A stretch of DNA of 56,751 bases, taken from IMG/VR virus record IMGVR_UViG_3300023174_000197, positions 1-56,751 of that record, one strand, 5' to 3'. A program made the translations under genes and the position numbers. Source of the DNA: a virus. Below the pieces are notes generated by a model that was given only the letters and a program-made list of their open reading frames with translations, did not search any database and was not told where the DNA came from. This document shows, piece by piece, positions 1 through 56,751 of the stretch; within the stretch, counting starts at the first letter, position 1, and each line of letters opens with the position of its first letter.

Positions 1-942
1 CAAACCTCTTTGTTTCAAATCAGTGATGAGCATTGCATATGCTTTATCAAAGTTAATCATGTTGGTTTCAAATGCGCTTTTGAGATTGCTGTGATGATCC
101 CACCCACCATAAGTCACTGTCACCATGCGCACTCCTGCTTCCACCAGTCGGCGAGACAACAACAATCTTTGGCCAGCAGCATTTCTACCATATGCATCAC
201 GCATCATTTCTGTTTCTTTGCTCAATTCAAATGCTTCTCGTGCTTGTGTTGATGAAACCATGCTGTATGCATCATTGTAAAATGAGTCCATGGCCTTGAC
301 TGCATCCACATGTGATTCTTTGGTTCTGAAATAATCATCCACTGCACCCAGCAATGATTTGCGGCGACTCAACATTTGATCATCTGCACCGCGTGGAGCG
401 TTCAAGTCCTTTACGGAGAACGATGGATCCTCTGGGTTTGCCCCTGTGGCAAATGGTCCGTAACGTGTTGATAGATATCCTGTGCCGTTCTCAGGAGCAA
501 ATTGATTTGGCACTAATACATATGCTGGCAAATTGTTTCTGTTGCCCAATTGATGATTGACAACTGTACCAAAAGATGGATATGCCAAAGCAGGTGAAGG
601 TTTGTATCCAGTCAGCATGTTGTGGACGCCGCGCTCATGAGCTGCTTCACCATGAGTCATGCTTCTGATGATGGTCAAGTTGTCGCTGATGTTGGCTGTG
701 TTTTGCAGCAATGCACCAAAGTGCACATCAGCAATTTTGGTCTTGATGCCTGCAAATGGTCCACGATATTCAGAAGAACCATTGGGTTTGTAATCCCATG
801 CATCTTGATGCGCAATGCCACCAGGCAAAAAGATCTGAATTACAGAAGTGGCACGAGCTTTGGATGGTTGTTGACTGCGCAACATTGTTGGTAATGAGAT
901 GCCAGCTGCTGCACCAATGCGGAGAATTTCTCTACGATTCAT
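1..942 (-). CDS. DUF1501 protein with Tat-like leader (3' end cut by window)
   Basis: Minus-strand frame open from ATG at 942 to the left edge (314 codons, C-terminus missing). The N-terminus MNRREILRIGAAAGIS looks like a twin-arginine signal (RR then a short hydrophobic stretch). The body matches my knowledge of DUF1501, a sulfatase/phosphatase-fold family: IQIFLPGGIAHQDAWDYKP near 35-53, a TIIRSMTHGE segment near 90-100, and RMVTVTYGGWDHHSN near 270-285. DUF1501 proteins are mainly exported proteins of Planctomycetota, Verrucomicrobiota and relatives; their function is poorly known. A late-type box TTAAATA lies 6 nt before the ATG and the word usage matches the neighbours, so it belongs to the phage. 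Role here unknown: a virion enzyme acting on the host surface is one guess. Confidence 0.8.
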   Translation of the reverse strand, partial: MNRREILRIGAAAGISLPTMLRSQQPSKARATSVIQIFLPGGIAHQDAWDYKPNGSSEYRGPFAGIKTKIADVHFGALLQNTANISDNLTIIRSMTHGEAAHERGVHNMLTGYKPSPALAYPSFGTVVNHQLGNRNNLPAYVLVPNQFAPENGTGYLSTRYGPFATGANPEDPSFSVKDLNAPRGADDQMLSRRKSLLGAVDDYFRTKESHVDAVKAMDSFYNDAYSMVSSTQAREAFELSKETEMMRDAYGRNAAGQRLLLSRRLVEAGVRMVTVTYGGWDHHSNLKSAFETNMINFDKAYAMLITDLKQRGL

Positions 943-968
943 AACTGTATTTAATATACAGCAATGTC

Positions 969-1403
969 TTAGCTTTGCAACACTTTGACTGCATTTGTTA
1001 GCTCTTTGACAGATGCTTGCAACATTTGCTGAGCCTTGATGGGCACAAACTGACCAATGAGAGACAGTGCATTGAGCAAGTTTTGCATTTGTGGAGCCAT
1101 TTGCTGAACAATTTGTACATCAGAAGGAGCCAAATACAATGATGCAAATTGAGGAGAGCTGAAAATTTGATCAGCTTGTTGAAATGCTTGTGCAACTTGC
1201 GCTTGTTGTTGCTGCACTGCAGCTGCATCTGGATTTTGAGTCAATGTATCCATGATGTTATTTTTGCCAAAGTAGTTGATGAATGCATCTGTAGCAACCA
1301 TGGCACGATCCAGTGCTGCTGTCTTTTGAGGTTCAGATGCTGCACCTTTGCGTAAATTTTGCAACACTTGCTCGTATCGTTCTATGATGTTGTAGTATCT
1401 CAT
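969..1403 (-). CDS. small Gln-rich helical protein, late
   Basis: 144 residues, Gln/Ala-rich and probably helical or coiled-coil. Not recognised. Its N-terminus MRYYNIIERYEQ resembles the N-x-I-x3-Y-E pattern at the start of neighbouring late proteins (2081-2782, 2787-3998, 4003-4365), which suggests a shared targeting or assembly tag. The start ATG overlaps the lysozyme stop by one base (TAATG), so translation is probably coupled to the lysozyme gene. Confidence 0.75.
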   Translation of the reverse strand: MRYYNIIERYEQVLQNLRKGAASEPQKTAALDRAMVATDAFINYFGKNNIMDTLTQNPDAAAVQQQQAQVAQAFQQADQIFSSPQFASLYLAPSDVQIVQQMAPQMQNLLNALSLIGQFVPIKAQQMLQASVKELTNAVKVLQS

Positions 1404-2062
1404 TACATTTTAGATGCTAAGTCTGCTTCTGCATTGCGGCGATTCACAAGTCCTTGCAGCACCTGTCCATTTGCTGTTTTGATGCCATTACGAATTGCTT
1501 GAGGGATATTGTTGGGATCTCCACCAGCACGTTTAAACACACCTTCAACTCTGCCTGTATTAAAATCATAACTTATGAGAGCAGCACGTTGATTGCTGTT
1601 CAATTGCATGTTGTTTTGTGCAGCATATTTATCAACACGCTGTTCATGTGCTTTGAGTTCTTGACGCAGCCTTGCATCTGCTTGTGCAGGTGTAATGGTT
1701 TCATTTGGTTGGCCTCTGGTGCCATACCCAATAGAATGCTGCGCATAATCCCAAACTGCTTTAGGAGCAAATCCTTCTGCTTTTTTAATGAAGTCAACAT
1801 AGTCACCACTGCTTGTTGATGGAGCAGTTGATGGAGCAGTTAAAGTTGATTGCGAACCTACAGTTGCAGTACTTGTACTAGGTGGTTGTGTACCAGCACC
1901 TGTTTGCTTTGCACCTGATACATTGACATTTATTTCAGGTGCAACATCAACAACTTGCTTTTGCATTGTTGGAGTGTATACACCTGGAATAGCAGGCAAT
2001 GAAACAGCTTCTGTCAGCTGCAAATGTAGTTCTGCTCGTTGCACCAATTGTTGCCAATTCAT
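1403..2062 (-). CDS. T4-type lysozyme (GH24) with N-terminal extension
   Basis: 219 residues. Residues 1-85 form a Pro/Thr/Ser-rich linker region; from about 88 a GH24 muramidase domain begins. KKAEGFAPKAVWDYAQHSIGYG gives the catalytic Glu96, Asp105 and a Ser at 110 in place of the usual Thr, one residue closer than in T4 lysozyme. The C-terminal part (NQRAALISYDFNTG, NRRNAEADL) also fits. It would hydrolyse peptidoglycan. There is no signal peptide; the extension and the setting among virion-like genes suggest a virion-borne lysozyme rather than, or as well as, a holin-dependent endolysin. A perfect late box TATAAATA lies 5 nt before the ATG. Confidence 0.88.
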   Translation of the reverse strand: MNWQQLVQRAELHLQLTEAVSLPAIPGVYTPTMQKQVVDVAPEINVNVSGAKQTGAGTQPPSTSTATVGSQSTLTAPSTAPSTSSGDYVDFIKKAEGFAPKAVWDYAQHSIGYGTRGQPNETITPAQADARLRQELKAHEQRVDKYAAQNNMQLNSNQRAALISYDFNTGRVEGVFKRAGGDPNNIPQAIRNGIKTANGQVLQGLVNRRNAEADLASKM

Positions 2063-2067
2063 GCAGT

Positions 2068-2075
2068 TATTTATA
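2068..2075 (-). promoter_or_regulatory. late promoter, perfect TATAAATA
   Basis: T4-late-type TATAAATA on the minus strand, 5 nt before the lysozyme ATG (2062). In T4 the start site lies about 6 nt downstream of this box, so the transcript would begin at the start codon. Confidence 0.75.
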
Positions 2076-2080
2076 GCAGA

Positions 2081-2782
2081 TTACCTATTGAAAAGACCAC
2101 CTTTGCTAAACAATGGCTTGATGCTTGACTTGCCACCAGTCCGGGATGGTTGAGCATTAACATTACTAGCTGGTGCAGCTGGTGCTTTAGCAGGTGCTGG
2201 TGCAGGTTCATACACGGATTTAGCTGTTAATGGCGTTCCTGCCTTTTGAAGACCTTGAATACGCTCCATTTTCTTTTTATCCATACTGCTGTTGGCATCA
2301 TAAGTTGTCCCATGAAACTTCTTAAAAACATCTGCTCCTGCATCTTGTGGTGCTGGTTTTGGTGTTGGTGTTGGTGCAGGTTTTGCAGCTGGTATATCCT
2401 TTTGTGTTGGATACATGCCTGGTCCACCACTAGCCATTGGATTAACAGCTCCAGATGGTGAAGGTGCATTGAGACCTGCATTTAAAGCAGTTCCTAAAGC
2501 AGCTGCACCTGCAACAGGTGCTACTACACGAGTTGCTAATCTACCAGCTTCTTGGCCTTTGGACATTGCTCGACCTGTTGCTGTATTTCTGAGCTGCTTT
2601 TGTGCAACTGACATTGGCTTAGCTCCTAAAATTTTCTGCCCTACATTTGTTTTTCCTAAATATCTTGCACCTTTTGATCCAAGATTTATTGCTCCAGTTG
2701 CAAGGTCTCCAAACAGACCTTCATTTGCAATCTGTGTTGCATACTTTTCAAAAATTATTTCATTATCCTGTGAGTTGTTCAT
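2081..2782 (-). CDS. Ala/Pro-rich virion-like protein
   Basis: 233 residues: helical N-terminus (NNSQDNEIIFEKYATQI), Gly/Ala-rich middle with a hydrophobic stretch near 85-105 (VVAPVAGAAALGTALNAG), and Pro/Ala-rich linkers. Residues near 155-195 (VFKKFHG..YDANSSMDKKKMERIQGLQKAG) form a small domain also found in the next protein, as FNKYMGG..YNAGSTMDAGKMKVIQDLQSQG. Function unknown; a late structural or internal protein is likely. AATAAATA lies 5 nt before the ATG. Confidence 0.8.
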   Translation of the reverse strand: MNNSQDNEIIFEKYATQIANEGLFGDLATGAINLGSKGARYLGKTNVGQKILGAKPMSVAQKQLRNTATGRAMSKGQEAGRLATRVVAPVAGAAALGTALNAGLNAPSPSGAVNPMASGGPGMYPTQKDIPAAKPAPTPTPKPAPQDAGADVFKKFHGTTYDANSSMDKKKMERIQGLQKAGTPLTAKSVYEPAPAPAKAPAAPASNVNAQPSRTGGKSSIKPLFSKGGLFNR

Positions 2783-2786
2783 ACGT

Positions 2787-3998
2787 TTATTTATTCATGC
2801 TATGCTGCAAGTAATCAATTAATGCATTAAAATTATCAGCCAACATGCCAGCAGCTTTAGCTTTTTGCTGAGCTTTTGGAGTCAACGCAGAGCCTTGTTT
2901 AGCACCAAAATAACTTTTAGCTGCATCCCATATGGAGCTGCCTGTCTCAGCAGCTTTAACACCACCACGTGTAATAGTTTCAACTGGATTTACAGCAGCA
3001 TCATATGCTGTTTGTGCAGCCATTTGTCCATATTTGCCTTGATCAACTAAATCAATGTCTATTTGATTTTTTGACTGCAAGTTTTGTTTAAATGCTTCTG
3101 GATTCTTGTTGTAGTTGTATATCATCTTGCCCGCCTCAAAAGCTGGAGCTGCTACGCCTGCCAATTTAGCTCCTAATCCTGTGGTAGCTGCCTTTGCACC
3201 TACACCTAATAAACTCTTAGCACCAGCAATCTGTGCAGGTACATCTATTGAACCTCCAATAATATCTGCTCCTGTTGCAACTGGAGCTGCTTCAAATTCT
3301 TGTGCAACGGTTTTTGCAGCTGCTGCTGGTGTAGTACCAGCTGCTGGTACTCTGCCTTGAGATTGTGCAAATGCTGCTGTATCTACTTTTCCGCTCGCAT
3401 CTCTAAATTGATTAGCTGGTGCTGCTGGCTTAGCAGGTGCTGGTGCTGCTGGCTTAGCAGGTGCTGGTGCTGCGGGCGTTGCTGGTTTTGGTGCAGCTGG
3501 TGCAGCAGGTGTTGATGCTGGTTTAGCTGTTGAAGAAGCAGGCTTATTTTGCATAGCACTGTAGATGTTTTGAGCATTGAGTGTTTTGCCTTGGCTTTGC
3601 AAATCCTGAATAACCTTCATCTTACCAGCATCCATGGTGCTACCTGCATTGTATGCACCTGCTTTGCCGCCGCCCATGTATTTGTTGAAAGCAGCAATAG
3701 CACCTTGATTAGGTTTATTATTAGCTGCAGCAGCTGGTGCAGCTGGTGCAGCTGGTGTAGCAGCTGGTGTAGCAGCTGGTGTAGCTGGTGTAGCAGCTGG
3801 TGTACCAGTGATAGATGAAGATGCAGGTGCGCCTCTTGGTTGTGCAGCTGGTGCAGCATTCATGCGCATAACATCTTCTCCGCGTTGCTTTAACATTCCT
3901 GCTTGACCAATTCCAGGTGAATTTGTATATACAGGTTTTACTGCTTCTAAAATAGAATGTTCATACAATGCCCAAATTTTATTGCTCTCAGTCGACAT
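2787..3998 (-). CDS. Ala/Pro-rich low-complexity virion-like protein
   Basis: 403 residues from ATG 3998. The start is chosen because a late box TTAAATA sits 5 nt upstream and the N-terminus MSTESNKIWALYEHS then aligns with MNECNEIWALYEQ of the next gene. It shares a helical domain (YNAGSTMDAGKMKVIQDL) with 2081-2782, has long Ala/Pro repeats including PAAPAPAK units, and ends DNFNALIDYLQHSMNK, matching the end of 4003-4365. A fibrous or disordered late structural protein is likely. Confidence 0.8.
   Translation of the reverse strand: MSTESNKIWALYEHSILEAVKPVYTNSPGIGQAGMLKQRGEDVMRMNAAPAAQPRGAPASSSITGTPAATPATPAATPAATPAAPAAPAAAANNKPNQGAIAAFNKYMGGGKAGAYNAGSTMDAGKMKVIQDLQSQGKTLNAQNIYSAMQNKPASSTAKPASTPAAPAAPKPATPAAPAPAKPAAPAPAKPAAPANQFRDASGKVDTAAFAQSQGRVPAAGTTPAAAAKTVAQEFEAAPVATGADIIGGSIDVPAQIAGAKSLLGVGAKAATTGLGAKLAGVAAPAFEAGKMIYNYNKNPEAFKQNLQSKNQIDIDLVDQGKYGQMAAQTAYDAAVNPVETITRGGVKAAETGSSIWDAAKSYFGAKQGSALTPKAQQKAKAAGMLADNFNALIDYLQHSMNK
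3415..3473. repeat. 24-bp tandem repeat inside a coding region
   Basis: A 24-bp unit (gctggtgctgctggcttagc...) occurs about 2.5 times in perfect register. It encodes the KPAAPAPA-type repeat of the 403-residue protein. Confidence 0.85.
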
Positions 3999-4002
3999 AT
4001 GG

Positions 4003-4365
4003 TTATTTAAGTAATTGATGCTGCAAAGAGTCAATTACATAGTTGAAATTGTCCTGCAGCGTTCTTTTTAGGTGAGCTATGTTGATGTTGCTGCGATGTT
4101 CTTCTTGTTCTTCTTGCTCATCTTGCGCTTGTTGTTCATCTTGTGATACAACAGATGGTGCAGGTGCAGCAGTCATTTGTGGCTGCGCACGTACAATGGT
4201 TTGTGGTTGTGGCATCACTTGCACATTGACTTGTGGTGCTACTTGTGGCTTTTGAGCTGCAGCATTCAACTGCGTTGCTTTTTTGTCATTGTTGGTGGGT
4301 TGGTATTGTGGAGGCTGTGCAGCAGTCTGTTCATACAAGGCCCAAATTTCATTGCATTCATTCAT
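4003..4365 (-). CDS. Gln-rich virion-like protein with shared end tags
   Basis: 120 residues from ATG 4365, chosen because CATAAATA lies 5 nt upstream and MNECNEIWALYEQ then matches the neighbour's N-terminus. The middle is Gln/Pro-rich and disordered, with an acidic QDEQEEQEE run. The C-terminus DNFNYVIDSLQHQLLK matches DNFNALIDYLQHSMNK of the next gene. Function unknown; the paired tags suggest both are sorted to the same structure, perhaps the capsid interior. Confidence 0.78.
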   Translation of the reverse strand: MNECNEIWALYEQTAAQPPQYQPTNNDKKATQLNAAAQKPQVAPQVNVQVMPQPQTIVRAQPQMTAAPAPSVVSQDEQQAQDEQEEQEEHRSNINIAHLKRTLQDNFNYVIDSLQHQLLK

Positions 4366-4386
4366 GTGTATATTTATGAAGGTGTT

Positions 4387-4394
4387 TATAAATA
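4387..4394 (+). promoter_or_regulatory. late promoter TATAAATA
   Basis: Perfect box on the plus strand, 11 nt before the ATG at 4406, and back to back with the minus-strand box of the 4365 gene. Confidence 0.65.
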
Positions 4395-4405
4395 AATGAC
4401 ACAGC

Positions 4406-4762
4406 ATGCATTTTACCAAACCAACTGCCAAATCATACATTTATGATGCTCATTTGTCTCAACAAGAGATGTTGCAACTGTTGATGCGGCACGGCAGCAT
4501 CAAGCCTAAAAACATTTTGAGCATGAAGCCAGGTTTAAATAATTTGAATGCTGCAGTTTTGGACAACATTGAGAACATTGGTACAGCTGTTGCATGCACC
4601 ATTTTGATGCTGAGTTTACCGCCTGCAGCAGAGTATGCAGCAATGCAAAGTGCAGAGTATACTTTTCACAAAGCATTGGCTGACAACAACAGCATCATCA
4701 ATGCATTGCATGTGTACAGTGATGATGGTAGTGACATCTTTATAGCACCAGTCTATATTTGA
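4406..4762 (+). CDS. unknown late protein, 118 aa
   Basis: MHFTKPTAKSY start. It has a helical centre with a hydrophobic segment TAVACTILMLSLPPAAEYAA near 60-80 and a VYSDDGSDIFIAPVYI tail. Not recognised. It is the first of two plus-strand late genes diverging from 4003-4365. Confidence 0.72.
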   Translation: MHFTKPTAKSYIYDAHLSQQEMLQLLMRHGSIKPKNILSMKPGLNNLNAAVLDNIENIGTAVACTILMLSLPPAAEYAAMQSAEYTFHKALADNNSIINALHVYSDDGSDIFIAPVYI

Positions 4763-4770
4763 TGATGCTG

Positions 4771-4778
4771 TATAAATA
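4771..4778 (+). promoter_or_regulatory. late promoter, perfect TATAAATA
   Basis: Box 6 nt before ATG 4785, just after the stop of the preceding gene. It gives the downstream gene its own leaderless start. Confidence 0.75.
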
Positions 4779-4784
4779 CAACAT

Positions 4785-5087
4785 ATGACTCAAGTACCAG
4801 TTGAAGAAGCTTTGCGCACCATGGTGTATGCATTCAATGATGCAGTGGAAGCTGTGTATGATGAAGCTCAGTACATGCCAGATTATGGTGCCACCATGCG
4901 CATGCAACATCACTTGGCATTGTTGGCTGGTGCACTGGAGACTGTGATACACATATTGTTGTATCCATTGAATCCTAGATTGGACATGAGCGATCGCAGC
5001 ATGGAGCAAGCTGAAAACTACTTGGGTCAATATGATGAGTTTGGCGTGGCCATTGTGTATCCCAGTGGTGAAGAAATGATGTTTTGA
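4785..5087 (+). CDS. unknown late protein, 100 aa
   Basis: Mostly helical with acidic N-terminal half (EEALRTMVYAFNDAVEAVYDEAQ) and a central hydrophobic helix (LALLAGALETVIHILL). Not recognised. Its stop abuts the stop of the convergent gene 5088-5231 with no spacer. Confidence 0.75.
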   Translation: MTQVPVEEALRTMVYAFNDAVEAVYDEAQYMPDYGATMRMQHHLALLAGALETVIHILLYPLNPRLDMSDRSMEQAENYLGQYDEFGVAIVYPSGEEMMF

Positions 5088-5231
5088 TCATTGCATGATT
5101 TCATCCAGCATGCTCTGAATTTCACTCAACAGTGCAGCTGTTTCTTCTTCTTGCAATTGTTCATTGGTCATGCACTCTGCAACATTGGTCAAATGTTCCA
5201 AACATTTTTCTAAACATGTGATGATGCTCAT
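5088..5231 (-). CDS. 47-aa acidic microprotein
   Basis: Starts MSIITCLEKCLEHLTNVAEC and ends SEIQSMLDEIMQ; one amphipathic helix with an EEE run. The start is supported by TCTAAATA 6 nt before ATG 5231. The stop touches the convergent plus-strand stop at 5087. Confidence 0.65.
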   Translation of the reverse strand: MSIITCLEKCLEHLTNVAECMTNEQLQEEETAALLSEIQSMLDEIMQ

Positions 5232-5273
5232 TTGTGGTATTTAGATCCATGGGCATTGATTTAGCAGAAAAAT

Positions 5274-5474
5274 TTATGATGCAACTATGATGCGTGCAAT
5301 TTTGTTGCATTGCATGTGTACATCACGCAGCTGCCTGTGAAAGTTGTTGTTGACGAGGTCGCGAAGAGATGATTTCCACTGACGCAGCCTGGCAGCATGC
5401 GTCAATGTTGCTTTGGCATTGTCTGTTGTCATCTCAGCTGCAATGCGCAGGTTGTATTGTTGTTGTTGTGTCAT
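5274..5474 (-). CDS. late helical microprotein, 66 aa
   Basis: Gln-rich start MTQQQQYNLRIAAEM, two predicted helices, end CNKIARIIVAS. Last gene of a run starting at 6631; its ATG overlaps the previous stop (ATGA). Belongs to the array of small helical proteins typified by an A-x-x-Y-A helix and a C-terminal hydrophobic helix. Confidence 0.65.
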   Translation of the reverse strand: MTQQQQYNLRIAAEMTTDNAKATLTHAARLRQWKSSLRDLVNNNFHRQLRDVHMQCNKIARIIVAS

Positions 5475-5674
5475 AGCAATATGATGCGAATGATGTCATT
5501 GCAATGCGTTGCAACTCGATTGATGCAGTAAATGATGTTTTTCTTGGACAGTTGATCAGCTGTTTGTATGTATTGTGCAGCATATATTACAGTTAACCTG
5601 CTGTTGGTGCCTGCTGAATTTGCTGATGCATTGATGCGGTGCAGTTGACTGCGGCTGAAGCGTTTGATGTTCAT
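5471..5674 (-). CDS. late helical microprotein, 67 aa
   Basis: Resembles 5696-5893 at its end: RVATHCNDIIRIILL here versus IVHHCNAIFRIL there, so the two are probably paralogues. It starts 21 bp after the stop of 5696-5893 and overlaps the next gene by ATGA. Confidence 0.65.
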   Translation of the reverse strand: MNIKRFSRSQLHRINASANSAGTNSRLTVIYAAQYIQTADQLSKKNIIYCINRVATHCNDIIRIILL

Positions 5675-5695
5675 ATTTTAAAAGATGATGATGTA

Positions 5696-5893
5696 CTACA
5701 GAATGCGAAAGATGGCATTGCAATGATGAACAATTTGGCTGATGCAAAACTTGATGTTTTTTTCAGCAGCATAATTGTTGTGTGCAATAGGATCACCCAG
5801 CCGGCGAGCATAAAGGAATGCCTTGATGGCATAGTCATTTATGATTTGCGCTGTATCATTCAGCTGATTCATTTGTTTTTGGACGATTTTCAT
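5696..5893 (-). CDS. late helical microprotein, 65 aa
   Basis: Starts MKIVQKQMNQLNDTAQIIND, has the YAIKAFLYARR helix and ends VHHCNAIFRIL. ATGA overlap with the previous gene. Likely paralogue of 5471-5674. Confidence 0.65.
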   Translation of the reverse strand: MKIVQKQMNQLNDTAQIINDYAIKAFLYARRLGDPIAHNNYAAEKNIKFCISQIVHHCNAIFRIL

Positions 5894-6123
5894 AGTTTAA
5901 AAGAGTGCATGCATTGCAACAATGCATCAATGATTGCGTTGCTCAAGTGTTGAATGTAATGCAATTGCAAATTGATTTGATTGCGAGTGTATTCAGTGGA
6001 TGAAGAATGTTGTGTTGGTTGAGTGTAAAGATGCATGGCATTGACATGGCCAAGGGCTTGAAGTGCATGATTGTAGATGACGTTGATGACGCGCAGCTGC
6101 TTGTTGTTGAAGTTTTTGCTCAT
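5890..6123 (-). CDS. late helical microprotein, 77 aa
   Basis: Start set at ATG 6123, which overlaps the previous stop as ATGA; an ATG nine codons upstream lies inside the previous gene. N-terminus MSKNFNNKQLRVINVIYNHA is like MNKKMHYKQLKHINATADY of 6368-6631. Ends SNAIIDALLQCMHSFKL. Confidence 0.62.
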   Translation of the reverse strand: MSKNFNNKQLRVINVIYNHALQALGHVNAMHLYTQPTQHSSSTEYTRNQINLQLHYIQHLSNAIIDALLQCMHSFKL

Positions 6124-6371
6124 ATGAACATGTTGGTGAGACTGTGCCACAATGCTAGTGCTGCATCAATGGCCAGCCGACACTGATGGTAATTCCATTG
6201 AGACACTTGCTGAGGACTCTGTGCACCTTTGGATGCTACATTGGGCTGCTTGTGAAACTCATGGCCACGATCAGCATACCATGCAGCTGTTTTGAAATTT
6301 TGAGTCATGTGTTGTGCTGCACTGTTGAAATATTTCAACTGTTGGGGTTGCATGGGCTTGTTTTTGCTCAT
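6120..6371 (-). CDS. late helical microprotein, 83 aa
   Basis: Clear paralogue of 6368-6631: QQLKYFNSAAQHMTQNFKTA..YADRGHE versus KQLKHINATADYITRIYKTA..YAQRGDE, followed in both by a W-N-Y-x-x-C-x-x-x-I segment. ATGA overlap with the previous gene. Confidence 0.7.
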   Translation of the reverse strand: MSKNKPMQPQQLKYFNSAAQHMTQNFKTAAWYADRGHEFHKQPNVASKGAQSPQQVSQWNYHQCRLAIDAALALWHSLTNMFI

Positions 6372-6631
6372 AATGATGCTGTTAATATTCTGATGATGTC
6401 CATCAATTCATGACCTGATGCTTCAATGGTGTATTTGCATTCTCTGTAATTCCATGCAGCCAATTTTTCTCGAGTGGAAAAGTTGTTGGCAGCAGATGAT
6501 TTGAAATTGGTATCTACTAGTGTTTCATCGCCACGTTGAGCATAATGCAGTGCTGTCTTGTATATACGAGTAATATAATCAGCTGTTGCATTGATGTGCT
6601 TCAATTGTTTGTAATGCATCTTTTTGTTCAT
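6368..6631 (-). CDS. late helical microprotein, 87 aa
   Basis: Head of the 6631-to-5274 run. CTTAAATA lies 9 nt before ATG 6631. Contains AAWNYRECKYTIEASGHEL, matching SQWNYHQCRLAIDAALAL of its paralogue 6120-6371. Confidence 0.72.
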   Translation of the reverse strand: MNKKMHYKQLKHINATADYITRIYKTALHYAQRGDETLVDTNFKSSAANNFSTREKLAAWNYRECKYTIEASGHELMDIIRILTASL

Positions 6632-6673
6632 GCTTGCATGTATTTAAGCAGCAGCTGATGTACAAATTCTGCA

Positions 6674-6689
6674 TTTTTTGCGCAAAAAA
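6674..6689. repeat. 16-bp palindrome TTTTTTGCGCAAAAAA
   Basis: Perfect inverted repeat beside the degenerate repeat array. It could be a binding site for a dimeric protein; role unknown. Confidence 0.6.
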
Positions 6690-6708
6690 ATTTTCTCCCG
6701 GATTCAGA

Positions 6709-6832
6709 GATTGCGAAACCCATGTAGCGAGAGCGAAACCCATTATGGAATTTGATAGCGATTGCGAGCAAGAACCCTATATGGGAGTTGATAGCGAATG
6801 AGAGCCTATATAGCAATTTGTAGCGAGAGCGC
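6709..6832. repeat. degenerate tandem repeats, non-coding
   Basis: Three to four imperfect units of about 29-36 bp, each with TAGCGA followed by GCGA or GAG, then CCC/CCT, TATGG or TATAG, and A-TTTGA. Units begin near 6725, 6755 and 6791, with a last TAGCGAGAGCGC at 6821. An open frame crosses it (6628-6816) but is probably a by-product. It lies in the largest gene-free stretch; candidate origin, protein-binding array or structured RNA. Confidence 0.6.
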
Positions 6833-6867
6833 TAAAAAAATTTGGCATGCGGTTCTTTCTAACTTTT

Positions 6868-7104
6868 CTACGCTGCGTCCTTCTGACAAAAATTCACGAC
6901 GACGTCTGCATCATCGCTGCTATCATCGCTCGCTGCACACTGCAGCAGCTGCATGTACGCCTGCATTATACCCTTGCAATGAAACTCAATCCACTGTACA
7001 TTACTCCACTGATGCACACATGATGGGACATGCTTAGCGTGCCATTGCATACCATGCTCACATTGCATTGCAATGATCTTATTATAGTTGACTATGTGCA
7101 TCAT
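6868..7104 (-). CDS. possible microprotein, 78 aa, Cys/His-rich
   Basis: Overlaps the 3' end of 7082-7279 by 23 bp. Has a helix like the family (WIEFHCKGIMQAYMQLLQ) and an acidic tail SDDSSDDADVVV. Only a partial late box (CATAAATG) is next to its start. Real but uncertain. Confidence 0.45.
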   Translation of the reverse strand: MMHIVNYNKIIAMQCEHGMQWHAKHVPSCVHQWSNVQWIEFHCKGIMQAYMQLLQCAASDDSSDDADVVVNFCQKDAA

Positions 7105-7279
7105 TTATGATGTTGATCATCTGCTGTGTTAATGAACAGACATCTTCAATGAACCACCTGGTCATGCGTGCATTGCTGACCACATACTTGGTACCATTAG
7201 CAGTGTCAGTGATGCCGCGTGCCAGGTACCTGGTGATCGTTGCTGCATCAGCACGCCATTGCACTGATGAATCACTCAT
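7082..7279 (-). CDS. late helical microprotein, 65 aa
   Basis: Start at ATG 7279, one base after the stop of 7281-7766; a longer frame from 7432 overlaps that gene and is unlikely. Starts MSDSSVQWRADAATITRYLA and ends QQMINIINDAHSQL, the hydrophobic C-terminal helix of the array family. Confidence 0.62.
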   Translation of the reverse strand: MSDSSVQWRADAATITRYLARGITDTANGTKYVVSNARMTRWFIEDVCSLTQQMINIINDAHSQL

Positions 7280-7280
7280 G

Positions 7281-7766
7281 TTACTTGGCAAAGTATTGGC
7301 TGCGCCCTTCAACGGTGACTGTGACACCTGTGGTTGCTTTGTAGCGTTGAGTAGCATGGCTGGGGTGGCGCCACCAGTAGTCCAGTTTGCCATCAGGCAT
7401 TGCGACGAATACTTTGGCACAATCTTCTGCACTCATCTGCAATGCCGCCTGCTGCACATGAATGCTAGCATATTCAACGTTGCACGTTGCATCAATGGTC
7501 ACAGGCACTGCAGCTTTCATCACAGGCGCAGCAGCTTTAACAGCAACAGCACCATGTCCTTTGCTGCAGGCGCGGCACTTGAATTGCGTCAACAGTGCAC
7601 GCAGGCTGCCAAACGTCTGAATGCGCTTGTGCAGATTGCCATTCTCTTTATTACCAAACATGGTGGTCGCACCATTGCAACAGGTGCACATCACATGCGG
7701 ATGAGTCAGCAGCTTGCCAGTGGTTTCATATGATGTGATGTTGCTGAGGATGTCTGTTTCGTTCAT
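7281..7766 (-). CDS. zinc-binding-like protein, 161 aa
   Basis: Two Cys clusters, CTCC near 28-31 and CRAC near 64-67, could bind one zinc ion; the Ala/Val-rich centre links to a C-terminal domain (DGKLDYWWRHPS, RYKATTGVTVTV). Not recognised as a family. It is read from a leaderless -35/-10 promoter (7773-7800), unlike most of its late neighbours. Confidence 0.72.
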   Translation of the reverse strand: MNETDILSNITSYETTGKLLTHPHVMCTCCNGATTMFGNKENGNLHKRIQTFGSLRALLTQFKCRACSKGHGAVAVKAAAPVMKAAVPVTIDATCNVEYASIHVQQAALQMSAEDCAKVFVAMPDGKLDYWWRHPSHATQRYKATTGVTVTVEGRSQYFAK

Positions 7767-7772
7767 GCTATT

Positions 7773-7800
7773 AATATGGCGGCCTTTTGAATGTATGCAA
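7773..7800 (-). promoter_or_regulatory. leaderless -35/-10 promoter
   Basis: TTGCAT, 16 bp, CATATT, then 6 nt to ATG 7766. The spacer shares GGCCGCC-type bases with the promoter of the 8015 gene. Confidence 0.6.
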
Positions 7801-7811
7801 CTGGTTCTGCT

Positions 7812-8015
7812 TTATTTCTTAGCACTATCAACGATGTCTTGCAGCAGATGCACAATGCCATCCAGTACATCATTGGCGCTGGCCAAGTGTGATGCTGCTG
7901 CATAAGAATCTTGACATGCACCTTTGGCCAAGTATTTCATCTCCCGTGCATTGTCACGCTGCTGCACTTTGAGATCTTTGATGAGGGCTTTGACTTGCTG
8001 GAGTGTTTCGTTCAT
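7812..8015 (-). CDS. 67-aa coiled microprotein
   Basis: MNETLQQVKALIKDLKVQQRD forms a charged coiled-coil-like helix; C-terminus DGIVHLLQDIVDSAKK. Starts divergently from the plus-strand gene 8071, with its own leaderless promoter. Confidence 0.7.
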   Translation of the reverse strand: MNETLQQVKALIKDLKVQQRDNAREMKYLAKGACQDSYAAASHLASANDVLDGIVHLLQDIVDSAKK

Positions 8016-8021
8016 GTATAT

Positions 8022-8049
8022 ATTATGGCGGCGTTATGAATTGGTGCAA
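8022..8049 (-). promoter_or_regulatory. leaderless -35/-10 promoter
   Basis: TTGCAC, 16 bp, CATAAT, 6 nt, ATG 8015. Divergent from the late box of the 8071 gene. Confidence 0.62.
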
Positions 8050-8070
8050 CTGTTCCCCTAAATAAATGCA

Positions 8071-8286
8071 ATGAAAAAAGTATCCAATGCATCAATACAA
8101 CGCATGCGAGTAACGCAACGAGCACAGCGCATAGCAAGAGATTTCCGTGACGTGGATTGGTTTAGTGGTCCTACCATGATGGGCCGCGATCCTTCCTACT
8201 ATAGATCATATCAAGCCAGCCTGCAACATGCTGTATCAAAAGCACAAATCATCGTTGATGCATTGTTGCAGATGATGCATGGGTAG
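8071..8286 (+). CDS. late helical microprotein, 71 aa
   Basis: First of four plus-strand genes. CTAAATA lies 6 nt before the ATG. Basic N-terminal helix (RMRVTQRAQRIARDFRDV), loop, then KAQIIVDALLQMMHG. Same helix-loop-helix plan as the minus-strand array. Confidence 0.7.
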   Translation: MKKVSNASIQRMRVTQRAQRIARDFRDVDWFSGPTMMGRDPSYYRSYQASLQHAVSKAQIIVDALLQMMHG

Positions 8287-8307
8287 TGGCGCAACTAAAT
8301 AACTGCA

Positions 8308-8505
8308 ATGAAACCCATCAACGTTCGCAACCATGCGTATACCCATGCATATGCCAAGGTTATATATGATTACTTGGCCAAGCCAAGGTATGCTCACTTG
8401 TATGACTCACCAAATGGCTGTCATTTCATAGTCAAGCAATGCATAGATCAGAGTCAATACATTGCGCAGCGCATCATGTCCAGCATCATGATGATCAATA
8501 AATAA
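8308..8505 (+). CDS. late helical microprotein, 65 aa
   Basis: CTAAATA-ACTGCA-ATG gives the start. N-terminal repeat-like YTHAYAKVIYDYLA, C-terminus SQYIAQRIMSSIMMINK. Unknown function. Confidence 0.7.
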   Translation: MKPINVRNHAYTHAYAKVIYDYLAKPRYAHLYDSPNGCHFIVKQCIDQSQYIAQRIMSSIMMINK

Positions 8506-8509
8506 CTGC

Positions 8510-8752
8510 ATGAAAATGACCAAACAAGATCGCGCTGAAGCATGCGAAAGACTCATTTATGAAATCAACTCATGGGCAGAGATGGCTTACAACTACGCAT
8601 CCAATGCTGATTTGGCTGACAATCTCAAGTATGCTCAAAGTCTTCGCATCAGCAAACCTCATTTGTATCATTTCATACAGCATGAACTTACAGACCGCTT
8701 TGCTAATGTGGCTCAGCGATTCAGCAAGCTGTTCAAGTTGCCTAATAAATAA
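8510..8752 (+). CDS. late helical microprotein, 80 aa
   Basis: AATAAATA-ACTGC-ATG. Contains WAEMAYNYASNADL and ends NVAQRFSKLFKLPNK; the next gene has WAMLAHNYVANPNL and AHLFSKLCR, so the pair are paralogues. Confidence 0.74.
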   Translation: MKMTKQDRAEACERLIYEINSWAEMAYNYASNADLADNLKYAQSLRISKPHLYHFIQHELTDRFANVAQRFSKLFKLPNK

Positions 8753-8756
8753 CTGC

Positions 8757-8951
8757 ATGAACACTATCAGGCGCGCCAAGACCATCAGTCAAGTCACCAC
8801 CTGGGCTATGTTGGCTCACAACTATGTGGCTAATCCCAACTTGTCCAAGCTGTTGAGTCATGACAATCCACGGCAACGCAATTTCATACTCAACAGCTTG
8901 AATGAACAGTACACTGAAATGGCGCACTTATTCAGCAAGTTGTGCAGGTGA
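8757..8951 (+). CDS. late helical microprotein, 64 aa
   Basis: Start at ATG 8757 with AATAAATA-ACTGC directly before it; an earlier in-frame ATG lies deep inside the preceding gene and is rejected. Paralogue of 8510-8752 (TWAMLAHNYVANPNLSKLL; MAHLFSKLCR). Stop is 7 bp from the convergent gene 8959-9213. Confidence 0.74.
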   Translation: MNTIRRAKTISQVTTWAMLAHNYVANPNLSKLLSHDNPRQRNFILNSLNEQYTEMAHLFSKLCR

Positions 8952-8958
8952 GTCAGGG

Positions 8959-9213
8959 CTAATGAGTATGCACTGTATTGAGTACCCAATCATCAATCTG
9001 ACTGTGACTCACACCGTACAAGCCATCCTGTTGTGATCGCAGATATGCATTCATTAGATTGGGCATATCACGTGCACTTGCAGTTGCCAGATCACCTTCA
9101 AATCCAGCAGCATACAAGACGCACTCCAAAAGATCAGCAGCATCTTCATGTGAGAGTTTGTGTTTGACTGCTTTGGCTAGCAGCTCTTTGGTAATGTCAG
9201 CGTGTTGACTCAT
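8959..9213 (-). CDS. unknown protein, 84 aa
   Basis: MSQHADITKELLAKAVKHKL start, helical, with LLECVLYAAGFEGDLATA in the centre. Longer and more ordinary in composition than the array proteins. It starts 4 bp after the stop of 9218-9412. Confidence 0.68.
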   Translation of the reverse strand: MSQHADITKELLAKAVKHKLSHEDAADLLECVLYAAGFEGDLATASARDMPNLMNAYLRSQQDGLYGVSHSQIDDWVLNTVHTH

Positions 9214-9217
9214 GTTG

Positions 9218-9412
9218 TTATAATGCTTTGCCTTGATAAGTTAATGTAATGTTGCCGTGTTTGTTTTCAACCCGTGGATGTTGCAGAGCAATGTAACCAG
9301 TTGCATCGCCATTCCTGTCACCATAAACCATTATGTCTGGATACTTGGCCATGAGCTTCTGAAAATCCTTTTTGAATTTAGCAAGCTTCTTAAGTTTATC
9401 TTCGTCTTTCAT
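9218..9412 (-). CDS. unknown protein, 64 aa
   Basis: Lys-rich N-terminal helix (KDEDKLKKLAKFKKDFQKL), then a beta-rich half (DIMVYGDRNGDATGYIAL, GNITLTYQGKAL). TATAAT lies 3 nt before the ATG. Confidence 0.68.
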   Translation of the reverse strand: MKDEDKLKKLAKFKKDFQKLMAKYPDIMVYGDRNGDATGYIALQHPRVENKHGNITLTYQGKAL

Positions 9413-9421
9413 ATTATTATA

Positions 9422-9592
9422 TCACCTTTCCCTCTTGTTGATTAGCTCATTATACATGTCCTGATGGATTTTATTAACTGTCCAATTCAATTCATGATAC
9501 AATTTGTTGACCATCCTATCTTCGCGAGACCACATCATGATCAAGCAAATTTGCCAACAACGACGTTTGAACCTTGTATACAACTTACTCAT
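9422..9592 (-). CDS. basic microprotein, 56 aa
   Basis: Start set at ATG 9592 by the leaderless promoter upstream, not at the in-frame ATG nine codons earlier. Sequence MSKLYTRFKRRCWQICLIMM, then WSREDRMVNKLYHELN: strongly basic, aromatic, perhaps nucleic-acid binding. Confidence 0.65.
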   Translation of the reverse strand: MSKLYTRFKRRCWQICLIMMWSREDRMVNKLYHELNWTVNKIHQDMYNELINKRER

Positions 9593-9598
9593 GTTGTT

Positions 9599-9627
9599 AT
9601 TATACATTGGTTCCGTCATTGAATCAA
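9599..9627 (-). promoter_or_regulatory. leaderless -35/-10 promoter with GGAACC spacer
   Basis: TTGATT, 17 bp containing GGAACC, TATAAT, 6 nt, ATG 9592. Overlaps the 3' end of gene 9624-9764. Confidence 0.7.
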
Positions 9628-9764
9628 CTACTCATTGCTGCACTGAGTCGTTTGTTGGTGTTGTGCAGACGATTGCTTTTACAGTATGCACAACCGCCAT
9701 GATTGCGACATGTCTTGTCAAAGCGTTTGGATTTGGTATATGGCTTGCGAATGGTCCTGCTCAT
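9624..9764 (-). CDS. 46-aa zinc-finger-like basic microprotein
   Basis: MSRTIRKPYTKSKRFDKTC start followed by CRNHGGCAYC: one His and three Cys that could form a small zinc knuckle, flanked by Arg/Lys-rich arms. Start supported by a leaderless promoter (9770-9797). DNA- or RNA-binding is a guess from composition. Confidence 0.68.
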   Translation of the reverse strand: MSRTIRKPYTKSKRFDKTCRNHGGCAYCKSNRLHNTNKRLSAAMSS

Positions 9765-9769
9765 GATAC

Positions 9770-9797
9770 AATGTAGTACATTACACATGTTGTTCAA
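9770..9797 (-). promoter_or_regulatory. leaderless -35/-10 promoter
   Basis: TTGAAC, 16 bp, TACATT, 5 nt, ATG 9764. Confidence 0.65.
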
Positions 9798-10009
9798 CTG
9801 TTTCCGTCCAATGTATATCTGTGTATATTACGCACTGTATTGTCAATGTATGATAGAGCAAATTTGACCCATGTCTCTTCTTGTTGATCTGACCTGGCAG
9901 CAGTCTTAAAACAATGTGTGATGTATATAGCACTGGTAGTAGGAAGTTCTTTCATTTGTACGCAACAGTATTTAATGCATTCAATTGTTGCACATTGCTC
10001 AGCAGACAT
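9794..10009 (-). CDS. helical microprotein, 71 aa
   Basis: Start at ATG 10009 (MSAEQCATIECIKYCCVQM); upstream in-frame ATGs would overlap the divergent gene at 10038. Cys-rich first helix, then THCFKTAARSDQQEETW and ALSYIDNTVRNI. TACAAT sits 3 nt before the ATG. Confidence 0.6.
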   Translation of the reverse strand: MSAEQCATIECIKYCCVQMKELPTTSAIYITHCFKTAARSDQQEETWVKFALSYIDNTVRNIHRYTLDGNS

Positions 10010-10037
10010 TATATTGTAGTGGTGCATAAATACACAC

Positions 10038-10214
10038 GTGTCTGCCGTTGAAAGATTACCCAAGTCAATTACAATTGAATTCAGAGATGCATGGAGTGCA
10101 TCATACTATGGTGATGAAGATGCACCTTATGATGAAACAGCTGAAGCATGCATATCATATGGTGTGAATGGTGCAGTACTGTTGGTTGAAGCATTAATCA
10201 AAATCATACAATGA
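10038..10214 (+). CDS. GTG-start late microprotein, 58 aa
   Basis: No ATG is available; the frame begins at GTG 10038 with CATAAATA exactly 5 nt upstream, the standard late spacing. Protein (M)SAVERLPKSITIEFRDAW, acidic centre, end AVLLVEALIKIIQ. Its stop overlaps the next ATG as ATGA. It shows that the box, rather than an SD, defines starts. Confidence 0.68.
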   Translation: MSAVERLPKSITIEFRDAWSASYYGDEDAPYDETAEACISYGVNGAVLLVEALIKIIQ

Positions 10215-10393
10215 GACAACCACAACTCCTCAAAATGCCACCAGCATATTATGCACAGCGCATACAAGTAAATGCTGCACAAGCTGATGCAATGATGATG
10301 GATGAGCAGCACCGCATTGTGCAGAAATTGCAAGTAGTCTATGTATATTGTGGTGCATTGACACAACATTTGGCCAACAACATCATAAAATGA
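10211..10393 (+). CDS. late helical microprotein, 60 aa
   Basis: Contains PAYYAQRIQVNAAQA and ends YCGALTQHLANNIIK. Paralogue of 10390-10572. Linked by ATGA overlaps on both sides. Confidence 0.74.
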   Translation: MRQPQLLKMPPAYYAQRIQVNAAQADAMMMDEQHRIVQKLQVVYVYCGALTQHLANNIIK

Positions 10394-10572
10394 ATGCACC
10401 ACATTTTAAAACACCAGCAAATGAGTATGCAGAACGTATACTGCGTACAGCTAAACAAGCCATAGAAATGCATGATCTTAGCTGGAATCTGATGACTATG
10501 AGCAGAGTACAAACAGTTTGTACATATGCGTGTGCACTGTCAAAGCACTTGGCCAACAAAATCAAATATTAG
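10390..10572 (+). CDS. late helical microprotein, 60 aa
   Basis: Contains ANEYAERILRTAKQA and ends YACALSKHLANKIKY, matching the previous gene. Start at ATG 10390 (ATGA overlap). Its 3' end overlaps the convergent gene 10569-10760 by 4 bp. Confidence 0.74.
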   Translation: MNAPHFKTPANEYAERILRTAKQAIEMHDLSWNLMTMSRVQTVCTYACALSKHLANKIKY

Positions 10573-10760
10573 TGTTGATGCTGTATTGCGTATTGGATTT
10601 CATGCACTATGAACTTCAACCAACCATCCAGGTAATCGCCAACCACAGTGTATGGCGGCACTGAGTGCTTTCTTGCGTCCAAGAATCTGACTTGATGTTT
10701 CACGTAATTGTGTACCATGCCAGCAGTCTGACGCAATTGAATTGTTGTTGTATCATTCAC
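10569..10760 (-). CDS. GTG-start late microprotein, 63 aa
   Basis: Starts at GTG 10760, with AATAAATA 5 nt upstream. Sequence (M)NDTTTIQLRQTAGMVHNYVK; end FIVHEIQYAIQHQH. Second case of a GTG start at exact late-promoter spacing. Confidence 0.68.
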   Translation of the reverse strand: MNDTTTIQLRQTAGMVHNYVKHQVRFLDARKHSVPPYTVVGDYLDGWLKFIVHEIQYAIQHQH

Positions 10761-10823
10761 AACAGTATTTATTACAACGCGGATGTGAGCGCAACGCGGT
10801 TATTAGCGCAGTGCGGTTATGAG

Positions 10824-11069
10824 CTAAGTGTGTTGCAAGTTGATGAGGTATTTGAAATCACGTGCTACAATAACAAAGTGATTGATGATGTCCAAGTTCA
10901 ATATAGAGTCTGAATCACCATAAAACACTGATGCACGATTTTGTTGCGCCCACTTGTTGAGTTCTTGTACAGTTAATTCTGCATAAATGCGTGCATTGTT
11001 GTTGCCATATTTTATAGCGTGCTCTTGTATTGCATTGATGAGGCTTTGTATTTGTGTTGCGCGTTTCAT
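10824..11069 (-). CDS. late helical microprotein, 81 aa
   Basis: Clear paralogue of 11066-11320: HAIKYGNNNARIYAELTVQELN, ASVFYGDSDSILNLDIINHF, ARDFKYLINL. ATGA overlap with that gene. Confidence 0.78.
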   Translation of the reverse strand: MKRATQIQSLINAIQEHAIKYGNNNARIYAELTVQELNKWAQQNRASVFYGDSDSILNLDIINHFVIVARDFKYLINLQHT

Positions 11070-11320
11070 AAGTTGATGAGTTGTGCAAAGTCGCGCGCTG
11101 CTCTGACGAAATGATTGATGACATCTGCACTCAATAAAGAGTCTGATGCACCCAGATGCATTGCAGAACGATTAATTTGCGCCTGATCATTGAGGTCCTC
11201 CAATGCATATCTTGAGTAAACGCCAGCAGCATCTGCACCATGACGCACGCCATATTTGTATATTGCATCCAAAAGAACGCGTTTTTGCATTTGAATTTTC
11301 GCTTGACTATTTCTTTTCAC
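11066..11320 (-). CDS. GTG-start late microprotein, 84 aa
   Basis: GTG start at 11320 with GATAAATA 6 nt upstream. Paralogue of 10824-11069: YGVRHGADAAGVYSRYALEDLN, SAMHLGASDSLLSADVINHF, ARDFAQLINL. The pair shows the family pattern well: polar N-terminal helix, loop, terminal (A)RDF..LINL helix. Confidence 0.78.
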   Translation of the reverse strand: MKRNSQAKIQMQKRVLLDAIYKYGVRHGADAAGVYSRYALEDLNDQAQINRSAMHLGASDSLLSADVINHFVRAARDFAQLINL

Positions 11321-11325
11321 AATGA

Positions 11326-11718
11326 TTATTTATCATGCGCGCAACACTCAGAACCACAGTGTTCATTTGTATTTGCACTTATTTCTGTATTTCCTTGATT
11401 ATCAACAGTATATATTTCGTTGATAATGAATGCATTACACGCACTCACTGGACACATTAAATCATCAACTTTTGTTGATATTTCTACTTTTTCTACATGT
11501 TTTTGCACAGTTTCAAAGTTGTTTATACATTGTATGAAGCTCTTGGCTGCACTGCTGAAATAATGTTGTATGCTGCGTTGTATAAAGCCAGCAACTACAT
11601 CATTTGGTATATTAGCAAAGTTTTGCGTCAAATGATGCACATAGTAATTGCCGCATATTATAGCATGCAGATTCACTGCATCTGTATCTGTATCCAGTTG
11701 CATAGCCATTTCATCCAT
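11326..11718 (-). CDS. late helical protein with Cys-rich tail, 130 aa
   Basis: Residues 1-70 follow the array plan (AIICGNYYVHHLTQNFANI, SAAKSFIQCINN). An extra 60-residue tail ends with several Cys/His residues (EHCGSECCAHDK) and looks like a later addition. Confidence 0.65.
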   Translation of the reverse strand: MDEMAMQLDTDTDAVNLHAIICGNYYVHHLTQNFANIPNDVVAGFIQRSIQHYFSSAAKSFIQCINNFETVQKHVEKVEISTKVDDLMCPVSACNAFIINEIYTVDNQGNTEISANTNEHCGSECCAHDK

Positions 11719-11737
11719 GCATCAATGTACCAGCACT

Positions 11738-11931
11738 CTAATGCAATGCAAGCATCAAACTCTTCAACAGTTGTTGCACTTTGTTGAATATGTATTCATT
11801 GGAATGTTTGCCATGAGGGTGCTTTGCAATGAATGCATCATGTATGCAATGATGTTGTGCAGATAGTTGACTCGTTGTTGCAGCATTGCAATGTACAGTT
11901 GTTGTGTAACATTGTTCATTGGTTTTTTCAT
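11738..11931 (-). pseudogene. late microprotein with apparent -1 frameshift
   Basis: ATG 11931 overlaps the previous stop (ATGA). The starting frame gives MKKPMNNVTQQLYIAMLQQR...YMMHSL and ends at 11764 after 55 residues with an atypical Asn/Cys tail. A -1 shift near the ATGATG after AYMM opens a frame encoding NEYIFNKVQQLLKSLMLALH, which ends at 11738 and looks like the family's C-terminal helix. Either a decayed gene, a sequence error, or a 55-aa protein in frame 0. Confidence 0.5.
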
Positions 11932-12194
11932 GCGTTTCTACGTTTCAATGTTTTCAATTTTTTCAACAACTTTACAATGTTCTTGGCTACTGTTGCATAG
12001 CCAACATATACAGCATCATCCCAGTCAAGTGTATGCATTGCAACAAATGCATAATTGCCCATGAGATACTCAGCATTGTGCATGCTGGTGCTGGCATCAT
12101 TGTTGATGTTCCACAGCAGCATGCTGGTGCCAACATCATTGTTGATGTGCAGCAAAAAATCATCTTGATTGGGAGTGGTGCGTTGCTTTTTCAT
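11928..12194 (-). CDS. late microprotein with internal duplication, 88 aa
   Basis: Start at ATG 12194 with CTTAAATA 5 nt upstream. A 13-residue unit is duplicated (HINNDVGTSMLLW, NINNDASTSMHNA). The C-terminus is a basic helix VAKNIVKLLKKLKTLKRRNA. Confidence 0.72.
   Translation of the reverse strand: MKKQRTTPNQDDFLLHINNDVGTSMLLWNINNDASTSMHNAEYLMGNYAFVAMHTLDWDDAVYVGYATVAKNIVKLLKKLKTLKRRNA
12080..12157. repeat. 39-bp tandem duplication in a coding region
   Basis: Two copies with period 39 bp beginning gcatgctggtg at 12080 and 12119. They encode the repeated INND-TSM unit and keep the frame. Confidence 0.75.
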
Positions 12195-12202
12195 ACACTT
12201 AT

Positions 12203-12376
12203 TTAAGATTTGATCATGTGCATCATATGCTGAGCAATGCTTTTGCAACAATTGTATACCAGTGCAGCATTGAAATATGACTCTTTGAATTTGATTTGGT
12301 TGTACATTACCATTGCATGCATGCCCATGATCAACTCTGATGTCACTGCACCAGATGTATTGTTTGCATCATTCAT
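12203..12376 (-). CDS. late helical microprotein, 57 aa
   Basis: MNDANNTSGAVTSELIMGMH start, Met-rich first helix, end YNCCKSIAQHMMHMIKS. ATAAATA lies 6 nt before ATG 12376. Its stop lies inside the late box of the next gene. Confidence 0.65.
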   Translation of the reverse strand: MNDANNTSGAVTSELIMGMHAMVMYNQIKFKESYFNAALVYNCCKSIAQHMMHMIKS

Positions 12377-12385
12377 TGCATTTAT

Positions 12386-12604
12386 TTATTCTTGTTGCAT
12401 GTTGATGATGTTGGCAAAATGATGTGCTGCTCTTACAAACCTGCGCATTATGTATACATCAACAGTACTTTTGATGTTTTCAAATTGTTGCCATGCATCC
12501 AGCTTGGATGCTGGCATTTTAGCATAATATTGTGCACTGTGATTGCCATAATTGATAGCATACAAATAAACACTCTCCAGCTCTCTCAGTTGTTGTTCAT
12601 TCAT
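12386..12604 (-). CDS. late helical microprotein, 72 aa
   Basis: Related to the 10824/11066 pair: YAINYGNHSAQYYAKMPASKLD, MRRFVRAAHHFANIINM. AATAAATA sits 6 nt before ATG 12604. Confidence 0.76.
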   Translation of the reverse strand: MNEQQLRELESVYLYAINYGNHSAQYYAKMPASKLDAWQQFENIKSTVDVYIMRRFVRAAHHFANIINMQQE

Positions 12605-12777
12605 GGCGTGTATTTATTGTATTCTTTCATCATGTCACATACATCAGCTGCAATGTATGCAGCATCTCTGATGATTATGTTCAATGTAACTTCATATTTT
12701 ATATAATTCATTCTGTTGGCATAATATGCTTCATGCAATATATTGTATGCATCATGTGACAATTGCTGTGCGTTCAT
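12601..12777 (-). CDS. late helical microprotein, 58 aa
   Basis: MNAQQLSHDAYNILHEAYYA start, middle RMNYIKYEVTLNIIIRDAAY, end CDMMKEYNKYTP. ATGA overlaps on both sides. Confidence 0.65.
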   Translation of the reverse strand: MNAQQLSHDAYNILHEAYYANRMNYIKYEVTLNIIIRDAAYIAADVCDMMKEYNKYTP

Positions 12778-12968
12778 GACATTTTGAGCAGTTGTTGCAG
12801 TGCACTCATCAACAACCCAATTTTAGGATATACATCTCTCAAAAATAAACGTGTTGCAATTTTTGTTGTTTGTACATCTTTAAAGTCTTGATGCAATACA
12901 TTGGCATATGTTCTGCACGTGATGCTGATGTAATACTGCTGATGTTTGACTTGTTGTGCATTGTTCAT
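12774..12968 (-). CDS. late helical microprotein, 64 aa
   Basis: MNNAQQVKHQQYYISITCRT start; ends KIGLLMSALQQLLKMS. Part of the ATGA-linked chain 13559-12601. Confidence 0.65.
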   Translation of the reverse strand: MNNAQQVKHQQYYISITCRTYANVLHQDFKDVQTTKIATRLFLRDVYPKIGLLMSALQQLLKMS

Positions 12969-13165
12969 AGTGTGTTGATGAATTCTAATATGGTGTCTAC
13001 AATGTTGCTGCAGCGCCTGTTGGTGTGGTGCAATATATTTAGGGTTTCATGACGATCCAATGCATAAGCTGCAGGCTCATAATGGTTTATGATGCGCAAG
13101 TCTATGCGCATGGCTGCAGCATAATTACGCAGGGTGCCGGTGAGTACTTGTTGCTTATCGTTCAT
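12965..13165 (-). CDS. late helical microprotein, 66 aa
   Basis: MNDKQQVLTGTLRNYAAAMR start; ends RCSNIVDTILEFINTL. ATGA overlaps with both neighbours. Confidence 0.65.
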   Translation of the reverse strand: MNDKQQVLTGTLRNYAAAMRIDLRIINHYEPAAYALDRHETLNILHHTNRRCSNIVDTILEFINTL

Positions 13166-13368
13166 AAATTGATTAACTTGAGTAATTTGCGTATCAATGA
13201 CTCAATGTGCTTTTGTTCTTTGAAGTTGACCCAATTCCATTGTTGTTCATATGATCTGTAATTTATACGCTGTTGCTCTTTCAAGTGAACAAATTGATGC
13301 ATTGCATCAGTAAAATCTTTTGCATTTACGTTGACTGTTTGTATCAAGTTTCTGTATTGGGCGTTCAT
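13162..13368 (-). CDS. late helical microprotein, 68 aa
   Basis: MNAQYRNLIQTVNVNAKDFT start, an EQQWNWVNFKEQ segment in the loop, end SLIRKLLKLINL (family terminal helix). Confidence 0.68.
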   Translation of the reverse strand: MNAQYRNLIQTVNVNAKDFTDAMHQFVHLKEQQRINYRSYEQQWNWVNFKEQKHIESLIRKLLKLINL

Positions 13369-13559
13369 AAATTAGTTAATTCTGCTATTCTGCGTGCACA
13401 TACAGCATAGTTTTGAATGGCATTGAACAAATGAAAGCTTTTCATGTGTTCATTCTGTGGATCCATCGTCACTTGTGCCCAACTGCTTTTGTAAAAAGCT
13501 GCATATGCACACTGGTTTATAATCTTAACATTGGCTTCAAATATTTTTTGTGTATCCAT
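13365..13559 (-). CDS. late helical microprotein, 64 aa
   Basis: MDTQKIFEANVKIINQCAYA start; ends AVCARRIAELTNL. It begins 2 bp after the previous stop (TAA-TT-ATG). Confidence 0.67.
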   Translation of the reverse strand: MDTQKIFEANVKIINQCAYAAFYKSSWAQVTMDPQNEHMKSFHLFNAIQNYAVCARRIAELTNL

Positions 13560-13561
13560 AA

Positions 13562-13753
13562 TTATAATGCTTGTGTCAATTTGGTGATCAAATGATCTTG
13601 AATGAATTTCATGTTGCTGTTGATGGCTCTTGTTATTACGCCTTTATTTTCCTTGCGCATCATGGCAGTTACACCAGCTGAATTGACAAACAGTGCATTT
13701 TCTAAAACTTTTTCAGCAGTCCAGGCTAGGTATTCAATTTGTTCAGAGTTCAT
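13562..13753 (-). CDS. late helical microprotein, 63 aa
   Basis: MNSEQIEYLAWTAEKVLENA start; ends FIQDHLITKLTQAL. ATGA overlap with the previous gene. Confidence 0.66.
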   Translation of the reverse strand: MNSEQIEYLAWTAEKVLENALFVNSAGVTAMMRKENKGVITRAINSNMKFIQDHLITKLTQAL

Positions 13754-13947
13754 AAATTTTTGATGATGATGTGCAGTGCACTAGTTGCATCACGCACTGC
13801 TAGTTCCACTCCATTGATGTTCCAAAAACTTTGATTGTCTTGTGCACTTTGATGCGTCATCCAATGTGCATTGTTGTTTACTCTTGCAACAGCTGCATCA
13901 ATGCGACGCCACAGCAATTCATAATCTTGGTTTTTAAATTTTTTCAT
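13750..13947 (-). CDS. late helical microprotein, 65 aa
   Basis: MKKFKNQDYELLWRRIDAAV start, NNNAHWMTHQSAQDN loop, end ALHIIIKNL. Start overlaps the previous stop (AATGA). Confidence 0.67.
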   Translation of the reverse strand: MKKFKNQDYELLWRRIDAAVARVNNNAHWMTHQSAQDNQSFWNINGVELAVRDATSALHIIIKNL

Positions 13948-14138
13948 TTGTTGTTGATTATGCTCATTGCAGCGTCCATTAAAACTTGCAACGGATAAAA
14001 TACACCATTGTTCATAAACAGTTCAGTGTGGCGTGGTGTGTATTGCAGCATGTTTCTGGTGTTGCGCCGCAATGTTTTGGCTTCCAGTTGCATTCTGAAT
14101 TGCATAGCGCGTTCATCAAATTTAGGCTTCCTTTTCAT
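13944..14138 (-). CDS. late basic microprotein, 64 aa
   Basis: Start at ATG 14138 with AGTAAATA 5 nt upstream. The first half is rich in Arg/Lys (MKRKPKFDERAMQFRMQLEA), the end is VLMDAAMSIINNK. Heads the chain down to 13365. Confidence 0.7.
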   Translation of the reverse strand: MKRKPKFDERAMQFRMQLEAKTLRRNTRNMLQYTPRHTELFMNNGVFYPLQVLMDAAMSIINNK

Positions 14139-14146
14139 ATTATTAT

Positions 14147-14395
14147 TTACTTTTTCCTGTGCACTTGTTGCCAAGGTTCAATATTCAGTATATTATAGAC
14201 AATGGAGGACTGCAACATGTCTTGCACTTGTTCTGTGAACCTAGTTTTCAACACTTGTCTTGCAATTTCATCATTGCTCATTTTGTATCGTGTTGCAAAG
14301 TCTTGCATGCCATCCATAGCACGCAACAACAATTGACGCATGTTTTGACACACAACATTGAGTTTTTCAGCTTGCATTTGCTTCATGGTAATCAT
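14147..14395 (-). CDS. late helical microprotein, 82 aa
   Basis: Start at ATG 14395 with AATAAATA-AAGCT before it. One long helix MITMKQMQAEKLNVVCQNMR; unlike its neighbours it ends polar and basic (WQQVHRKK). Confidence 0.68.
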   Translation of the reverse strand: MITMKQMQAEKLNVVCQNMRQLLLRAMDGMQDFATRYKMSNDEIARQVLKTRFTEQVQDMLQSSIVYNILNIEPWQQVHRKK

Positions 14396-14399
14396 AGCT

Positions 14400-14585
14400 T
14401 TATTTATTGATGATTCTTTGCATTGTTGCAGCAATGGCTTTGATCCACATGATGCATCTGTTCAAGCCATAATCACTGTGCTGTTCATCAGCTTCACGTG
14501 CATGGTCAGCTGCATAGCCAGCAGCATCTGACAAAAAGTTTGCTGTGTCACCAATGGAATTGTTTGTTGCAGAATTGATTTTCAT
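14400..14585 (-). CDS. late helical microprotein, 61 aa
   Basis: MKINSATNNSIGDTANFLSD, then AAGYAADHAREADEQH and MWIKAIAATMQRIINK: a typical member of the array. ATGA overlap with the previous gene. Confidence 0.7.
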   Translation of the reverse strand: MKINSATNNSIGDTANFLSDAAGYAADHAREADEQHSDYGLNRCIMWIKAIAATMQRIINK

Positions 14586-14767
14586 AGTTGCACAAGTTTA
14601 CTTAAATTCTTAGCCACATATGCACAACAATCCATGGATTGCCTCAAATACTTCTCACGTTGAGTGACATGCCACCCTTCATTGCTGCATTCATTTGCGT
14701 ATAGAGCAAATTGCAATGCCCATTCAGTGTTTTTGATGATGGCTTGTTTGTGGACGGTGTTTTTCAT
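14582..14767 (-). CDS. late helical microprotein, 61 aa
   Basis: MKNTVHKQAIIKNTEWALQF start, ALYANECSNEGW, end YVAKNLSKLVQL, close in style to NVAQRFSKLFKL of the plus-strand gene 8510-8752. Confidence 0.7.
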   Translation of the reverse strand: MKNTVHKQAIIKNTEWALQFALYANECSNEGWHVTQREKYLRQSMDCCAYVAKNLSKLVQL

Positions 14768-14958
14768 TTTAGATGTATCAATGCAATGACTTTGCCAGGA
14801 AGTTCTCTGATCAAGTCTAACACTGCCTTTGAAAGATGATCTGGGTCATCTTCACTATGCAATATTCTAGCAATGTGTTCAACTCTCCAAGAGATAGAGC
14901 GTTGCATCTGGTGTATTCTGAATGCATCTGATGCGAGTTGATTGTCTCCTATTTTCAT
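14764..14958 (-). CDS. late helical microprotein, 64 aa
   Basis: MKIGDNQLASDAFRIHQMQR start, an acidic loop HSEDDPDHLS, end LPGKVIALIHLK. First of a three-gene ATGA chain. Confidence 0.67.
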   Translation of the reverse strand: MKIGDNQLASDAFRIHQMQRSISWRVEHIARILHSEDDPDHLSKAVLDLIRELPGKVIALIHLK

Positions 14959-14983
14959 GAGTTATTGTTCATACAGATTCATA

Positions 14984-15148
14984 TTACAGTACTTGTTTCA
15001 AGATTCTGATGATGCGCTGCACATACATTTGCATGTATCTAGTGCCATTGTACTTTTTGAAGCCTGAAGCAGTGATGCGTACATTGTTTTTTGCATCATG
15101 TGCATGCTTGAGCAGATAACTTATTTGTGGCTTGGATAGTTGTTTCAT
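14984..15148 (-). CDS. 54-aa basic microprotein
   Basis: MKQLSKPQISYLLKHAHDAK start, NNVRITASGFKKYNGTRYMQ centre, end VQRIIRILKQVL. Begins 12 bp after the stop of the previous gene. Basic and short; array-type C-terminus. Confidence 0.64.
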   Translation of the reverse strand: MKQLSKPQISYLLKHAHDAKNNVRITASGFKKYNGTRYMQMYVQRIIRILKQVL

Positions 15149-15160
15149 ATTAGTAAGGAT

Positions 15161-15367
15161 TCATAATTCTGAAATTACTTTAACAAAGATGTTGGCAATA
15201 CTTTTGCATCTTTTGATGCAAAATTTGATGTGCAATTGGCAATCCATTGCAATGGGTGCCAATGACATGTTTATTTTGGCATACTTATTAGAGTACCTGG
15301 CATATGCTTGTGCATTTCTAGCATCGTGCTTGAGCTCGTTCAACTCAAATTGTGTATCATTATTCAT
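15161..15367 (-). CDS. late helical microprotein, 68 aa
   Basis: Start at ATG 15367, giving an 8-nt ATGAATAA overlap with the previous stop, a junction seen repeatedly in this genome; ATG 15376 is an alternative. AQAYARYSNKYAKINMSLAP and ANIFVKVISEL are the two helices. Confidence 0.64.
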   Translation of the reverse strand: MNNDTQFELNELKHDARNAQAYARYSNKYAKINMSLAPIAMDCQLHIKFCIKRCKSIANIFVKVISEL

Positions 15368-15572
15368 TGTATTCATCTGTTGCATCATATCTTTTATTTT
15401 GCGTATGCATCATGAAAATGTATACGATTTCTTGGCAGCGTTGGCGAAACAAAGTGCAATAGTGCTTCACAGTAATTTCAGATTCATCTGCCTTGAGTGC
15501 ATACCTTAGTGCATACCTTATTGTTCTATCTGCTGCAAACGCTTGCATGCTCATTTCAATGTCATTGTTCAT
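15360..15572 (-). CDS. late helical microprotein, 70 aa
   Basis: TIRYALRYALKADESE and RQRCQEIVYIFMMHTQ match IKYALRLL and INIIKNDIIKEIL of 15569-15760. Polar acidic tail DATDEYNE. ATGA overlap. Confidence 0.68.
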   Translation of the reverse strand: MNNDIEMSMQAFAADRTIRYALRYALKADESEITVKHYCTLFRQRCQEIVYIFMMHTQNKRYDATDEYNE

Positions 15573-15760
15573 AGTTGTTGCAAAATTTCTTTGATGATAT
15601 CATTCTTGATGATGTTAATTTGCTGCACTGTTACTGCACTAATATGTTGATGCCTGGTTTCAAGAGTCTTGCAATGAGGCAGCAAACGCAATGCATATTT
15701 GATGTTATGGTTATACAGTTTGGCTGTTGTGTTTATGTACCTTATTTGCTCGCCAGTCAT
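15569..15760 (-). CDS. late helical microprotein, 63 aa
   Basis: First array gene after terminase. ATTAAATA lies 5 nt before ATG 15760. MTGEQIRYINTTAKLYNHNI start, close to the QQLKYFNSAAQH type start of the 6.1-6.6 kb genes; end IIKNDIIKEILQQL. Confidence 0.72.
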   Translation of the reverse strand: MTGEQIRYINTTAKLYNHNIKYALRLLPHCKTLETRHQHISAVTVQQINIIKNDIIKEILQQL

Positions 15761-15813
15761 GCTATTATTTAATCACTTGAATATAACAGCATTGATGTAC
15801 AAAGCAACAGACA

Positions 15814-17508
15814 CTACATTAAACTGGTCCAACCTGCAGCAATCAAATCTTGCATCTCATCACTCTGCATGGAGTCATTGCCAAAGCAAATGGGTGCAAC
15901 TGCATCAGCATCTTGAGCATATACAGCCAATGCATTGACTGGACGAGTGTAGTATTTGAGTCCAAAGTCCATGCCTTTGATGGCGCTGGGCTTGCCATTG
16001 TCATCCACACTCAAAATTTCAAAATAACGCTGGCATATGCCATTGTTGGCATCATTGTCCAGTGCCATCAATGCCCATATGAGACTCATAACGCAATCAT
16101 CTTTGTTGCTGCCACGTGCACTCCATGTACCATTGGCCTTGCGCACAAACTCTTTGAGCTCTTGAATGGTATTGACATCATTGAACCTGACGCATTGCAT
16201 TTCATTGACCCAATATCTCATGTTGAGTACACCTTTGTGCTTGGTATTGGTGTGTGCAATGACTCCCATCTGCTCTTTTTTGCGTCCAGCTACAGCAGCA
16301 CCATAGTTGATGATGTTTTCATATTTGTGCATGTGATACAAGTTGTCTACCACTTGAGCACCACAGTTGTTTCTTTCAATCATGGCCAATGGCTTGCCCC
16401 ATTGAGTCAATATTTCATGCAATTGTGTAGTGAAGTTGGGTACATCCACATCATTGCTTCTGAAACATGCCACTTGTTCAATGTTGGTCAAGTCTGTGAT
16501 GTCCAATATCTGTACAACGCTGTAATCTTGTCCAATGCCTTCAGCTACATCCACCCCTGCAATGTACAGTCTGTTGTCTTGCGGCATTTTCCATATTTTG
16601 TATCTATCATCTTGCAATGTCAAGACTGCATCACTGCACATGCTCTTGAATTTCTCAAACAACTCTGCATCAATGGATGATTCACCCTTTTGCAGAAACA
16701 CACAGTTGAACTCTTGTTCAAATGACTCTACACTGCCCAAGATCTTGATTTGCTCTTTCTTCCATTCTTCATCACGTCCTGGCACATCATCCCATTTGAT
16801 GATGCTGGTCACAAAGCTGTTTTCTCCACGCATGCTGCCATCATACAGTTTGTAAAACAAATTGTCTGTGCCATTGGGAGTAGATGCAATGAGCACTTTG
16901 GATTTCTTGGAGCGTGAAATGGTGGGCCATACTGAACGCCAAAAGTCTTCCATGATGGAAGGAGGATCAATGAAAGCCAACTCATCCAAGATCAATACAT
17001 TCAAAGAAGTACCACGAGCAGCACTGCCTGTTGTAGTTGAAATGCCGATTCTGGATCCATTGTCCAACATGAGGCTGGTCTTGCCATACTCAATGACGCC
17101 AGGCTTGAGCCAGTTGGGCAATTGCTCATAAGCCATGCGCACGCGGCGAAAGATTTCAATGGCTGTGCTCTCTTTGTTGGCTACAATGACTATGTTTTGG
17201 TCATCATTGAAGCATGCTACCCACAATGCATAAATGGTCAGCATGGTAGTTTTTCCAATCTGACGACTGGCCAACAAGATGTTGTATCTGTTGTCTCTGA
17301 GTGTTCTCAAAGATTGCTTTTGACATTTGAACAAGTTGATGACTGTTTTGCCTTCATCTGGGTCAATGATGTAAAAGAAATTCTCTGCAAAATGCAAAAT
17401 GTTTTGTCCACACTTTTTGATGTCTTGCACCATCTTTGGAGTGTACTCAAAACTGGCTCTGCTGGTGGGCAGAGCAGGGTTGTTGAGGTAGTATTGTTTG
17501 TCAGCCAT
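15814..17508 (-). CDS. terL: terminase large subunit, T4 gp17-like
   Basis: 564 residues, close to the family's usual 550-610. Start at ATG 17508 because TGTAAATA lies 5 nt upstream; an ATG eight codons earlier lacks this. The ATPase domain has Walker A SRQIGKTT at 81-88, Walker B VLILDELAF at 171-179 and the coupling segment IASTPNG at 207-213. The RNase H-like nuclease domain begins IAGVDVAEGIGQDYS near 317-330 with its first Asp at 320. It packages DNA at the portal and cuts concatemers. A small subunit is not recognisable nearby. Confidence 0.97.
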   Translation of the reverse strand: MADKQYYLNNPALPTSRASFEYTPKMVQDIKKCGQNILHFAENFFYIIDPDEGKTVINLFKCQKQSLRTLRDNRYNILLASRQIGKTTMLTIYALWVACFNDDQNIVIVANKESTAIEIFRRVRMAYEQLPNWLKPGVIEYGKTSLMLDNGSRIGISTTTGSAARGTSLNVLILDELAFIDPPSIMEDFWRSVWPTISRSKKSKVLIASTPNGTDNLFYKLYDGSMRGENSFVTSIIKWDDVPGRDEEWKKEQIKILGSVESFEQEFNCVFLQKGESSIDAELFEKFKSMCSDAVLTLQDDRYKIWKMPQDNRLYIAGVDVAEGIGQDYSVVQILDITDLTNIEQVACFRSNDVDVPNFTTQLHEILTQWGKPLAMIERNNCGAQVVDNLYHMHKYENIINYGAAVAGRKKEQMGVIAHTNTKHKGVLNMRYWVNEMQCVRFNDVNTIQELKEFVRKANGTWSARGSNKDDCVMSLIWALMALDNDANNGICQRYFEILSVDDNGKPSAIKGMDFGLKYYTRPVNALAVYAQDADAVAPICFGNDSMQSDEMQDLIAAGWTSLM

Positions 17509-17536
17509 GCATGTATTTACATGCTGCATCATTTAA

Positions 17537-17884
17537 TCAATCATATTCAAACTCATACAATGCCCTGCCTTGATATACAATTTGAACCAGTGCTGCTGTT
17601 TCTTTGTATTGTTGTCTGAATTCAGGTGTATCAGAAGCGCCTGAGAAAATAGTTATATTAGTTATATTATTGCCATTATAATGCCTGATGGGCAGTGCAT
17701 AATTTAGTTTATTCAACATTTCATTCAGCAGTTGAGCCAATCCAACAACAACACTGCTGACAAATTCACCCATGGGTCTTTCATTCTGCACCATATTTAG
17801 TGTTATAACTATGCGACGGTTGAATCTGTCAACCAAAGTTTGTGCAACACTCTGAGCAGGAACTTGTATAGTAGCATTCATCAT
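17537..17884 (-). CDS. paralogous late protein A1, 115 aa
   Basis: Matches 18222-18563 over its whole length: VPAQSVAQTLVDRFNRRI, LAQLLNEML, SDTPEFRQQYKE, VYQGRALYEFEYD. Alpha-beta composition, unknown function. Starts 4 bp after the stop of 17889-18194 (ATGATG; second ATG at 17881 possible). Confidence 0.8.
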   Translation of the reverse strand: MMNATIQVPAQSVAQTLVDRFNRRIVITLNMVQNERPMGEFVSSVVVGLAQLLNEMLNKLNYALPIRHYNGNNITNITIFSGASDTPEFRQQYKETAALVQIVYQGRALYEFEYD

Positions 17885-17888
17885 AGCA

Positions 17889-18194
17889 TTAGTTATCTAC
17901 ATATCCAAATATCACTTTGCCATCATGCACTATTTGTATAAATTCTGCCCCAACATTTGCTTTGTACTCTGGTGTTGCTTTTGCAGCAAGGATTACTCTC
18001 TGCTCACCTTCTGCATTCAAAATGTCTCTGCCATCCACAACCAATTTTATCAATGCAACCATGTTAGCACAGTTGCTGACCAATGAACGAGCAATGACGT
18101 CTTGTGCGTAACTTGTATTTCTACTCACCATAATAACATATTTTGACATGCGATTCAAAACACTCTGCACTGGAATTTTTACTGTATCATTCAT
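17889..18194 (-). CDS. paralogous late protein A2, 101 aa
   Basis: More distant member of the same family: IPVQSVLNRMSKYVIMV, KATPEYKANVGAEFIQIVHDG. Its position between A1 and A3 implies two tandem duplications. TCTAAATA is 6 nt before ATG 18194. Confidence 0.8.
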   Translation of the reverse strand: MNDTVKIPVQSVLNRMSKYVIMVSRNTSYAQDVIARSLVSNCANMVALIKLVVDGRDILNAEGEQRVILAAKATPEYKANVGAEFIQIVHDGKVIFGYVDN

Positions 18195-18221
18195 TGCATT
18201 TATTTAGATACACACCACTCA

Positions 18222-18563
18222 TCAACTGTATTCAAACTCATACAACTTTCTGCCTTGATGTACTATGTAAAATTTATCCAACATTACCTTGTGTTGTCGT
18301 TGAAATTCTGGTGTATCCATTGCAGATAAGAAGATGGTTACATTTGCATCATCATTTTCATGATATGATACACCATCATCAGTATCTTTCAACATTTCGC
18401 TCATGAGTTGAGCCAATGCAATTGGTACATTGCTGATGAATGTACCAATTTTGCCACTGGGCTGCTGCACAGCAAAGCCCTTGTTTTTGAGAGACATGGC
18501 TATGCGCTTGTTGAACTTGGTGACCAACATTTGTGCAACACTTGAAGCAGGAACTTGTTTCAT
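18222..18563 (-). CDS. paralogous late protein A3, 113 aa
   Basis: VPASSVAQMLVTKFNKRI, ALAQLMSEML, AMDTPEFQRQHKV, VHQGRKLYEFEYS; sister of 17537-17884. No clear TAAATA before the start; TTTAATA lies 11 nt upstream. Confidence 0.8.
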   Translation of the reverse strand: MKQVPASSVAQMLVTKFNKRIAMSLKNKGFAVQQPSGKIGTFISNVPIALAQLMSEMLKDTDDGVSYHENDDANVTIFLSAMDTPEFQRQHKVMLDKFYIVHQGRKLYEFEYS

Positions 18564-18579
18564 AGCATTAGTTATTAAA

Positions 18580-18765
18580 TTATTTTATGCTAACCTTTTG
18601 ATATATCAATATAAGATCAACAATTCTGTAAAGGTCATAATAGATGTATGTAACAGCATCTTCTATACTTTCCCTACCCTTCATTGCATTTGCTCTTGTG
18701 CAATTGCTGAGCAAATTCTCTGAATAAACATTGAGGTTGTAAATTGTGTAGTTGATTGGACTCAT
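18580..18765 (-). CDS. late helical protein B1, 61 aa
   Basis: YTIYNLNVYSENLLSNCTRA and SIEDAVTYIYYDLYRIVDLI resemble the two proteins upstream (18773-18982 and 18989-19198). Begins 7 bp after the preceding stop. Confidence 0.68.
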   Translation of the reverse strand: MSPINYTIYNLNVYSENLLSNCTRANAMKGRESIEDAVTYIYYDLYRIVDLILIYQKVSIK

Positions 18766-18772
18766 GCTAAAA

Positions 18773-18982
18773 TTACTTGGTGAATTGTTTCCAATCTACA
18801 AGAGCAATGGTGTCAGCAATTTTATCTATTTCGTAGTAGATGTCAATGACAGCTTCTTCCAACCATTCATCTGCATCATATGTATCTGCTCTGTGACAAA
18901 GATCACTCACTTGCCATACATAAGCTTCCAGATAATAAAATGCGCGGTTCATAGGATCACGTGTTGGTATGTGAGGTGTCAT
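18773..18982 (-). CDS. late helical protein B2, 69 aa
   Basis: MTPHIPTRDPMNRAFYYLEA, VSDLCHRADTYDADE, IDIYYEIDKIADTI, DWKQFTK. Clear paralogue of 18989-19198 and more distant from 18580-18765. Confidence 0.76.
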   Translation of the reverse strand: MTPHIPTRDPMNRAFYYLEAYVWQVSDLCHRADTYDADEWLEEAVIDIYYEIDKIADTIALVDWKQFTK

Positions 18983-18988
18983 AAATTT

Positions 18989-19198
18989 CTAGGTGTAGTT
19001 ATTCCAATCCATGGACTTGATGGTGCCTACAATCCAATTATCTATCTCATCATAGATATCATTGACAGTTGACTCTATCAGTTCCACTCTAGCATATGAA
19101 TCAGCCATGTGACAAAGATCAGTCAAAGACCTTGCAAAAGAGTCCAAATAAAAAAGTCTGTAATACAAAGGACTACTTGCTGATGTAGGAGGTGTCAT
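18989..19198 (-). CDS. late helical protein B3, 69 aa
   Basis: MTPPTSASSPLYYRLFYLDS, LTDLCHMADSYARVE, VNDIYDEIDNWIVGTI, DWNNYT. Paralogue of B2. ATGA overlap with the previous gene. Confidence 0.76.
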   Translation of the reverse strand: MTPPTSASSPLYYRLFYLDSFARSLTDLCHMADSYARVELIESTVNDIYDEIDNWIVGTIKSMDWNNYT

Positions 19199-19437
19199 AA
19201 ATGCTTGTGGATTGCTGCTGTTTGCTCTGTGTCTCGCTTGGTTTCATCTGCAATGATGTTGACAATGTATTTGCAGTTTATGCCAATGTCTTTCATGTAT
19301 TCTTTCATATAGTCTTTGATAGACAAGCGTGGTACAGGATTTTTCATTGCAGTGTATATACTATGCAACATGAATGCAATGTCCTGTGCAGAAGCAGTTA
19401 TTCTGGAGTTGATGGGGAGTGCGTAGTTGGCTTGCAT
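19195..19437 (-). CDS. late microprotein, 80 aa
   Basis: Start at ATG 19437, 8 bp after the upstream stop; the earlier in-frame ATG lies inside that gene. MQANYALPINSRITASAQDI matches the QTNFPVTAHT type start of the next gene upstream. Lys/Glu-rich end. Confidence 0.64.
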   Translation of the reverse strand: MQANYALPINSRITASAQDIAFMLHSIYTAMKNPVPRLSIKDYMKEYMKDIGINCKYIVNIIADETKRDTEQTAAIHKHL

Positions 19438-19445
19438 GATGTATA

Positions 19446-19661
19446 TTACACGTCTATGTGAGGCTGTGAGTCTTGTTGCGCTGCATTGGCAAGGGTACCT
19501 GCAATGTGTTGACAATATTTACTCACAGTGCGTATTGTGCCTCTGTACCATGCATTTGATGCAGTCGGTTGCATCATATTGTACAAATGATCTGAAACAT
19601 CCAGCGCATAATAATCAAGCAATTTGAGTGTGTGAGCAGTGACTGGAAAGTTGGTTTGCAT
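19446..19661 (-). CDS. late microprotein, 71 aa
   Basis: Start at ATG 19661 with ATAAATA 4 nt upstream. LKLLDYYALDVSDHLYNMMQ and RTVSKYCQHIAGTLANAAQQ are the two helices. Confidence 0.68.
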   Translation of the reverse strand: MQTNFPVTAHTLKLLDYYALDVSDHLYNMMQPTASNAWYRGTIRTVSKYCQHIAGTLANAAQQDSQPHIDV

Positions 19662-19668
19662 TTTGTAT

Positions 19669-19866
19669 TTATTTAATGCTTGTGATGACACTGATGATGC
19701 GTTTCAAAGCATTGTCAATGAGCAGCTGTTGTGAACGATCAACATGAAGCTGCCTGTTATGATCTTCATTTATCACTTCAGCAATGTATTTGAACCAATG
19801 TGCATCATTTGCAAGTTTGGTAACATTGTTTTCATCATCAAATGGATCATCTTCAAAACTATTCAT
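19669..19866 (-). CDS. late acidic microprotein, 65 aa
   Basis: Acidic start MNSFEDDPFDDENNV, then WFKYIAEVINEDHNRQ and a terminal helix LKRIISVITSIK. ATGA overlap. Confidence 0.66.
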   Translation of the reverse strand: MNSFEDDPFDDENNVTKLANDAHWFKYIAEVINEDHNRQLHVDRSQQLLIDNALKRIISVITSIK

Positions 19867-20048
19867 AGTTGTCTTTTCAACACGTGTTTGCTGGTGATGA
19901 GATCTGTAATGTTCACTGCCAAGTAATTTAAACGAGATGTTATAGCATTTAAATGTATAGCAGGCCGATGAGATGCTAGCTGCTGCAGATCATAATCTAT
20001 CAGCTGCTTTGCTATGCGTGCTGTATTGTTGAGTGTCAATGGAATCAT
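19863..20048 (-). CDS. late helical microprotein, 61 aa
   Basis: MIPLTLNNTARIAKQLIDYD start; ends LAVNITDLITSKHVLKRQL. ATGA overlaps at both ends. Confidence 0.65.
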   Translation of the reverse strand: MIPLTLNNTARIAKQLIDYDLQQLASHRPAIHLNAITSRLNYLAVNITDLITSKHVLKRQL

Positions 20049-20218
20049 TGTGCATTCATTGTTTTTATTACAGTGTCTTTAATAGATTTTACTCTGCGAA
20101 AGATCTCATTCATATTGAATGGCCTTTTTTCATAATGATCTCTGCCATAACCAGCATAAAAATTGCAGTAATATTTTAAATTAGCTGTTGTATATTCCAA
20201 CATCTCTTCTTCACTCAT
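20045..20218 (-). CDS. late microprotein, 57 aa
   Basis: MSEEEMLEYTTANLKYYCNF start, aromatic FYAGYGRDHYEKRPF loop, basic end. A perfect TATAAATA is 5 nt before ATG 20218. Heads the chain to 19669. Confidence 0.7.
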   Translation of the reverse strand: MSEEEMLEYTTANLKYYCNFYAGYGRDHYEKRPFNMNEIFRRVKSIKDTVIKTMNAQ

Positions 20219-20223
20219 ATCAC

Positions 20224-20231
20224 TATTTATA
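20224..20231 (-). promoter_or_regulatory. late promoter, perfect TATAAATA
   Basis: 5 nt before ATG 20218, directly after the terminator of the upstream gene. Confidence 0.75.
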
Positions 20232-20232
20232 C

Positions 20233-20262
20233 AAAAAGCAGGTGATGCATTACACCACCTGC
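20233..20262 (-). terminator. intrinsic terminator
   Basis: Minus-strand stem GCAGGTG / CACCTGC (7 bp), 11-nt loop, then TTTTTG. Ends the transcript of 20289-20678 just before the next late promoter. Confidence 0.8.
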
Positions 20263-20288
20263 CTTTGGGTTTGTTGTTGGTTGTTGGT

Positions 20289-20678
20289 TTAAGCCTTTTT
20301 GTTGGATGCTACATGAGGCTCTGCAGCTTTGGCCTGCTTGGCCTGCTCACGTGCCATTTTGCGAGCACCAGCTGCTTGCTGTTTGGCTGCATCTTTGGCC
20401 TGCTTGGCCTGCAGCTTCAACTGCTGGCGTTGCAGTTTATCAGCAGCTTGCAGCTCCTGCTTGGCCTGCTTGTTGGCCTGCTGTGCATGTGCAATGCTGT
20501 TGTTGATGTCTGCAGCACGAGCAGCTACATCAACACCATTGTGAACAGCCAGTGCCACCAAAATGGACATCAGCTGCTTTTCAGTTACATTGTGTTGAGC
20601 GCGCAAGTCTTGAATGATTTGCTTGTCTTCAGGAGTTACAAGGCAGGCATTGAACTTGGAGTTGGCGTTGGTATTCAT
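20289..20678 (-). CDS. Ala/Lys/Gln-rich coiled-coil protein, 129 aa
   Basis: N-terminal 55 residues look globular (LVTPEDKQIIQDLRAQHNV); the rest is a basic helix built of QAKQ/QAKDAAKQQ-type repeats, like histone-H1-like or scaffold proteins. It might bind DNA or act in assembly; not assignable. CAAATA is 3 nt before the ATG. Its own terminator suggests high expression. Confidence 0.75.
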   Translation of the reverse strand: MNTNANSKFNACLVTPEDKQIIQDLRAQHNVTEKQLMSILVALAVHNGVDVAARAADINNSIAHAQQANKQAKQELQAADKLQRQQLKLQAKQAKDAAKQQAAGARKMAREQAKQAKAAEPHVASNKKA

Positions 20679-20760
20679 ATGTATTTGAGTTGGGTTTGTT
20701 TTGCTGTTTGTATTACACTATAGGCTAAAAATTGAATGATGCAACTTTTTTCCTAAAATT

Positions 20761-20907
20761 TTACTCTGCATTGTCGCTGCACTTGTTTTTGTGCTTGCTG
20801 TTGCGGCGATACTCAAGAGCACGATGCTTGAAGCTAGGAGGTGGCAAAGGCTTGCGCACTTTGTTTTTGATCTTCTTTGCACTGATGGTGCCAATGTAAA
20901 TTTTCAT
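20761..20907 (-). CDS. 48-aa basic microprotein
   Basis: MKIYIGTISAKKIKNKVRKP start, PLPPPSFKHRALEYRRNSKH, KNKC end. Very basic, proline-bearing, probably nucleic-acid or protein binding. A good leaderless promoter (20914-20941) supports it. Confidence 0.72.
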   Translation of the reverse strand: MKIYIGTISAKKIKNKVRKPLPPPSFKHRALEYRRNSKHKNKCSDNAE

Positions 20908-20913
20908 ATACAC

Positions 20914-20941
20914 AATGTATATGTTTCCTGGCAGCAATCAA
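20914..20941 (-). promoter_or_regulatory. leaderless -35/-10 promoter
   Basis: TTGATT, 16 bp with AGGAAA, TACATT, 6 nt, ATG 20907. Confidence 0.68.
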
Positions 20942-21156
20942 CTGCAATGTTGTTTGATGTAATTTCCAAATTCTCTTGTAAAAGTACGAAAGTATGCCAT
21001 CCATGATGAATCCATCAATGGTTCACTATCTTTTTTTAAATATGGCTGGTTGGCCATTTTTGAGCTGGTTGTTAATTCTTTGTTGGCCAATCTAAAATCT
21101 TCCAAAGCCCATAATGCGCCTTTTCTGAATGGAAATAAATGTGCTGGTGGATTCAT
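20938..21156 (-). CDS. paralogous protein C1, 72 aa
   Basis: Start at ATG 21156 (ATGA overlap). FRKGALWALEDFRLANKEL and EPLMDSSWMAYFRTFTREFG match 21153-21359 across the whole length. Unknown function. The last codons lie within the promoter of the next gene. Confidence 0.78.
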   Translation of the reverse strand: MNPPAHLFPFRKGALWALEDFRLANKELTTSSKMANQPYLKKDSEPLMDSSWMAYFRTFTREFGNYIKQHCS

Positions 21157-21359
21157 ATGCGGTAGTGTTCTTTGATGACATATCCTAATTCTCTTGCCAA
21201 CACGTGAAAGTAGCTTATCCACAATGATTGTAACAATGGTGTTTGTGGTGGTATTGATTCATCTTGCCGCTTCTTCAAATGTATATTAGCTTTTCTAAAA
21301 TCTTCCAAAGCCCACATTGCACCTTTTCTGAATGGAGTTGATTGTGTTGGTGTATTCAT
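21153..21359 (-). CDS. paralogous protein C2, 68 aa
   Basis: FRKGAMWALEDFRKANIHL, TPLLQSLWISYFHVLARELG, VIKEHYRI. Tandem duplicate of C1. Starts 17 bp after the preceding stop. Confidence 0.78.
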   Translation of the reverse strand: MNTPTQSTPFRKGAMWALEDFRKANIHLKKRQDESIPPQTPLLQSLWISYFHVLARELGYVIKEHYRI

Positions 21360-21376
21360 ATGCTGTAATGTTGTTT

Positions 21377-21679
21377 CTATGGTGACACTCCTGGTACTTC
21401 TATGGTACGATCTTCATAATCAATCTCTACATAATCATACTTGGGTCTATAATCAATCAACACATATGATGAATCAAACAAATGTTTAGCATATTTGTTG
21501 GTATTGTCAGCTGCTGTGAAGAAGAATGCAATGAGCAATGCACAATCAACAACGTCACGTATGTAATACTTCATGTCATGAGGATTAACTTTCATGTGAT
21601 TGCTGTTGCAAAAGTTGGCATAGTTGTTGAGACTGTCTGCCAATTTATTAGTCTCTTGTGTTGCGGGGATGGCGTTCAT
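21377..21679 (-). CDS. unknown protein, 100 aa
   Basis: Helical first half with a hydrophobic stretch VVDCALLIAFFFTAADN near 43-59, then a beta-rich acidic tail YDYVEIDYEDRTIEVPG. Starts 1 bp after the upstream stop. Confidence 0.72.
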   Translation of the reverse strand: MNAIPATQETNKLADSLNNYANFCNSNHMKVNPHDMKYYIRDVVDCALLIAFFFTAADNTNKYAKHLFDSSYVLIDYRPKYDYVEIDYEDRTIEVPGVSP

Positions 21680-21680
21680 A

Positions 21681-21983
21681 TTATTTTACTTGTACTCTTT
21701 TGCCATCCAGCTGCATCAAATAAACTTTTGTTGGAAAAACAGCATATTTGTATTGATCTGCAATTGTAGCTTTGACAGCAGGTGACATATCTTTGACAGG
21801 AATGAACATGGCAGCTATGCGTTGTATGATCCTGGTGGCGATGCGCACACGCGTCTCGGTATTCACACCACCATTGGCGGCTGTCCTCAAATCGCCGCAA
21901 ACCTGCACGCTTTGCGCTTGCAAATATCCATATGCAGACCAGTTTTTAATGTGATACTTGGGTTGTTGATTCCATCTAGCCAT
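21681..21983 (-). CDS. unknown late protein, 100 aa
   Basis: Start at ATG 21983 (MARWNQQPKYHIKNWSAYGY) with a perfect TATAAATA 5 nt before it. RVRIATRIIQRIAAMFIPV helix then beta-rich KVYLMQLDGKRVQVK. Confidence 0.74.
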   Translation of the reverse strand: MARWNQQPKYHIKNWSAYGYLQAQSVQVCGDLRTAANGGVNTETRVRIATRIIQRIAAMFIPVKDMSPAVKATIADQYKYAVFPTKVYLMQLDGKRVQVK

Positions 21984-21988
21984 GCATT

Positions 21989-21996
21989 TATTTATA
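21989..21996 (-). promoter_or_regulatory. late promoter, perfect TATAAATA
   Basis: 5 nt before ATG 21983; begins 4 bp beyond the T-run of the upstream gene's terminator. Confidence 0.75.
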
Positions 21997-21999
21997 CAC

Positions 22000-22034
22000 A
22001 AAAATGGCGCTGCCAATATAAACTAGCAGCGCCA
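22000..22034 (-). terminator. intrinsic terminator
   Basis: Minus-strand stem TGGCGCTGC / GCAGCGCCA (9 bp), then TTTTTG; downstream of 22056-22268. Confidence 0.82.
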
Positions 22035-22055
22035 TGGTTTAGGTTGTTGGTTGAA

Positions 22056-22268
22056 TTACAGAGCAAAGACGCCTTTGCTGCGAATGTCCTGCGCCAGGTC
22101 ACGCGCATCTACACGACGAATGTCAGCGCTGTACTGATTGATGGGCAGCTGAACATCGCCACGGACGATGCGATAACCACCATTGGCATCACGCTCCAAA
22201 AGTACATTGACGAATTTTGGACGGACGTTTTTGCTCTTGAACCACTGTTTGTTGATGTTGTTTTTCAT
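22056..22268 (-). CDS. unknown basic protein, 70 aa
   Basis: MKNNINKQWFKSKNVRPKFV start, NGGYRIVRGDVQLPINQYSA, RRVDARDLAQDIR. Mixed alpha-beta. A -35/-10 pair (TTGATT, TATTGT, 6 nt to ATG) precedes it, and a strong terminator follows, so it is a single-gene unit. Confidence 0.75.
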   Translation of the reverse strand: MKNNINKQWFKSKNVRPKFVNVLLERDANGGYRIVRGDVQLPINQYSADIRRVDARDLAQDIRSKGVFAL

Positions 22269-22306
22269 ACACTAACAATATATGTCTCTGAGCAATAAAT
22301 CAACGG

Positions 22307-22693
22307 TTAAAGACGATTTAAATCTAAATTAATTATGGATCCATCCAACATTTGCAGAGGTGTCCATTTTGCCATTACAACAACTTCAAACCATGCTGCT
22401 CCTTTGTTCAATCTTGGAAAGAATGCACTAATGATGTCTGAATTGCCAAAGTTATATGCATGATACATCAGGCTACTCTCCATTGTATCTTTAAACTCCT
22501 CTTTGCTTTGCAAAGCTGCAGCCATTGGCTTTGTTATGTATTGAAGTTTGCGAATGAATCTGGTTGTTTCCAATTTTATAATGCGCTGTTGTGATGCATC
22601 TTCTGCTTCCAATTCAAACAACTCACCATAATTGCTCAACAATGCATCAGCAATGTTGCCAAAAGCATCAGATATTTTAACAGGATTATACAT
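22307..22693 (-). CDS. unknown late protein, 128 aa
   Basis: Helical first two thirds (ISDAFGNIADALLSNYGELF) and a C-terminal beta part (AAWFEVVVMAKWTPLQMLDG). ATTAAATA is 5 nt before ATG 22693. Confidence 0.76.
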   Translation of the reverse strand: MYNPVKISDAFGNIADALLSNYGELFELEAEDASQQRIIKLETTRFIRKLQYITKPMAAALQSKEEFKDTMESSLMYHAYNFGNSDIISAFFPRLNKGAAWFEVVVMAKWTPLQMLDGSIINLDLNRL

Positions 22694-22704
22694 GCATTTA
22701 TTTA

Positions 22705-22738
22705 ATAAAAAACCTCTCCAGAATAATCTAGAGAGGTT
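22705..22738 (-). terminator. intrinsic terminator
   Basis: Minus-strand stem AACCTCTC / GAGAGGTT with a 12-nt loop, then TTTTATT. Ends the 22763-23224 transcript. Confidence 0.8.
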
Positions 22739-22762
22739 GTTTGATTGTTTGTTGGAGCAGTA

Positions 22763-23224
22763 TTAGAACGCGTCGCCAATGTCAGCAAGTTCAGGACTAT
22801 CTCTTCTGATTTCATCACGAACAATGCGATGAGCTTGCATGTTGTCAAACTCTTGCTTGCTGAGGTTCTTGTCATTGATGTAGAATTCTTCATAACCGTT
22901 CTTGAGAAGAACAGCAGGACCATCTTCACGATGTTTCTTGCCATTTACAAAGTAAATTTCAATGAGGCCTTCATCATTGCCAGTGTACCATACAGCAGGA
23001 CCACTCTCATTGTTGAGCTCACCATTGGTAGTGAACTGAAGATTCAAACCTGTTTCTTCATGCAAGACATGAATGTCAGGGCCTACATATTCAAGCTGCC
23101 AGCCTGGAATTTGTGGCAGAGGCTTGCCTTGACCGCCTGCACCAGCCATCTCACGCAAAAGGTTGCCACCGTTTTGAATGTTTTCGTACAATTTAGAGAG
23201 TTTTTCAACGTCAGAGTGTTTCAT
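22763..23224 (-). CDS. MORN-like repeat protein, 153 aa
   Basis: Two copies of an NG-x-HRE-DGPA type unit: NGELNNESGPAVWYTGN near 67-83 and NGKKHREDGPAVLLKNG near 94-110. Such repeats are found in many phage and bacterial proteins of unknown role. TATAAATA is 8 nt before ATG 23224 and a terminator follows, so a separately expressed late gene. Confidence 0.78.
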   Translation of the reverse strand: MKHSDVEKLSKLYENIQNGGNLLREMAGAGGQGKPLPQIPGWQLEYVGPDIHVLHEETGLNLQFTTNGELNNESGPAVWYTGNDEGLIEIYFVNGKKHREDGPAVLLKNGYEEFYINDKNLSKQEFDNMQAHRIVRDEIRRDSPELADIGDAF

Positions 23225-23232
23225 GTTGTTTT

Positions 23233-23240
23233 TATTTATA
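23233..23240 (-). promoter_or_regulatory. late promoter, perfect TATAAATA
   Basis: 8 nt before ATG 23224. Confidence 0.68.
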
Positions 23241-23249
23241 GCTCAATCA

Positions 23250-23381
23250 TTATTTTTTGCCAGCTGTTTCTGTTTTTTGCTGTGGTTTTTTGAAAATATT
23301 GTCATAGTTTTGCCAATATTTTTGCCAATCTTTGGTTCGATTGTCGTCACCTTTGCCTGCTTCAGATTTAGTAAATGCCAT
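23250..23381 (-). CDS. 43-aa conserved-type phage microprotein
   Basis: MAFTKSEAGKGDDNRTKDWQ then YWQNYDNIFKKPQQK. The KGD..R ... NYD-IF pattern is one I recall from small proteins of many tailed phages, function unknown. CAATAAATA lies 5 nt before ATG 23381. Confidence 0.72.
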   Translation of the reverse strand: MAFTKSEAGKGDDNRTKDWQKYWQNYDNIFKKPQQKTETAGKK

Positions 23382-23389
23382 GAATGTAT

Positions 23390-23608
23390 TTATTGCTCCA
23401 CCTTTTTATGCTTGTTGTTGGGCTTTGCAGGCTTCTTGTAATATCTGCTGAGCACTGCACTGTAGTAGTCATAGATGACGTCTGCAGCTTGATCTGGTGT
23501 CATTTGATCCAAATTGCCATTGGGATTGCCCAACATAGCACCAGCAATGCTCTGATAAAGATGCATGTTGATGGCTTGTTGATCTGATTGTGATACATCA
23601 TTATTCAT
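23390..23608 (-). CDS. unknown protein, 72 aa
   Basis: Start at ATG 23608, an ATGAATAA overlap with the previous stop. QMTPDQAADVIYDYYSAVLS helix and a basic KKPAKPNNKHKKVEQ tail. Confidence 0.68.
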   Translation of the reverse strand: MNNDVSQSDQQAINMHLYQSIAGAMLGNPNGNLDQMTPDQAADVIYDYYSAVLSRYYKKPAKPNNKHKKVEQ

Positions 23609-23972
23609 TGCAGAGAGCTTCAAATTGTTTGAGCGTCAATGGCTCTGGATATTGTGCTGCTTCATCTTCACTAGGAATCTCTACAACATACAATGGAGCA
23701 TAAAAAGGTTTCTGTTTTTCTTGCTCAATGGCTTCTTTGAACTCAGCTGCAATTGCACTGCATTTGAGTTTGAACTTTTTGAACTTGGTCATGCTCATTT
23801 GCATGCGCAGATGCTTGTTGCTGGCCAGCAAAGGCAATGGCGGAGGAGTGATTCGGCTGATGACTTCTGCTAGCTTGCTGTCACGACCCAGCACAGCAAT
23901 GGGCTCATGGCCGCGGAACAAATAATTGTATGCAGCAGATGAGGCATTTGAATCAGATGTATTTTGTTTCAT
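23601..23972 (-). CDS. unknown protein, 123 aa
   Basis: LFRGHEPIAVLGRDSKLAEV and a basic helix MTKFKKFKLKCSAIAAEFK, then VVEIPSEDEAAQYPEPLTLK. Not recognised. Leaderless promoter at 23979-24006. Confidence 0.74.
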   Translation of the reverse strand: MKQNTSDSNASSAAYNYLFRGHEPIAVLGRDSKLAEVISRITPPPLPLLASNKHLRMQMSMTKFKKFKLKCSAIAAEFKEAIEQEKQKPFYAPLYVVEIPSEDEAAQYPEPLTLKQFEALCNE

Positions 23973-23978
23973 GTTATT

Positions 23979-24006
23979 AATATAGATGTGTTTAAGATAT
24001 GTTCAA
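23979..24006 (-). promoter_or_regulatory. leaderless -35/-10 promoter
   Basis: TTGAAC, 16 bp, TATATT, 6 nt, ATG 23972; overlaps the end of 23992-24567. Confidence 0.68.
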
Positions 24007-24567
24007 CTGTTCCGATACTTTTTTTCCATTGGCATCTGTATCATCAATGTAATGTTGTACATGCAGCAATGCATCTGGCACTGCATTGAAATTATCATCA
24101 TGATACAAATCAGTGAACCATTTGCGTTGCTGCAGCATGCGATGATGAGAGTACAAGTAAATGTTGGCCAGCTTGGCGTAACGTGCAGCATCAATGTCTA
24201 GCTTGTAATCCTTGATGCATTGCAATGCTCTGGCTTCACAATCGTGCTCCAGTGCAATGCATTTGTGCATGCTGTCTGCAGCTGATTCAGCACAAGCTTC
24301 CATGCCACTCAACCAATGTGTAAATGCCATGGAGCCACCTGCAACATAATCATTCCACTGTTTGCAGTTCTCAATGCATTGCTGCATGTGACAATATTCA
24401 TGCAGCAATATTTCAAAGCCTTGTACATTGTTGTACGCAACCACCAGCTCTTTGCCATTGAACCATCCTCCTGTTCTCTTGACAGTGCGCTTGTTGAGCA
24501 GCTTGACAGAGACTCCAGCCTGCATTGCTTCTGAGACTACTTTGGCAATAAATGCTTGACGATTCAT
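23992..24567 (-). CDS. HExxH zinc metallopeptidase-like protein
   Basis: 191 residues. FEILLHEYCHMQQC places a HExxH zinc motif at His56-Glu57-His60. The segment before it (ELVVAYNNVQGFEILL) fits a zincin beta strand and helix. A third ligand could be Glu89 or another acidic residue in MEACAESAAD. Family not known; a small intracellular peptidase is the plain reading. A -35/-10 pair lies 5 nt before the ATG, inside the end of the RadA-like gene. Confidence 0.7.
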   Translation of the reverse strand: MNRQAFIAKVVSEAMQAGVSVKLLNKRTVKRTGGWFNGKELVVAYNNVQGFEILLHEYCHMQQCIENCKQWNDYVAGGSMAFTHWLSGMEACAESAADSMHKCIALEHDCEARALQCIKDYKLDIDAARYAKLANIYLYSHHRMLQQRKWFTDLYHDDNFNAVPDALLHVQHYIDDTDANGKKVSEQLNIS

Positions 24568-24572
24568 ACATC

Positions 24573-24600
24573 AATATATAGGCTTATACATTGACTTCAA
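24573..24600 (-). promoter_or_regulatory. leaderless -35/-10 promoter
   Basis: TTGAAG, 16 bp, TATATT, 5 nt, ATG 24567. The -35 lies inside the last codons of 24584-25483. Confidence 0.62.
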
Positions 24601-25483
24601 CAAATTTCCACACTGCATTTTCTGCGCGACCAAACTTTTGCAACTTATTTTCGGAAACCAGTTGACGCAGCAAGTAGTTGGCGCGAAACTCATCAATGCT
24701 CAGCTGCTTGCAGACTCGCTCTACATTGATGCAAGGAGGTTCAGTCATTTGCATGATGGCATTGAGTTGCTTGTCTTTTTGAGAGCTTTTGCCTTGTTTA
24801 GCATCAGCAACTTCAACAGCTTTCTCAAAATCATACCCCATGCTGCCAAAGAAGAACGTAAATGAACCAGCGCTGCCATATCGATTCTTATCAACTTCAA
24901 TGACGCGCACATTGTCTCCTTGTGCACTCAAGCGCATGTTGCAATCCACAGCATGCACAATGCCTGATCCACCTTTGTATGTACCGCCTTTGGTGGAGTG
25001 CATGATGATGCCAATGGCTGTCTTGTGATTCTTGGCAATGGTAACCAATGCATCAGCTTTGTATTGCTCTGCAGCAGCTTTGGATTCAACATCGCAATGC
25101 AGGCTTTGAAAAGAGTCAATGATGAGCACATCAACTTGCTCTGCAATTTCTTCAACAGTGCTGAGATCATTGTTGCTGGCAATGAGTACATCAACAGTCT
25201 TGAGACGGCGGCAAGTATAAGCTACCATGACTTGACTTTCTTCACCGCTCAAGTAAGCAGCTGTATAGCCTTGATTGGCCAATGCTTGGCAAATTTGCAG
25301 CATCAGAGTAGTCTTGCCGCAGCCTGGATCTGCAGAAATAGTAAACGTCATGCCAGGCAAGATGCCTTCTCCGAAAATGCGATCAACTTGCGCAATGCCA
25401 GTTTTGAGCCTGTTGAAGAACTCTTGCGGAATTTCAACGTCACCAGCGCGATTCAATGTTGTAGTTTTATGTTCAATTTTCAT
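24584..25483 (-). CDS. RadA/Sms-like RecA-fold ATPase with C-terminal winged helix
   Basis: 299 residues. Walker A ADPGCGKTT at 51-59, Walker B VDVLIIDS ending at Asp123-Ser124, and the RadA-specific DKNRYG motif at 198-203. It lacks the zinc finger before the ATPase and the Lon-like domain after it; instead residues 240-299 look like a winged helix (IDEFRANYLLRQLVSENKLQ). RadA proteins move DNA branches in recombination. Here it may serve recombination-dependent replication or be a DnaB-like helicase substitute. The -10 is TATGTT, 8 nt before the ATG. Confidence 0.82.
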   Translation of the reverse strand: MKIEHKTTTLNRAGDVEIPQEFFNRLKTGIAQVDRIFGEGILPGMTFTISADPGCGKTTLMLQICQALANQGYTAAYLSGEESQVMVAYTCRRLKTVDVLIASNNDLSTVEEIAEQVDVLIIDSFQSLHCDVESKAAAEQYKADALVTIAKNHKTAIGIIMHSTKGGTYKGGSGIVHAVDCNMRLSAQGDNVRVIEVDKNRYGSAGSFTFFFGSMGYDFEKAVEVADAKQGKSSQKDKQLNAIMQMTEPPCINVERVCKQLSIDEFRANYLLRQLVSENKLQKFGRAENAVWKFVEVNV

Positions 25484-25552
25484 TGTCCATTAACATAGCT
25501 GATTCTGCAGTTTGTTCCAGCGGTTCCTGCTACTTTATGCGCCGCATCATGT

Positions 25553-25885
25553 CTACTCAGTATAAGGCATAGTGCTGCGCAATGTTTGCAGCTGCACTGT
25601 ATCATTGTAGATGGTGTAGTTGCGAGATTCCAGATAATCTTGCGCATCATTCAGAGAGTTGAACTTGCAAGCTTTGGTATACTTATCATTGTAACGACTA
25701 ACATTCTGCGCATCATCATTGCAATCAAAGATGTGTTCAAAATGAGCTTTGACAACCAGTTCTACATGATCTGCGTACATCTCTACAATGAGATCATTGC
25801 TGCGGATGCCAGGTTCAGTGCACAGTCCAATATAATTTGTAGTGTTGTGAGGAAACAGTGGCTTGTTGGGTGTATGTGTTTTCAT
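25553..25885 (-). CDS. unknown protein, 110 aa
   Basis: Central acidic beta/alpha part (SNDLIVEMYADHVELVVKAH) and FNSLNDAQDYLESRNY near 75-90. Not recognised. Lies between the RadA-like gene and the C-terminal half of the split ligase. Confidence 0.7.
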   Translation of the reverse strand: MKTHTPNKPLFPHNTTNYIGLCTEPGIRSNDLIVEMYADHVELVVKAHFEHIFDCNDDAQNVSRYNDKYTKACKFNSLNDAQDYLESRNYTIYNDTVQLQTLRSTMPYTE

Positions 25886-25900
25886 ATTTGTTGTGTAAAA

Positions 25901-26527
25901 TTACTTGCGTTCATCATAATTGAGATTGATCACCTTGAAGCTACCGTTCTTGTGCTTGATGACAACACCTTCAAATGCTTTACCATTTACTTCAGTCATT
26001 ACTTCAGCATACTCCTTGATAAGCTCTGGAGTTAGCGTAGCAGTTTCAAGCAAGTCAACTGCTGGCACACCAATTATGCCGCAAACGTTTTGATAATAAT
26101 GCTTGCTGCCTTTGTTTTCATACTCAAGAGTATCAAGATTGAAGATGCTATAAGCAGCAAAGCTAAGAGGTAGTTTGCTATGTGGATTAACCCCATGATG
26201 CTGAATACCACTACCATGCACCTCACCACGCAGAGCTAATGAAACATTATTAGATTCGCAATATGCTTGCAGCTTCTCAAGGATGTTGTACTTTGCTTCA
26301 GCTCTGGTATAATTGTTCAGGCATTCCTTTTTAAGTTCAAGAGAGCGAGAACAAACACCGGTTTGCCATTCATTTGTTTCTGGATCTTTGCGGCAGTAAT
26401 AAGTGGCGCTGGAGTTGTGTACTAGCATTCCGTTAGCGAAGAAGTTGTGATTCTTTGCTGTCTCAATATCGTAAAGCTTGGAATCGCATGAGACTTTACG
26501 GATGCTTTTAATTTTTACTTTTTGCAT
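25901..26527 (-). CDS. C-half of split RNA ligase: C-intein plus C-extein
   Basis: 208 residues from ATG 26527. Residues 1-38 are a typical C-intein: YDIETAKNHNFFANG (block F) and GMLVHN (block G, terminal Asn38). The extein starts with Ser39 (SSATYYCRKD), which continues the ligase motif KVDG-SSATYY. The C-extein (170 aa) holds further nucleotidyltransferase motifs: LRGEVHGSGIQ (motif III type) and FEGVVIKHKNGSFKV (motif IV/V type). Trans-splicing with 27656-28456 would give a ligase of about 336 residues. Overlaps the endonuclease gene by 20 bp. A TTG five codons upstream is a less likely start. Confidence 0.92.
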   Translation of the reverse strand: MQKVKIKSIRKVSCDSKLYDIETAKNHNFFANGMLVHNSSATYYCRKDPETNEWQTGVCSRSLELKKECLNNYTRAEAKYNILEKLQAYCESNNVSLALRGEVHGSGIQHHGVNPHSKLPLSFAAYSIFNLDTLEYENKGSKHYYQNVCGIIGVPAVDLLETATLTPELIKEYAEVMTEVNGKAFEGVVIKHKNGSFKVINLNYDERK

Positions 26528-27608
26528 AAATTTTTGTTTCAATCAGCTTGATTAGTTGTTCGTTTGTGAGGTTGTTTATTTCTTTCTCCCACACAACAAT
26601 TATAGTGTATTTCCTTTCAAGAGCAACTGCTTTTTTGTGTTCATCCTTTTTCCATCTTTCTGCTGCAGTAGTCTGTCCAGATGGGTAATTGAGGACATCT
26701 CCAGCAATGTATAGTGCTGGATTAGCATGCCAGTAATCACCATTAAATTCAATCAACAAATTGAGTTCAGGAATGAATAAGTCATAGAAGTATCTACGCT
26801 TTTTTCCTTCTTCTTCATACTTGATAATAAATTGTCTTGTATGTGTAATTTGCAGAGCAGCAAGCGCTTCAGATATTGCTGCTTCGCCTTTTGATTCTCT
26901 ATAGCCTTTAATGGATTTTGTTCTTGATGCATCTGAATTGATTGACTTGTCAAGCCATTCTTGTCTTTCTTGTTCTGATTTATTAGCCCACACTTCCGAA
27001 TTACGCAAGCTCTTCCACTCACCACAACTCATCCCATACCGCTGCTGATAACTCTCTTCCTTTATTTTTTTAAAATCATGTCGTTTGAAAAAGTTATCAA
27101 CTCCAAACTCTGTTAAACATTTCTCAGCTTTCTTCTTTTTTGTTGCAGCAGCTTGTGAGATGTTTGTTTCTACACCATACTTGTCCTTGAGTGTAGCATG
27201 CAGCTTAGTTTTAAAAGCATCTGTTTTTGCAGCTTGCGAAATGCTACGCATTGGTATTTCATAATACTCAAGCAGCTTGTTTGTTTGATCATAATTGATT
27301 TCAAACTCTTGCATCAAATCTGGTAAGCTTTTTTGGTTAATTACATACTGCTTTTGCATAAATTCTTTTGTTGCAAAAGGATGTTGTAATAAGATTTTAT
27401 TAATCTTTTCTTCTTGAGATGTAATGCAGTGTGAACCAATTGGCTTACTTTGTATTTGATAGTGAGCGAATAGAGCTTTGAGTTTGTGTGAATGTATATC
27501 TTGCTCTCTGCAGATGCAAGCACAGCTTTTATTGTGAAATATATACTCCTTATCAATAAACTCTTTTGTGAGATGCGGGTAATTCGATAGTATATTAGAA
27601 ATGCTCAT
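26508..27608 (-). CDS. homing endonuclease, Vsr-like (EDxHD-type), inside fractured gene
   Basis: 366 residues. The C-terminal 110 residues have the Vsr-like nuclease pattern: FYDLFIPELNLLIEFNGDYW with WHANP, then a Lys/His helix and YTIIVVWEKEINN. The N-terminal half has repeated DNA-binding-like units (HPFATKEFMQKQYVINQKSL type). This family is known to sit between the halves of genes broken by split inteins, where it spreads the arrangement. CTAAATA lies 5 nt before ATG 27608, inside a hairpin (27603-27631). Confidence 0.85.
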   Translation of the reverse strand: MSISNILSNYPHLTKEFIDKEYIFHNKSCACICREQDIHSHKLKALFAHYQIQSKPIGSHCITSQEEKINKILLQHPFATKEFMQKQYVINQKSLPDLMQEFEINYDQTNKLLEYYEIPMRSISQAAKTDAFKTKLHATLKDKYGVETNISQAAATKKKKAEKCLTEFGVDNFFKRHDFKKIKEESYQQRYGMSCGEWKSLRNSEVWANKSEQERQEWLDKSINSDASRTKSIKGYRESKGEAAISEALAALQITHTRQFIIKYEEEGKKRRYFYDLFIPELNLLIEFNGDYWHANPALYIAGDVLNYPSGQTTAAERWKKDEHKKAVALERKYTIIVVWEKEINNLTNEQLIKLIETKIYAKSKN

Positions 27609-27631
27609 ATAGATATTTAGTCTATATGAGC
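27603..27631 (-). promoter_or_regulatory. hairpin hiding the endonuclease start, late promoter in loop
   Basis: Perfect 11-bp inverted repeat (GCTCATATAGA / TCTATATGAGC) with a 7-nt loop CTAAATA, the late-promoter core. The right arm contains the ATG at 27608. Read-through RNA from upstream would fold and bury the start; RNA begun at the late box would lack the left arm and stay open. T4 I-TevI is controlled by this logic. Confidence 0.75.
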
Positions 27632-27655
27632 CAAAAGATTGGTGTTTTCTATTTT

Positions 27656-28456
27656 TTATTTCACAGTTACCTCATCACCTACACACAACTCATCAGTACG
27701 CCTGTAGCATGCAAGTTCAGGCAGCCACACCCTATGATTTTCTGTAAGAGTAATGACTCGTCCATCATCAAGCTCAACTTCATACCACTGCTTACCATCA
27801 TTATCTTTAGCAGATGTGGAAAGGATAGGCTGATATTCCAGCTCACCTGTATTTGTATCAAGCGTTGCAACATGAGTTCCAACCATGTTATATTCAACCA
27901 ACTCTGCAATAGTAAGCTCACCCATCTCTGTAATCACTTTAGTGTTTCCCTTGAGACAGCCATCCACCTTAAGAGTAACATCAACAGTCTCACCAAATGG
28001 AAGAACATCAGTAAGATTCTGGTAGCGTTCTTCATCAGTCTTATTCAAGCCATACATCAGCGGACATTTAGCATCCAGAGTTTGTGGCATTGGAACTTCA
28101 TACTTAGTAACACCAATGAGATCAGACACTTCTTTACCGATATTGTCGCTGTAATTACCAAATTGATCTGCAAAGAAGAAAGAATCGATGATATCATATG
28201 GAGACATCACAATGCCAAAGCTATATACACCGCGGAGCTTCATAGCCTTGACACGATTGCCGCGCTTCTTGAACATTTCAGCCCAAGGTTCATCAGGCAG
28301 CACAGTATCAGGCTGAATGAGCACAACAGCATCTCCAACCTTGTATTTGTCCTTCTCAACGATGCAGGTATAACCCAGCACCTTGGCAAGGTCTAATTTG
28401 TCAGCATTTGGATGAGGTTTGATTTCAGAGATGAGTTCGATAGACGCTAATTTCAT
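27656..28456 (-). CDS. N-half of split RNA ligase: N-extein plus N-intein
   Basis: 266 residues. Residues 1-85 form an OB-like domain (HPNADKLDLAKVLGYTC, KVGDAVVLIQPDTVLP, KAMKLRGVYSFGIVM) as in DRB0094-type RNA ligases. The adenylation motif TLKVDG gives catalytic Lys163 and ends at Gly166. Cys167 starts the intein: CLKGNTKVITEMGELTIAEL (block A) and ITLTENHRVW (block B). The frame stops after 100 intein residues, with no endonuclease domain or C-terminal blocks, so it is a true split N-intein. Promoter: TTACAA, 16 bp, TATAAT, 6 nt to ATG. Confidence 0.93.
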   Translation of the reverse strand: MKLASIELISEIKPHPNADKLDLAKVLGYTCIVEKDKYKVGDAVVLIQPDTVLPDEPWAEMFKKRGNRVKAMKLRGVYSFGIVMSPYDIIDSFFFADQFGNYSDNIGKEVSDLIGVTKYEVPMPQTLDAKCPLMYGLNKTDEERYQNLTDVLPFGETVDVTLKVDGCLKGNTKVITEMGELTIAELVEYNMVGTHVATLDTNTGELEYQPILSTSAKDNDGKQWYEVELDDGRVITLTENHRVWLPELACYRRTDELCVGDEVTVK

Positions 28457-28462
28457 ATTATT

Positions 28463-28490
28463 ATTATATTAACTTTCCTTAAAATTGTAA
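28463..28490 (-). promoter_or_regulatory. leaderless -35/-10 promoter of the split ligase N-half
   Basis: TTACAA, 16 bp, TATAAT, 6 nt, ATG 28456. The early-type promoter contrasts with the late box of the endonuclease downstream. Confidence 0.62.
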
Positions 28491-28493
28491 TAG

Positions 28494-28724
28494 TTAGATA
28501 ATGTATATAGTCAAGGTTTTATCACAAGCGCTTTGAGTACAAATGTAGCTGCAACCACTTTGACCACTCCCATGAAGCCTTGTTGAAGTAATATAACCCG
28601 CTAACTTTGTTGATATTACAGAACCATCATCATAAACTGCTAACACATCCAACTGGATGGAGGAGTTTAAAATTGCTTGTTTGAACTTCTCAATGGTGCA
28701 AATGTAATGCAATGCTCTTTTCAT
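28494..28724 (-). CDS. unknown protein, 76 aa
   Basis: Start at ATG 28724 from the promoter. LHYICTIEKFKQAILNSSI, then DVLAVYDDGSVISTKLAG: an alpha-beta protein with Cys-rich end (GCSYICTQSACDK). Confidence 0.72.
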   Translation of the reverse strand: MKRALHYICTIEKFKQAILNSSIQLDVLAVYDDGSVISTKLAGYITSTRLHGSGQSGCSYICTQSACDKTLTIYII

Positions 28725-28730
28725 ACTATT

Positions 28731-28758
28731 ATTATACAATGGTTCTTAGTTTAGTCAA
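28731..28758 (-). promoter_or_regulatory. leaderless -35/-10 promoter
   Basis: TTGACT, 16 bp with AGAACC, TATAAT, 6 nt, ATG 28724. Close to consensus. Confidence 0.8.
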
Positions 28759-28761
28759 CTG

Positions 28762-28941
28762 TTATGCAGAAAACATTTCTGTAATCCATTCATTTACTAC
28801 ATCATCTCTTGCTCCATAATAGGATTCAATTTGCTCGGTGATGGCTTCTAAGAAGTTTGGGTTGTAATACTCCCATTTTGCATCTGTTTTGGATCGAAGC
28901 AATGCAAGGATTTCTTCACCAATGTTTGCATATTGTGGCAT
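28762..28941 (-). CDS. unknown protein, 59 aa
   Basis: MPQYANIGEEILALLRSKTD start, WEYYNPNFLEAITEQIESYY, end NEWITEMFSA. The stop codon is 3 bp before the -35 box of the next gene. Confidence 0.7.
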   Translation of the reverse strand: MPQYANIGEEILALLRSKTDAKWEYYNPNFLEAITEQIESYYGARDDVVNEWITEMFSA

Positions 28942-28945
28942 GATT

Positions 28946-29095
28946 TTACTTTTCTCTGTATTGTTGGATAATTCCTATGAAAATATAAACAATGGATACA
29001 ATGTTTGCAATGTCAGCAATCCACCCTGGTTCAACTACATTGCTATGAATTGAAAGAAGGGAACCGAAAATGAGATTGAATTGATAATCTTTCAT
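28946..29095 (-). CDS. 49-aa single-pass membrane protein
   Basis: Start at ATG 29095, 14 bp after the upstream stop; the longer frame to 29218 overlaps gene 29110-29337. One membrane span near 28-45 (IADIANIVSIVYIFIGII), charged end QQYREK. Confidence 0.66.
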   Translation of the reverse strand: MKDYQFNLIFGSLLSIHSNVVEPGWIADIANIVSIVYIFIGIIQQYREK

Positions 29096-29109
29096 AATGT
29101 TATTTTTGT

Positions 29110-29337
29110 TTAATTGCCGCCATATCCCATTCGACTGCCTTGTGGCTCTGCTGGCGGAGTTGGTGTCTTTGAAGTAGTTTGCTGGTTTGTCAAGCTGTTG
29201 TGTATAGCAGCTTTCCAATCCTCAACCTCTTTTGTCAGCTTGGCAATGCGACGAGCAGCTTCCATAAAGACATCTTCATGATTAGCAGGATAATTGATGA
29301 GGAGATTGATAAAATCAGCGTTTGACATTTCGTTCAT
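29110..29337 (-). CDS. unknown protein, 75 aa
   Basis: Helical start (ADFINLLINYPANHEDVFME), coiled RIAKLTKEVEDWKAAIHNSL, then a disordered Thr/Pro/Gly tail. ATG 29337 assumed; the Met three codons later is possible. Confidence 0.68.
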   Translation of the reverse strand: MNEMSNADFINLLINYPANHEDVFMEAARRIAKLTKEVEDWKAAIHNSLTNQQTTSKTPTPPAEPQGSRMGYGGN

Positions 29338-29360
29338 ACAATTTGACTTTCCTAATTGAT

Positions 29361-29561
29361 TTAGTCTTCAAAAGGCAGAGCCTCATTGATACGCTCACTA
29401 GATAGAATGCGATCAAACAACTCCATGCCTTCATCTTCACTCAAGTCATTGAAAGGCTCAACATCAAGGTCGCCATTATCATTAAAGCTTACAAGACGTT
29501 CTTTGCCCATGTAATCAATTACAACACTCTTATCTTTGATATTAATTTGTTTGATTTTCAT
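29361..29561 (-). CDS. unknown acidic protein, 66 aa
   Basis: Beta-rich start (MKIKQINIKDKSVVIDYMGK, NDNGDLDVEPF) and acidic helical end (LSEDEGMELFDRIL). Has the best example of the leaderless promoter. Confidence 0.75.
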   Translation of the reverse strand: MKIKQINIKDKSVVIDYMGKERLVSFNDNGDLDVEPFNDLSEDEGMELFDRILSSERINEALPFED

Positions 29562-29567
29562 ACTATT

Positions 29568-29595
29568 ATTATAGCAAGGTTCCAGATGCAGTCAA
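29568..29595 (-). promoter_or_regulatory. leaderless -35/-10 promoter (type example)
   Basis: TTGACT, 16 bp containing GGAACC, TATAAT, AATAGT, ATG 29561. A start 7 nt after the -10 falls on the A of ATG. Confidence 0.82.
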
Positions 29596-29598
29596 CTG

Positions 29599-30018
29599 TT
29601 ATTTCATCATATCAGCCAAATACTCCAGCAAGTAAACTTTTGGAGCCAACCAGATTTTGAGCCATTTGATGTTGATGTATTCAAAAAACGCTCCAAATCC
29701 TATGGCAAAAGACGCTATACCAGAAAAGGTTACAGGAAGCCAAAAGCCAAATTCATCTCCCCACTTTGCAACTTCAAGCTTTTGATGTATGTAGTATGCT
29801 ACTTTGCAGACAACAAAAGGAATACTCAATGCTAAGATGGCAGCAATGCATTGAATGAGAGATTCCACTGCATGCCACATGAGCAGTTGCTCAACTACTT
29901 CTGGTGCTTGTTGATAAAGAGCATCTACAAGCTCTGTACCTGTTTTCTGAATGCCATCAAGGCTCTTGATGAGTGCTTGCTCTAGAGTGTTTTGGATGGT
30001 AGGTGTTGGTTCTGCCAT
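29599..30018 (-). CDS. membrane protein, 139 aa
   Basis: Two likely membrane spans, near 53-75 (SLIQCIAAILALSIPFVVC) and 95-112 (PVTFSGIASFAIGFGAFFEY), after a helical N-terminal 45 residues. A holin role is possible but nothing proves it. Confidence 0.72.
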   Translation of the reverse strand: MAEPTPTIQNTLEQALIKSLDGIQKTGTELVDALYQQAPEVVEQLLMWHAVESLIQCIAAILALSIPFVVCKVAYYIHQKLEVAKWGDEFGFWLPVTFSGIASFAIGFGAFFEYINIKWLKIWLAPKVYLLEYLADMMK

Positions 30019-30041
30019 AATGTTATTTGTTTTGGAGGTTA

Positions 30042-30263
30042 TTATTTGTCTTTGTAATTGAAAAACTCTTCTGTATATTCATGCAGAAATCCTACTATAA
30101 AGGCGATGATGAATGCAAAGAAACAAATCCACGAAAGTATACTGAAACTTGGCGGATAGCATTCACATCTGTATTTTTCTTTGGCATTTAGCCTCCGAAT
30201 GATGAAAGCTGAAGCAACGACTCCAGTGATGTAAATGATTGAAGCTGTGAGTATTGGATTCAT
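30042..30263 (-). CDS. two-span membrane protein, 73 aa
   Basis: Spans near 3-22 (PILTASIIYITGVVASAFII) and 42-62 (ILSWICFFAFIIAFIVGFL), basic Cys-bearing loop between. Possible holin- or inner-membrane-type phage protein. Confidence 0.7.
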   Translation of the reverse strand: MNPILTASIIYITGVVASAFIIRRLNAKEKYRCECYPPSFSILSWICFFAFIIAFIVGFLHEYTEEFFNYKDK

Positions 30264-30275
30264 GATTGTCTGTAT

Positions 30276-30303
30276 AATGTAACAAGGTTCCTGATGCAGT
30301 CAA
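30276..30303 (-). promoter_or_regulatory. -35/-10 promoter with 12-nt leader
   Basis: TTGACT, 16 bp with GGAACC, TACATT, but 12 nt to ATG 30263. Outlier in leader length. Confidence 0.65.
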
Positions 30304-30306
30304 CTG

Positions 30307-30900
30307 TTATTCACTAATAATACCCATTTTTACACCAGGCAAATTGTCAAAGTTGTTCTCTTGCTGTTTGGTTGCCATCATTGCAAGAACTCTGTCCATG
30401 CTGATGGGGCGATAGGCCCAGCAATCCACACCTGTATCAAAGCTCTTGGAGTTTGCATCATCTGGCAAGGTGCCATGCGAATGACCATACAAGTGCAATG
30501 CTCCCCTGTGGCTTTGGTTCCATACGCGCATTGAGTAATGGCACAAAACAAATTGATGACCTTCAATCTTGGTTTCAAGGAAATGAGGATAAACAGTAAC
30601 CTTGCGAGCAAGCTCTTCATTGCCAAAGTTATGATACCAATCAATGAATGGCTTGTCATGATTGCCTTTGATGAAATGAAAATGCTTGAAGTTGAGGCGA
30701 CGCATCACCCTATCAATGCCAAGAGCATCACCAAATGCAAAGTCACCAAGATGATAAACAACATCATCAGGAGTCACTGCATTGTTCCAATTGGCAATGA
30801 GTGTTTCATTCATGTCATTGGCATCAGCAAAGGGCCGATTGCAGTACTCAATTATCCGAGAATGGTAGAAGTGTGTATCAGCAGTAAAGAATGTTTTCAT
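30307..30900 (-). CDS. calcineurin-like metallophosphoesterase
   Basis: 197 residues with the full motif set: DTHFYH (Asp8, His10), HLGDF near 50-54, KGNHDKP near 78-84, a CHYSM segment near 120, and YGHSHG near 138-143. It binds two metal ions and hydrolyses phosphoesters; the substrate is unknown. It could be a nucleotide or RNA-end phosphatase given the RNA repair genes nearby. ATG lies 1 bp after the previous stop. Confidence 0.9.
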   Translation of the reverse strand: MKTFFTADTHFYHSRIIEYCNRPFADANDMNETLIANWNNAVTPDDVVYHLGDFAFGDALGIDRVMRRLNFKHFHFIKGNHDKPFIDWYHNFGNEELARKVTVYPHFLETKIEGHQFVLCHYSMRVWNQSHRGALHLYGHSHGTLPDDANSKSFDTGVDCWAYRPISMDRVLAMMATKQQENNFDNLPGVKMGIISE

Positions 30901-30901
30901 A

Positions 30902-31078
30902 TTATTTTTTATTTCTTTCTGCTTCGTATTTTAAAAGATGATCATAAAGCTTTTTTGGTATTGGCTCATAGTTATCTCCATTCCAATTTTCGATTGACCA
31001 AGAGTACTCACCATCTTCTTCTTTTACTGACAATCCTCCATAATAATTGCCTATTGTTCCAATTGTGGTTATCTTCAT
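30902..31078 (-). CDS. unknown protein, 58 aa
   Basis: MKITTIGTIGNYYGGLSVKE start, YSWSIENWNGDNYEPIPKKL, end KYEAERNKK: the pattern of small phage proteins with a beta N-half and an acidic/aromatic middle. TATAAT is 3 nt before the ATG. Confidence 0.72.
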   Translation of the reverse strand: MKITTIGTIGNYYGGLSVKEEDGEYSWSIENWNGDNYEPIPKKLYDHLLKYEAERNKK

Positions 31079-31098
31079 ATTATTATAGTATATAATTT

Positions 31099-31281
31099 TT
31101 AGTATCTATCTGTTTCAACTCCATCTATGTATAGTGTAACTTGACCACCTTCACTATCGAATCGCAATTTAGCATTGTCGCAGACTGCAGTGCGGGTATC
31201 ACTCGCAATCATTGTATTGCATATGACTTGAGTCTCAGGATCAATGCCTTCAAATAACTTAAGAATGTCTTTTACTTTCAT
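31099..31281 (-). CDS. unknown protein, 60 aa
   Basis: MKVKDILKLFEGIDPETQVI start, then KLRFDSEGGQVTLYIDGVE. Alpha then beta; I recall a similar KVKDLI..L....D.EV start in phage small proteins. Leaderless promoter present. Confidence 0.74.
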   Translation of the reverse strand: MKVKDILKLFEGIDPETQVICNTMIASDTRTAVCDNAKLRFDSEGGQVTLYIDGVETDRY

Positions 31282-31287
31282 ACCATT

Positions 31288-31315
31288 ATTATAGCAAGGG
31301 TTTACTGATCGTCAA
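31288..31315 (-). promoter_or_regulatory. leaderless -35/-10 promoter
   Basis: TTGACG, 16 bp with AAACCC, TATAAT, 6 nt, ATG 31281; overlaps the 3' end of the next gene upstream. Confidence 0.8.
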
Positions 31316-31742
31316 CTGGTTCCTTGAAGTCAGAGTCGCATGAAATGCTCACACTACCATCATAGTAGCCATTGGAAGAGTTGACATGACGCAGCAGTAC
31401 ATCTCCATTCTTGGTCTTGAAGACAACATCCCAAATGCTGAGGCAATCAGAATACCAACGGTCTCCACCGCAAAGATCTTCAGCTTTCTTGTTAACATAC
31501 ATTTCATCAGGCACTTTGCCATCGCGGTTCCAATCATCAAAGTCAATGATTTCTGCACCATAGCATTCTTCAGGAACAATGTAGTCATAGAAGATGGAAC
31601 TGGAGCAGCAATCGCCTTCCACATAGACATTGATGTTGCCTCTGTCTGTTTCAATGCGCAATGCATCTGTATCAATGCGGGATACACCACGCAGCTTAGC
31701 ACCAATGATTTTTTTCTTGAGAGATTCGTTGTAGCTGTACAT
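31302..31742 (-). CDS. conserved phage protein with GDCCSSS motif
   Basis: 146 residues. Beta-rich with IETDRGNINVYVEGDCCSSS near 31-50, a feature of a widespread phage family of unknown function (DUF7448-like in my recollection). C-terminal FKTKNGDVLLRHVNSSNGYY is also typical. Confidence 0.72.
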   Translation of the reverse strand: MYSYNESLKKKIIGAKLRGVSRIDTDALRIETDRGNINVYVEGDCCSSSIFYDYIVPEECYGAEIIDFDDWNRDGKVPDEMYVNKKAEDLCGGDRWYSDCLSIWDVVFKTKNGDVLLRHVNSSNGYYDGSVSISCDSDFKEPVDDQ

Positions 31743-31746
31743 GTTG

Positions 31747-31977
31747 TTAGAATTCGATTTTGGTTACTTTGGGAAGGATGCGTTTGATTTTATCATATGT
31801 ACATGCATAGCCTACGCTGGTAGCATATAGTTCTCCATTGTTGTCTGCAATGGTGTGATATGAGCTGGTGCTGGCTTTTTGGCACAGATAACCATCTAAA
31901 TCCACAAAGAATTGATTCTCTTGCACATCACCAAATTTTGGTGTGTCGGGTACTTGTTGTTCAAAAATAATTTTCAT
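31747..31977 (-). CDS. unknown protein, 76 aa
   Basis: FGDVQENQFFVDLDGYLCQK and RILPKVTKIEF: the beta-rich pattern of small proteins that state a value such as F-x-D-L-x-x-G-x-x-F/C-x-K. Function unknown. Confidence 0.74.
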   Translation of the reverse strand: MKIIFEQQVPDTPKFGDVQENQFFVDLDGYLCQKASTSSYHTIADNNGELYATSVGYACTYDKIKRILPKVTKIEF

Positions 31978-31983
31978 GTTGTT

Positions 31984-32011
31984 ATTATGGCTGGTTATAA
32001 GGATTATTCAA
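31984..32011 (-). promoter_or_regulatory. leaderless -35/-10 promoter
   Basis: TTGAAT, 16 bp with AACCAG, CATAAT, AACAAC, ATG 31977. Confidence 0.72.
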
Positions 32012-32223
32012 CTGTTTTTTGATACAACGGGAACATCAATGAATTTATCATCTGCATCCAAGTCTACCAATTGCAAATCCAAAGCTGCATCCTCTAGCTT
32101 CTCAATGTTGATAGCGCCATTTTTTACAAGCTGACGCACTACCAATGTACCAATGGCTTGCAAATGCATTTTACGCACTGCATGAGCTCTAGCTAGATCT
32201 TCATATATTTCTTCGTTGTGCAT
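32008..32223 (-). CDS. unknown protein, 71 aa
   Basis: Helical first part (EEIYEDLARAHAVRKMHLQA), acidic second part (LEDAALDLQLVDLDADDKF). CACATT lies 6 nt before the ATG. It follows the tRNA gene. Confidence 0.7.
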   Translation of the reverse strand: MHNEEIYEDLARAHAVRKMHLQAIGTLVVRQLVKNGAINIEKLEDAALDLQLVDLDADDKFIDVPVVSKNS

Positions 32224-32298
32224 AGTGGTAATGTGCCTCGTTTATTCAACAACTGGCTCCGACGAGGCTCGCGGACAGCATGTGTCTTATTCTGTAAT

Positions 32299-32373
32299 TG
32301 GTGCGCAGTGAGGGAATCAAACCCTCCCCAAAGCGTTATGAGCGCTCCGCTCTACTCAGTGAGCTAACCGCGC
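32299..32373 (-). tRNA. tRNA with CAT anticodon (Met, or Ile if lysidine-modified)
   Basis: Minus-strand cloverleaf: acceptor GCGCGGT / ACTGCGC, D stem GCTC/GAGC, anticodon stem GAGCG/CGCTT with loop CTCATAA, T stem GAGGG/CCCTC with loop TTTGATT, discriminator A and encoded CCA. The D loop (ACTGAGTA) lacks the usual GG pair, slightly odd. A CAT anticodon fits elongator Met or tRNA-Ile2. Confidence 0.85.
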
Positions 32374-32388
32374 TTTGAATGTTGCACC

Positions 32389-32763
32389 TTAACTTCTAAC
32401 AACGCGGTCAAGCAATGCTGTAAAATCAGCGTCGATGTTTTTAATGAACTTCAATGCTTTGTTTTTGGCATAACTGTTGAGATGCGCAAGCATTTCTTCT
32501 CGTGTTGCGCCGCATGGAAAGTCAGAATAAGTTTGTAAACCACTCCACAAGCCAATGATGTTGTATAGCACTGTTTCACCATCATTTACAGAAGCATATC
32601 CGTGCTCTACAATGATGAGGGGGCTGCAATTATGCAACAGATACAAGTCTCCAACTTCAAAAGTCTTGATGGTTGTATCCTCTCTGAGGACACCCAAGCT
32701 CTTGGCTCTTTCAATGTCAAAGATGTATTCTACACCTTCAATAGTAATGTTGAGTTCTTTCAT
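32389..32763 (-). CDS. unknown protein, 124 aa
   Basis: Start at ATG 32763, 1 bp after the upstream stop. MKELNITIEGVEYIFDIERA; then VGDLYLLHNCSPLIIVEHGY and FPCGATREEMLAHLNSYAKN. This beta-then-helix plan is seen in small phage proteins; function unknown. Confidence 0.74.
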   Translation of the reverse strand: MKELNITIEGVEYIFDIERAKSLGVLREDTTIKTFEVGDLYLLHNCSPLIIVEHGYASVNDGETVLYNIIGLWSGLQTYSDFPCGATREEMLAHLNSYAKNKALKFIKNIDADFTALLDRVVRS

Positions 32764-32764
32764 A

Positions 32765-32986
32765 TTATTTGTTTTTCTGTTTGAGTTTGCGTTGCTTGTT
32801 GATGCGATTGCGGTCTTCAATCATCTTGTGCCATTCCTTTTTGGTGATGCCAAAAGCTCCACCAATCCTGTTGCCCAGCATATGCAAGCCACTGTTGTTC
32901 CAGCAGCGATGATATGGTTCAATGTCTGCATTGATTGCAGCTCTATCTTTATTGCTGTTTGCGTTGTTTGTATTATTTTGTGCCAT
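32765..32986 (-). CDS. unknown Asn/Lys-rich protein, 73 aa
   Basis: Start at ATG 32986 by its promoter. WNNSGLHMLGNRIGGAFGIT then a basic KKEWHKMIEDRNRINKQRKL tail, suggesting nucleic-acid binding. Confidence 0.7.
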   Translation of the reverse strand: MAQNNTNNANSNKDRAAINADIEPYHRCWNNSGLHMLGNRIGGAFGITKKEWHKMIEDRNRINKQRKLKQKNK

Positions 32987-32992
32987 GTTGTT

Positions 32993-33020
32993 AATGTAAC
33001 GTTGTTGAGGATTATTGCAA
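32993..33020 (-). promoter_or_regulatory. leaderless -35/-10 promoter
   Basis: TTGCAA, 16 bp, TACATT, AACAAC, ATG 32986. Confidence 0.68.
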
Positions 33021-33029
33021 CTGTTTTTG

Positions 33030-33275
33030 TTAATCAATGGTAATGGTTGGTTCACCAATGTGAATCATTTTTTGACTTGGTGGATACAAGACTATACAAA
33101 CATCTGCTCTGCACAGTCTCAAAAATGCAATTTTGTGACCACAAGCATCATCAAGCAAAGCACATACATTGATGCGCAGCAATGGATCAGCTCCTGCAGA
33201 AGTGCAGTAAACAGATCCTACAATAGTATCTTCTGCATTGATGTTGCTTGGAATAGTGTTAATTTTAACTTTCAT
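33030..33275 (-). CDS. unknown protein, 81 aa
   Basis: Beta-rich: MKVKINTIPSNINAEDTIVG, LLRINVCALLDDACGHKIAF, VLYPPSQKMIHIGEPTITID. Not recognised. Confidence 0.72.
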   Translation of the reverse strand: MKVKINTIPSNINAEDTIVGSVYCTSAGADPLLRINVCALLDDACGHKIAFLRLCRADVCIVLYPPSQKMIHIGEPTITID

Positions 33276-33279
33276 AATG

Positions 33280-33561
33280 CTATTGTAATGTATTTTGCAA
33301 TTTGTTCAACTTGTTTCCTGCGATTTTATACCAAATGATGACTATCAGCATCGCAAAATTGATGACGTAATTGGCCAGCAATGGCACTTGCATCATGGGC
33401 TGCATTGCTACATACCAAAAGCACAAAACTTCACCCAGCAACCACATGAGCAAAAAGCCCCATGACAATCCATGAGCATGCTTTTGCCTGCACACCATGA
33501 TGCATTGCGGCAATGCGCAAAATGCAAACAGCATTGATCCAATCCATCCAATGATTTCCAT
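33280..33561 (-). CDS. PQ-loop membrane protein (SemiSWEET-like size)
   Basis: 93 residues with three membrane helices (near 3-20, 33-52, 60-80). FAFCALPQCIMVCRQKHAHG carries the PQ-loop signature in helix 1 and GLSWGFLLMWLLGEVLCFWY follows, as in PQ-loop/SemiSWEET proteins, which are about this size and work as dimeric sugar or small-molecule carriers. Rare in phages as far as I know. Substrate unknown. Confidence 0.75.
   Translation of the reverse strand: MEIIGWIGSMLFAFCALPQCIMVCRQKHAHGLSWGFLLMWLLGEVLCFWYVAMQPMMQVPLLANYVINFAMLIVIIWYKIAGNKLNKLQNTLQ
33282..33309 (-). promoter_or_regulatory. leaderless -35/-10 promoter
   Basis: TTGAAC, 16 bp, TACAAT, 6 nt, ATG 33275; lies over the end of the PQ-loop gene. 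Confidence 0.7.
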
Positions 33562-33562
33562 G

Positions 33563-33784
33563 TTAGTTCATGTTGGGTTCACGAAAGTAATTGTCAATGT
33601 CTTTGAGACCTTCAATGACTGTTTTCTCACACCCTGCGATGCGTGCGTAATAGATGCGAGAGCAGATGGCTCGGAGCTTTTCATACTCTTGTCTGTACGG
33701 CATTGCATTTGGTTGATGATAATGTGAGGAGCTGGTGCATGTGCAATGGCGGTTCCAGCAATTGGGACATTCTGTAAGAGCCAT
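33563..33784 (-). CDS. Cys-cluster protein, 73 aa, paralogue of 35908-36072
   Basis: CPNCWNRHCTC near 6-16 looks like a metal knuckle. LRAICSRIYYARIAG and IDNYFREPNMN match LRSICLSIYYARITG and LDNYFREPNMN of 35908-36072, which lacks the Cys part. Confidence 0.76.
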   Translation of the reverse strand: MALTECPNCWNRHCTCTSSSHYHQPNAMPYRQEYEKLRAICSRIYYARIAGCEKTVIEGLKDIDNYFREPNMN

Positions 33785-33790
33785 AATAGA

Positions 33791-33985
33791 TTATTGATGC
33801 TCCTTCCATTTGAATTCTGTATAGTTCTCACCAATGACTATCCATTCTGCATAGTTGAGCTTCACTGCTTGTTCTTTTAATACATTGCGTTGTTCTGCAA
33901 CTATGGAAAGAATAAACAACGCAGCAATTAAAACAGCTGCTAATATAGTTGTCATACGCGCCCACATACTTTCATTTTCACTCAT
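33791..33985 (-). CDS. 64-aa single-pass membrane protein
   Basis: Start at ATG 33985, 1 bp after the preceding stop. One span near 12-32 (TTILAAVLIAALFILSIVA), then a soluble EQAVKLNYAEWIVIGENYTE part: resembles small spanin- or signal-anchor-type proteins, not assigned. Confidence 0.68.
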   Translation of the reverse strand: MSENESMWARMTTILAAVLIAALFILSIVAEQRNVLKEQAVKLNYAEWIVIGENYTEFKWKEHQ

Positions 33986-33986
33986 A

Positions 33987-34385
33987 TTATTTTTCAATTT
34001 TAAGTTTAACGTCTTTCATGTTCAAATCAGCAAGTAATTTCTTGGTGAGTTTATGGATGGTCAATCGACTTGGACGAGATTGAGTTGCACTGTCTTGATA
34101 CTCATAAAAAATACTCCTATCACCATCACCATAAGTGTGTATTGATTTTATGGTAACTTTTGCAAAAAAGGAATATGGAAAACTACCAACCCACATATGA
34201 ACATCACCCAATGATGCATAGCAGATGCTGTCGCTATATGTTCCAGCTTCTGACTTGAAACTATGCTCTTTGGCCAATGCATTGATTTTGGCATCCCATT
34301 CTTTATCATACTTGCCCAGCATGATCCAATAATGAGGCTTGAAGATGAATTGAAGGCTTTGAATGAGTGCAGAGATTTTTTTCAT
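33987..34385 (-). CDS. paralogous protein D1, 132 aa
   Basis: MKKISALIQSLQFIFKPHYW, YDKEWDAKINALAKEHSF and RPSRLTIHKLTKKLLADL match the next gene upstream (34423-34785). Central LGDVHMWVGSFPYSFFAK also matches. Unknown function; recent tandem duplication. Confidence 0.8.
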   Translation of the reverse strand: MKKISALIQSLQFIFKPHYWIMLGKYDKEWDAKINALAKEHSFKSEAGTYSDSICYASLGDVHMWVGSFPYSFFAKVTIKSIHTYGDGDRSIFYEYQDSATQSRPSRLTIHKLTKKLLADLNMKDVKLKIEK

Positions 34386-34391
34386 GTTGTT

Positions 34392-34419
34392 AACATACAG
34401 AGGTTCCTAAAACATTCAA
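34392..34419 (-). promoter_or_regulatory. leaderless -35/-10 promoter with GGAACC spacer
   Basis: TTGAAT, 16 bp with GGAACC, TATGTT, AACAAC, ATG 34385. Confidence 0.72.
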
Positions 34420-34422
34420 CTG

Positions 34423-34785
34423 TTAATAGTGCTTGCAATTGTATTTTTCAAGATCACTCACAAGCTTTTTGTAATATTTGGCAATGGTGAGTCGGCTGGG
34501 GCGTATATCATTTGCAATATAACACTCATCAACTTTGCCAGAATAACTGAAAAAAGCATATGGAAAGTTACTCACCCAGACTCTGTAATCACCAAGTAAA
34601 GCAGTATGAGTGTGATTACCAAATTCATTTCTTAAATTCCAGGAGTAAATTGGGATAAAATCGTAATTTTCCGCAAGTTCTTGAAATTTTTTATCCCATG
34701 CTGCGTCATATGATGCGGTCATGATCCAGTAATCAGGCTTAAAAATGAATTGAAGGCTTTGAATGAAGTTAATGATTTTTTTCAT
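34423..34785 (-). CDS. paralogous protein D2, 120 aa
   Basis: MKKIINFIQSLQFIFKPDYW, YDAAWDKKFQELAENYDF, LGDYRVWVSNFPYAFFSY, RPSRLTIAKYYKKLVSDL. Sister of 33987-34385. Confidence 0.8.
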   Translation of the reverse strand: MKKIINFIQSLQFIFKPDYWIMTASYDAAWDKKFQELAENYDFIPIYSWNLRNEFGNHTHTALLGDYRVWVSNFPYAFFSYSGKVDECYIANDIRPSRLTIAKYYKKLVSDLEKYNCKHY

Positions 34786-34788
34786 AAA

Positions 34789-34947
34789 TTAGATTTTGAT
34801 GAATGATTCTGCTGCTCTTTGATAGTTGCGCGTTGCTCCGTTCTTGCAAAGCGTTGATACACATTTGCAATGCCACAACAGCTTGATTGTGACCATGTAG
34901 CACCAACACCATATGAAGTGTATTGTTTGAACTATAAATGTTAGCAT
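34789..34947 (-). CDS. possible 52-aa hydrophobic peptide
   Basis: Frame from ATG 34947 (TATAGT 5 nt upstream) ending 3 bp before the next ATG: MLTFIVQTIHFIWCWCYMVT start, YQRAAESFIKI end. A competing frame (34769-34969) overlaps the next gene by 17 bp. Choice uncertain. Confidence 0.4.
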   Translation of the reverse strand: MLTFIVQTIHFIWCWCYMVTIKLLWHCKCVSTLCKNGATRNYQRAAESFIKI

Positions 34948-34953
34948 ATGATA

Positions 34954-35250
34954 CTATAACGACTTCCAAATGTTAATCAAGCGCAAAATGTAGTCATATG
35001 CAGCTTTTGCAAGGTACCAGACAATGTATGCTGCAGCATGAATAATAACGAGAAACATAAAGATCCAACTTCCTCTTGCAAAAAAATCTAAATCTGGTCT
35101 AAAGTTGCATAAACTGCCAATGCAGCCTAAAATTGCAATTATACTAAACATAAAAGAAAAGAAAACAGCCATAAAAACAATGGCATCACATGCCATTCTG
35201 ATCTTGAGGTCTTTGATGACCAATTTGATGAATTTAGTAATTTTTTTCAT
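34954..35250 (-). CDS. two-span membrane protein, 98 aa
   Basis: Spans near 24-46 (IVFMAVFFSFMFSIIAILGC) and 60-80 (SWIFMFLVIIHAAAYIVWYL); basic N-terminus KKITKFIKLVIKDLKIR. The KKI-KFI start is like those of D1 and D2. Confidence 0.72.
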   Translation of the reverse strand: MKKITKFIKLVIKDLKIRMACDAIVFMAVFFSFMFSIIAILGCIGSLCNFRPDLDFFARGSWIFMFLVIIHAAAYIVWYLAKAAYDYILRLINIWKSL

Positions 35251-35255
35251 AAGTT

Positions 35256-35534
35256 TTACATGCAGGAAGTAGTTTTTGTTACTCTATGTAACCCTGATCC
35301 TCTACCGGTATGCCGCCCGTATGGATTATATTTACGATGATTAATAAATTGCTCAGGAGTTAGCACCTGAATTTCTGCGCCAGTTTTGTGACCATAAATC
35401 ATTACACCTTTGGGCTTCTGCCAGTTCTTTTGAGTCATCTGCGCACATGATGCACAAATGCGACTATTGAGCAAAGTTACGCGTTCATCTTCTACGCATT
35501 TGCCGCATCCACAATATACAAGTTGTTCGTTCAT
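35256..35534 (-). CDS. zinc-ribbon-like protein, 92 aa
   Basis: YCGCGKCVEDERV near 7-19 and CASC near 28-31 could bind one zinc; the basic C-terminal half (HRKYNPYGRHTGRGSGLHRV) suggests nucleic-acid contact. Confidence 0.75.
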   Translation of the reverse strand: MNEQLVYCGCGKCVEDERVTLLNSRICASCAQMTQKNWQKPKGVMIYGHKTGAEIQVLTPEQFINHRKYNPYGRHTGRGSGLHRVTKTTSCM

Positions 35535-35540
35535 GATAGT

Positions 35541-35568
35541 AATATATAGGTAAAGATGGTTCAGTCAA
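35541..35568 (-). promoter_or_regulatory. leaderless -35/-10 promoter
   Basis: TTGACT, 16 bp with GAACCA, TATATT, 6 nt, ATG 35534. The -35 overlaps the stop of the 28-aa frame upstream. Confidence 0.78.
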
Positions 35569-35647
35569 CTGTTTCCTGTTTTAGTTGCAAGTATTGTTGC
35601 AGTTCCTGTTCGCTCATATCAAAGTAGCACAAGGGATGAATGTCCAT
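35561..35647 (-). CDS. possible 28-aa peptide
   Basis: MDIHPLCYFDMSEQELQQYL start; stop inside the next promoter's -35. Fills an otherwise empty 110-bp gap and starts soon after the preceding stop. Small size keeps confidence low. Confidence 0.4.
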   Translation of the reverse strand: MDIHPLCYFDMSEQELQQYLQLKQETVD

Positions 35648-35654
35648 ATGTTTA

Positions 35655-35894
35655 TTATTGTGGTGGTAATTGGCCAATGTGGTAAATTAAGTCTTCTGCT
35701 TCACAATACCCCATGGCGCCGAACTCCTCAACAGGTATTGTGAAGTCATAGAAGAAATCTTTGACATCATCAATGACTGCATTGTGCTTTTTGCAATAAT
35801 CACACTCAACGCCATCACCACGAGTAATCTTCTGTCCATCTAAGAACTTGATGATCTGTTCATTGGTCCAATTGTCTCTCTTAAATGTTCTCAT
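35655..35894 (-). CDS. unknown protein, 79 aa
   Basis: NWTNEQIIKFLDGQKITRGD, CDYCKK near 31-36 and an acidic end FGAMGYCEAEDLIYHIGQLP. TATAAT is 5 nt before the ATG. Confidence 0.72.
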   Translation of the reverse strand: MRTFKRDNWTNEQIIKFLDGQKITRGDGVECDYCKKHNAVIDDVKDFFYDFTIPVEEFGAMGYCEAEDLIYHIGQLPPQ

Positions 35895-35907
35895 ATTGTA
35901 TTATAGT

Positions 35908-36072
35908 TTAGTTCATATTAGGTTCGCGGAAGTAATTATCAAGTGCTACTAAGCTATCCTTTAAAGAATCAAAGTCACCAGTAATACGCGCATAATAAAT
36001 GCTCAAACAAATGCTTCTGAGCTCGATATATAGTTCCTTGTATGTATCGTCTTCTGATATTTGATCGTTCAT
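35908..36072 (-). CDS. 54-aa protein, paralogue of 33563-33784
   Basis: YIELRSICLSIYYARITGDF, DNYFREPNMN. TATAAT-AATAGT-ATG at the start; no good -35, but the tRNA-like element lies just upstream, so it may be read from there. Confidence 0.74.
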   Translation of the reverse strand: MNDQISEDDTYKELYIELRSICLSIYYARITGDFDSLKDSLVALDNYFREPNMN

Positions 36073-36105
36073 ACTATTATTATATCGACTTTCCTTTTAA
36101 AATAA

Positions 36106-36215
36106 TGAGCGTGGCAGGATTTGAACCTGCATTCGACTTGGTTGCCCAGCTGTGCCAAATACTGCTGTTACTGTATTTCATAGCCGGTAGTGTCTTTACA
36201 TTCCACCACACGCTC
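36106..36215 (-). tRNA. unusual long tRNA-like element (class II-like), identity unclear
   Basis: Acceptor arms GAGCGTG / CACGCTC pair perfectly, D stem GTG/CAC fits, and a T arm GCAGG-TTCAAAT-CCTGC is sound. Length is 110 nt without CCA, about 20 nt more than a tRNA-Leu or Ser. I could not fold a normal 5-bp, 7-nt anticodon arm; a 6-bp stem AAATAC/GTATTT with a 10-nt loop is the best alternative. Possibly an insertion, a decayed tRNA or a tRNA mimic. Confidence 0.55.
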
Positions 36216-36228
36216 AAATTGTTACACG

Positions 36229-36726
36229 TTAATCGTGTTCGTATTCGTCTGTGGTAATACCTTCGCGAGTAATAGTTACTTTGACGTGATCACCAACCAT
36301 TTCTTCCCAATTGTCTTCATCAACAACTGCAAGAGCCTCGCGGAAAGCGTCAACAGCTTCTTTGTAAAGAGGGTTGAAGTTGGGGTTAGGCTGGCGCTTA
36401 TAACTACCACCCACGTTAACATAAATTGTTTCTTCAGCCAGCTGCAAGATGTTTTCACCTTCACCTTTACCATCATCATCATATTCACTATAACCATTGA
36501 AATCACAGTATTCATGGTTAACGCTATATTCACATGTGTTGCCGTCATTAAAATATGGCTGATACGCTGTAAATGAAACACTATTTATAAAAGGGTATTC
36601 ATCAAACAGTTCAGAGAGAGCTCCGTTGAATTCTGCTCGTAACTCCTTCTGCACTTGATTTTTAAGCTCGTTGATGCGGTCATTAGCTTCGGAGATTTTA
36701 GTTTTTAGTTCGTCGATCTTTTTCAT
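36229..36726 (-). CDS. unknown protein, 165 aa
   Basis: Start at ATG 36726. N-terminal coiled coil (MKKIDELKTKISEANDRINE, ELKNQVQKELR), then an acidic, aromatic domain with many Asp/Tyr (YSEYDDDGKGEGEN) and VTITREGITTDEYEHD. Not recognised. Confidence 0.76.
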   Translation of the reverse strand: MKKIDELKTKISEANDRINELKNQVQKELRAEFNGALSELFDEYPFINSVSFTAYQPYFNDGNTCEYSVNHEYCDFNGYSEYDDDGKGEGENILQLAEETIYVNVGGSYKRQPNPNFNPLYKEAVDAFREALAVVDEDNWEEMVGDHVKVTITREGITTDEYEHD

Positions 36727-36727
36727 G

Positions 36728-37147
36728 TTAGTCAATATGGATTCGGGTTTGTGTTTGTTCAACTGATTCTTTTGTTTTTCTTTGCTTTAAAATGAGTGCG
36801 TGTGATGGAGGTGCACCCTTGCCATTCATCATCCAATCTGGAACATTCATGCAGTCCAAATAGTCAGAAGCACTTGGAATGAATCCATTGAAGTCTTCTG
36901 CAATGTGCTGTTCACCAATGTCGCGAGTGGAGATGAGCTTGCCATCAGATTTGCGTTTGAACACTTCACCAAAAATGCGTGTCAAAATAACACTCACAAA
37001 ATACGTATTATGAGTGAGCGCGCGATGTGTTGGAAGTGAGGTTGCAACTTTTGAACTATCCATTATAGAATGTATGTCAAGATAATCTTCTGGTTCTCCA
37101 CCAAATTTACGGGCTGATGACCGAGCATGAATCCAAGGTTTACTCAT
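36728..37147 (-). CDS. conserved phage protein with SSARKxGGxPEDY motif
   Basis: 139 residues. HARSSARKFGGEPEDYLDIH, MDSSKVATSLPTHRALTHNT and a GEQHIAEDFNGFIPSASDYL segment match a family seen in many tailed phages (DUF6915-like in my recollection) of unknown role. Confidence 0.78.
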   Translation of the reverse strand: MSKPWIHARSSARKFGGEPEDYLDIHSIMDSSKVATSLPTHRALTHNTYFVSVILTRIFGEVFKRKSDGKLISTRDIGEQHIAEDFNGFIPSASDYLDCMNVPDWMMNGKGAPPSHALILKQRKTKESVEQTQTRIHID

Positions 37148-37150
37148 TTG

Positions 37151-37891
37151 TTATTTGTTATTTGTATTGTTATTATCGACTACCAATCTACAGTATTTTA
37201 AAAATTGTTCAACTGAAAAATCTTGTTTCATGAAGTTTATTTGCTTCATTACAATGCAGCAATTTTCTTTTGTATATCCTTTGCTGCTATCTATTCTATC
37301 TACACTTGCAGAGCTTGATCTCGTACCACAAGGAGTACGCTTATCATAAAACGCAACAGGCTCTTTCGTAAAGATGCAACACTTGTTTTGTTTGATGTAT
37401 ATATCCCAGATCTCTTGAATTGTAATTGTAAACTCATAACCTCTAGCTAGTGCTTGTTTTTTGAGTTTAGATATATACGCAGCAGGTATTTCTTTATACA
37501 TTAATGGCTTCTTCCACAGCTTTACCATTTCTTTATGAAGACATTTGCACGAGTTGCTTTTTCCTAAGTTGAGTGATTGAGCTAATACGCTTACTATATT
37601 ACCGCAGTCACATTTACAATTCCACTTTACAGGATGTCTTTTGCTAAAATCTCTATCAATCACCAGAAGTCTTCCAAAACGCATACCTGTCAAATCTTTT
37701 GTTCTTGTTCGGTCTTTTAGACATCCGCACGATTTGGTTTGATTTCTATTAAGATACACACCAAAAACATCTTTGTATTTGCCGCATTCACATTTACATT
37801 TATATTTGCGCCGACCATGTACACGGCCTATATACTGCTCAACTTCTAATTTACCAAATTTTGTGCCGTTCGGAATAATTGGACTACTCAT
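37151..37891 (-). CDS. HNH-type homing endonuclease with zinc-knuckle repeats
   Basis: 246 residues. Two DNA-binding units with Cys clusters (CKCECGKY with KSCGCLKD; CKCDCGNI with NSCKCLHK) and a C-terminal nuclease part SASVDRIDSSKGYTKENCCI followed by IN-MK, typical of phage HNH/His-Me finger homing enzymes. Free-standing: no split gene is evident around it. GCATAAATA lies 5 nt before the ATG, so it is late-expressed although its neighbours are early-type. Confidence 0.85.
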   Translation of the reverse strand: MSSPIIPNGTKFGKLEVEQYIGRVHGRRKYKCKCECGKYKDVFGVYLNRNQTKSCGCLKDRTRTKDLTGMRFGRLLVIDRDFSKRHPVKWNCKCDCGNIVSVLAQSLNLGKSNSCKCLHKEMVKLWKKPLMYKEIPAAYISKLKKQALARGYEFTITIQEIWDIYIKQNKCCIFTKEPVAFYDKRTPCGTRSSSASVDRIDSSKGYTKENCCIVMKQINFMKQDFSVEQFLKYCRLVVDNNNTNNK

Positions 37892-37983
37892 TTAAGTATT
37901 TATGCAAATGCATACTATATTTTAAATGGTAGTTCAAATATAATCTTACTGCATACCTACGCGTGTTGAAATTTACTCATGTG

Positions 37984-38490
37984 TTATTGATTAGCAATTG
38001 CTTCAATGGCATCCCAATCTGGCTTGAAATCACTAGGTGTTTCCCAATAACAAAGCCCTTGATCTTCTGGATCATCAGGCAAACCATTCATAAGAAACCA
38101 TGCACCACGAAGTGCAGCTGCATCTTTGCTGTTTTTGTGATCTTCAGCGAATAAAAAATTATATGCATCAGTAGAATACGTAGGTGGATTCCCACTATAC
38201 ATGTTGATGCCAAATGCTCGCATGCTATAATCTCTCCATTTTTCTTGCTTGCGTGCTTTGATGCCTGCAGGAATACCATATCCAAGAAAGCATGCAGTGG
38301 TACCACATTCATATTCTTTGATGCTGGGACAAATGCTCAATGCGGTATGATCACGACCATTTTTCTCGCTTCGGAAAAACCAATTGAGGTTGAAGCGAGG
38401 CGGCTCAGCCTTGTCGCGCACATACATGGTAAGCTTGGCAAGATTCTTGCGTTGAGTAGGAGTAAGTCCAAGTTCGTTTGCTGTTTTCAT
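37984..38490 (-). CDS. unknown phage protein, 168 aa
   Basis: LGLTPTQRKNLAKLTMYVRD start; CPSIKEYECGTTACFLGYGI contains the C-G-T-x-A-C-x-x-G motif of a phage family I know only as hypothetical. Trp-rich end YWETPSDFKPDWDAIEAIAN. Confidence 0.76.
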   Translation of the reverse strand: MKTANELGLTPTQRKNLAKLTMYVRDKAEPPRFNLNWFFRSEKNGRDHTALSICPSIKEYECGTTACFLGYGIPAGIKARKQEKWRDYSMRAFGINMYSGNPPTYSTDAYNFLFAEDHKNSKDAAALRGAWFLMNGLPDDPEDQGLCYWETPSDFKPDWDAIEAIANQ

Positions 38491-38496
38491 TGTTGC

Positions 38497-38524
38497 AATG
38501 TATATGTGTTCTCAGTTCAGTCAA
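38497..38524 (-). promoter_or_regulatory. leaderless -35/-10 promoter
   Basis: TTGACT, 16 bp with GAGAAC, TACATT, 6 nt, ATG 38490. Lies over the stop of the HAD gene. Confidence 0.78.
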
Positions 38525-39095
38525 CTTGATTTTGATTTTTGGGATATTTGCAAGGACCCATTCCACATGTCATACATGTTCGTGGACTTGCAAAACCTGC
38601 TTCGTGCAGCAATTGACTGCAATTGAGCGTCTGTACAGCAATGGGATTCATATCTGGCTTGTCTGATTGAGGTGCCATTGCTTCTGGTTCACGACTATTC
38701 TGGATGTTGTCCAGGAAGATCTCCAGTGCATCTAATGCTTGCCCCAATCCTGCGCGGTCGTCTAGCAAAATATTGTAGTAGATCTTACCATTGTTGCCAA
38801 ACGGGAGCTTGATAGGGTTCTCATTGATTGCATCTACATGAATACCGTGCTCATGCATATACTCATTCATGAGGATGTATCGTTCAGGAGCAGATGCAGT
38901 CCAAAGAACCACATAGAATCCATGTGCATTGCATTGCTTCACAACATTGATGGCTCTTTCATGCAGAGCACCTAGTTTGTGAAAGTCGTAGACTGTATCA
39001 TCAAAGTCCACTGCAACGACGAGCTTCGGATGTTTGTTGTATTCTTTATGAAGCCGCTTGACGATGTTGCTGGTGCTGGTAAATGGGTCCATCAT
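38517..39095 (-). CDS. HAD-superfamily phosphatase
   Basis: 192 residues. Motif I VAVDFDDTVYD (nucleophile Asp30, Asp32), motif II VLWTAS near 63-68, motif IV LLDDRAG near 109-115. Small cap, so probably acts on nucleotides or polynucleotide ends; in this RNA-repair-rich region a 3' phosphatase is plausible but unproven. The C-terminal 40 residues carry a Cys cluster (CMTCGMGPCKYP). Confidence 0.82.
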   Translation of the reverse strand: MMDPFTSTSNIVKRLHKEYNKHPKLVVAVDFDDTVYDFHKLGALHERAINVVKQCNAHGFYVVLWTASAPERYILMNEYMHEHGIHVDAINENPIKLPFGNNGKIYYNILLDDRAGLGQALDALEIFLDNIQNSREPEAMAPQSDKPDMNPIAVQTLNCSQLLHEAGFASPRTCMTCGMGPCKYPKNQNQVD

Positions 39096-39096
39096 A

Positions 39097-39357
39097 TTAG
39101 TGTTCAGTGAAAATTACTTTGCCTTCTACGAAACCAAAAACGGAATCTTCTTGCATGGTAACAACATCAGCAGTCTCACCTGCTTTGCGAGGACGGTGAA
39201 TGTACCAAAGCTCATCACTCTTCCAGGTTGCAGTTACAAACTTTGTATTTGGTGGCAGATCCACATTCATGGTACCACCAAACGTTTTAGCCCTTTCGTT
39301 TTCTGTGCAGCTGACCAATGATAAAGCAGCAATGATGGGAAGTAGTTTCATTTTCAT
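39097..39357 (-). CDS. phage lipoprotein, 86 aa
   Basis: Signal peptide MKMKLLPIIAALSLVSC with lipobox LVSC (Cys17). The mature part is beta-rich (NTKFVTATWKSDELWYIHRP). Lipoproteins of this kind can block superinfection or sit in the host envelope; role here is inference. Confidence 0.78.
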   Translation of the reverse strand: MKMKLLPIIAALSLVSCTENERAKTFGGTMNVDLPPNTKFVTATWKSDELWYIHRPRKAGETADVVTMQEDSVFGFVEGKVIFTEH

Positions 39358-39359
39358 TT

Positions 39360-39641
39360 TTATTTTTTGTTGTTGAGTTTGTTGATGAGCTGAATGTGAT
39401 CACGACGACTGATGTCTAATTCATGTTCAATGAATGAATTATCTGGTTTACAGAAAACAGCTACAGTGCATTCACCAATCCAATTAGGATCATTGCCATC
39501 TTCGTTGATGTTGGCTCTTGTTACACTCAACAGCTTAACATCTGTCAATGCATCAAAATTGATGTAGCCACCAAGAACATCACGCACTGCATCAATTTCT
39601 TGATATTCTTCTTCTTTTGTTTTCTTTTTAAAATTGAACAT
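39360..39641 (-). CDS. unknown protein, 93 aa
   Basis: Start at ATG 39641, set by the promoter. MFNFKKKTKEEEYQEIDAVR then DVKLLSVTRANINEDGND and ECTVAVFCKPDN. Not recognised. Confidence 0.73.
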   Translation of the reverse strand: MFNFKKKTKEEEYQEIDAVRDVLGGYINFDALTDVKLLSVTRANINEDGNDPNWIGECTVAVFCKPDNSFIEHELDISRRDHIQLINKLNNKK

Positions 39642-39646
39642 ATTAC

Positions 39647-39674
39647 AGTATAAATGCATTTTGATTTTGTGCAA
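39647..39674 (-). promoter_or_regulatory. leaderless -35/-10 promoter
   Basis: TTGCAC, 16 bp, TATACT, 5 nt, ATG 39641. Confidence 0.68.
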
Positions 39675-39698
39675 CAAATATCTTTGAGTTTCCGAACA

Positions 39699-39728
39699 TA
39701 AAAAAGGGTGCACCGAAATGCACCCTTT
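39699..39728 (-). terminator. intrinsic terminator after NAMPT gene
   Basis: Minus-strand stem AAAGGGTGCA / TGCACCCTTT (10 bp) with a 6-nt loop, then TT and AT. Ends the Prs - NDT-like - NAMPT transcript. Confidence 0.85.
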
Positions 39729-39735
39729 GATTGGC

Positions 39736-41343
39736 TTAGACGTATTGAGCAAGGTTGTTGCGAACTTCTTGCAATGTCCAGTCTTTGATTAGTTGACCAT
39801 TTTCAAACACTTTGACGAATTCGCAATTGTTGACTTCCTCCCAAGTAGCTTGATCTTTGAGATAAAACTCACCATTTGCATCTTTGAATACAGCAGTAAG
39901 GCCTTTGGCGCTCTTCTTGAACTCAGCACCTTTGGGTGACTTGAAGATCTCTTTGTCAACGCCATTGATCTTAGCATATGTAGCCTTGACTGCATATCCA
40001 TCAGTATCACGAGTTGCATACTGGTAAGTGAAGCTGCCAATGCCAAACACAATGTTGGTGCTGGCAAAGCCTTTGCGCTTGAGACCTTCACAGATCTGCT
40101 GAGCACGCTCCAAAGTGATGCTGTCGCCATAGATCAATCCTACATGTGGATCAAGCTCTTTGAAGCCTTTGTCATTGACTTTGCCACCAAAGACTTCCCA
40201 CAGACACTCAATGGAGCCTTTGACTTCTGCTTCAGAGAGTTTTTCACCAAGAATAAAACCATGCATATCTGTTTCAACTTTGTAGAAGTCGTTTGTTCCA
40301 GTGACCCGAACAACATCATGCTCCGGTGCAAAGCTGATATATGTTTTGTCTCCACTTTCTTCAAAATGGCTGATATGAATAGTATCATAATCGTAACCAA
40401 CAACCACTTTGACTGGATCTCCAGTATCAGGACGGAAGACTACCTTGCCATCACGATTCATGATTTCACTCTTGAGCTCACGAGCAATGTTGGTAATGGT
40501 GTTAAAATAGTCCCAAGTGTCTGCCACCACGCTGACGATACCTTTAGGATACACCTCATTGATCAATCGACGGAAGGTACCAATCTCATCATCAGCACCG
40601 CCTGCTGCCATTACTGAGTGCTCAGTTGCAGCAACGCTGCCACCAACAAGCTCCTTGGTTGCATCAGCATTGTAGTATTGCTCCAAGAAGTCAATGGCAG
40701 GAATGGTATCAGTGCCAGTGAAGCTGAACAAGTGAGCAGCACCACTCATGCAAGCTGCCTCCATCCCAAACATGCCACGGAAGCTGAAGTCATGACCCTG
40801 CCATGCAACGAAATCAGTATTGCCAACAGTCTCTGCAGCATATTTGGTCAACAACTTCTTGTATTGATGAGCAGTAGTAGCACTGGTGCACATGCCCCAA
40901 ACGCTGGTAGAGAGAATGGTCTCCAAGTAGTTGGTGAACCAACCAAAGCGTTCATCAGTATTCCAAAGCACCAAACTTGGCACCTTGAGAGCATGTTCAC
41001 TGCCTTCTGGCAGAGCCAAGATCACAACAGGCAAATGGCCCAATGCATGCAAGTCACGAATGTGCTGTTCACCAACATCATTAGGACCAAGATAGTTGTT
41101 GATGCGATTGCTGAACTTGGCAATTACTTCATCAATGGGCTTGTGAAAGAAGTTTTCATTCCATTGCTTGATGAGATATTCTTTGACGAAGTATTGCAGG
41201 CCAGCAAAGACAACTTTGTTGGTATTAGGACGGCGAGTGCTTCGAGCAGTCAGATTGCTGAAGATGATTTCAGTGTTGTCGGGGTATTGGCGGCGATGGT
41301 CGCACTTGTAGCCATCGATGAGCGTTGCGGGGTTTGTAATCAT
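39736..41343 (-). CDS. nicotinamide phosphoribosyltransferase-like (NAMPT/Namat)
   Basis: 535 residues, near the NAMPT length of about 490 plus an end extension. The phosphohistidine site is His242 in AATEHSVM, and RPDTGDP lies at 304-310; GHDFSFRG and GTDTIPA are also typical. It would join nicotinamide with PRPP to give NMN, or, as in phage NARP1, with ADP-ribose pyrophosphate to give NAD+. It is downstream of Prs-like and NDT-like genes and has its own leaderless promoter and a strong terminator. Confidence 0.93.
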   Translation of the reverse strand: MITNPATLIDGYKCDHRRQYPDNTEIIFSNLTARSTRRPNTNKVVFAGLQYFVKEYLIKQWNENFFHKPIDEVIAKFSNRINNYLGPNDVGEQHIRDLHALGHLPVVILALPEGSEHALKVPSLVLWNTDERFGWFTNYLETILSTSVWGMCTSATTAHQYKKLLTKYAAETVGNTDFVAWQGHDFSFRGMFGMEAACMSGAAHLFSFTGTDTIPAIDFLEQYYNADATKELVGGSVAATEHSVMAAGGADDEIGTFRRLINEVYPKGIVSVVADTWDYFNTITNIARELKSEIMNRDGKVVFRPDTGDPVKVVVGYDYDTIHISHFEESGDKTYISFAPEHDVVRVTGTNDFYKVETDMHGFILGEKLSEAEVKGSIECLWEVFGGKVNDKGFKELDPHVGLIYGDSITLERAQQICEGLKRKGFASTNIVFGIGSFTYQYATRDTDGYAVKATYAKINGVDKEIFKSPKGAEFKKSAKGLTAVFKDANGEFYLKDQATWEEVNNCEFVKVFENGQLIKDWTLQEVRNNLAQYV

Positions 41344-41349
41344 AATGAT

Positions 41350-41377
41350 ATTATAAATGGTTCCTGTTTGTTTTCAA
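41350..41377 (-). promoter_or_regulatory. leaderless -35/-10 promoter with GGAACC spacer
   Basis: TTGAAA, 16 bp with GGAACC, TATAAT, 6 nt, ATG 41343. Lets NAMPT be made apart from its upstream partners. Confidence 0.78.
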
Positions 41378-41865
41378 CTATTGAGTTTAATGATTTGCTC
41401 CAAAAGATCTTGCTTGGAAAACACAATGCGCCTAGCAAGCGTTTTGTTTCGCAATTGTGTTTGAATAATCACATCATTCTTGCGCTTATACTCTGGATCA
41501 ATGCCAATGTAAATTTTGCTATGATCATGAGTATGCAATGCACTACCCAGTTCAAACAATGTAATGGGTGCAAGAGTTTCAGGTGCGAACCAGAATAGAA
41601 TGTGTTCACATTTTTCGTGAATGCAATGGTACTCCCAAGTAATCTGTTCTAGCTCCAATGCAGGATCAAGTGCATTGTAATTGGCTCTCCGTGGATTGAA
41701 TACATTGAACAAATCAATGATTCTAGGATAATCTCGGAGCCTAGCATAAGCCAATTCTTTCTGCCAATCTTGAGCTCCTGTGATGCTGCCTGCAAGAAAG
41801 ATATTTACATGTGCAGGAAGTCTACTAATCTCTACGCTGTATTGTGGTGCTTCGATATACTTCAT
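41374..41865 (-). CDS. nucleoside 2-deoxyribosyltransferase-like protein
   Basis: 163 residues. NIFLAGSITGAQDW near 21-34, FNPRRANY near 56-63, and HILFWFAPETLAPITLFELG near 87-106 with the Glu typical of the NDT catalytic site. NDT enzymes cut or swap the base of (deoxy)nucleosides. Placed between Prs-like and NAMPT-like genes, it may supply or recycle a ribosyl or base intermediate. Start 1 bp after the Prs stop. Confidence 0.68.
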   Translation of the reverse strand: MKYIEAPQYSVEISRLPAHVNIFLAGSITGAQDWQKELAYARLRDYPRIIDLFNVFNPRRANYNALDPALELEQITWEYHCIHEKCEHILFWFAPETLAPITLFELGSALHTHDHSKIYIGIDPEYKRKNDVIIQTQLRNKTLARRIVFSKQDLLEQIIKLNS

Positions 41866-41866
41866 A

Positions 41867-42727
41867 TTACATGTATGCTTTGATACTTTTTACAACTAGA
41901 GAGTCATTGACATCTACAAATGGCTTGCTGTTGGTAGTAAAGACTAAATCAATGCCACTGTCTTTGAGCGTTTGAATATTGGCTGTACCTTCATAGTGAC
42001 TCACAACCAAGTAAACTTTGCTGGCTCCTTTGGCTTTGAGTACCTTGGCAAGTGCACAAAACGTTCCACCTTTGCTGCAAATGTCATCAATGATGTAGCA
42101 CTCTTTGCCAGTCAAGTCATCAGCATAAACAGTAGTCTCAATGATTTGACCTGTAGCAACATTGCGCAGCTTGTCAGCACGAACAACACAGATGTCTTGA
42201 CCAGAGATGTTGTTCAAATACTTGGCAACATTGGCAACCTTTTTGTTGCTGCCAGCATCAGGAGACACCAGCACAGTTTTGCCTGTTCCATCAAGGGCAT
42301 TCATCTCACCCAAGATGGCACCAACAAACTTAGTATTATCAACAACTTTAACTTTGTTGAGCAATGCAGCAGTTACATCACTATGCGGATCAAAGATGGT
42401 TACTCTGTTGAAGTTCATAGCGTTGATGAAATCAGCAAACACTTTGACAGTCAAAGGCTCACCATCAACACATACTCGATCTTGACGAGCAGCAGGAAAG
42501 TAAGGAATGTTCAATCGCATCGTCAAAGGATGTGAACGGCGCAAAGCATCAACAATCAAAGCAAGCTTCCAAATCTCAGCATCTTGTGCATAGTGTAGCC
42601 AAATGGTAGCATTGAAGGTATCCAAGAGATCCTCATTATTAAACTTAATGTGCTGTTCACCACCTCCAAAGAAGAAGTGTTCATATGCAATGGGACGATT
42701 GGTAGTATGCGAGATGATTTCGATCAT
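41867..42727 (-). CDS. phosphoribosyl pyrophosphate synthetase-like (Prs/Adps)
   Basis: 286 residues, shorter than bacterial Prs (about 315). Has RQDRVCVDGEPLTVKVFADF near 81-100, FDPHSD at 112-117 and the PRPP loop IIDDICSKGGTF at 212-223. Makes PRPP from ribose 5-phosphate and ATP, or in NARP1 converts ADP-ribose to its pyrophosphate. The N-terminus (PIAYEHFFFGGGEQHIKF) differs from canonical Prs. The sequence alone does not settle the substrate. Confidence 0.9.
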   Translation of the reverse strand: MIEIISHTTNRPIAYEHFFFGGGEQHIKFNNEDLLDTFNATIWLHYAQDAEIWKLALIVDALRRSHPLTMRLNIPYFPAARQDRVCVDGEPLTVKVFADFINAMNFNRVTIFDPHSDVTAALLNKVKVVDNTKFVGAILGEMNALDGTGKTVLVSPDAGSNKKVANVAKYLNNISGQDICVVRADKLRNVATGQIIETTVYADDLTGKECYIIDDICSKGGTFCALAKVLKAKGASKVYLVVSHYEGTANIQTLKDSGIDLVFTTNSKPFVDVNDSLVVKSIKAYM

Positions 42728-42732
42728 GTATA

Positions 42733-42761
42733 ATTATATTATAGGTTTAGGTGTTGTGCAA
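42733..42761 (-). promoter_or_regulatory. leaderless -35/-10 promoter of the Prs-NDT-NAMPT operon
   Basis: TTGCAC, 17 bp, TATAAT, 5 nt, ATG 42727. Confidence 0.72.
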
Positions 42762-42770
42762 CTAATTACT

Positions 42771-43151
42771 TTATTTGTCTGCAGTATCAAAGATTTTAAC
42801 CAACTCAAAGTCTTTGATGAGTTTCTCTGCAGGTTCTGTATCAACATTGATCCACAAAAAGTAATCAGTGTCTTGAGTATTCATTGTGGATGCTCCAATG
42901 TCGTAGTACATCTTGCCTGTAACATAATCTCGCTCATCTCTCAAGATGCATACATAGTGAGAGTTTTTTGCAGCTAGGCACAATTGCAAGACTTCTTCAA
43001 CGGTTTTGCTGGTGGGTCGTCTGCACCAAGATTCTCTACAATTCAATTCATCGACTCTGACGTCAAAAGCAACACTCATTGCTTTGCGCAAGAAGTCTTC
43101 TTTTGCATCAAGAGTATGTAGATTATAAGCTGCTTGTCTGATTTGATTCAT
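42771..43151 (-). CDS. unknown protein, 126 aa
   Basis: AAYNLHTLDAKEDFLRKAMS, NCRESWCRRPTSKTVEEVLQ, and a beta part FLWINVDTEPAEKLIKDFEL. Not recognised. Its start overlaps the end of 43123-43413 by 29 bp. Confidence 0.74.
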   Translation of the reverse strand: MNQIRQAAYNLHTLDAKEDFLRKAMSVAFDVRVDELNCRESWCRRPTSKTVEEVLQLCLAAKNSHYVCILRDERDYVTGKMYYDIGASTMNTQDTDYFLWINVDTEPAEKLIKDFELVKIFDTADK

Positions 43152-43413
43152 GGTTTAATTGTTCTTTGAGCTTTCGTTTGTTAAATTTTTCATGTGGCCT
43201 CATTCGAGACCTATGAGCCATGTTGCTGATGTTGCCACATTTGTCTTCCATTCGCATCATGCTTTGGATTTCTTTGCCAATGTCACTTTTGTCTTCAACA
43301 AAAGCTTCCTGGTTAATTTCACCGTTGAGCATGATGCGTATGCCATAACCTTTGCCAAGAAAGGTTACTTTGACATCATACTCAACGGGTCCTTGCAATA
43401 CCTTCTTTAGCAT
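43123..43413 (-). CDS. unknown protein, 96 aa
   Basis: Beta-rich first half (VEYDVKVTFLGKGYGIRIML) and a basic second half (RSRMRPHEKFNKRKLKEQLN). Possibly nucleic-acid binding. Follows RNA ligase 1. Confidence 0.73.
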   Translation of the reverse strand: MLKKVLQGPVEYDVKVTFLGKGYGIRIMLNGEINQEAFVEDKSDIGKEIQSMMRMEDKCGNISNMAHRSRMRPHEKFNKRKLKEQLNHESNQTSSL

Positions 43414-43421
43414 GTTGTATA

Positions 43422-44576
43422 TTACTCTATTTCCTTTGACTCTGCAACTTCAAAATCATCTTTGCAGAGACTTTGTAGTACATGCTTCTTGAGTTGACTT
43501 GCATCATATCCCAAGTCGGCATATTTGAATGCAAATTTTATGACGTCAGTGCCTTTGTAAAATTGCTGCAAGTAAAGAGCAAATTCTTTGCGTGACTCTT
43601 TTGGAGCATCTGCAACAACCAATGCAACCTTGAGAACAGTTTCTTGTACTTTGCAGTTGATTGCATCAACGTATGCATCAAACTCAGGAATGAGTTCTTC
43701 TGGTAGTGCTTTGCGAATCTCTTCTTGTTCACCTTGCTGCACAGCTTCAAGCACACGCTTGAAAGTGAACTGAGCAATGATGCGATGCAAACGCATGTAG
43801 TCTTCAGATTTGAACTTGAAGATGCTTCCATCAGAGAAATGTACTACAAAGCCTTCGAATTCAGTGCCCTTGGTAGCATTGAGCCACATGAGCATGTCTT
43901 CTTGAGAATTGAATTGACGATTGTGTGAATAGTATGGCCAATTAGGAATTGCATTACCACCATAGAAGCATTCACCAGTTTGTCGATTGCGCTGACCTAA
44001 AAGAATTAGTTTGCTTCGATCATACTTCACAACAATCTGGCAGATTGGATCAATGATTTCAAACAAGTAGGTATTCTTTGGGTGCAATACTGCTTTTTCA
44101 GACACCACCAGTTCATCAAAGATCTTCTGACCTACAACACCAATATCAGAGTTGAGAGAGCCGCGAGTAGTGATGTGCCATTTGTCATGCCAATGAAAGC
44201 AAATGCCAAGCGAACCATCTTCTTTATCAAAAATTTGCTTGATAGATGCACCAGCAGCAGGATAATGAATACCACCTTCACCATAGTTGAAGAACTTGGA
44301 GAAAGGAAGAGCTACAATGCGATAAGGAGAAAGAGTATCTGCAGCATCAAAGATGATGCCACGGCAATGTTGCACCAGAGGATCCCAAGCAACAGCATTA
44401 TGCTCGTACTGATAGGTCTTGGAGTAAGTAACAAGCACGAGACCTTGACGTTCACCTTGACCAACATTGACAATGAGCTCTCCTTTTTCGATATGAGGTT
44501 GCAAGGCATTCCACAATGCTAATCCATCAATTGAATTGGTTTCGTAGTTCCAGAAATGTTGTGCTAAGTAATTCAT
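43422..44576 (-). CDS. rnlA: RNA ligase 1 (T4 RnlA-like)
   Basis: 384 residues (T4 Rnl1 is 374). Adenylation motif KEDGSL with Lys118; PFSKFFNYGE just before it is typical of Rnl1; EGFVVHFSDGSIFKFKSEDY near 255-275 covers motifs IV and V. The C-terminal helical domain (KVQETVLKVALVVADAPKES) fits the tRNA-specific domain of T4 Rnl1. Repairs cut tRNA anticodon loops with an end-healing partner, which is not obvious in this window. Confidence 0.92.
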   Translation of the reverse strand: MNYLAQHFWNYETNSIDGLALWNALQPHIEKGELIVNVGQGERQGLVLVTYSKTYQYEHNAVAWDPLVQHCRGIIFDAADTLSPYRIVALPFSKFFNYGEGGIHYPAAGASIKQIFDKEDGSLGICFHWHDKWHITTRGSLNSDIGVVGQKIFDELVVSEKAVLHPKNTYLFEIIDPICQIVVKYDRSKLILLGQRNRQTGECFYGGNAIPNWPYYSHNRQFNSQEDMLMWLNATKGTEFEGFVVHFSDGSIFKFKSEDYMRLHRIIAQFTFKRVLEAVQQGEQEEIRKALPEELIPEFDAYVDAINCKVQETVLKVALVVADAPKESRKEFALYLQQFYKGTDVIKFAFKYADLGYDASQLKKHVLQSLCKDDFEVAESKEIE

Positions 44577-44650
44577 GTGTTAATGTTTGTTGTCTACAGC
44601 AATACTATATATTAGGAAGCACACCCATGCAACTAAAATTAAATATAACA

Positions 44651-44947
44651 TTATAGTTCCTCGTTGAGTTCTTTGATTTTCATCTTTGCATATGACTTGA
44701 GTATCTCATTTAGTTCTTGTGAGGAACCATTGTACTCAGCACCAAAGACAGTAAGCAAATTGCTGCGCAATGCACTGTCAGGCATGTCTACAACATAATC
44801 TGCAATGAGTTCAGCTGCATTGCTGTTGGTAACTGGTTCCTTGCTGAGATGTACTCCAATAAAATATGGTGTACTTATTGCTAACAAAATAGTTGCAAAT
44901 ATTAAAGCTGCAAAGCATCCTTGTTTGATTTTTGTTGTAGTGTCCAT
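44651..44947 (-). CDS. N-terminally anchored membrane protein, 98 aa
   Basis: One span near 11-30 (CFAALIFATILLAISTPYFI), then a helical domain with AAELIADYVVDMPDSALRSN and a Lys/Glu-rich end. Unknown. Confidence 0.72.
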   Translation of the reverse strand: MDTTTKIKQGCFAALIFATILLAISTPYFIGVHLSKEPVTNSNAAELIADYVVDMPDSALRSNLLTVFGAEYNGSSQELNEILKSYAKMKIKELNEEL

Positions 44948-44964
44948 GTCTTGTTTTCTATATG

Positions 44965-46062
44965 TTATTCATACGTTCTAATTGCTGTCACAAAAGGAAA
45001 GCGGGGGATGTTGTCTGGCGTTAAGTTGAAGAATTTAACTGTAGCTGGTTTGCCAATGAGATCAACTTTTTCTTTGAGAAGTTGTGCACAATATTCACGA
45101 GAGCCTTTGATGTTACTGTTAAAACGAACACCTTGCTCATTTGCAAACGTCATGGCTCCTGCACCACCTGCACGATTGCCTTCACCTTCAATGACGTCAA
45201 GAATAATGTACTCCTTGTCTTGAAATTCTTTGCGCTTCAAAAGGTTTTTGCTGCGCTTGTTCTCATAGGGTTTATCCAGGCGAACCATTTGACCCTCATA
45301 ACCTTCATTGATGTACTTCTCATACAACTCATCCAAATAATGTCGCTGCTGTACAAATTCAGTTGGCACTTCTTGAATGCATCCTCCAACTCTATCAACA
45401 ACTTCTTGCACAATGTGATAAAAGCGCTTGCTGAAAGCTTTGCTCGCATCAACTGCATCATAAATCCAATACTGAATGCTAGCTGCAGAGTCAGCTAAAT
45501 CTTGAGCAGTAGGCTTGGTCTTTTTAACAAGAGAACAAATAGCATTGAAGTCATTGCTGAACTTGTCGCAATACAATTCACCATCCAAAACTAAATTTGG
45601 ATTGGATGCAAAGATGTGTTCTAATGCTTGTTCAATGTGAGGCACACTTGCAAACTTCTTACCATTGCGGCTCCACAAACCATCTTTGCGAGCAATGCAT
45701 CGAATACCATCCAGCTTGAATTGCGAATAAACAGGGAATTGAATTTCATTAGCATAGTCCTCGTACTTCTTGGCCAACATGGGCTCAGTGAACGTCATGT
45801 TGTCAATGTCATTGATGTTTTCAAAACATCCACCATCTTTCTTTTTCTTCCACAGAGCCTTGGCATCTTTCAAAGCCTGCTCTTGCGCTGTGGTTGCATT
45901 AGCTTTGCCTTCGTTTTTAGGTTTGCAATGCGTTAGCTCAGTAGTCTGCTGCTTGCCATCAACTTGGCCAAAGTGAGTGCAGTAAGCATCACCAATGATT
46001 TCAATGGTCCAGTTTTGAACAGCACCAGTTGAAGTGCGAGAGTAGAGAGTGGGTAGTTTCAT
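44965..46062 (-). CDS. ATP-dependent DNA ligase
   Basis: 365 residues. Residues 1-85 form a small beta domain (NWTIEIIGDAYCTHFGQVDG, KANATTAQEQALKDAKALWK) found in front of many phage ligases. Motif I FKLDGIR has Lys116, motif III near 155 is LVLDGELYC, motif IV GYEGQMVRLD, motif V LLKRKEF. It seals DNA nicks in replication and repair. Confidence 0.94.
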   Translation of the reverse strand: MKLPTLYSRTSTGAVQNWTIEIIGDAYCTHFGQVDGKQQTTELTHCKPKNEGKANATTAQEQALKDAKALWKKKKDGGCFENINDIDNMTFTEPMLAKKYEDYANEIQFPVYSQFKLDGIRCIARKDGLWSRNGKKFASVPHIEQALEHIFASNPNLVLDGELYCDKFSNDFNAICSLVKKTKPTAQDLADSAASIQYWIYDAVDASKAFSKRFYHIVQEVVDRVGGCIQEVPTEFVQQRHYLDELYEKYINEGYEGQMVRLDKPYENKRSKNLLKRKEFQDKEYIILDVIEGEGNRAGGAGAMTFANEQGVRFNSNIKGSREYCAQLLKEKVDLIGKPATVKFFNLTPDNIPRFPFVTAIRTYE

Positions 46063-46065
46063 AAA

Positions 46066-46380
46066 TTATGCTTCGTAAACATTATATTCTGTTGCTTCGT
46101 CTTCAGAAACTTCTTTGTAGTGTTCAACTTCAATGTCTTGAGGGTATTCATCCTCCCAGTCATAGCTTCTGATATTTTTTTCAACTGCAGCTTCTGCAAT
46201 TTCCTGTGCATTCTTCCAATCAATTGGATTATCAGCAGCAACACGCACATTGACATATGCAATTTGCTTGCGACTCACTTGAATCTCATAGTAGAGATAT
46301 TGAGGCTCTTTGTCTTTGATGGTGTCTACCGTATCGTAGACCTTGTCTGGCTCAGTGTATTCTAGTTTGAAGTCTTGCAT
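46066..46380 (-). CDS. unknown acidic protein, 104 aa
   Basis: YYEIQVSRKQIAYVNVRVAA beta region, DWKNAQEIAEAAVEKNIRSY helix, acidic end. The V..E-YVRV..A.....A...A pattern is common in small phage proteins of unknown role. Confidence 0.74.
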   Translation of the reverse strand: MQDFKLEYTEPDKVYDTVDTIKDKEPQYLYYEIQVSRKQIAYVNVRVAADNPIDWKNAQEIAEAAVEKNIRSYDWEDEYPQDIEVEHYKEVSEDEATEYNVYEA

Positions 46381-46381
46381 G

Positions 46382-47470
46382 TTATTGATTGATGAGTTGT
46401 TTGTGCATCTCCTTTACAAAGACAATTATAGCAGCTTGAGTCATTTCAAGCAACTTGTATTTGTTGAGTTCCCTAACTTTGTTCATGATTTGACCAACAA
46501 GTTTGCCATCATTTTCAGATAGATCAAGCCACTGCATGACCAGCTTGCCATTGACTTTCTCTTTGATGACTTTGTCAACTTCATAAAGCAAACGGAATCC
46601 GTCAATGGCACGCTGCAGATGAGAATACTTGCATTGCATCAACAAACTATACTCATGCTTGCTACGAAATGGTTCACCAACTTTGTCAGAGTCAGCAACA
46701 TATTCCATGAAACGCATGTACATGCCACGCTTGCGATTGCGAGTGCGATTGGTGTGGTTGAGATTTTCAAGCTTGAATAGATCAGGATCAAAGTATTTGC
46801 TGTCAACAACAAATTCAAAAGCATCTTGCTCTGTATCAAAGCCTTGCTTCCAGCGACTGTAATCAAAGCCACCAATTGCACAAATCTCTTGCATGTCTCT
46901 GGTCAATACAACTTTGTCATAGATGTGATCACTGTCACTCCATTGCAAGTTGTTGTCAAACAAGCCTTGACGAATCCAGAAAGAAAGACCAGAGTGGCCA
47001 AAGTGCAGACCCATTTTATGAAATACACGGCCCATGATGTTGCCCAGATCGCCCCATGAAGAGTAATCAACAGCCATGTTAAATTCTGACATGGGGTGAA
47101 AGGTTACATCCACTTGAAAGCCATTATAAGGAAAAGAATAAACATTGCTGTTCTTGAATGGCTTGTAGCCAAATTCCTTCTCAAGATATTTGCCAAAGTC
47201 TTGTTCATCTCTCCACTCAACAACAACGTCTGAGTCTTGATAACTACCCATGATGATGTCTAAGTCGCCATGAGTCTCTTTGTTTCGGATACAAGGAGCA
47301 ACAATGCCTCTTGAAGATCCTACCACCTTGATGCTACTAGGGCCTACCAGCCTGCTAATGGACCGATCTTGCTGAAACTTATTCAGCAATTCATCCTTGA
47401 TGCGATTGTATTCATCTGTAGGAATACGTTTTTCTGGAAGATTCCAGGTTTTAAGAAGATTTCCGCCCAT
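46382..47470 (-). CDS. Pol-beta-type nucleotidyltransferase
   Basis: 362 residues. VVGSSRGI near 49-56 and HGDLDIIM near 68-75 give the GS and DxD (Asp69, Asp71) motifs; the third Asp is Asp121 in FQVDVTFHP. Such enzymes add nucleotides to RNA or other acceptors. It lies between DNA ligase and small membrane genes and could act in tRNA 3'-end repair; it does not show the full CCA-enzyme motif set. Confidence 0.8.
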   Translation of the reverse strand: MGGNLLKTWNLPEKRIPTDEYNRIKDELLNKFQQDRSISRLVGPSSIKVVGSSRGIVAPCIRNKETHGDLDIIMGSYQDSDVVVEWRDEQDFGKYLEKEFGYKPFKNSNVYSFPYNGFQVDVTFHPMSEFNMAVDYSSWGDLGNIMGRVFHKMGLHFGHSGLSFWIRQGLFDNNLQWSDSDHIYDKVVLTRDMQEICAIGGFDYSRWKQGFDTEQDAFEFVVDSKYFDPDLFKLENLNHTNRTRNRKRGMYMRFMEYVADSDKVGEPFRSKHEYSLLMQCKYSHLQRAIDGFRLLYEVDKVIKEKVNGKLVMQWLDLSENDGKLVGQIMNKVRELNKYKLLEMTQAAIIVFVKEMHKQLINQ

Positions 47471-47472
47471 TG

Positions 47473-47661
47473 TTAAGCTACGTTGTTGAGATTGTTGATG
47501 AAGATGTTGTTGAAGTCAGGAACTTCAACGGATACTGGCCAATGCCAAGCAAAGCCGCCATGCAGAATCATTGCAAAGCAACCAATGCCAATGAGCAGCA
47601 AAGCAAAAAAGCGGCAGACTGAATTAACAATGTTACCATTTGATGTACCAGTAGTTTTCAT
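47473..47661 (-). CDS. 62-aa single-pass membrane protein
   Basis: Start at ATG 47661 (MKTTGTSNGNIVNSVCRFFA). One span near 17-36 (FFALLLIGIGCFAMILHGGF) then Trp/Asn-rich end. Overlaps the previous gene by 29 bp. Confidence 0.66.
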   Translation of the reverse strand: MKTTGTSNGNIVNSVCRFFALLLIGIGCFAMILHGGFAWHWPVSVEVPDFNNIFINNLNNVA

Positions 47662-47872
47662 ATGTGTTGTTGTTTCCATTGAAGATACTATACTCTAGTT
47701 CCCGTAGCTCATCAACAACTTTTTCACAAAGTTTGCCTGTATATACAAAAGTAAACAAGCCTTTGAGAGTATGCTGATGAATTTCGTCCATGATTTTATT
47801 CATTTGCATGGCGCATTCATCAGCATACTGTTCAGATTGTTTTCTGGCTTCAGCAGCAGATATCTTATTCAT
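47633..47872 (-). CDS. unknown protein, 79 aa
   Basis: Start at ATG 47872, an ATGAATAA overlap with the previous stop; earlier ATGs lie inside that gene. Helical (MNKISAAEARKQSEQYADEC) with aromatic end YENYWYIKW. Confidence 0.7.
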   Translation of the reverse strand: MNKISAAEARKQSEQYADECAMQMNKIMDEIHQHTLKGLFTFVYTGKLCEKVVDELRELEYSIFNGNNNTYENYWYIKW

Positions 47873-48128
47873 AATTTTTGCAGATGATGACATCATTTTT
47901 CATATCATAAATCACAGTTTTGATGACTTTGTCACCATGCATGGTGGTATTCTGCGTTACCAACGGATCACCATGCTCATCAGTTGCCAAGGTTTCTGTA
48001 TAGTAGTGGTGGCCTGTGATTTTAATTGGAACTGTTTTGGCTGTTTTTTTGTATTTGAACAGCTCTTTGACTTTGGTTGGTTTCTCAACCTTGACTTTGG
48101 CTTTTTTGGTTTTGATTTTGCGTTTCAT
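47865..48128 (-). CDS. Lys-rich protein, 87 aa
   Basis: First 30 residues are extremely basic (MKRKIKTKKAKVKVEKPTKV); the rest is beta-rich (TG-HHYYTETLATDEHGDPLV). May bind nucleic acid. Overlaps the end of 48085-48381 by 44 bp. Confidence 0.72.
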   Translation of the reverse strand: MKRKIKTKKAKVKVEKPTKVKELFKYKKTAKTVPIKITGHHYYTETLATDEHGDPLVTQNTTMHGDKVIKTVIYDMKNDVIICKNYE

Positions 48129-48381
48129 GTTGCAATACTATGTCTGCTACTTTTGCATAACCGCAGATGTCAATCAAGTTATCACGCTTGCTTTGATGCA
48201 TCTGACGACATACTTTAGTGGCAATATTGCACAGTGCAACTTGTTCCGCAGTTACAGGTGTTCTGAGAATTATACTCCACATGGCTGCAATTTCAGCCAT
48301 GTTGATGGATGGATGACCATATTGCTTGCAGCGGTCTTCAGCAGTCAACTGCTCTGCTATGATGCAAACAGAATCACTCAT
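48085..48381 (-). CDS. DUF6378-like phage protein, 98 aa
   Basis: Start at ATG 48381 (8-nt overlap with the previous stop). LTAEDRCKQYGHPSINMAEI and AAMWSIILRTPVTAEQVALC, then KRDNLIDICGYA: the D-R-x-x-x-Y-G-x-P ... DN-x-D-x-x-GYA layout of a common phage family of unknown function. Confidence 0.8.
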   Translation of the reverse strand: MSDSVCIIAEQLTAEDRCKQYGHPSINMAEIAAMWSIILRTPVTAEQVALCNIATKVCRQMHQSKRDNLIDICGYAKVADIVLQHETQNQNQKSQSQG

Positions 48382-48649
48382 TGCTGATGAATGTGTTGGT
48401 TTGTTCATCATATTCAGCTTCACCAATGCACTCCACTGGCTGAGTCAGTTCACCAAAGTTGATGATGCGGATGCCTTGATTTTCAATGTCCCAAACTCGC
48501 TCATTGTCTTGAGCCAGTGGTACACTGCGAATGCCTTTGACGTTTTTATCAAAGAACTGCGCTACAGCATTTTCTGAAAATGGTTTGACGAATTTGATGT
48601 CGCGCAGTTGTCCGCTTTTCTTTTTGAATTGTGTTTGATAAACTTTCAT
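48374..48649 (-). CDS. unknown protein, 91 aa
   Basis: Start at ATG 48649 set by the promoter. MKVYQTQFKKKSGQLRDIKF; VKPFSENAVAQFFDKNVKGI and ENQGIRIINFGELTQPVECI. Not recognised. Confidence 0.74.
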   Translation of the reverse strand: MKVYQTQFKKKSGQLRDIKFVKPFSENAVAQFFDKNVKGIRSVPLAQDNERVWDIENQGIRIINFGELTQPVECIGEAEYDEQTNTFISNE

Positions 48650-48655
48650 ACACAC

Positions 48656-48683
48656 AATGTGCATGCATTTGTATCTTAATCAA
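48656..48683 (-). promoter_or_regulatory. leaderless -35/-10 promoter
   Basis: TTGATT, 16 bp, CACATT, 6 nt, ATG 48649. Marks the change from tail genes back to early genes. Confidence 0.62.
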
Positions 48684-48697
48684 CTCAAAATTTTAGG

Positions 48698-48868
48698 TCA
48701 TTTGTTTACAAATTGCAAATCATTTGCAAGCACTGTTTCTTTCTTATCTGTTGCTTGATTCAAAAGAGGATTAAGAATAGCTTCTAATTGAGCAGTAGCA
48801 ACACCAAGCTGAAATTGAGCATTGGCGAAATTTGATAATGCTGTTTGGATTTCTTTAGATGTAGTCAT
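48698..48868 (-). CDS. 56-aa small protein after tail-fibre genes
   Basis: MTTSKEIQTALSNFANAQFQ, LGVATAQLEAILNPLLNQAT: one long amphipathic helix. GCTAAATA is 7 nt before ATG 48868. Late; could be a tail or fibre accessory. Confidence 0.7.
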   Translation of the reverse strand: MTTSKEIQTALSNFANAQFQLGVATAQLEAILNPLLNQATDKKETVLANDLQFVNK

Positions 48869-48930
48869 AAAACTTTATTTAGCAGTGATGAATTAAACAT
48901 CAACAACAGCTATAATAATTAGTAATTAAC

Positions 48931-49203
48931 TTATAAAATATTTTTAGGTGTTTCTAGAAGTTGAGCTTCGATTTGTGCAATAAGAGCTTTTCTATCTTCA
49001 TACGAAAGAGAAGCAGCGGAAGCACCAATGCGAGCAACTTCTGCGTCAAACAATGCTTTTACTTCAGCACCGATTGCACCATTTAAAATGGCAGCAAGAT
49101 ATTCTGGCTCGGTTAAAGTTACAGACGCGGACTCGTTGTAGCGAGCTAGCATCCCATTGAGGGCGTTCTGATATTCAGTGTCGAGTGTTAGTGGTATATT
49201 CAT
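48931..49203 (-). CDS. tail-associated small protein, 90 aa
   Basis: MNIPLTLDTEYQNALNGMLA, SVTLTEPEYLAAILNGAIGA and RKALIAQIEAQLLETPK: helical. Starts 5 bp after the tail-fibre stop; a fibre chaperone or tail cap is possible. Confidence 0.72.
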   Translation of the reverse strand: MNIPLTLDTEYQNALNGMLARYNESASVTLTEPEYLAAILNGAIGAEVKALFDAEVARIGASAASLSYEDRKALIAQIEAQLLETPKNIL

Positions 49204-49208
49204 AGAGA

Positions 49209-51206
49209 TTAAGGATTAATGATTAGATAGCTAACGATAGAAGTATCTAGTGTAGCAGTTGCATTAGCGGTCTTGCTTGTGATCGTAAAGCTAGTTCCTG
49301 CAATTCGGGTGATACTGTAACTGTCACCAATTGTTCCACCATCAGTTTGACGATTTACGAAGATTCGTGAGCCTGCTACAATATTAGTATCTGAAACGGT
49401 TACTGTGCCAGATACTAGCGTTGCTGTACCGTGTCTAATAAGACCAGATGGTGTACCATTTGTTCCAACCACAACACCTCCATTTGTTGTCGTACCGGTT
49501 CCACCCACAAGGATTAGATTTGCACCTGCTCCAGCAGTACCGTTACATGCTTTAATCGTCTGGTTGACTCCAGATGCTGCATTAATTCCAAGCTGCAGGG
49601 TCGCAGCTGCTGCACTATTTAAAGTTGTTGCTAGAGAGCCATTAGCTTGAGAGATTGTTATTTGTCCAGGCTCAGCATAAAAATACTGCGATCCAGGATT
49701 CGCCGCGTTTGCAAAAAGCCAATTTGCTGCAATGAGTTTTGAGAAAGTAGATGGTGAAGTTATAACTTGTTGAACACCACCTAAAATAATGCCACCATCT
49801 TTACCAACTCTAAACAACGTACCACCAGCAGTTGTACCTACATCAATTAAATTGGCAGTTGCACCACTTGCTGTATTTGCTACACGGCCATAGATTAATG
49901 TAGGGTTACCTGTTGTATTCCAGTTAGCTGAAAGATTGAGTGTGTTTGCAGATTGGGATCCGGTGAGAGTTGGTCCTGGTGCAGTAATGCCACCATCTTT
50001 ACCAACTCTAAACAACGTACCACCAGCAGTTGTACCTACATCAATTAAATTGGCAGTTGCACCACTTGCTGTATTTGCTACACGTCCATAAATCAATGCA
50101 GGATTACCTGTTGTATTCCAGTTAGCAGATACATTAAGAGTATTTGTTGCTTGAGAGCCTGTGAGAGTTGGTCCTGGTGCGGATATAGAACCAGTGATAG
50201 TTATCCCACCTGCTGCTCCAATATTGATTCTTTCAACAGTATCAGTTAAAAATGATATTGCTCTTGCTGTTTGTCCAGCTCCTAATCTTTCAGTCCCAAT
50301 TTGGAAAACATTAGAATTCCATCTAATAAATCCTCTTTCATTGTTAGAACCATTTGTGAATGTGTTGTATATACGAAAGATTTGTGCATTTGTACCGTTG
50401 CGTTGAGCTATTGCATTAGCTTCATCTCTATAAAACATAGCATCAGTCCAACCAATGGAGTTAGCATTTGGCCAGACGCTCTGATCTGTTAACATGTTAC
50501 CATTGTAAGATGGCCACGTAACATTTATTGCTAATCCATTATTTGGTGGTGTAACATATACACTACCACCACCATCAGAATTACTATAAGATATGGAGTC
50601 AGGAGATATTGTTGTGGATATTTCACCAGATGCATTACCTCTATAAATATTTATGAGATTATTTGCAATTGTATATCCGCTATAAGCAGTTAAATAATCT
50701 CCTGCAAAATTGGTAATATTACCTGTCATGGCGGCACCAGATAATGGTAAATATTTACCTACTGGATTCCATGAACCAGAAGTTGTTTGCACAGTGGAAT
50801 ATGCACTATTCCATTGATTGCTGTTGCCTGATAAACTATAAATGATGGATGATGCACTTATGGCTCCATTGACTGTAAAATCTACATTGGGTGATGATGT
50901 CTTGACACCAACATTGGGAAACGATCCATTGTTGCCACCCACATGCAATACTTCTACGTTCTGATCAATGTCGTAGAATGAAGCAATGTCACCTGTACCA
51001 TTGTTGCCTACCCATAATGCAGGGCCAGATCCAACGTGCACAACGCTGACTGCACTTGTTGTGGAAAATACTGTGTTGTTGAATGTCTGAGTACCACTGC
51101 ATGACAAGTTTCCAAAGATGGTTATATCACTATTGAATCTAGTTGGACCAACAAACGTTTTGTTGCTCAAGCTTTGTGTCGTAGTTGTTGTTACATGAAT
51201 TGGCAT
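49209..51206 (-). CDS. tail fibre protein with internal repeats, 665 aa
   Basis: Gly/Asn/Thr/Ser-rich beta-structured fibre. Typical phrases: GPTLTGSQSANTLNLSANWN, TGNPTLIYGRVANTASGATA, LSGAAMTGNITNF. Two tandem 66-residue repeats lie near 345-480. No peptidase or chaperone domain is seen at the end. Start 1 bp after the stop of the upstream fibre gene. Binds host surface by inference. Confidence 0.88.
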   Translation of the reverse strand: MPIHVTTTTTQSLSNKTFVGPTRFNSDITIFGNLSCSGTQTFNNTVFSTTSAVSVVHVGSGPALWVGNNGTGDIASFYDIDQNVEVLHVGGNNGSFPNVGVKTSSPNVDFTVNGAISASSIIYSLSGNSNQWNSAYSTVQTTSGSWNPVGKYLPLSGAAMTGNITNFAGDYLTAYSGYTIANNLINIYRGNASGEISTTISPDSISYSNSDGGGSVYVTPPNNGLAINVTWPSYNGNMLTDQSVWPNANSIGWTDAMFYRDEANAIAQRNGTNAQIFRIYNTFTNGSNNERGFIRWNSNVFQIGTERLGAGQTARAISFLTDTVERINIGAAGGITITGSISAPGPTLTGSQATNTLNVSANWNTTGNPALIYGRVANTASGATANLIDVGTTAGGTLFRVGKDGGITAPGPTLTGSQSANTLNLSANWNTTGNPTLIYGRVANTASGATANLIDVGTTAGGTLFRVGKDGGIILGGVQQVITSPSTFSKLIAANWLFANAANPGSQYFYAEPGQITISQANGSLATTLNSAAAATLQLGINAASGVNQTIKACNGTAGAGANLILVGGTGTTTNGGVVVGTNGTPSGLIRHGTATLVSGTVTVSDTNIVAGSRIFVNRQTDGGTIGDSYSITRIAGTSFTITSKTANATATLDTSIVSYLIINP
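49788..50183. repeat. two 198-bp direct repeats in tail fibre gene
   Basis: Near-identical units start at 49788 and 49986 (aatgccaccatctttacc), period 198 bp = 66 codons. Some positions differ, mostly in third bases. Unequal crossover here would change fibre length. Confidence 0.85.
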
Positions 51207-51207
51207 A

Positions 51208-53283
51208 TTATATTAAAGTAGTTGTGAGTTCACCAGCATCTGTTACTGTTACTCTGTATCTAAAATTGCTGGGTGATCTTAAAATGATGCCTTTGGTGGA
51301 ATCTGTGATTTCAATATCTTGGTTGGTGGATACTGTCCCAGTAAGTGTGCCACCTGATAACTTTAAGAAATTACTATTTAAATAGTTTACTGTAGCATAT
51401 GCTGATAAATTATTAAGGAAAGCAGTAGTCTGTACAGTACCATTTGGAAATTTTAAACCACCGTCTCTACCAAAAGTCCACTCATAAGCAGATAATGGCC
51501 AGCTTGTTCCAATGAAAATGCCTTGATTGTTGTTTATTTGTATATACTGCTGACCATCTGTGCTAGCGATGCCACCTTGATCTGGTGGTGTTACAATCCA
51601 CCCTGGTGTACCATACTGAGAGCCAATGTAACCACCTCCAGGAAATGTTAAATTGCCATCACCACTCAATATCACTTGATAAGAGCCATTGACTAATCTA
51701 TCTGCAGATCCACCTCCTCCACCAAACAGTGTACTGATGTCGATGCCACCGGACAAAATCTGCCCATTGGTAACATTGAGTGAGCCATTCATGGTACCTC
51801 CATTGGCATATTGAACAGCTACACTGCCACCGCCTCCGCCCATGCTGTCTACATAAACTGCAAACTTGCGATACAACTCAGATTGCAAAGTTGCAGCTTG
51901 AGTTTGCAAGTCTTTGTTGAGCTGACTTTTGAATGCATTGATGGCATTGGAGATGGCTCTGTTTTGAGATGCTTCTTCAACAACTGTGTCTTGAGATGCT
52001 GCTTGTGAAAACTGCTCACGCAGAATCTGTTCCACCTGTTGTTCCACAGTTGCCAAGCGAGATGCATTGAGACTATCAACATGCAGTGTCAACTGTTGGG
52101 ATGCATCAGCAACTGCACTGGATACAATGTTGTCTACAGTTGATAATTTGCCATCAACTTGTTCACTGATTTGCAGCAAGTGTTGTTGTGTTTCACTCTG
52201 TGCATTTTGCATCTGTTGCAACAATGTTTGTTGCAACTCTTGTGACAAGCTCTGCAAAGATTCTTTGATGAATGTTATTTTGTTGTTGACAACATCATCA
52301 ATGAACATGGATTGATCATTCATCAATGCAGCAACAGAATCCTCAAAGGTCTTGATTTGCTGCAGCTTGATTTGCTGCTCCATGCTTTGCAACTGCTGTT
52401 CTACAAACACTTGCACCTGTTGTTGATGTTCAGTGTGTTGTGCAGACAGCTGCTGAAATTTCTCCTTGAATGATTTCTTGAGATTTTGCTGCAATGCATC
52501 TTTTGCATCAACTGCATTTTGCTTGATTTGCAATTGCAATTGCTCCAATTGTATAGCATTGTTTTCATACAACACTGCATTGCACTGCTCAACCACAGTA
52601 CTTTTGAATTTTGCTACAGCATCATCTGTGAATCTGCGTGCTACATTTTGCAGCTGATTGCTCAAGTCTTTGAACTCTTGTTGCAAGTCATCAACAGATG
52701 CATCCAGCTTTTGTTGAGATTGATGCTGCATTTGCATCTGAGATGCCAGAGTCTCTTGCAACATGCTGGTTTTGGCTTGCAACAACTGCTCATTGAGATG
52801 TTCATTGAGCTTGTTGTAAATGTTGCTCAGCGTCTTTTTGATGCGCTTTTCTTGGCTGTTGCGAGCTTGCTCTTTGAGAGCACCAGCATCTGGTACAGCC
52901 ATTATTTCCATGGTCTCTGGTGTATACTCAATGTATTGAGGCTCTTGTGCTATCTCACACAGTTGCTGCTCAATGCAAAAAGACTGCACTGGCGCAGCAT
53001 ATTCAAAGCCATGTTGCAACAAAGTTTCATTGATGAATACTTCATCTGCATCTGCTGCTACCAATTTGAACTCCACATCACGATACTCAATGCCTTGGTG
53101 TTCTACATTGAGCTTGATGACAGGACAACCATCAATGACGCGATCAGCTTTTTTGATGAATGACTCACCTTGAATTTCAACACTGTAAATATCAAAAAAC
53201 GCTTCCTGCAAACAGGAGCACATGATCAAGTTGTCTCCTGAATTTAAGATATTTGCACTTACTTGCTTGTTGTCCAGACGCAT
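51208..53283 (-). CDS. long coiled-coil tail fibre protein, 691 aa
   Basis: N-terminal 130 residues look globular (baseplate side); 135-470 are a long Gln-rich coiled coil (QMQMQHQSQQKLDASVDDLQ style); two poly-Gly hinges (GGGGGS near 490, GGGGGSAD near 530) lead to a C-terminal beta part with NGTVQTTAFLN and LKLSGGTLTGTVSTNQDIEI, shared in style with the next fibre. GCATAAATA is 8 nt before ATG 53283. Confidence 0.88.
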   Translation of the reverse strand: MRLDNKQVSANILNSGDNLIMCSCLQEAFFDIYSVEIQGESFIKKADRVIDGCPVIKLNVEHQGIEYRDVEFKLVAADADEVFINETLLQHGFEYAAPVQSFCIEQQLCEIAQEPQYIEYTPETMEIMAVPDAGALKEQARNSQEKRIKKTLSNIYNKLNEHLNEQLLQAKTSMLQETLASQMQMQHQSQQKLDASVDDLQQEFKDLSNQLQNVARRFTDDAVAKFKSTVVEQCNAVLYENNAIQLEQLQLQIKQNAVDAKDALQQNLKKSFKEKFQQLSAQHTEHQQQVQVFVEQQLQSMEQQIKLQQIKTFEDSVAALMNDQSMFIDDVVNNKITFIKESLQSLSQELQQTLLQQMQNAQSETQQHLLQISEQVDGKLSTVDNIVSSAVADASQQLTLHVDSLNASRLATVEQQVEQILREQFSQAASQDTVVEEASQNRAISNAINAFKSQLNKDLQTQAATLQSELYRKFAVYVDSMGGGGGSVAVQYANGGTMNGSLNVTNGQILSGGIDISTLFGGGGGSADRLVNGSYQVILSGDGNLTFPGGGYIGSQYGTPGWIVTPPDQGGIASTDGQQYIQINNNQGIFIGTSWPLSAYEWTFGRDGGLKFPNGTVQTTAFLNNLSAYATVNYLNSNFLKLSGGTLTGTVSTNQDIEITDSTKGIILRSPSNFRYRVTVTDAGELTTTLI

Positions 53284-53353
53284 TTACAACTTATTTATGC
53301 GTCTCTGCAACTTATGCCATTATTCTCTTACATGTTTGCAAATATATACGTTT

Positions 53354-53638
53354 TCATTGATCGTTTTGATCACTCAATGTAACTGTATATTGTTCTTTAT
53401 TATTGAACATGTTTATGAGATAGAATTTAAATTGTTTTTCAAAATCTATTTGCTTGCTTTCAGGTACATGACTCAAAAATGCTTCATACAAGGTAATTAA
53501 AGAACCTGCTACAAACGCTGGATCAAAAGCTACATCTTGATGTTCATTTAAAATTTGAGCAGCAGGGTGAGGAATATTACTCTTCATATACTGACCAAGC
53601 ATTGCGATGGGTATAATGTCTTTAAAGCTTGTTGTCAT
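53354..53638 (-). CDS. unknown protein, 94 aa
   Basis: Start at ATG 53638, inside the end of the preceding gene (17-bp overlap). MTTSFKDIIPIAMLGQYMKS, DPAFVAGSLITLYEAFLSHV. Not recognised. Confidence 0.7.
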   Translation of the reverse strand: MTTSFKDIIPIAMLGQYMKSNIPHPAAQILNEHQDVAFDPAFVAGSLITLYEAFLSHVPESKQIDFEKQFKFYLINMFNNKEQYTVTLSDQNDQ

Positions 53639-53933
53639 AAATTTTAAGTTTTCGAGATGGTGCGCTTTCCCATCCAAACATTTCTGCGATTTCTGCACGA
53701 TAATCATCTGGACCAGCAATTGCTGATTTTAATAATTCAAGACCATTACATGCTGCACTTCCACCACATCCTGCACCACAAATGCATATTGCTGCACCTC
53801 CTGCACCACGATGTTGTTTTGAACATGCAATAAACAATGCAGAAATATTTGATTGCATTCGATTGATACATTTGTCGCACCATCGAAATCTAATGGAGGT
53901 TACTTCACCTCCACAATAGCATTGTTTATTCAT
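53622..53933 (-). CDS. Cys-rich protein, 103 aa
   Basis: CYCGGE near 5-10, WCDKC near 18-22, and CICGAGCGGSAAC near 50-62: enough Cys for two metal sites. The C-terminal 40 residues are ordinary. ATGA overlap with the previous gene. Confidence 0.72.
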   Translation of the reverse strand: MNKQCYCGGEVTSIRFRWCDKCINRMQSNISALFIACSKQHRGAGGAAICICGAGCGGSAACNGLELLKSAIAGPDDYRAEIAEMFGWESAPSRKLKIYDNKL

Positions 53934-54394
53934 TGATTTAAAAGTTCTTTATTTTCAAAGATGTTGCCAATAATTTCCATAGATGGGATAGGAACTAATG
54001 GAGTTGATCCACTCTCAGTCCCATCAAAATGAAGAAGTACCCAACCATAACTCTCCCATGCAACTAAGTCAACCCAAGTAATGTCAGGTTTGTTAAAATA
54101 GTATTTAACAATATCGCCTTCGTAAATTTCTTTTCCATTTTTATCTTTCAAGCCTGTGTATTGCTGGATGACGTATCTAGGCTTTCTAAAGAATTTTCCA
54201 TAACGGATGCAATCAGCAGCAGGAGAGGCTGTAAAAGTGTCTCCATGATCACCATCAATTGTTCCGACATAATCAACAAGATTGCCTGTAAATGGGCAAA
54301 TTGTCCAATTGCTGTAGCAATGCAGACTGCTACTATTTTCAAGCCAATGACAGTATTGCTTGTCCCAGATTCGGAATTTTAATTGTCTATTCAT
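53930..54394 (-). CDS. YopX-family protein, 154 aa
   Basis: LKFRIWDKQ start and QQYTGLKDKNGKEIYEGDIV near 95-115, end SMEIIGNIFENKELL: the signature layout of YopX proteins, common in phages and of unknown function. Confidence 0.9.
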   Translation of the reverse strand: MNRQLKFRIWDKQYCHWLENSSSLHCYSNWTICPFTGNLVDYVGTIDGDHGDTFTASPAADCIRYGKFFRKPRYVIQQYTGLKDKNGKEIYEGDIVKYYFNKPDITWVDLVAWESYGWVLLHFDGTESGSTPLVPIPSMEIIGNIFENKELLNQ

Positions 54395-54399
54395 TTGTT

Positions 54400-54507
54400 T
54401 TAATTATTGAACCAAATATAAACTAAACCCAAGATCAATAAAATCCACACTATAACAGTTGGCCAGCCATCCATCACTTCATTATTTGGATCATTATATC
54501 TGCTCAT
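54400..54507 (-). CDS. 35-aa single-pass membrane peptide
   Basis: MSRYNDPNNEVMDGWPTVIV start, then WILLILGLVYIWFNN span. A strong AGGAGG lies 7 nt before ATG 54507, one of the few good Shine-Dalgarno sites in the window, although it sits inside the previous gene's last codons. Confidence 0.68.
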   Translation of the reverse strand: MSRYNDPNNEVMDGWPTVIVWILLILGLVYIWFNN

Positions 54508-54781
54508 TTGTTTCCTCCTTTAACGGCCATTCAAACATTGAGCGGTGAAAGAAATGATCACCTTCAATTTCCTCTAACCATACAGCGCACCAGCTACTGT
54601 AAACTTCGCACTTGCGAACTGTATAAGTTTCACCAACCTTCAAGTTGTCTTTGGCGAATTGAATGACATTGGTGAAGTGTGGATAAAACATTCCTTCAGC
54701 ACTTTTGAAGCGAACTTTGTCACCAACGTTAGGCCATTTGCTATCTTGCAAATGCTTGAAGAATTCTAGGTTTTTATTCAT
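54494..54781 (-). CDS. unknown protein, 95 aa
   Basis: KWPNVGDKVRFKSAEGMFYP, LKVGETYTVRKCEVYSSWCA, VWLEEIEGDHFFHRSMFEW: the small beta-barrel-like pattern frequent in phages. Start 1 bp after the upstream stop. Confidence 0.78.
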   Translation of the reverse strand: MNKNLEFFKHLQDSKWPNVGDKVRFKSAEGMFYPHFTNVIQFAKDNLKVGETYTVRKCEVYSSWCAVWLEEIEGDHFFHRSMFEWPLKEETNEQI

Positions 54782-54782
54782 A

Positions 54783-55112
54783 TTATTTGTCTCTCCAATG
54801 CTTATTTGGAATACCTCTTTTGTCTGCTACATATTGTAAAACGCCATTGCAGTCACTTTTACTTTGCCTATACATTTCAAATAGCTTCGGAATATCTTTG
54901 TGCGGAACTCCTTCTGCGTCAGCAGCAGGTGCAAAGTAATCATTGATGTTGATGTAAAGATTTACTGTGCCATTGCCATTATCATTGCCAGAAAACAAGA
55001 TACCTTCATCCAAGAGAAATGCCAGCATATCTTCTTCGTTTGGCACTTTTTCACCAGCAATTTCAAAGTAGTAATTGCGTTCGATTGTGACTGTTTCTGA
55101 ATATTCTAACAT
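54783..55112 (-). CDS. unknown protein, 109 aa
   Basis: YYFEIAGEKVPNEEDMLAFL, NGTVNLYININDYFAPAADA, end VADKRGIPNKHWRDK. Overlaps the previous gene's end by 7 nt. Confidence 0.75.
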   Translation of the reverse strand: MLEYSETVTIERNYYFEIAGEKVPNEEDMLAFLLDEGILFSGNDNGNGTVNLYININDYFAPAADAEGVPHKDIPKLFEMYRQSKSDCNGVLQYVADKRGIPNKHWRDK

Positions 55113-55618
55113 GGTTTATTACTATAGAGTTTATCCCACAATTTGTCAACTTCATTTAGGGTTTCTTTGGCGTAGTCGCCAATTTTACCACCGCCACATT
55201 CTTCAGCAATGATTTTCAAAGCATTAAACATTACTTCCCACTGATCTTGGAAGCAATTATAATCTTTTAAATTTATTTCTCCGTACTTACAAACCACTGC
55301 TTCGCAGTTAATAGGAGGGCAGCAACCTGTCTCTCCGCAGCTATCGCATTTTCCGCAGTAGTCGTTTTCAGAATCAATTTGGTCTTGAATATCTGGGCTA
55401 TAATTTGCGTTCATTTTTTCATCATCACTAAACTCTGCAATGATTTCTTGGTGAATAAAATAACAAATTTCAGTTGTGCCAGGAATTCTGAAACCATAGA
55501 CTGTTTCTTCATCCATAATGTCTGTTCGACCTGTACAAATACCTTCCCCTTCATATTTGTTATAGTCGTATGGACCTTGACAGTAGATCATGTATTTTTT
55601 ATCTTTGATTGGAATCAT
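55106..55618 (-). CDS. unknown Cys-cluster protein, 170 aa
   Basis: Start at ATG 55618, 1 bp after the upstream stop. YCQGPYDYNKYEGEGICTGR, an N-terminal beta part; then YCGKCDSCGETGCC near 83-96 as a metal-binding patch; helical end ALKIIAEECGGGKIGDYAKE. Confidence 0.75.
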   Translation of the reverse strand: MIPIKDKKYMIYCQGPYDYNKYEGEGICTGRTDIMDEETVYGFRIPGTTEICYFIHQEIIAEFSDDEKMNANYSPDIQDQIDSENDYCGKCDSCGETGCCPPINCEAVVCKYGEINLKDYNCFQDQWEVMFNALKIIAEECGGGKIGDYAKETLNEVDKLWDKLYSNKPC

Positions 55619-55619
55619 A

Positions 55620-56228
55620 TTATTGTTTAGTTGACTTGTAATTATTGTATGGACTTTCTCCACATACCTTTGGTGACAAAGTTCTGAACCAGCCACCATT
55701 GGAGCATAGTTCACCCTTTTCACCGCTCACTTCGCAAGTCTTGCTGCAAAGATAACTTGCAAAAGTAACCATGCCATCAACTTTATCATTACCACCTGTA
55801 TAGTAAAACCTCAGACCACCAAATTTCTCCTTGATCTGATCAATCTTTACTGCTGGCGCATAAACTCTGTTAAACCCAACATATTTGCAATAGCGCTCTC
55901 TAAACTTGTCTGCAAATGTAAAATATGGTTTAGAATACTTCCACTTGTTATATTTTGGGAATATCTTGGCAAACTGTTTATGAATCCAGTCAAGTAATTT
56001 GTAACACCCAAACCAGAAGTAGTATTTTTTGCTTGTGATTACTCTCTCTGAGTGGTATGTACCTTTTACATAATTTGTGATAGCACCACACAACTCATCG
56101 ATGATGGTCTCCCATCCTTCAGGCACCCATGCACCACAAGGACATTCCAAACTTCCATCCTCTTTCTTGTAAAAGAGGTCTGGGTACTTCTCCATGAGAT
56201 ATTGTTCAAAGTTTTCCATGTTATTCAT
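55620..56228 (-). CDS. conserved phage protein with KFGGLRFYYTGG motif
   Basis: 202 residues. ECPCGAWVPEGWETIIDELC near 29-48 and QIKEKFGGLRFYYTGGNDKV near 130-150, followed by a Cys-rich end CSKTCEVSGEKGELC. This layout recurs in phage and prophage genes of unknown function. ATGAATAA overlap at the start. Confidence 0.82.
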   Translation of the reverse strand: MNNMENFEQYLMEKYPDLFYKKEDGSLECPCGAWVPEGWETIIDELCGAITNYVKGTYHSERVITSKKYYFWFGCYKLLDWIHKQFAKIFPKYNKWKYSKPYFTFADKFRERYCKYVGFNRVYAPAVKIDQIKEKFGGLRFYYTGGNDKVDGMVTFASYLCSKTCEVSGEKGELCSNGGWFRTLSPKVCGESPYNNYKSTKQ

Positions 56229-56433
56229 TGTTATATTCTATACCATCATTGTACAGAAGTTTGGTCTCTAGTTTGATTGCATAGTCATCACTACCATCTG
56301 GCATAAACCAACAATGGTCCCCACATGCTGATGCATTGGTGCTTATAACACCAGTTTGACCATAGTTTACGCGTTCTAATCCTCGTGCGAAGCATGCGCC
56401 ACGCGTGGTATAATAGTTTGTATTGTTATTCAT
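56221..56433 (-). CDS. unknown protein, 70 aa
   Basis: Start at ATG 56433 (ATGAATAA overlap with the previous gene). Contains TRGACFARGLERVNYGQTGV and ACGDHCWFMPDGSDDYAI. Not recognised. Confidence 0.7.
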   Translation of the reverse strand: MNNNTNYYTTRGACFARGLERVNYGQTGVISTNASACGDHCWFMPDGSDDYAIKLETKLLYNDGIEYNNE

Positions 56434-56751
56434 TGTAATGGTAGAGGTAATGTTCGTCGATGTTGATGCATCTAAATTTAGTATCTTCATATGTATAGAC
56501 ATCACTGCAATGGAAATGTCCATAAATCCAATGTTTGGGCTTTGTCCTTTCGTACAAATAATCCAGCTGCTGACTCTCATCAATGAGATCGTTTTTTAGA
56601 GTTGGATCTTGATCACACCAATATTGAATGTTGTCAAAGCCTTTGAATGCACCACACACTCCAGGACGAGTATGTGTCACAACCAAGTCATATTGGCGAT
56701 CTTTGTAAGGAAATTGATCTTCTAGCTTGAGGTTAAAGTCTTCATCACTCC
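56426..56751 (-). CDS. calcineurin-like phosphoesterase, C-terminal part (5' end cut by window)
   Basis: The frame is open to the right edge. YDLVVTHTRPG (histidine metal-site strand) and HWIYGHFHCS (GHxH type) are the last two metallophosphoesterase motifs; the DxH, GD and GNHD motifs must lie beyond the window. Second phosphoesterase of the region beside 30307-30900. Confidence 0.8.
   Translation of the reverse strand, partial: SDEDFNLKLEDQFPYKDRQYDLVVTHTRPGVCGAFKGFDNIQYWCDQDPTLKNDLIDESQQLDYLYERTKPKHWIYGHFHCSDVYTYEDTKFRCINIDEHYLYHYNE

What the first reader, a model, noticed from the sequence alone, without database searches (positions are those of the whole stretch)
25901..28456. RNA ligase broken by a split intein inside its catalytic KxDG motif
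The N-half ends KVDG then Cys167 of a 100-residue N-intein and stops; the C-half begins with a 38-residue C-intein (NHNFFANG...VHN) and continues SSATYY. Joining gives the ligase motif KVDGSSATYY with Lys163 as nucleophile, so the enzyme is inactive until trans-spliced. Such 'fractured genes' are known for a few phage replication genes; I do not recall one in an RNA ligase. The extein junction G/S and the short C-intein make it a candidate fast splicing pair.
Basis: partly seen in the sequence, partly recalled or inferred. Interest (0 to 1): 0.92.

Follow-up and report, generated by a model that had tools for sequence, protein, structure and literature searches.

The report
Phage RNA ligase split by intein
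A phage RNA-repair enzyme gene is cut in two right behind its catalytic lysine by a mobile element made of a split self-splicing intein and a DNA-cutting gene; the arrangement is a known type, but the host gene is new, and the same kind of element sits at the same spot in several other ligase families.

Summary
On the minus strand, ORF 28456-27656 is the N-terminal half of an Rnl5 (DRB0094/NgrRnl)-type RNA ligase ending ...KVDG, then a 100-aa N-intein. ORF 26527-25901 is a 38-aa C-intein, then SSATYY... Joining gives a 336-aa ligase. An intein-free relative (L001, 75% identical, syntenic) has an uninterrupted ligase exactly at this point, and 80 of 82 IMG/VR relatives checked read straight through KxDG[S/T/Q/M/V]S. 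Both exteins are under purifying selection (dN/dS 0.19 and 0.16 against L001). IMG/VR and GTDB scans found 11 more split genes and two contiguous inteins at the same KxxG|S/T site, in Rnl1, Rnl2-like, Rnl5 and DNA ligases. Eleven of these inteins, including the window's, form one clade (100/99). Trans-splicing, homing and ligase activity are inferred, not shown. Verdict: real; a known kind of element (Dassa 2009) in a host family for which I found no report; motif I of covalent ligases looks like a recurrent intein site.

The parts
27959..28456 (-). N-extein: residues 1-166 of an Rnl5-type RNA ligase (OB-fold domain and start of the nucleotidyltransferase domain), ending KVDG
   Evidence: Pfam PF21189 4e-16; NgrRnl 4e-14; TIGR02306 6e-27
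27959..27970 (-). motif I KVDG; Lys163 = predicted adenylylated nucleophile (equivalent to NgrRnl K170)
   Evidence: alignment to NgrRnl and 12 continuous phage ligases
27659..27958 (-). N-intein, 100 aa, Cys1, block B TENH; stop codon 27656-27658
   Evidence: NCBIfam intein_Nterm over its cut-off; Pfam Hint/Intein_splicing; NrdJ-1 intein 6e-12 for the concatenated halves
26508..27608 (-). homing endonuclease gene (366 aa): N-terminal helical/DUF7487 region, C-terminal EDxHD/Vsr-like nuclease (D276, E287, H294, D322)
   Evidence: PHROG 3339 homing endonuclease 1e-12; DUF7487; AlphaFold model matches I-Bth0305I catalytic domain 3r3p (prob 1.00, TMt 0.72) and Vsr 1cw0; invariant residues
26414..26527 (-). 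C-intein, 38 aa, start ATG inside the 3' end of the endonuclease gene (20-nt overlap), ends HN
   Evidence: NCBIfam intein_Cterm over its cut-off; Pfam Intein_splicing 2.5e-7
25901..26413 (-). C-extein: residues 167-336 of the ligase (SSATYY...EGVVIK...SFKVIN...), stop 25901-25903
   Evidence: Pfam RNA_ligase PF09414 1e-11; NgrRnl
26414..27958 (-). whole mobile insert, 1545 bp, absent from the relative L001
   Evidence: window aligned with L001: ligase and flanks are syntenic at about 80-87% DNA identity and the insert is missing

Best explanation
A mobile 'fractured gene' element (split class-1 intein plus a free EDxHD-type homing endonuclease gene) has inserted between the codons for Gly166 and Ser167 of a phage Rnl5-type RNA ligase, four residues after the nucleophile Lys163. 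The two halves are translated separately. The C-half starts inside the end of the endonuclease gene, so it may be translationally coupled to it. The intein halves associate, the intein's Cys1 and the +1 Ser carry out acyl transfer and transesterification, the terminal Asn of the C-intein cyclises, and a scarless 336-aa ligase with restored KVDGSS motif I results. The endonuclease cuts intein-free ligase alleles in co-infecting phages at the conserved motif-I sequence, and repair copies the whole 1545-bp cassette. Shown by sequence: the anatomy, the exact junction, intact catalytic residues of intein, ligase and nuclease, an empty allele, and selection on both exteins. Inferred: splicing, homing, coupling, and inactivity of the unspliced halves.
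For: Intein N and C models score above curated cut-offs, flush with the junctions. Concatenated intein halves match the natural split intein NrdJ-1 over their whole length, E 6e-12. An uninterrupted, syntenic relative (L001) has the 1545-bp insert precisely absent. 80 of 82 related ligases are continuous at KxDG|xS. dN/dS is 0.19 (N-extein) and 0.16 (C-extein) against L001. The nuclease model matches I-Bth0305I and Vsr. Homologues of this nuclease lie between intein halves of other broken phage genes such as DNA polymerase B, helicase, DnaE and ribonucleotide reductase. The same N-intein / nuclease / overlapping C-intein layout occurs in other ligases: L205, L287, L290, L322, L365, L458. No group I or II intron signal in Rfam.
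Against: No experimental splicing, cleavage or ligase data. No strong Shine-Dalgarno sequence before the nuclease gene or the C-half. Foldseek E-values for the nuclease are weak (6.7e-3 to 8.8e-3, although probability is 1.00). The nearest intein-free relatives carry Gln, not Ser, at +1, so the +1 Ser must have been present in the invaded allele or brought in by co-conversion. One window record only; no second isolate of this allele was found.
Confidence: 0.9

Rival explanations
1. Genes-in-pieces without splicing: a homing endonuclease split the gene and the two ligase halves work as a non-covalent complex, as reported for a phage ribonucleotide reductase split by a homing endonuclease; the intein remnants are inactive.
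For: Such a non-spliced split nrdA has been reported (Friedrich et al., cited in PMC10448857).
Against: Here full-length intein halves with intact Cys1, block-B TxxH, HN and Ser+1 flank the break, and the break is inside the active-site motif, four residues after the nucleophile. Many independent ligases show the same intein pair.
Confidence: 0.04
2. A decaying contiguous intein: a former in-frame intein-endonuclease that has acquired stops or frameshifts (or assembly errors) and is now a dead ligase gene.
For: A contiguous mini-intein exists at the same site in a related ligase (L443). N- and C-halves are in the same reading frame with 14 stop codons between them.
Against: Each of the three ORFs is intact with its own start. 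The nuclease is in another frame with its own ATG and overlaps the C-half start, and the same three-ORF layout recurs in independent contigs. Both exteins have dN/dS below 0.2 against L001.
Confidence: 0.03
3. The split has been co-opted for regulation: ligase activation is deliberately delayed until both halves are made, for example late in infection or after tRNA damage.
For: The insert sits in the nucleophile motif, so activity plausibly depends on splicing; the C-half start lies inside the endonuclease gene.
Against: Patchy presence and intein-free close relatives (L001, L096, L097, L098, L100, L258) fit a selfish element; no sign of a control function was found.
Confidence: 0.03

Closest known systems
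Fractured genes of Dassa et al. 2009 (Nucleic Acids Res 37:2560; cited in PMC12350094, PMC7090010; paper itself not held)
   Same: Split intein halves on two ORFs, free-standing EDxHD-type endonuclease gene between them, phage metagenome origin; closest solved intein is NrdJ-1, and gp41-1 is related (34% identity)
   Different: Host gene is an RNA ligase and the insertion is inside its catalytic motif I; none of the papers I could read lists a ligase host
Rnl5 RNA ligases (Naegleria gruberi NgrRnl, PDB 5cot; Deinococcus DRB0094)
   Same: OB-fold plus nucleotidyltransferase, KxDG...EGxxxK...SFK motifs; intact relative L001 matches NgrRnl with TM 0.79, E 2e-27
   Different: NgrRnl is one polypeptide; L001 scores 134.7 bits against TIGR02306, below the equivalog cut-off of 151.15
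I-Bth0305I (PDB 3r3p) and Vsr (1cw0): EDxHD endonucleases
   Same: Predicted fold of the C-terminal domain (prob 1.00) and D...E..G...H...D residues
   Different: Low sequence identity (16-19%), different N-terminal part (DUF7487-like)
Split DNA polymerase B of Pseudomonas phage MIJ3 (PMC6892783)
   Same: Phage gene split by intein halves with an endonuclease ORF between
   Different: DNA polymerase host and an HNH endonuclease

Membership tests
Fractured gene with split intein | two ORFs end/start with complementary intein halves carrying splicing residues (Cys1, block-B His, terminal HN, +1 Ser/Thr/Cys) | tested here: met
Fractured gene with split intein | homing endonuclease gene (EDxHD/Vsr type) between the halves | tested here: met
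   PHROG homing endonuclease; fold match to I-Bth0305I and Vsr; invariant D276, E287, H294, D322 in 22 homologues
Fractured gene with split intein | intein-free alleles of the host gene at the same locus | tested here: met
   L001 syntenic and continuous
Fractured gene with split intein | protein trans-splicing occurs | not testable with these tools
   needs co-expression
Fractured gene with split intein | endonuclease cuts the empty site and drives homing | not testable with these tools
   needs cleavage assay or mixed infection
Rnl5 RNA ligase | N-terminal OB-fold domain followed by nucleotidyltransferase domain with motifs I, IV and V | tested here: met
   PF21189 and PF09414 over their cut-offs; motif alignment; fold match of intact relative to NgrRnl
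Rnl5 RNA ligase | NCBIfam equivalog TIGR02306 above cut-off | tested here: not met
   intact relative L001 134.7 bits against 151.15; window halves 94.3 and 29.1. A relative of, not an assigned equivalog of, DRB0094
Rnl5 RNA ligase | nick-sealing RNA ligase activity | not testable with these tools
   needs enzyme assay
Group I or II intron | conserved intron RNA structure | tested here: not met
   no intron family in Rfam, E up to 1

The most novel reading that the evidence does not exclude
One lineage of inteins is specialised for motif I (KxxG|S/T) of covalent nucleotidyltransferases and has moved between non-orthologous enzyme families (Rnl1, Rnl2-like, Rnl5 RNA ligases and an ATP-dependent DNA ligase), so that the catalytic motif itself is the homing address; at least one unrelated split intein (L205/L290) and LAGLIDADG inteins (L264; probably L461/L455) occupy the same site independently.
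Probability: 0.55. Interest if true: 0.75.

Novelty: new member of a known kind. Interest (0 to 1): 0.6.

Why it matters
RNA ligases join the short list of phage genes carried as trans-spliced halves. The break lies four residues after the catalytic lysine, so splicing should act as an on-switch for an RNA-repair enzyme, which makes an easy activity read-out. The recurrence of the site across non-orthologous ligase families allows a direct test of how inteins choose sites: conserved catalytic motifs as homing addresses. It also supplies about a dozen new natural split intein pairs with about 94-104 aa N and 34-43 aa C parts and a KxxG|S/T junction for protein engineering.

Tried and rejected
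(1) Group I/II intron: no Rfam hit apart from a sub-threshold snoRNA match on the other strand. (2) Named phages with a fractured ligase: tblastn of ligase-type N-inteins against 50,697 phage records gave ribonucleotide reductase, UvsW helicase, DnaX, terminase and portal hosts, no ligase. (3) Arthrobacter phage Racecar: its N-half match ran past the junction, but its ligase is continuous. (4) One clade for all 14 ligase inteins: the free tree needs three origins; holding them together is not rejected (AU p 0.33), so the number of origins is open. (5) L307 and L310 match no ligase family model; I call them ligases only by motif (KPDG...EGLVFK; KAHG|SN). The L310 endonuclease looks HNH by eye but has no Pfam hit. 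(6) L455/L461: the N-terminal part lies outside the fetched locus, so the KxxG side was not seen. (7) No paper in the library combines split inteins with an RNA ligase host; Dassa 2009 itself is not held, so its gene list could not be checked.

Full report
What is there. On the minus strand of the window, three ORFs lie head to tail. ORF 28456-27656 (266 aa) has 166 residues of ligase ending TVDVTLKVDG, then 100 residues beginning CLKGNTKVITEMGELTIAEL... and a stop. After 47 bp, ORF 27608-26508 (366 aa) follows in a different frame. ORF 26527-25901 (208 aa) starts with an ATG inside the last codons of the middle ORF (20-nt overlap), has 38 residues ending NHNFFANGMLVHN, and continues SSATYYCRKDPE... 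The first and third ORFs are in the same frame, with 14 stop codons between them. The middle gene was not mentioned.

Identity of the ligase. Pfam finds the PHA02142 OB-fold in the N-half and RNA_ligase PF09414 in the C-half. phmmer aligns the N-half to Naegleria NgrRnl up to its residue 175 and the C-half from about residue 158 on. TIGR02306 (DRB0094 type) is matched at 2-170 and 164-253. This is the Rnl5 arrangement, OB-fold before the nucleotidyltransferase domain, not Rnl2. Lys163 corresponds to NgrRnl K170 (named as the mutated residue in PDB entries 5cou, 6vt0 and 6vte). The joined protein keeps motif I, the EGVVIK and SFKVIN motifs and other residues invariant in a seven-sequence ligase alignment. 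A model of the intact relative L001 matches NgrRnl with TM 0.79.

Identity of the insert. The 100-aa and 38-aa segments pass the curated cut-offs of the NCBIfam intein N- and C-terminal models exactly at the junctions. Concatenated, they match the natural split intein NrdJ-1 (8ubs) over their whole length, E 5.8e-12, and gp41-1 more weakly. Cys1, a TxxH block B, the terminal HN and a +1 Ser are present: a class-1 intein by residues. The middle protein matches PHROG homing endonucleases and DUF7487. Annotated 'VSR endonucleases' of Aeromonas and Tenacibaculum phages match its C-terminal part. Its AlphaFold model (nuclease domain pLDDT above 90) matches Vsr and the I-Bth0305I catalytic domain with probability 1.00, though with weak E-values. 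D276, E287, G290, H294, N296, P297, W319 and D322 are invariant in 22 homologues. Homologues of this nuclease in IMG/VR lie between intein halves of DNA polymerase B, helicase, DnaE, ribonucleotide reductase and other genes. This is the EDxHD endonuclease type of the 'fractured genes' of Dassa et al. 2009.

Is the junction right? A scan of IMG/VR with the joined ligase returned one contig, L001, 75% identical over all 336 residues and uninterrupted: LKVDG|QSATYYCRKD. DNA synteny of about 80-87% runs up to the insertion point on both sides, and exactly 1545 bp are missing. The 36 bp before the site are 33/36 identical between the two, the 36 bp after 25/36. Across 82 relatives fetched by profile and closest-relative scans, 80 show a readable continuous KxDG[S/T/Q/M/V]S. 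The closest ones often have Gln at +1, which could not splice, so the intein-bearing allele either already had Ser or received it by co-conversion. Nei-Gojobori dN/dS against L001 is 0.19 for the N-extein and 0.16 for the C-extein, so both halves have been kept functional on balance. This pair does not date the insertion.

Is it unique? No. Pattern scans for the C-intein block followed by Ser/Thr (in IMG/VR; in GTDB genomes), then search for the upstream N-half, found the same break, KxxG|Cys...Asn|Ser/Thr, in eleven further split genes. Rnl5: L287, L458, L459. T4 Rnl1 type: L289, L322, L431. phrog_548 (Rnl2-like): L205, L290. ATP-dependent DNA ligase: L365. By motif only: L307, L310. An endonuclease ORF lies between the halves in most; the C-half start overlaps its 3' end by 8-65 nt in those on the same strand (coordinates). 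It is on the opposite strand in L431. No ORF large enough for an endonuclease was seen between the halves in L289, L307 and L459. Contiguous inteins also occupy the site: a mini-intein in an Rnl5 ligase (L443) and a LAGLIDADG intein in a T4 Rnl2-type ligase (L264). LAGLIDADG-type inteins in two actinobacterial RNA ligases (L455, L461) probably do too, but only their C-terminal side was seen. L458 and L459 are contigs of genome bins and may be misbinned phages.

History. In a tree of 39 inteins (142 columns), eleven ligase inteins from Rnl1, Rnl2-like, Rnl5 and DNA ligases, with the contiguous L443 nested among the split ones, form one clade with 100/99 support. It persists (SH-aLRT 96) when 28 contiguous inteins of other genes are added. 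L205/L290 and L264 fall elsewhere, but one clade for all 14 is not rejected (AU p 0.33). The sample was collected with a C-intein pattern, so non-ligase members of the clade could have been missed. The most economical reading is that one intein lineage has moved between ligase families by using their one shared motif, and that other inteins have reached the same site independently.

Mechanism. Shown: anatomy, junction, residues, empty allele, selection, recurrence. Inferred: trans-splicing to an active ligase, homing by the endonuclease, translational coupling of the C-half, and inactivity of unspliced halves. The claim of a 'fast splicing pair' has no support either way.

Novelty. The kind is known. 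No paper found in the library describes an RNA ligase host, and no named phage record showed one. Dassa 2009 itself was not available, so the novelty of the host is probable, not proved.

Noticed in passing
window 43422-44576 and 44965-46062 (-): The same phage carries a second RNA ligase (T4 Rnl1 type, phrog_562) and a DNA ligase (phrog_114); both are continuous, not intein-broken.
   Followed up: partly
window 39736-41343 (-): Nicotinamide phosphoribosyltransferase gene (phrog_448, 2e-190), an NAD-synthesis gene in the same phage.
   Followed up: no
L431 5287-6189 (+): In this fractured Rnl1 ligase the endonuclease gene lies on the strand opposite to both ligase halves.
   Followed up: partly
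L038: A DnaE gene piece with a C-intein at its start and an N-intein at its end: the gene appears broken at several sites.
   Followed up: no
L468 (Klebsiella phage KP13-7, OP617745 29846-36154): nrdA annotated in separate pieces, with at least two split-intein sites and different endonuclease ORFs between; most pieces are annotated as hypothetical.
   Followed up: no
L264, L455, L461: LAGLIDADG-type inteins in RNA ligases of a phage contig and of the actinobacteria Plantactinospora mayteni and Catenuloplanes japonicus.
   Followed up: partly
L001 1733-1769, 2116-2150 and window reverse-complement coordinates about 20651-20687 and 23983-24086: Short near-identical sequences recur between genes in L001 and in the window; possibly repeated leader or promoter elements.
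   Followed up: no
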